Shown: positions 1-15,723 of the stretch, piece after piece
How the letters are laid out: each line of letters opens with the position of its first letter
Position numbering within the stretch: the first letter of the stretch is position 1
NCBI GenBank assembly: GCA_002450255.1
Contig: DJYW01000125.1
Span: 1 to 15,723 of the forward strand
Origin: Gammaproteobacteria bacterium UBA6968
GTDB taxonomy: Bacteria > Pseudomonadota > Gammaproteobacteria > Pseudomonadales > Azotimanducaceae
Length of the DNA: 15,723 nucleotides
Reading direction: 5' to 3'
Translations under genes and position numbers: made by a program
The notes under the pieces: generated by a model
What the model was told of the DNA's origin: nothing
Databases searched by the model: none
Seen by the model: the letters and a program-made list of their open reading frames with translations, nothing else

Positions 1-741
1 TTGCGCCCCGCTATTTTGCGGCAACGCTGCATTGTCAAAGGCGCCTGAACCGAGGGTTCCGCTAACCAATAGGCGGTCGCCATGCTTCCGCACTTGGGTG
101 GCTTTAACAGTAACCGCATAGCGACAATCGCTGATTAACAGTACGTTTTGTTGGTTAATCTGTTGCCGCCGGCTTGTGGCGCTATCACGCGACGAATCTA
201 TCGACCAGGGCCCTAACAGAGGCGCATCAGCAGCCAAACGGAAACTCGGCTGCAGCATATAGCGGGAGACGAGCATGTCCTGCTGGGGAATGAGTTTGGG
301 GGCGCGAATCCCTCGCCCACGGAAATGAACAGCATAATCAACACCATCGCGAGACACCGGCAACCCCAACATATCTGCCGCACCGCCCATGTCGTCGAAT
401 ATCTGGATGGGGCTAGGATGGAAGTATTCCGGCGTACTTGATGCACTTATTGGCAAACGATTAATCAATTGCTGCTGAGGATTCACACAGCCCAACGCAC
501 CGGTTTGTCGTAAGCTCGCCGACAAATACGCAAACGCCAATGCGGCGACTTCATCCTGGGCGCTACCATCAGCATGTAGCCGCCAAGCCTTGCGGCCGTC
601 GCTAAGGCTCTCGATCACCGCGAACATCAGTAAGGACATTAAAGTCAGTGCTAACAGCATTTCGAGCAGGCTAAATCCCAATGATTTAGACGTTAGAGAG
701 ACGAGTTGCGAACGCCCGCTATTCCTGGCCTGACCATTCAC
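1..741 (-). CDS. PilW-like type IV pilus minor prepilin (3' end beyond window)
   Basis: A minor pilin thought to help prime assembly of the type IV pilus in the inner membrane and periplasm. The frame is open from a GTG at 741 to the window edge (247 codons), so the C-terminus is missing. After a short basic leader it has the prepilin motif GFSLLEML with the usual Glu at +5, followed by a hydrophobic helix (roughly residues 23-45). This is the class III signal cut and N-methylated by prepilin peptidase PilD. The rest is soluble and matches no motif I recognise; PilW is proposed from gene order after a PilV-like gene. The start is chosen because AGGA lies about 11 nt upstream; an in-frame TTG directly after the upstream stop is an alternative. 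It begins about 25 nt after the PilV-like gene, so it is probably co-transcribed with it. Confidence 0.75.
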   Translation of the reverse strand, partial: MNGQARNSGRSQLVSLTSKSLGFSLLEMLLALTLMSLLMFAVIESLSDGRKAWRLHADGSAQDEVAALAFAYLSASLRQTGALGCVNPQQQLINRLPISASSTPEYFHPSPIQIFDDMGGAADMLGLPVSRDGVDYAVHFRGRGIRAPKLIPQQDMLVSRYMLQPSFRLAADAPLLGPWSIDSSRDSATSRRQQINQQNVLLISDCRYAVTVKATQVRKHGDRLLVSGTLGSGAFDNAALPQNSGAQ

Positions 742-765
742 GGCTTCGCAATCCTGACCGGCCAA

Positions 766-1320
766 TCAAAACGCAACCTGCGCGTTTACTTGTCGCGACA
801 CAACCGCGAGTTGACCATTCGACAACCTGTACCCTGCTTCAACTACCGCACCTCGCGCTGTGACAACCATACCGAGCTCTATTGCAGTGGCCTGGTTGCT
901 GGCAACCGCAGCATATGCGCTGCCTAACACTTTTTCTGTGCGCCGACGCAGCGCGACGCAAGCTGCCGCCGCATTATTGGTCGCGTACTGACACTGCTGT
1001 ACAGCAAGCAGAAACCCCAGCATCTGTTGCGTCGAACATCCGCTAGCGATGCAGAGCCTTGATGCGACAGGTTGCTGGCTACGAGATAAGTTCATGTCCG
1101 GCAGGGGGCGACTTTCAACCTCTTGGATACGCTTAATGACATGCAGCAACTGCTCAGTCTCTGTGACCGCGGTGACTTGCGCGGCAAGGTCGCTGCGCAC
1201 TGCAAATCCCTGAGTACTCAGGCTTACCGCGCCGGTGAGCACCGTACCGAGCAGCAGCATGGCCAGGAGCACTTCCATCAACGTGAATCCGCGAGCTGAC
1301 TTCATAACGATTTGCCGCAT
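766..1320 (-). CDS. PilV-like type IV pilus minor prepilin
   Basis: Minor pilin, 184 residues from the chosen ATG. The basic leader MRQIVMKSARG is followed by FTLMEVLLAML, a class III prepilin signal with Glu at +5 and a hydrophobic helix to about residue 35; cleavage is expected after Gly11. The soluble part has four cysteines (CIASGC, then QQC and AAC) that could form disulfides in the periplasm. The length and the GFTLxEVLLAxL motif fit the PilV/GspI type. The ATG at 1320 is preferred over an upstream ATG at 1374 because AGGCGG precedes it at good spacing and it avoids overlapping the upstream gene. It lies 22 nt after the PilE-like gene and just before the PilW-like gene. Assignment as PilV rather than another minor pilin is by position and motif only. 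Confidence 0.75.
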   Translation of the reverse strand: MRQIVMKSARGFTLMEVLLAMLLLGTVLTGAVSLSTQGFAVRSDLAAQVTAVTETEQLLHVIKRIQEVESRPLPDMNLSRSQQPVASRLCIASGCSTQQMLGFLLAVQQCQYATNNAAAACVALRRRTEKVLGSAYAAVASNQATAIELGMVVTARGAVVEAGYRLSNGQLAVVSRQVNAQVAF

Positions 1321-1342
1321 AGCTGATCCGCCTTGCTCAACA

Positions 1343-1852
1343 TCATTGAGACGGCCAATAGGTCTCATTGGCATCTATCTGACCATCGGCATTGGCATCC
1401 CAGGTGCGCGCTCCGGTAGAAGCCAGAGTATGCCGACCCAAGTGATTAAGACTCTGAATTGCAGGACTCGCAGTCAGCATGAACGCGGCGGGCTCGCTTG
1501 CGACATCAATTCGATACCGCCCTTGAGTAACACTACTGGGCGCGCAAATGTCGACTGCAATCGGCCCCTTCGGCGCATCGCCCAATCCATCGCCATTGCC
1601 ATCCGCCACTTTCGCGAGGCCCACCGCCAAGCCAATACGCTCGTGTAGTGCCTGCGCACAGTGCATCAAATCACTACGTACCTCTTGTCGGTAAGCCCGA
1701 TCAACGAACTTTTGGTAGGTCGGAACCGCAAACAAACTGATCGCCGCGATCAACGCCACCACCAATAACAGTTCGAGTAGGGTGAAACCTGAGGGTAAAG
1801 CTGGCTGTCGGGACCGAGCACAAGCAGCGGCAGTAACTACTGCTGCAGTCAA
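1343..1852 (-). CDS. PilE-like type IV pilus minor prepilin with two Ca-binding-type loops
   Basis: Prepilin with the motif SGFTLLELLLVVALIAAI, then a VPTYQKFVDRAYRQEV stretch typical of PilE/PilA-type pilins. Residues FMLTASP and LGRHTLASTG resemble the C-terminal part of PilE-type proteins. Two acidic loops stand out: DGNGDGLGD mid-protein, and DANADGQIDANE near the C-terminus. The second matches the EF-hand/dockerin loop at positions 1, 3, 5, 6, 8, 9 and 12, suggesting calcium binding. The start is uncertain: TTG at 1852 has AGGA six nt upstream and gives a 22-residue leader; ATG at 1897 (37-residue leader) and GTG at 1936 (50-residue leader) are also open but lack a clear ribosome site. 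It is first of the three prepilin genes; the 90 to 175 bp upstream may hold their promoter, but I could not identify one. Confidence 0.75.
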   Translation of the reverse strand: MTAAVVTAAACARSRQPALPSGFTLLELLLVVALIAAISLFAVPTYQKFVDRAYRQEVRSDLMHCAQALHERIGLAVGLAKVADGNGDGLGDAPKGPIAVDICAPSSVTQGRYRIDVASEPAAFMLTASPAIQSLNHLGRHTLASTGARTWDANADGQIDANETYWPSQ

Positions 1853-2026
1853 GCCAAGTCCTGCATACGGCTTTGTAAAGACTGATCCGGGTGTCATGTC
1901 CAAGGCGCACGTCCACGTCGATTTCTGAATGGACACGATGGCCGAAAGCGCGACTCAAGTTAACGGACTTAATCGGCTAGGAGCGTGCGAAATTAGCTTG
2001 TTATGGCAAAAGATAAAAACCGAGGT

Positions 2027-2989
2027 CTATACCGTCAACAAAATCTTCCCTGTAGTCTCATTGCCGGCAAGCAGCTCATGCGCGGCCTCTGCTTGCTCTA
2101 TCGGAAACTGCGTTTCGATAACGGGAACGATTCGCTGCGTCTCTAGGTGCGGCCATACATCGGCCTTAAGCCCATCCATGACGGAAGCTTTTTCTGCGAT
2201 GCTACGCGCGCGTAAAGTCGAGCCGATAATGCGTGCTCGCTTCATCATGAGTTGTGCCAGGCTCGTTTCAGCACTCGCGCCACCCATTAAGCCAATGAGT
2301 ACCAGACGGCCGCCCAGCTTGAGCACATCCAAATTGTCAGCCAGATAACGCCCGCCGACCGGATCTAAAATGACATCCACGCCATCGCCGGACCATTCTC
2401 TAACCGCTGCTGCAAAGCTGCCATCCTGCCGTAACGCCCCCGCCGCCGCGCCAAGTTGGACACAGCTCGCGAGCTTATCGGCGGAGCCTACCGTCACAAA
2501 ACACGGATTGTTAGAGACACTCAACAGCTGAATAGCAGCCGTACCCACGCCGCTCGCGCCTGCATGGATGACGACTTTTTCATTGGCCTGCAGCTGGCCT
2601 TCGCGGTACAGGTTAAGGTACGCGGTGGCAAAGACTTCGGGCAACGCAGCCGCCGCCACAAGATCCATGCCTTGCGGAATTTTTAGGGCTTGGCCAGCCG
2701 GCACCACGACTTCCTCTGCGTAACCGCCGCCGGCGAGCAGGGCACATACTAGGTCGCCCACAGCACAGCGAGTGACGCCTTCACCGACTTCAACAACCTC
2801 ACCCGAACACTCCAGCCCGAGAATATCGCTGGCCCCGGGCGGCGGCGGATAACCGCCTTTGCGCTGCAATAAGTCGGCTCGATTGAGCGCGGTAGCCGCA
2901 ACCTTAACTCTAATTTCACCGACACCACACTTCGGCGCCGCCACCTCAGTCCACACCAGCCGCTCACCGCTAACTTGTATTGCTAACAT
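2027..2989 (-). CDS. NAD(P)H:quinone oxidoreductase, PIG3-type zinc-free MDR family
   Basis: A 320-residue medium-chain dehydrogenase/reductase expected to reduce quinones or reactive enones with NADPH in the cytoplasm. The N-terminal GroES-like half contains NRADLLQRKGGYPPPPG (36-52) and ILGLECSGEVVEVG, typical of the PIG3/TP53I3 subgroup. The nucleotide-binding glycine motif HAGASGVGTAAIQL is at 142-155, and ILDPVGG follows at 207-213. The structural and catalytic zinc cysteine clusters of alcohol dehydrogenases are absent, as expected for quinone oxidoreductases. The length is normal for the family. The ATG at 2989 has AGGGGA at good spacing. It lies 67 nt after hisF on the same strand, so it may be read through from that pair, and it precedes the prepilin genes. 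The physiological substrate cannot be told from sequence. Confidence 0.9.
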   Translation of the reverse strand: MLAIQVSGERLVWTEVAAPKCGVGEIRVKVAATALNRADLLQRKGGYPPPPGASDILGLECSGEVVEVGEGVTRCAVGDLVCALLAGGGYAEEVVVPAGQALKIPQGMDLVAAAALPEVFATAYLNLYREGQLQANEKVVIHAGASGVGTAAIQLLSVSNNPCFVTVGSADKLASCVQLGAAAGALRQDGSFAAAVREWSGDGVDVILDPVGGRYLADNLDVLKLGGRLVLIGLMGGASAETSLAQLMMKRARIIGSTLRARSIAEKASVMDGLKADVWPHLETQRIVPVIETQFPIEQAEAAHELLAGNETTGKILLTV

Positions 2990-3056
2990 CTTATTCCCCT
3001 CAACGTCGCGATCGTCTTCTGCCAGCCATTGAGCCGCCGCGCGGCCACGTTAGAGC

Positions 3057-3836
3057 TCACCAGCTCTGCCGCATTTTCAAGCCGCGCTCGCAGAGATAGT
3101 GTTTCAGCTCGCTGACTTTGTATGTGCCGTAATGCACCATCGAGGCTACTAACGCCGCATCGGCTTTGCCTGCAGTGAGTACATCGTACAGGTGCTCTGG
3201 TTTACCCGCGCCACCTGAGGCTATCACAGGAATTCGCACGGCCGTGGAGAGCATCGCGGTTAGCACCAGTTCGTAACCTATTTGCGTACCATCTGCATCG
3301 ATGGAATTCACCACTAACTCGCCGGCGCCGCGTTTTTCGCCTTCCAAGGCCCAGGCCAATGCGTCAATTTGCGTGGGTGTGCGCCCGCCATTAATGACAA
3401 TTTCGTAACCACTGGGCAATTCGGTGCTAGGCATCCCGCGCCTGATATCCATCGATAACACAACGTTCTGATTGCCAATCGAGGCAGCACATTCATCAAT
3501 TAGGTCAGGCCGCTGCACGGCTGCTGAATTGACGTTGATTTTCTCTGCACCCGCCAAACGTAAATCGGTCGCGTCACTAACACTTCGAATGCCACCACCT
3601 ACGGACAAAGGTATGAATACCTGCTCCGCTACAGCGGACACCACGTCTAACATGATGTTGCGCTTATCCGAAGACGCCGTGATGTCGTAAAAGACAAGCT
3701 CATCCAAGCCGTCGAGATAATATTCGCGGGCTTTTTCGACCGGGTCGCCGATGTCTTTGGTATCGACAAACTTAATGCTCTTGGCGAGTTGTCCGTCGCG
3801 GACATCCAGGCAGGCGATCAAACGTTGGCTCAGCAT
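3057..3836 (-). CDS. hisF: Imidazole glycerol phosphate synthase, cyclase subunit HisF
   Basis: Cyclase half of imidazole glycerol phosphate synthase: it combines PRFAR with ammonia from HisH to give imidazole glycerol phosphate and AICAR, linking histidine and purine synthesis. At 259 residues it is a full-length (beta-alpha)8 barrel. The two catalytic aspartates are in the classical places, Asp11 (ACLDVRDG) and Asp130 (LSMDIRRG), with Lys19 also present. Phosphate-site motifs SVGGGIRS (78-85), INGGR and IPVIASGGAG are intact. The start is ATG 3836, inside GGGAGG-led sequence, overlapping the hisH stop as ATGCTGA; this implies translational coupling. An in-frame GTG at 3848 is less likely. 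Segments such as IGDPVEKAREYY and INGGRTPTQIDALAW look unlike the Pseudomonas or E. coli HisF as I remember them and more like deltaproteobacterial HisF, so transfer is possible. An LPS-cluster HisF is an alternative. Confidence 0.9.
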   Translation of the reverse strand: MLSQRLIACLDVRDGQLAKSIKFVDTKDIGDPVEKAREYYLDGLDELVFYDITASSDKRNIMLDVVSAVAEQVFIPLSVGGGIRSVSDATDLRLAGAEKINVNSAAVQRPDLIDECAASIGNQNVVLSMDIRRGMPSTELPSGYEIVINGGRTPTQIDALAWALEGEKRGAGELVVNSIDADGTQIGYELVLTAMLSTAVRIPVIASGGAGKPEHLYDVLTAGKADAALVASMVHYGTYKVSELKHYLCERGLKMRQSW

Positions 3837-4447
3837 GAACCCTCCCACTGCGCGAAGTTTGCGATTAAACGTAACCCGACTCGGCCGCTCTTTTCAGGAT
3901 GAAATTGGGTGCCTATGAAGTTGTCGCGTCCGATGGCGGCAGCGAAGGTGCGCTCATATTCCGCGCGGGCCAGCACCATTGCGCTGTCCTCGGGATCGGC
4001 GTAATAGCTATGCACAAAATAAAACTCATCCTCCGCCTGGATATCCGCCAGCACCGGATGAGCTGCGCAATCGAGCAGGTTATTCCAGCCCATATGCGGC
4101 ACCTTAAGCGAGGCATTAGCAAAATCGAAACGTTCCACTGTGCCCGCGATAAGACCCAGAGTCGGCGTATCCTGCTCGGCGGAATGATCCAGAAAAAACT
4201 GCATACCTAGACAAATACCGAGGACCGGGACGCCGTTGCGAATGACCTCATGCAGGGCCTCATCGAGCCCGTGCTTGCATAGACTCGCCATGGCGCTACC
4301 GGCGGCTCCCACACCAGGAAAAATCACCCGGCTGGCTTTGCGCAACGCATCGGGATCAGCGCACAGCCTCGCGTCCAAACCCACTTCCTTACAAGCTCGC
4401 TGCACGCTAGCCAGATTGCCTGCCTCGTAATCAATTATTGCTGTCAA
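3830..4447 (-). CDS. hisH: Imidazole glycerol phosphate synthase, glutaminase subunit HisH
   Basis: Class I glutamine amidotransferase that releases ammonia from glutamine and feeds it through the HisF barrel. The 205-residue length is normal. The catalytic triad is visible: nucleophile Cys79 in GICLGMQF, and His183 and Glu185 in TQFHPEKSG. The N-terminus IIDYEAGNLASVQRA and the IFPGVGA motif are typical. The start is a TTG at 4447 chosen because GGGG lies five nt upstream (in GAAGGGG) and the family start aligns there; no ATG or GTG fits. The gene overlaps hisF by 7 nt. No hisA, hisB or other his gene adjoins, unlike the common hisBHAF order in gammaproteobacteria. No histidine-rich leader peptide was found upstream. 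Confidence 0.92.
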   Translation of the reverse strand: MTAIIDYEAGNLASVQRACKEVGLDARLCADPDALRKASRVIFPGVGAAGSAMASLCKHGLDEALHEVIRNGVPVLGICLGMQFFLDHSAEQDTPTLGLIAGTVERFDFANASLKVPHMGWNNLLDCAAHPVLADIQAEDEFYFVHSYYADPEDSAMVLARAEYERTFAAAIGRDNFIGTQFHPEKSGRVGLRLIANFAQWEGSC

Positions 4448-4462
4448 AAGTGCCCCTTCGAA

Positions 4463-4677
4463 TTAGCGCAGGGTGCGATAGTAGGCGAGCCCAATGGTGA
4501 AGTCATCTGCACACATCCTTAAGGCGACTGAAACCATCGGAAGGATCAAGTCGCGGCCCAATTCAAAGCACTTTCAGGAGCATCTGCGGCGGCGGAAGCA
4601 GCGGCAAAGATCATCAGGCAGCAAACCACACCGCCTGCGCCGCGTAACTCAATACTCAACAATACGCCCGCTATCAC
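4463..4677 (-). pseudogene. Possible decayed small secreted-protein gene upstream of hisH
   Basis: Reading the minus strand, one frame gives a signal-peptide-like hydrophobic run ending CLMIFAAASAAADAPESALNW before a stop at 4546. A second frame (4550-4503) continues plausibly as LDPSDGFSRLKDVC, and a third frame ends ADDFTIGLAYYRTLR at 4463, only about 15 nt before the hisH start. Joining them requires two single-base losses, each at a point where the composition stays protein-like. I do not recognise the product. A GTG at 4677 is the best possible start, with no clear ribosome site. It may equally be chance in GC-rich DNA or, if sequencing errors are present, an intact small gene. Confidence 0.25.
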
Positions 4678-4682
4678 GGTAA

Positions 4683-4724
4683 CCCGGCACTTTTTTTCAA
4701 GCCATTAAGCGCTAAGGTGCCGGG
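4683..4724. repeat. Inverted repeat CCCGGCAC...GTGCCGGG in the hisH-hemH gap
   Basis: Perfect 8-bp arms separated by a 26-nt loop that contains a run of seven T and the small palindrome AGCGCT. A further copy of GTGCCGG occurs at 4756-4762. It sits between divergent genes (hisH minus, hemH plus), so a terminator role is unlikely; an operator, a leader-RNA hairpin or chance are all possible. Apart from this and the possible decayed gene, nothing else was recognised in the 435-bp gap 4448-4882, and no convincing promoter could be assigned to either flanking gene. Confidence 0.4.
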
Positions 4725-4882
4725 GGTTCCCTGAGGTGAAGTTCGTTTTAAAAATGTGCCGGTAACTGCCACAAAAGACAAACGCAAGCGAGTCGGCTAA
4801 AAGAAACACCGGAAACACAGAAAATTGACTGTCGATTTGTTTCCATTCAGGTCCCAACCCGCCAGTGCAACAGGATTTAGCC

Positions 4883-5968
4883 ATGCAAGAGCAATCCAAC
4901 CATGAATTAGCGACGGCTGCGCCGCGCCAGGGCGTCCTGCTAATCAACTTGGGTACCCCGGATTCTACCGAGATAGCAGACGTGCGACGGTATCTCGGCG
5001 AGTTCCTAATGGATCCGTATGTGCTCACCGCACCCTGGCCAATTCGCAAAATGATTGTTGGCGGTTTCATTTTGCCGTTTCGTCCAAAAAACAGCGCTGA
5101 AGCCTACGCGAAAATCTGGACCGAAGATGGCTCCCCTCTGTTAACCGGCAGTCAGTCCCTCGCAACCCATGTTGGCGCTGCACTTGATGTTCCCGTCGCA
5201 CTAAGCATGCGCTACGGTAACCCCAGCATAGCCAGTGGATTCGCTGAGCTTCAAGCCAAGGGTGTTACTGAGGCGCTGGTCGTCCCTTTGTATCCCCAAC
5301 ACGCTGACTCAACGATTACGACTTCGCTGAAAGCGGCGGAAAAGGCTCTCCCGGACGGTATGACCATGCGCACGCTAGCGCCGTTTTACCATCACCCGCA
5401 GCATCTCGCTGCATGGGGTGAGCTCATCAAAGCGCATCTGCCAGAAAAGTGGGATCACATTTTATTTAGCTATCACGGGGTCCCCGAAAGCCATTTGAAA
5501 AAGGCCGATCCAACAAACTCACACTGCCTCAAGGTTGACAACTGCTGCGATCGCAACAGCGACGCGCACGCCGTCTGCTACCGCCACCAAGTTATGCAGA
5601 CCTCACAAGGCATAGCCAACTTTTTATCTCTGCGGGAAGACCAATACAGCGTCACCTTCCAATCGCGTCTGGGCCCTATAGCGTGGTTAAAGCCCTATAC
5701 CGACGAGGTCCTGGCCGAGTTGCCCAGACAGGGCGTCAAACACCTGGCCGTCGCTTGTCCGGCTTTCGTGGTAGACAACCTGGAAACGCTGGAAGAGATC
5801 GGTATGCAAGGCAAAGAAACATTCCTCGAAGCGGGCGGAGAATCATTCCACCTCATTCCATGTCTGAATGATTCGCCTTTATGGGTGCAATCTCTGGCTG
5901 CCATCTGCGCCGAGTCCCTGGGTAAGCCAAATGATGCCGCTGCGGTCACAGTGTCTGCGTCAACTTAG
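4883..5968 (+). CDS. hemH: Ferrochelatase (protoporphyrin ferrochelatase)
   Basis: Inserts ferrous iron into protoporphyrin IX as the last step of heme synthesis, in the cytoplasm or at the inner membrane face. At 361 residues it begins with the family motif VLLINLGTPDS (18-28). The signature FSYHGVPESHLKKADP carries the catalytic His198, and ACPAFVVDNLETLEEIG carries the conserved acidic residues near 301-305. An internal cysteine cluster, Cys215-x5-Cys221-Cys222-x9-Cys232, lies right after the signature and resembles the insert of the bacterial [2Fe-2S] ferrochelatases; E. coli HemH lacks it. ATG 4883 is preferred because AGGA lies about 8 nt upstream; an in-frame GTG at 4865 has none. Its last 23 nt overlap the end of the convergent LysR gene. 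A TTGACT at 4826 could be a -35 element, but no matching -10 was seen. Confidence 0.93.
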   Translation: MQEQSNHELATAAPRQGVLLINLGTPDSTEIADVRRYLGEFLMDPYVLTAPWPIRKMIVGGFILPFRPKNSAEAYAKIWTEDGSPLLTGSQSLATHVGAALDVPVALSMRYGNPSIASGFAELQAKGVTEALVVPLYPQHADSTITTSLKAAEKALPDGMTMRTLAPFYHHPQHLAAWGELIKAHLPEKWDHILFSYHGVPESHLKKADPTNSHCLKVDNCCDRNSDAHAVCYRHQVMQTSQGIANFLSLREDQYSVTFQSRLGPIAWLKPYTDEVLAELPRQGVKHLAVACPAFVVDNLETLEEIGMQGKETFLEAGGESFHLIPCLNDSPLWVQSLAAICAESLGKPNDAAAVTVSAST

Positions 5969-6800
5969 AGATTTCGGCGTGAAATGAGCGCACCAATTCA
6001 CGCGCAAACATCGATTTTCGCGCAACAAAGCGCACCGGACGAGTCAGACCTTCGGCGCCGAACGGAATCAATACCGCATCGTCCAAGCCTAGCGTCTGCG
6101 CGACACCCACGGGCACAAGACCGTGCCCAAACCCGGATACGGCCATTTGCGCCACCGCAAAAAAAGACTCCAGGGACGCAACTCGAACCAAGTTAAGACG
6201 CTGCATATTTTCTTCGATGGACCCCCAGGCGCCGGATCGCGATTCAATTGTTAGCACCTCAAGCGGCTTACCGACCTTGTATTTGATCGGAACCAATCCC
6301 GCAGGGATCACAACCATGGGCTCTTGGTGAATTACTTCCGACACAAGATCGGTATCTGCATCCGAACTCCCCGTGCATATACCAACCATATATTCACCGG
6401 ATCGCAGTCGATCTAAAACCACCGGCGAGCGTTGCGCGTGAAATTCAAACTCGAGGCTTGGCAAGGTGTCGCGAACAGCGGCAAATAGCGGCGGCCCCCA
6501 GCTAGAAAGGATCGCCTCGGAAACGCCAAGGATAATCTTGCCTTTGCGCAACGCATTGTCTTCTAAAAACACGCTACGCAGCTCGGACAGCAGCGGAGTT
6601 ACCCGCTCGACTAATCGGGTGCCGTGGGCAGTCAGCACTACCCGTCGGCCGTGTCGTTCGATTAACTCTCGATCGTAGTATTTTTCCAGCGCGGCAATCC
6701 GTTTACTGACTGCGGATTGAGAAATCCGTAAAGCGGTGCTGGCCTCCATCATGGTGCCAGATTTTGAGAGTGCTACGAGCGTTTCCAAGTTTTCAATCAT
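5946..6800 (-). CDS. LysR-family transcriptional regulator
   Basis: A 284-residue LysR-type regulator. Residues 1-60 form the winged helix-turn-helix, with the recognition region ALRISQSAVSKRIAALEKYY and the typical LTAHGTRL wing. The remainder is a substrate-binding-type effector domain starting near KGKIILGVSE (87-96). The family activates or represses a neighbouring, usually divergent, target in response to a small molecule. The divergent neighbour here encodes a TSUP permease, making it the natural target; the effector is unknown, possibly an organic acid or sulfonate/sulfite-type substrate of that permease. The ATG at 6800 has no strong Shine-Dalgarno. A good -10 (TATGAT) lies about 30 nt upstream and overlaps a TAAT-N3-ATTA dyad, compatible with autoregulation. 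The 3' end overlaps hemH by 23 nt tail to tail. Confidence 0.9.
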   Translation of the reverse strand: MIENLETLVALSKSGTMMEASTALRISQSAVSKRIAALEKYYDRELIERHGRRVVLTAHGTRLVERVTPLLSELRSVFLEDNALRKGKIILGVSEAILSSWGPPLFAAVRDTLPSLEFEFHAQRSPVVLDRLRSGEYMVGICTGSSDADTDLVSEVIHQEPMVVIPAGLVPIKYKVGKPLEVLTIESRSGAWGSIEENMQRLNLVRVASLESFFAVAQMAVSGFGHGLVPVGVAQTLGLDDAVLIPFGAEGLTRPVRFVARKSMFARELVRSFHAEISKLTQTL

Positions 6801-6828
6801 GGCAGCATTGTGGTTTCCAAATTCGCAT

Positions 6829-6839
6829 TAATCATATTA
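6829..6839. promoter_or_regulatory. Candidate LysR operator TAAT-CAT-ATTA
   Basis: A perfect short dyad TAATCATATTA in the 134-bp gap between the divergent LysR and permease genes. LysR-type proteins commonly bind A/T-rich interrupted dyads of the T-N11-A class in such gaps. It overlaps the predicted -10 of the LysR gene, as expected for autorepression, and lies upstream of the likely permease promoter, as expected for activation. The assignment rests on pattern and position only. Confidence 0.4.
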
Positions 6840-6859
6840 CTGCTAATCTCTTTTTTCAT
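6831..6859 (-). promoter_or_regulatory. Candidate promoter of the LysR gene
   Basis: On the minus strand, ATGAAA (6859-6854, four of six matches to the -35 consensus), a 17-nt spacer, then TATGAT (6836-6831, five of six matches to the -10 consensus). It is placed about 30 nt before the LysR start. Confidence is limited because A/T-rich DNA gives such matches by chance. Confidence 0.35.
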
Positions 6860-6934
6860 ATATTCTTTTAGCGCAAACATACCCCAAGACCACATGCTGA
6901 TCGCTTCCACCAACTCTGCGACTGGAGCTTCACA

Positions 6935-7666
6935 ATGAATGTCAGCTTGGTGCTGATTCTCGCTTTTTTTACCAGCGCTCTATCTGGTGTGCTTGGAATG
7001 GCTGGCGGATCAATTCTGATGGCGGGCATGGTGCTGTTTTTGCCAGTAAGCACGGCAATGGTATTACACGCGTTGATTCAATTTGTGGCCAATGGCACGC
7101 GCGCAATTGTGCTGCGACAGCACCTGTCACTTGGATTGCTTATTCCCTATGTCGTGGGGGCTGGCGTAGCTCTGGCTGTGTTCATCAGCTTGGCGTTTAC
7201 CCCAAGCGCTAATCTGGTCTTGATTTTGATCGGGTTATTTCCGCTAGCCGCGGAGCTGAGACTGTTCCCCCGCGACATGGACATTACCCGCCCGCTAACC
7301 GGTATTGTGTGCGGCTTGGTGGTCACCAGCGCACAACTGCTGGCCGGTGTCGCCGGACCGGTTTTGGACTCTTTCTATCAACAGAGTCCACTACAACGAC
7401 AGTCGATCGTCGCTAACAAAGCCCTCACCCAAGCATTGGGACACAGCATTCGCATGCTCTACTACGGATTTTTGCTGGCACTTCCCAGCGATTTGCCTAT
7501 GTGGGTTTTGGGGGTAGCTATTGCCGTCGCGGTGCTCGGTACCCAAGCGGGCACCGCATTGTTACAGCGCTGGAACGAGGATGACTTTCGCAAGATAAGC
7601 CGCTGGGTCATCTTAAGTGTTGCCACTCTATGCCTAGGACGCGGCCTTTATGGCGCGTTGGTTTAA
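6935..7666 (+). CDS. TSUP-family (TauE/SafE, DUF81) membrane permease
   Basis: A 243-residue, very hydrophobic inner-membrane protein with about seven to eight predicted membrane segments (roughly 4-24, 26-50, 66-88, 90-106, 119-140, 174-212, 223-241). The N-terminal motif SGVLGMAGGSILMAGM is the hallmark of the TSUP family, which moves anions such as sulfite, sulfoacetate or other organosulfur and organic anions; the second family half (GVAGPVLDSFYQ, with NKALTQALGHSIRM) is also recognisable. Length is normal. TGGAG lies 8 nt before the ATG. A weak promoter (TTACTG at 6837, TATTCT at 6861, 18-nt spacing) precedes it. It is divergent from a LysR regulator that probably controls it. It ends 13 nt from the end of the convergent carboxylase gene; no clear terminator lies between them. 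The substrate is not predictable from sequence. Confidence 0.85.
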   Translation: MNVSLVLILAFFTSALSGVLGMAGGSILMAGMVLFLPVSTAMVLHALIQFVANGTRAIVLRQHLSLGLLIPYVVGAGVALAVFISLAFTPSANLVLILIGLFPLAAELRLFPRDMDITRPLTGIVCGLVVTSAQLLAGVAGPVLDSFYQQSPLQRQSIVANKALTQALGHSIRMLYYGFLLALPSDLPMWVLGVAIAVAVLGTQAGTALLQRWNEDDFRKISRWVILSVATLCLGRGLYGALV

Positions 7667-7679
7667 GGCCAGGCTTTGT

Positions 7680-10600
7680 TTAACTTGCGACCGGTTTAAC
7701 CACAAACAGCAAATCACCAACGTTCACCTGCTGGCCATTATTCATATTCACTCTGGTCACTTCATAACTGAGCGCTGGATCATAAATCTGCGCCTCACCA
7801 TTGAAATCCGCCAAGGTCAGCGGGGTGAATATCTTCATCGCCTCCAACTGACATAGAGTCTGCCCAAGCCCAACTTTATCGCCAACCTGAACGTACTCCG
7901 GCTCCGAAGGTGATGGCGTGCTGTAAAAGATAGCCGTTGCGGGAGCAAGTACTTTGAGTTCATCACTGTCAGCAATCATCACACTTTGACGGCTAATACC
8001 TTCGCTGGTCGCACCAGCGCCGGCTTCTATCTCGTTAACCAGCGCCTCGATATCCGTCCGCGCCAACAACTCTGGCAGATAATTCGTGTCGTACTCCGCG
8101 CGATGAAAACCATCATCTTTTAATATGCGCCGCAGCAACGGAATATTCGTGCAAATGCCGGTTAACTCAACACGCGCCAGATAAGCTTCTAATTTGGCTG
8201 CGGCGTTTTCGCGATTGTCGCTGTGTACGATCACCTGGGCGACCATACTGTCGTAATACGGCGAAACGAATGTGTCAGTCGCTACCGCCGCGATCACTTC
8301 AACGTCTTCTTCTTCAGGAAAGTGACAGTTCAGTACCTTGCCTGGATGTGGCCGGAAGGCTAGGCCGCCGTCGCCTTGCACAACGATTCGCTCGGCGTTT
8401 ATTCGTGCTTCGACCGCATAACCTGTTTCCGTCACCTGTAAATCAGCAATCGATTCGCCGCTGGCTATGCGGAATTGCTCAGCGACGATATTGACCCCAG
8501 ACGTCCATTCAGTGACCGGGTGCTCTACCTGCAGCCGAGTGTTCATTTCCATGAAATACACAGCATTGTTCTTGAGATCAAAAATAAATTCGACGGTTCC
8601 GGCGCCGACGTAACCGACCTCATTGGCCAGCTCAGCCGTACTGCGCAGGACTTCATCGAGCAGGTGCTGGGGCAAATGCGGCGACCCAGACTCTTCAATG
8701 ACTTTTTGCTTGTCGCGTTGCACGCTACAATCGCGGATACCAATCACCTTGGTATTACCATGCGTATCGCGCAGTAACTGAGCTTCTATATGCTTGAGCG
8801 ACGTGACGTACTTTTCGAGGTACACATCGCCGTTACCGAATGCACTGCGTGCTTCAATCCCCACGCGGTGGAAGAGCTCCTCGAATTCCCCGGCATTTTC
8901 AACGACTTGAATGCCCTTACCGCCGCCGCCATGCACAGCCTTGATTAAAACCGGGTAACCGATTTGCTCCGCGACCTCAGCTGCGCGCTCAACGTTCGTC
9001 ATGATTCCATGGCTACCCGGCACCACCGGGACCTTCAACCGTAACGCCGTATTAATAGCGTTAGACTTATTACCCATGGTCTCCATGCTGGCCACTGGCG
9101 GACCAATAAAATTAATGCCATGACTGCGGATCAACTCCGCAAAAGCAGAATTTTCCGACAAAAACCCGATACCAGGATGCAGACTATCCACACCTTCGTG
9201 CTCCGCAACGTTGAGCACACTCATGGCATTCAAGTAGCTCTCGTCCGGAGTATTGCCACCGATGCAGACTACCGTATCGCGCTCGCCTAACTGGGACACG
9301 GTTGCCGAATCCATATCCGGATCACTCTGCACCAGAACCACTGAAATTTCTTGTTGTTGCGCAATGCGGATCAATTTAGCGGCGGTACAGCCCCGCGCAT
9401 GAATCAATACCTTGCGTGTGGGCCGGATTAGAGACGCTTCGGTATAGGTCGGCCGATGCGCCACCACGACCGGACGCCTTACATCGATACTGCCAGCCAA
9501 AACCCGCGCCATAACTGCTTCAACCGTCTCCTCTGGGACAGGAATTTCGGCATCGACAGCGCGCAGCTGCGAATCAATATCCGCGTAGAAAGGGTGCTTC
9601 ACAAGGCCTTGCATCGCACCGTCCGAAGTCGACAGGTAATTCGCGAGAATCGACTTCAACGGCAAGTTAGAAGGCACAACGATTTGCCCTGCGAACGGCA
9701 TGCTTGTGCCCGAAAAATAATAGGTCTGCACTAATGGATGAGTAACGAAACTCGCTTGCGCGCCACCGGTACAATCGCCGTAACCAAATACAATCACCGG
9801 TAAATCGTGATCGCGAACAAAGCGGGTAATGCGGTCATTAACTGCAGCCATTGAAAACAGCGCGCCTGCCCCTTCCTTGGTTTGCATGCCGCCGGAAGAA
9901 ATAAAACAAACCAGCGGCAAGTGCTGCTCTGCGCACTCAACCAAAAGGCGACAGAACTTCTCGGCGCTCGCCATATCAAATGCGCCAGCCTGGAACTGCA
10001 CGTTAGAAACAAGCACCCCTACCCGGGTATTTCGACTGCCTTTTACTGAACCAAACCCAGCTACAATGCCACACGGTGGCAATCCCTTGTTGAGCGCTTG
10101 CTCGATACTCAGTCGAAAGCCAGGAAAAGAACAGGGATCCGAGCTCAACAAATCGTCATAGCGCGGTTCCCAATCCTCGAAATAGTTGTCAATGATGTCG
10201 TTGCAGCCAAAGCGCGTGGCGCCTTTAACGGCTTTCAAGACGTTCTGCATCTGGAGATCGTTATAGGCCATATCCAGGCGGTTCCAAAAGTCTTTACGAC
10301 GACCGATATTTTTCGGTGCAATCCGCCCCTGGAAATTACGTCCGTCCCGCGACGCCGAGATCAAACTGGTCAAAAGCTGATTCAAGGTATAGCTGATGAC
10401 AACAAACAACGCGTCGGCAATATGCGGGAAGCTGAGCTTTTTCCATTCTTCTACGGTGCGATAAAAATCTTCGCTCTTCGGCATCTTATGTAGACGCTGA
10501 TGCCAGTCGAACAATCGCGCCTGTGTTGAAGCCAGCGTTTTCCCTTCACTGATTTGATCTGCAGCGAGACTCGAGTTGGCCGAGTCGAGGGTGGTCGCGA

Positions 10601-12524
10601 TGAGCTTCTCCAAGCTTTCTCTGGACAGCGCCTGAGCACCCTGAGCCTCCGCCGCGACACTGTCCATATGTGCGATGACCTCGTCGTATACGCCATCAAA
10701 CAACAGCAGATTTTCGCACTCTTGTATGAAGTCGCCGCGCAATTCGTCGTTTAGAAGAATGTCCAGCAGAGTCATATCTGCTATGGCTACGGGCCTGGCA
10801 CCAATTTGCGGCGGCTCGATTGATGCCGGCATCAATTCATGCAATACCCGGCGATTAGCTGACATATCGGATTCGCTCGACGATTGCGCCAGACGTTCGC
10901 CAGTGATAATCATATTGAGTTCGGTGGTTAGCTGTCGTGCTACCGATGCGCCTGCCTCTATCTGCTCACTGAAGCTACCAAGCAATTTGCGGCCTTCATA
11001 GGAAAAACGCTCCCGCCACACTGAAGCATCGCTGTCCTGGGTGAGCTTCTCTAGAACAATTTTAGGATCGTGAATATCCTGTACCTGCAAAATTTGCCGT
11101 GTATCTTGATGGTTCCGTAAATACTCACGCAGTGCCGCCAAATTGTCGCGCGCTTCTTTTTTCCAGCGGTTGTATAAGAAAGTTCCCACCGTTGCGATTA
11201 ATGTCGCGCGAGCATCTTCATAGTTTTGTTTGGGTTCGCCGAAAATCATTTGCGCAATACGACCGCGCTCATCATTCATCGCCTGTCGACGATCGACATA
11301 GCTCTTCCAGGCTTTCGACAGACTGTCTTCGTAAATGATCTTATCGGGATCTTGCAGCCAATACAGAAACTTCTGACGACGTTCCCGGTCGGTCCGTTCT
11401 TTCAACTCACCAGCCGGCATTTCTTGCGGTGCTAAACGTCCGTATTGCTGCGTTGAGGTGGCTTTAATGCGCTTGCGCACCTGTAAATAACGCAGATAAC
11501 GGTAAGCGATACCGAAAACGTTAGTATACTCGGTAGGGTTTTTCGCTAAGCGCAGTGAGGCGCTGCTCTCCATCGCCTGCAAATGCGCAGACGGTTTCAG
11601 GTAACGCTGCAAGCTTTGCCGATAATGATCAACGATATAGGGGTTTTCACCCACAAATTCTCTGACTCGCGTTTCAATATTCGCTAGACCGCCAATAATC
11701 GCTTGGCGTAAATTTTCGAGATTTTCCTGAGAATCGTTGGGACTGTAATCAACTATGCCGTCGATATTACCCTGCTGGAAGAGCTCAACCGCAGACGGCC
11801 CTACAAATTTCGCACACTCCTGCCAAGACAAGTTCATGCGCCGCGCGATGTTGGCAAGTGCTGCGGGCTGAATCGTATTAAAGACTGAATCTCGTAGCGC
11901 CAGAATCATGTTGCTAGCAGCTAACGGTATAGCTCCGCCTGAATAACCCAACCCGTAAATCAGGCCGATGTTTGGCACATCCGCATTGCTCATCTCGGCG
12001 ATCAATCGGGAGATACTGTGCGCTTGATTCTGCGCGTTAGCTTCTTCACGAGCATCGGCACCGGGGGTGTCCATAAAGCTCACTAGCGGCACCGACCGAG
12101 CTGAACAATATTCGACAAAACGCGCTGCTTTGAGGTGATGCTCAGGCATCCAGCTACCAAGGTCTTTAGACCGATCCTGGGCGATGAAGCCGACCTGACG
12201 TAAACCTTGAGGACCAAAATCCATATCAACCAAGGCTTGGTAATAAGGACCGGTGGTATTTTCTTCGCGCACTATTCCAAGCTGGCGGATGATGTCCGGT
12301 GCTGGCTGACGGCTTTGATCTTCTGATGGAGTCACCGCCGCCTCGATATAGGCATCTACATCCAACGACTTCAACTGAGCATGCATACGCTTTATTGCAC
12401 GCTCAGATAGCAATCCAGGCACAGGTTGGTCATCTTGCGAGACATCGGGGAACAGCGAAAAGTCTTTCGCTAGGCTTTCTGCTATTAAAAAGAGGCGATC
12501 CCCTTCAATAAGTTGTTTTTCCAC
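7680..12524 (-). CDS. Single-chain acyl-CoA carboxylase (CT-alpha / linker / CT-beta / biotin carboxylase / biotin carrier fusion)
   Basis: One 1614-residue chain holds a complete biotin-dependent carboxylase, expected to make malonyl-CoA or a related carboxyacyl-CoA from bicarbonate, ATP and acyl-CoA. Residues 90-300 are AccA-like: FMDTPGADA (150-158), the oxyanion motif GLGYSGGAIPL (191-201), and GNIDGIVD. Residues 301-780 match nothing I know and look mostly helical and charged. Residues 800-1000 are AccD-like: ISSGGMQTKEG (875-885), CTGGAQASF (918-926), FAGQIVV; the AccD zinc-ribbon cysteines are absent. Residues 1037-1480 are biotin carboxylase: HGGGGKGI (1198-1205), Lys1195, Lys1153, Lys1274, EMNTRLQVEHPVTE (1326-1339), Arg1374. 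Residues 1525-1610 are the carrier, biotinylated at Lys1564 in EAMKIF. The GTG start at 12524 lacks a Shine-Dalgarno, so the N-terminus is uncertain; the next in-frame ATG is codon 47. Acyl specificity is unknown. The gene is divergent from moaB. Confidence 0.92.
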   Translation of the reverse strand: MEKQLIEGDRLFLIAESLAKDFSLFPDVSQDDQPVPGLLSERAIKRMHAQLKSLDVDAYIEAAVTPSEDQSRQPAPDIIRQLGIVREENTTGPYYQALVDMDFGPQGLRQVGFIAQDRSKDLGSWMPEHHLKAARFVEYCSARSVPLVSFMDTPGADAREEANAQNQAHSISRLIAEMSNADVPNIGLIYGLGYSGGAIPLAASNMILALRDSVFNTIQPAALANIARRMNLSWQECAKFVGPSAVELFQQGNIDGIVDYSPNDSQENLENLRQAIIGGLANIETRVREFVGENPYIVDHYRQSLQRYLKPSAHLQAMESSASLRLAKNPTEYTNVFGIAYRYLRYLQVRKRIKATSTQQYGRLAPQEMPAGELKERTDRERRQKFLYWLQDPDKIIYEDSLSKAWKSYVDRRQAMNDERGRIAQMIFGEPKQNYEDARATLIATVGTFLYNRWKKEARDNLAALREYLRNHQDTRQILQVQDIHDPKIVLEKLTQDSDASVWRERFSYEGRKLLGSFSEQIEAGASVARQLTTELNMIITGERLAQSSSESDMSANRRVLHELMPASIEPPQIGARPVAIADMTLLDILLNDELRGDFIQECENLLLFDGVYDEVIAHMDSVAAEAQGAQALSRESLEKLIATTLDSANSSLAADQISEGKTLASTQARLFDWHQRLHKMPKSEDFYRTVEEWKKLSFPHIADALFVVISYTLNQLLTSLISASRDGRNFQGRIAPKNIGRRKDFWNRLDMAYNDLQMQNVLKAVKGATRFGCNDIIDNYFEDWEPRYDDLLSSDPCSFPGFRLSIEQALNKGLPPCGIVAGFGSVKGSRNTRVGVLVSNVQFQAGAFDMASAEKFCRLLVECAEQHLPLVCFISSGGMQTKEGAGALFSMAAVNDRITRFVRDHDLPVIVFGYGDCTGGAQASFVTHPLVQTYYFSGTSMPFAGQIVVPSNLPLKSILANYLSTSDGAMQGLVKHPFYADIDSQLRAVDAEIPVPEETVEAVMARVLAGSIDVRRPVVVAHRPTYTEASLIRPTRKVLIHARGCTAAKLIRIAQQQEISVVLVQSDPDMDSATVSQLGERDTVVCIGGNTPDESYLNAMSVLNVAEHEGVDSLHPGIGFLSENSAFAELIRSHGINFIGPPVASMETMGNKSNAINTALRLKVPVVPGSHGIMTNVERAAEVAEQIGYPVLIKAVHGGGGKGIQVVENAGEFEELFHRVGIEARSAFGNGDVYLEKYVTSLKHIEAQLLRDTHGNTKVIGIRDCSVQRDKQKVIEESGSPHLPQHLLDEVLRSTAELANEVGYVGAGTVEFIFDLKNNAVYFMEMNTRLQVEHPVTEWTSGVNIVAEQFRIASGESIADLQVTETGYAVEARINAERIVVQGDGGLAFRPHPGKVLNCHFPEEEDVEVIAAVATDTFVSPYYDSMVAQVIVHSDNRENAAAKLEAYLARVELTGICTNIPLLRRILKDDGFHRAEYDTNYLPELLARTDIEALVNEIEAGAGATSEGISRQSVMIADSDELKVLAPATAIFYSTPSPSEPEYVQVGDKVGLGQTLCQLEAMKIFTPLTLADFNGEAQIYDPALSYEVTRVNMNNGQQVNVGDLLFVVKPVAS

Positions 12525-12530
12525 AGGCTT

Positions 12531-12558
12531 TGGACAACTCGAAAAATGAGGGTACTCT
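12531..12558 (+). promoter_or_regulatory. Candidate promoter of moaB
   Basis: TGGACA (five of six matches to the -35 consensus) at 12531-12536, a 16-nt spacer, and TACTCT (three of six to the -10) at 12553-12558. It would start transcription near 12565, about 25 nt before the preferred moaB start. Its -10 shares bases with the -10 proposed for the carboxylase gene on the other strand. Confidence 0.35.
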
Positions 12559-12582
12559 AGCCACTTGTGCAGCCATTCGCAA
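12554..12582 (-). promoter_or_regulatory. Candidate promoter of the fused carboxylase gene
   Basis: On the minus strand, TTGCGA (12582-12577), a 17-nt spacer, then TAGAGT (12559-12554), each with four of six consensus matches. It would start transcription near 12547, leaving a leader of about 23 nt before the GTG. If both this and the moaB promoter are real, the polymerases compete for the same bases. Confidence 0.35.
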
Positions 12583-12590
12583 TGAGAGCC

Positions 12591-13094
12591 ATGACCTCCC
12601 TAAGTTGTTCAGTTTTGACCATTTCTGACTCACGTAGCTTGGCCGACGACCGCTCCGGCGATTTGTTGGTTGGGTTTGTCGAAGCCGCCGGCCACCGCCT
12701 GATAGAGCGGGAATTAGTGCCAGACGATATTTATCAAATCCGCGCCATTAGCTCGAAATGGATCGCTGCAAACGAAGTGGATGTCATCATCACCACCGGC
12801 GGTACTGGCTTCACGGGCCGTGACAGCACCCCGGAAGCGCTGACACCGCTCTTCGACAAAGAAATCGAAGGATTTGGGGAAACATTCCGATACCTGTCCT
12901 ATCTTGAAATCGGCACCTCAACCATCCAATCCAGAGCGTTAGCTGGGCTCGCCAATGGCACCTTGATCTTCGCTCTGCCCGGCTCCTCCGGTGCAGTCAC
13001 CACCGGATGGAATAAAATCATTAAAAATCAACTAGATATAAACAATAAGCCGTGCAATTTTGCGGAGTTGATTCCCCGCTTTAAAGAGATCTGA
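12591..13094 (+). CDS. moaB: Molybdenum cofactor biosynthesis protein MoaB (MogA/MoaB fold)
   Basis: Member of the MoaB/MogA molybdopterin-binding family; family members adenylylate molybdopterin before molybdate insertion, though the E. coli MoaB itself has no firmly established reaction. The 167-residue length is normal. N-terminal CSVLTISDSRSLADDRSG (6-23) matches the family opening; the molybdopterin-binding motifs TTGGTGFTGRDSTPEAL (68-84) and ALPGSSGAV (128-136) are intact. The start is ATG 12591 by alignment with the family opening and weak GAGAG upstream; in-frame GTG 12567 and ATG 12582 would add a few residues. No other molybdenum cofactor genes adjoin. It is divergent from the fused carboxylase, with about 66 bp between start codons, and lies 184 nt before the thiolase. 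Confidence 0.9.
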   Translation: MTSLSCSVLTISDSRSLADDRSGDLLVGFVEAAGHRLIERELVPDDIYQIRAISSKWIAANEVDVIITTGGTGFTGRDSTPEALTPLFDKEIEGFGETFRYLSYLEIGTSTIQSRALAGLANGTLIFALPGSSGAVTTGWNKIIKNQLDINNKPCNFAELIPRFKEI

Positions 13095-13142
13095 AACAGC
13101 ATTTTCGGACATTCCATCACGGCAGCTCTGGCCACTAGCCGG

Positions 13143-13156
13143 GTCCCGTACGGGAC
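13143..13156. promoter_or_regulatory. Perfect 14-bp palindrome, candidate operator upstream of thiolase
   Basis: GTCCCGTACGGGAC is a perfect palindrome in the 184-bp gap between moaB and the thiolase gene, about 75-85 bp upstream of the thiolase candidate -35. No T-run follows, so it is not a normal terminator. A dimeric repressor or activator site (for example a TetR-type protein, common near acyl-CoA genes) would fit, but no such regulator gene is in the window. Confidence 0.4.
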
Positions 13157-13227
13157 AACCGCCGAGAATGGGTCAACTGCCGGCGTCACCCTAGGCGCGG
13201 GTAACTGGTTCTAGCCGGTGCATGGCA

Positions 13228-13256
13228 TTACACTTCACACCTTTCCGATCCGTAAT
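13228..13256 (+). promoter_or_regulatory. Candidate promoter of the thiolase gene
   Basis: TTACAC (13228-13233), a 17-nt spacer and CGTAAT (13251-13256), each with four of six consensus matches. The expected transcription start would leave a leader of only about 15 nt, which includes the ribosome site AAAGGA. Moderate matches only. Confidence 0.3.
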
Positions 13257-13278
13257 TGCTTGTAAAAGGAACAGCACG

Positions 13279-14439
13279 ATGACCAGAGACGTCTATATTC
13301 TTGGCGCAGCGCGTACACCGGTTGGCAGTTTTCAAGGTTCACTGGCGTCCGCCAGCGCCCCGGAGCTCGGTGCCCATGCGATTTCCGCAGCATTGCAGTC
13401 AGCTGCACAGGACGGCAGCGCCGTTGACGAAGTAATTATGGGCAATGTCGTGAGCGCCGGCTTAAAACAGGCACCGGCGCGGCAGGCAATGCGTATTGCG
13501 GGCCTGCCGGATGGCGTGGCCGCCACCACTCTGAATAAAGTCTGCGGTTCGGGAATGAAAGCCACAATGACTGCCATGGACATCATCCGCGCTGGGTCTG
13601 CGGAAACCGTTATCGCTGGCGGTATGGAAAGCATGAGCAATGCGCCCTATCTACTCGATAAAGCACGTAGCGGTCTGCGAATGGGTCATGCAGGGGTCCA
13701 AGATTCGCTGTTTACAGATGGCTTAGAGGATGCCGAAACCGGCGGTTCAATGGGTTCCTTCGCGCAAGACACTGCCGATGCACACCAGCTAACACGAGCC
13801 GCTATGGACGACTATGCCATCGAGTCGGTTAACCGAGCGCGGCAGGCAATTGCGAACGGTGACCTTACCAGCGAAATCGCGCCGTTTGCGGTGGGTGCAG
13901 ACAGCATCACTGATGATGAACAACCCGGCCGCGCTAAAGTCGACAAAATTCCTCAGCTGCGTCCTGCCTTCAAAAAAGACGGCACCATCACTGCCGCTAA
14001 CGCATCGTCAATTTCCGATGGCGCATCGGCATTGGTGCTGACTTCAGAAGAAGGCCTGGCTGGCCGCGCGCCCTTGGCCCGCATAGTCGCCCACACGACA
14101 CACTCCATCCATCCAAGCGAATTCACCCTGGCGCCCATTGGCGCGATTGAGAAATTGTTGGCTAAGACCGGCTGGGATAAAGGCAGCGTCGATTTGTTTG
14201 AGATCAATGAAGCCTTCGCAATGGTGACGATGCTCACTATCCAAGAGCTGCAGCTGGATCATGCCAAGGTGAACGTTTTCGGTGGCGCATGTGCGCAAGG
14301 CCATCCAATCGGATCGACGGGCAGTCGGTTGATCGTGACCCTGGCGCATGCCATGAAAAATCGCGGCCTCAAGCGCGGCATCGCGGCGCTCTGTATCGGC
14401 GGCGGCGAAGCCACTGCGGTGGCACTGGAAAGAAGCTAA
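13279..14439 (+). CDS. Acetyl-CoA acetyltransferase / thiolase
   Basis: Type II thiolase of 386 residues, which either condenses two acetyl-CoA to acetoacetyl-CoA or cleaves 3-ketoacyl-CoA. The N-terminus VYILGAARTPVGSFQG is typical. The acylated Cys89 lies in NKVCGSGMKA, the family motif GGMESMSNAPYL is at 114-125, NEAFA at 310-314, the catalytic His342 in AQGHPIGSTG, and the second Cys372 in LCIGGGEA. The compact length without extra loops fits the biosynthetic acetyl-CoA acetyltransferase group better than the FadA type. The start is ATG 13279, with AAAGGA 9 nt upstream; an in-frame ATG at 13222 lacks a ribosome site and lies beyond the family start. Downstream is a FabY-like synthase on the same strand, separated by 193 nt with several hairpins. 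The direction of the reaction in vivo is not shown by the sequence. Confidence 0.93.
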   Translation: MTRDVYILGAARTPVGSFQGSLASASAPELGAHAISAALQSAAQDGSAVDEVIMGNVVSAGLKQAPARQAMRIAGLPDGVAATTLNKVCGSGMKATMTAMDIIRAGSAETVIAGGMESMSNAPYLLDKARSGLRMGHAGVQDSLFTDGLEDAETGGSMGSFAQDTADAHQLTRAAMDDYAIESVNRARQAIANGDLTSEIAPFAVGADSITDDEQPGRAKVDKIPQLRPAFKKDGTITAANASSISDGASALVLTSEEGLAGRAPLARIVAHTTHSIHPSEFTLAPIGAIEKLLAKTGWDKGSVDLFEINEAFAMVTMLTIQELQLDHAKVNVFGGACAQGHPIGSTGSRLIVTLAHAMKNRGLKRGIAALCIGGGEATAVALERS

Positions 14440-14457
14440 ACGAAACAGTCTCTTTTG

Positions 14458-14501
14458 GCGCTAACTATCCCGGCTTAGTCCGTTTGGCTCTGGGTTAGCG
14501 C
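14458..14501. repeat. Inverted repeat GCGCTAAC...GTTAGCGC after the thiolase gene
   Basis: Perfect 8-bp arms with a 28-nt loop, beginning 19 nt after the thiolase stop. No T-run follows, so an intrinsic terminator is not supported. It is one of three hairpin-capable segments packed into this 193-nt gap. Confidence 0.45.
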
Positions 14502-14510
14502 GGCCTAACA

Positions 14511-14528
14511 CGGCAGCTGCTACTGCCG
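14511..14528. repeat. Small hairpin CGGCAG-ctgcta-CTGCCG
   Basis: Six-base perfect arms with a six-base loop between the thiolase and FabY-like genes. Strong G/C pairing but no T-run. It could be part of a structured leader of the downstream synthase mRNA. Confidence 0.4.
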
Positions 14529-14531
14529 GTT

Positions 14532-14565
14532 GGCGTGGCTGCGGGTGGCGCATAGCGGCCACGCC
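14532..14565. repeat. Inverted repeat GGCGTGGC...GCCACGCC
   Basis: Perfect 8-bp, G/C-rich arms with an 18-nt loop, ending 67 nt before the FabY-like start. Like its two neighbours it lacks a T-run. The rest of the gap down to 14632 is A-rich and carries the synthase ribosome site; no clear promoter was identified. Confidence 0.45.
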
Positions 14566-14632
14566 GCGCTGGCGAGGCTACAGTGGCTAAAAATGGGTTA
14601 ACGAAAAGCTAAAGATTAAGGATGATGCGAGC

Positions 14633-15723
14633 GTGACCGGACCTAAAAATAATACGCCACTACCGCTCATCGTCGGCTGCGGCGGCATCAATGCGGCGGG
14701 CAGAATCTCTTTTAACCACGCTTATCGTCGCATGGTGATAGACAGCTTGCCTGAAACGAAACGCGACTCTACCTACGCCAGCCTTGCACAATTGATGGGG
14801 CTTGGCGCCGCCAACAGCCACAACACCAACGTGCGCCAAACCATTCTCGACCATACCCTGATTCGGCGCATCGAAAACTTCGACGCAGACGCCGTCTACT
14901 GGCAGGGTAAAGCGAAACTAGGTGGCGTAGCGGGCCCGAGTCTCACCTTTACCATCGCTAAACGTGATTTACCCGCCAACATCCCCAGCGACTGGCAAGT
15001 GACGCCGCTGGGCGATAACCAAGTTCGAGTGGAGTGCCCGAACGGGGTCGATACCATGATGCCGGACTGGCGTCCGTCTAAAGTAACCAGCGCCGCAGAA
15101 TTGCCACGCGGCTTCAACCCGGGCGATTTATATCCAAGCCGTAACCACCCACGTGCACTACAGATGACGATTTATGCAGCGTCGGACGCGCTACGCTCCA
15201 CCGGCTTTAGCGTCGAAGACTTAAAGGGGATGGTTAGCCCCGACGAATTCGCTGTCTATTCCGGTTCGGCCATGGGTCAGCTGGATACCGACTCGTATGC
15301 CGGGCTGTTTCAGAACCCGCTCTTGGGCAAACGGCCTACGTCGAAACATTGCGCACTATCGCTTCCGGAAATGGCCGGCGATTTCGTGAACGCCTACGTA
15401 CTCGGCTCTGTCGGTGAAACCGCCGGCATCATTGGCGCTTGCGCAACGTTCCTATACAACCTGAAACGCGGCATGGACGATATTCGCAACGGCGACAAGC
15501 GTATTGTCATCGTCGGTAATTCCGAAGCACCGGTAGTCCCCCACGTGATAGAGGGCTATCGGGTTATGGGCGCACTGGCAGAGGACGATGCTTTGCGGGC
15601 ACTGGATGATGCTGAGCATTGCGATAATCGTCGCGCCTGCCGCCCGTTTTCCTCCAACGCCGGTTTTACTGTTGCAGAGGCTTCCGTATGGGTCGTGTTG
15701 ATGGATGACACGCTCGCGATAAA
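14633..15723 (+). CDS. FabY-like beta-ketoacyl-ACP synthase (N-terminal 363 codons, runs off window)
   Basis: Ketosynthase resembling Pseudomonas FabY, which condenses acetyl-CoA with malonyl-ACP to start fatty acid synthesis. The opening LIVGCGGINAAGRISFNHAY (12-31) and RRMVIDSL parallel the FabY start as I recall it. FNPGDLYPSRNHPRALQM (161-178) and YSGSAMGQLD follow, and the nucleophile is Cys270 in GETAGIIGACATFLYNL. The later ketosynthase histidines would lie beyond the window edge. FabY is about 630 residues, so roughly 40% is missing. The start is GTG 14633 with AAGGA about 10 nt upstream; ATG codons just before it are in another frame. It follows the thiolase on the same strand, and with the fused carboxylase it suggests a role around malonyl-CoA use. 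A polyketide-type ketosynthase is the main alternative. Confidence 0.85.
   Translation, partial: MTGPKNNTPLPLIVGCGGINAAGRISFNHAYRRMVIDSLPETKRDSTYASLAQLMGLGAANSHNTNVRQTILDHTLIRRIENFDADAVYWQGKAKLGGVAGPSLTFTIAKRDLPANIPSDWQVTPLGDNQVRVECPNGVDTMMPDWRPSKVTSAAELPRGFNPGDLYPSRNHPRALQMTIYAASDALRSTGFSVEDLKGMVSPDEFAVYSGSAMGQLDTDSYAGLFQNPLLGKRPTSKHCALSLPEMAGDFVNAYVLGSVGETAGIIGACATFLYNLKRGMDDIRNGDKRIVIVGNSEAPVVPHVIEGYRVMGALAEDDALRALDDAEHCDNRRACRPFSSNAGFTVAEASVWVVLMDDTLAI

Follow-up and report, generated by a model that had tools for sequence, protein, structure and literature searches.

A single open frame of a gammaproteobacterial contig seems to encode a whole acyl-CoA carboxylase, with the carboxyltransferase (CT) placed first. 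Is this chain real, is its layout already known, and which role does it have in the cell? The window, meaning the whole stretch of DNA analysed, has 15,723 nucleotides (contig DJYW01000125.1 of Gammaproteobacteria bacterium UBA6968). We conclude that, very probably, the frame is accS, an orthologue of the Shewanella gene for AccS, and its product makes malonyl-CoA for fatty-acid synthesis.

The accS frame and the domains of its product

The frame runs uninterrupted on the minus strand, from 12524 down to 7680. The earlier note gave these coordinates and the 1614 codons correctly and left the strand unstated. The 25 further open codons 5' of the GTG start hold no ATG, GTG or TTG. With the base composition of the window (GC 54%), a run of 1614 open codons would arise by chance with a probability of about 1e-29. 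The gene and its parts are the following.

7680..12524, minus: accS, single-chain acetyl-CoA carboxylase, 1614 codons, GTG start
11637..12200, minus: CT-alpha (AccA-like) domain, residues 109-296 (PF03255, PF01039, alignment to E. coli AccA 130-310)
10173..11636, minus: helical connector between the CT halves, residues 297-784 (PDB match 9kkm)
9510..10172, minus: CT-beta (AccD-like) domain, residues 785-1005 (TIGR00515 at 785-928, alignment to AccD 129-293)
8055..9419, minus: biotin carboxylase (BC) domain, residues 1036-1490 (PF00289, PF02786, PF02785; AccC 41% identity)
7695..7952, minus: biotin carrier (BCCP) domain, residues 1525-1610 (PF00364; AccB K122 = K1564)

The order along the chain is observed directly: CT-alpha comes first, then a connector some 490 residues long, CT-beta, the biotin carboxylase and, last, the biotin carrier. 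Pfam places ACCA (PF03255) at residues 119-276 and Carboxyl_trans (PF01039) in two stretches, the best at 109-227. The three biotin-carboxylase domains (PF00289, PF02786, PF02785) lie at about 1036-1487, and Biotin_lipoyl (PF00364) at 1528-1608. The CT-beta half is picked up by the accD model TIGR00515 (785-928). The scores of AccS with the accA and accD models are above chance and below the NCBI cut-offs for stand-alone proteins. The proteins of E. coli K-12 align in the same order. AccA 130-310 corresponds to AccS 120-296 (27% of 177 positions), AccD 129-293 to 844-1005 (26% of 157), AccC 4-444 to 1038-1487 (41% of 438) and AccB 83-156 to 1525-1610 (39% of 74). The motif order of the earlier note (AccA-like, AccD-like, biotin carboxylase, carrier) agrees with these Pfam, NCBIfam and E. 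coli alignments, and the domain search it proposed found CT-alpha, CT-beta, BC and BCCP in that order in one chain. Its estimate of about 480 residues between the CT halves is close to the observed gap of about 490 (297-784).

We compared 11 positions of E. coli AccC, which we take to be its active-site positions. Ten of them are identical in the window's AccS, and H236 is replaced by K. The predicted biotin-accepting lysine is Lys1564, equivalent to AccB K122, in the motif EAMKI. The key catalytic residues that had been claimed are present to this extent. These ten residues and the biotin lysine are invariant in 19/19 AccS proteins, from 19 of the 20 AccS genomes of the class and order samples together (G197, with its accS cut at a contig end, was omitted). 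Among the checked glycines of both CT sites, one position deviates in one of these 19 proteins only, the divergent one of genome G188. The AccD zinc ribbon (two CxxC) is absent, and no CxxC occurs anywhere in the chain. Judged from its residues, the window's AccS is probably active.

The window's genome is a draft (94% complete, 187 contigs), and this could speak for an assembly chimera, or for neighbouring acc genes joined by a frameshift. However, the frame is not an assembly artefact, because the genome as a whole contains a single uninterrupted copy of full length and an AccS frame of more than 1450 residues is present in 73 of the 79 related loci fetched (the best 79 of the scan), some of them on contigs of more than 4 Mb. 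Likewise, the other 119 of the 120 proteins listed, from 1967 found, share 64-73% identity with the query across 92-100% of its length. A solved protein chain, 9kkm, has the identical layout. The related loci, the relatives and the solved chain already refute such a join, and its probability is practically nil.

This solved chain, 9kkm_A, is the PDB match of the window's protein (1638 bits). It aligns with residues 8-472 and 581-1612, with 473-580 unaligned. The entry is named acetyl-CoA carboxylase multifunctional enzyme AccADCB, and 9w4a has the same sequence. Its title describes the cryo-EM acetyl-CoA carboxyltransferase holoenzyme dimer of Shewanella oneidensis, mutant E1238A (released 2025-11-19). 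A 102-residue stretch of 9kkm is 99% identical to AccS of Shewanella ANA-3. A search of the PDB with the connector at E <= 0.001 matches only Shewanella AccS (9kkm), with which the connector agrees in sequence and, in the fold search, in helical fold. The AlphaFold alignment of the connector held 63 of 90 connector sequences. Our search of one library of papers found none on the 9kkm structure.

The Shewanella enzyme itself has been described. AccS of S. oneidensis is a multiple-domain carboxylase with a domain order unlike that of eukaryotes, seen as a biotinylated band near 170 kDa (PMC11602165). There, accS is activated by the LysR regulator AccR. The growth of an accR mutant, low in AccS, is restored by extra accS, and also by E. 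coli accA, accD and accBC together (PMC11602165). The earlier note knew of no characterised enzyme with this layout. That claim falls, since S. oneidensis AccS is published (PMC11602165) and structure 9kkm is solved. The homology search for the same order, which the note proposed, finds this characterised match, and the novelty is gone. It is close to certain that the window's protein is an AccS orthologue.

As an orthologue of Shewanella AccS/AccADCB, the accS product would make malonyl-CoA for fatty-acid synthesis. The BC domain would carboxylate the biotin on Lys1564 of the C-terminal carrier, using ATP and bicarbonate. The carrier would then move to the carboxyltransferase site built from the N-terminal CT-alpha and CT-beta, where acetyl-CoA would be converted to malonyl-CoA. 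The helical connector parts the CT halves in sequence and should unite them in the dimer, in the way of the Shewanella holoenzyme dimer. For the window's AccS, we infer acetyl-CoA as the main substrate, as well as biotinylation, enzymatic activity and the dimer state.

Neighbourhood and distribution of accS

The genes around accS in the window are listed below.

5946..6800, minus: LysR-type regulator, same direction as accS (PF00126, PF03466)
6935..7666, plus: TauE/SafE-type transporter, between accS and the LysR gene (PF01925)
12567..13094, plus: moaB (molybdenum cofactor), divergent from accS (TIGR02667 over cut-off)
13222..14439, plus: acetyl-CoA acyltransferase, or thiolase (TIGR01930 over cut-off)
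14633..15721, plus: beta-ketoacyl synthase, cut by the window end (PF00109)

Several of these genes recur beside accS in 89 loci, some of which are too short to include the flanks. A ketoacyl synthase is near accS in 45 of them, a thiolase in 41 (39 of these, like that of the window, on the opposite strand to accS), MoaB in 37, a TauE-type transporter in 23 and HemH in 20. A LysR match lies on the accS strand in 23/89 loci and on the opposite strand in none. At the far end of the window (1-1936, minus), frames with the prepilin-like N-terminal signatures GFSLLE, GFTLME and GFTLLE were seen by eye.

The LysR gene of the window was considered as an orthologue of AccR and ruled out. It lies downstream of accS in the same direction, and its product shares 22% identity (49/224) with that of the LysR gene which Shewanella ANA-3 has in divergent position to accS. 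The window has no divergent accR beside accS; the divergent neighbour is moaB. A divergent accR is the arrangement of Shewanella and some other genera and does not define the AccS enzyme. A second LysR near accS, in the same direction, is reported in PMC11602165, and the LysR of the window fits it. We regard this LysR as a candidate for the regulation of accS in these bacteria.

Among the 79 best loci in the GTDB scan are ones from Pseudomonadales, Oceanospirillaceae, Shewanella, Motilimonas and Psychromonas. By submitter titles, they also include metagenome-assembled genomes of Lentisphaeria/Lentisphaerae, Kiritimatiellae, Verrucomicrobia, Acidobacteria, Desulfuromonadales/Desulfuromonadaceae, Deltaproteobacteria and Planctomycetota. 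We built a quick tree from 92 of 98 AccS frames, those longer than 1450 residues (G197, cut at the contig end, was left out). Nine sequences whose titles place them outside Pseudomonadota form one branch with SH-aLRT 100 (L136, L142, L144, L145, L156, L132, L135, L140 and L152). Two are on long branches, and one is on a contig of 1.95 Mb. Another locus, L121, titled Chloroflexota, sits among Pseudomonadales with their neighbouring genes and is probably mis-binned. The account in PMC11602165 has AccS confined to Shewanella and a few gammaproteobacterial genera. The titles given by submitters, on which this comparison rests, suggest that the family reaches past those genera.

AccS and the four-gene carboxylase

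We searched 145 genomes of the window's order, at least 90% complete, for AccS (E <= 1e-200) and for accA and accD (E <= 1e-40). AccS is present in 17 of them, and 15 of these 17 miss both accA and accD. The two that keep both, G188 and G226, belong to one family. Of the 128 genomes that lack AccS, 126 carry accA and accD together; the other two are G277, with accA alone, and G290, without either. Two other sampled members of the genus of G290 carry AccS, and its own may have been missed or broken in the assembly. The presence of AccS goes with the loss of accA and accD (Fisher p 2e-17, a value that ignores the kinship of the genomes).

A class sample of 184 genomes was screened for AccS and accD. 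Four of them carry AccS. In three (G000, G005 and G126) the best accD match has E 1.6e-10 to 6.9e-10, the level expected from the CT-beta of AccS itself. The fourth, G149, keeps a full accD. Genomes G188, G226 and G149 all keep accBC. The housekeeping role may not belong to AccS in every genome, since G188 and G226 keep accA and accD, G149 keeps accD, and all three keep accBC.

The window's own genome has no accA or accD match at E <= 1e-40, and no accC between accB and prmA. Single gene absences are weak evidence here, because this genome is 94% complete and in 187 contigs. Judging by gene content, AccS is likely the main acetyl-CoA carboxylase of this cell. In part of one bacterial order, the four-gene system seems to have given way to the fused enzyme. 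Several states are still visible: both systems together, AccS with an orphan accB, AccS with an AccB N-terminal stub, and AccS without an AccB match.

A specialised acyl-CoA carboxylase, for longer chains or a secondary pathway, working beside an ordinary acetyl-CoA carboxylase, would be a different role for the protein. The divergent AccS of G188 and G226, 39% identical to that of the window, could point to it. Both genomes keep accA, accD and accBC, and their divergent accS follows genes of a FabA-like dehydratase, a ketoacyl synthase and a FabV-type reductase.

L074:2695-10610 (G188), one strand: divergent accS cluster, with the three genes just named ahead of accS and an AraC-type regulator gene on the far side
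L075:6017-13709 (G226), one strand: divergent accS cluster, with the same preceding genes and an AraC-type regulator gene on the far side

These clusters are possibly a self-contained second fatty-acid operon. However, such an ordinary partner enzyme has no separate accA or accD match in the window's genome. The four other carboxyltransferase frames of this genome, which match most of the PF01039 model at 277-405 bits, appear by inference to be of the propionyl/methylcrotonyl type. The specialised role is quite improbable for the window's AccS, and we retain the synthesis of malonyl-CoA for fatty acids.

Other carboxylase frames were also observed. The window's genome has a second single-chain carboxylase (contig C88, about 14979-18284, minus), a 1130-codon frame in the order BC, biotinyl, CT. 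In genomes G216 and G247, AccC-like frames that pass the cut-off lie near frames of 622 codons with a biotinyl stretch; these pairs are possibly two-part pyruvate carboxylases.

The old accBC locus also differs among these genomes. Where accC is retained (G149, G188 and G226), the gene string is aroQ, accB, accC, prmA. In the window's genome, G217 and G299, it is aroQ, accB, prmA; accC has been lost from it, and an intact accB with the motif ESMKMMN remains. In three genomes of one other genus (G203, G238 and G290), two of them with AccS found, a much shorter frame stands between aroQ and prmA.

L043:5581-6036 (own genome, contig C51), minus: orphan full-length accB with biotin motif, accC missing before prmA
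L052:1498-1914, minus: orphan full-length accB with biotin motif, accC missing before prmA
L051:1498-1962, minus: orphan full-length accB with biotin motif, accC missing before prmA
L071:3843-4013 (G203), minus: mini-AccB, 56 codons, AccB N-terminus only, between aroQ and prmA
L072:4014-4193 (G238), minus: mini-AccB, 59 codons, AccB N-terminus only, between aroQ and prmA
L073:3673-3843 (G290), minus: mini-AccB, 56 codons, AccB N-terminus only, between aroQ and prmA

The mini-AccB peptide is matched in 133 of the 145 order genomes. The open frame at the match has at most 61 codons in G203, G238 and G290 only, and at least 143 in all others. The 17 AccS genomes of the order divide into 10 without an AccB match, 3 with orphan accB, 2 with the short form and 2 with the full old operon. 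In the first 35 codons, all 25 codon differences between G203 and G238 are silent, with 0 replacements, which favours selection on the peptide. Comparison with G290 gives a less clear picture, with 13 silent and 13 replacement differences from G203, and 10 and 13 from G238. A protein search with mini-AccB found 89 relatives. The best 25 have 55-72 residues (24/25 at 55-60), two of them on contigs of more than 1 Mb. Many weaker short matches, on contigs of less than 2 kb, could be the ends of genes. Another short family of the AccB N-terminus (P0186, 56 residues) occurs on 153 contigs from several sources, including Tara, and may be another lineage with the same reduction.

We propose tentatively, and with some doubt, that the old accBC operon was dismantled when AccS took over and that the AccB N-terminus survived as a working peptide, in some of the window's family within a full-length orphan AccB and in another genus as a mini-AccB of 56-59 residues that carries no biotin. 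This peptide may act by binding to the BC domain of AccS, or by controlling AccS expression. The N-terminal part of AccB is reportedly enough for regulation of the E. coli acc operon. E. coli AccB has been proposed as a regulator of its own operon (PMC11602165). A plainer explanation is that the full-length orphan AccB serves another biotin carboxylase. The window's genome has a stand-alone AccC-like frame on contig C2 (457 bits, cut-off 626.5) and other biotin carboxylase frames, consistent with this. If a working peptide was indeed kept, the AccB N-terminus would have a function apart from carrying biotin.

Comparison with other carboxylases

All four catalytic parts of E. coli AccA, AccB, AccC and AccD are common to the window's AccS, with 26-41% identity and shared active-site residues. 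However, the E. coli enzyme consists of four separate polypeptides, and AccS is one chain. The AccD zinc ribbon is missing from it, and the N-terminal part of AccB falls outside the aligned part.

Eukaryotic single-chain carboxylases have the order BC, BCCP, central region, CT. In contrast, CT precedes BC and BCCP in the window's AccS; the Pfam placement bears out the earlier claim of an order unlike the eukaryotic one. The eukaryotic enzymes and the actinobacterial SACE_4237 also unite BC, BCCP, CT and a non-catalytic part in one chain (PMC6491548), whereas AccS has CT first and the connector inside CT. Their central region is common to actinobacteria and eukaryotes (PMC6491548). The AccS connector differs from it: at E <= 0.001, its sole PDB match is 9kkm. 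An N-terminal CT, followed by BC-BCCP, is also a feature of long-chain carboxylases (LCC; PMC6491548).

AccS/AccADCB of S. oneidensis has the domain order and content found here along the whole chain, connector included. The connector is about 100 residues longer in the window's AccS (506 against 400 in ten Shewanella sequences, same span). In Shewanella a LysR gene is divergent from accS, whereas the window has none divergent and another LysR downstream in the same direction, a layout that PMC11602165 notes for many AccS bacteria. The layout of the enzyme is already known, and the window's AccS adds a relative to the AccS family.
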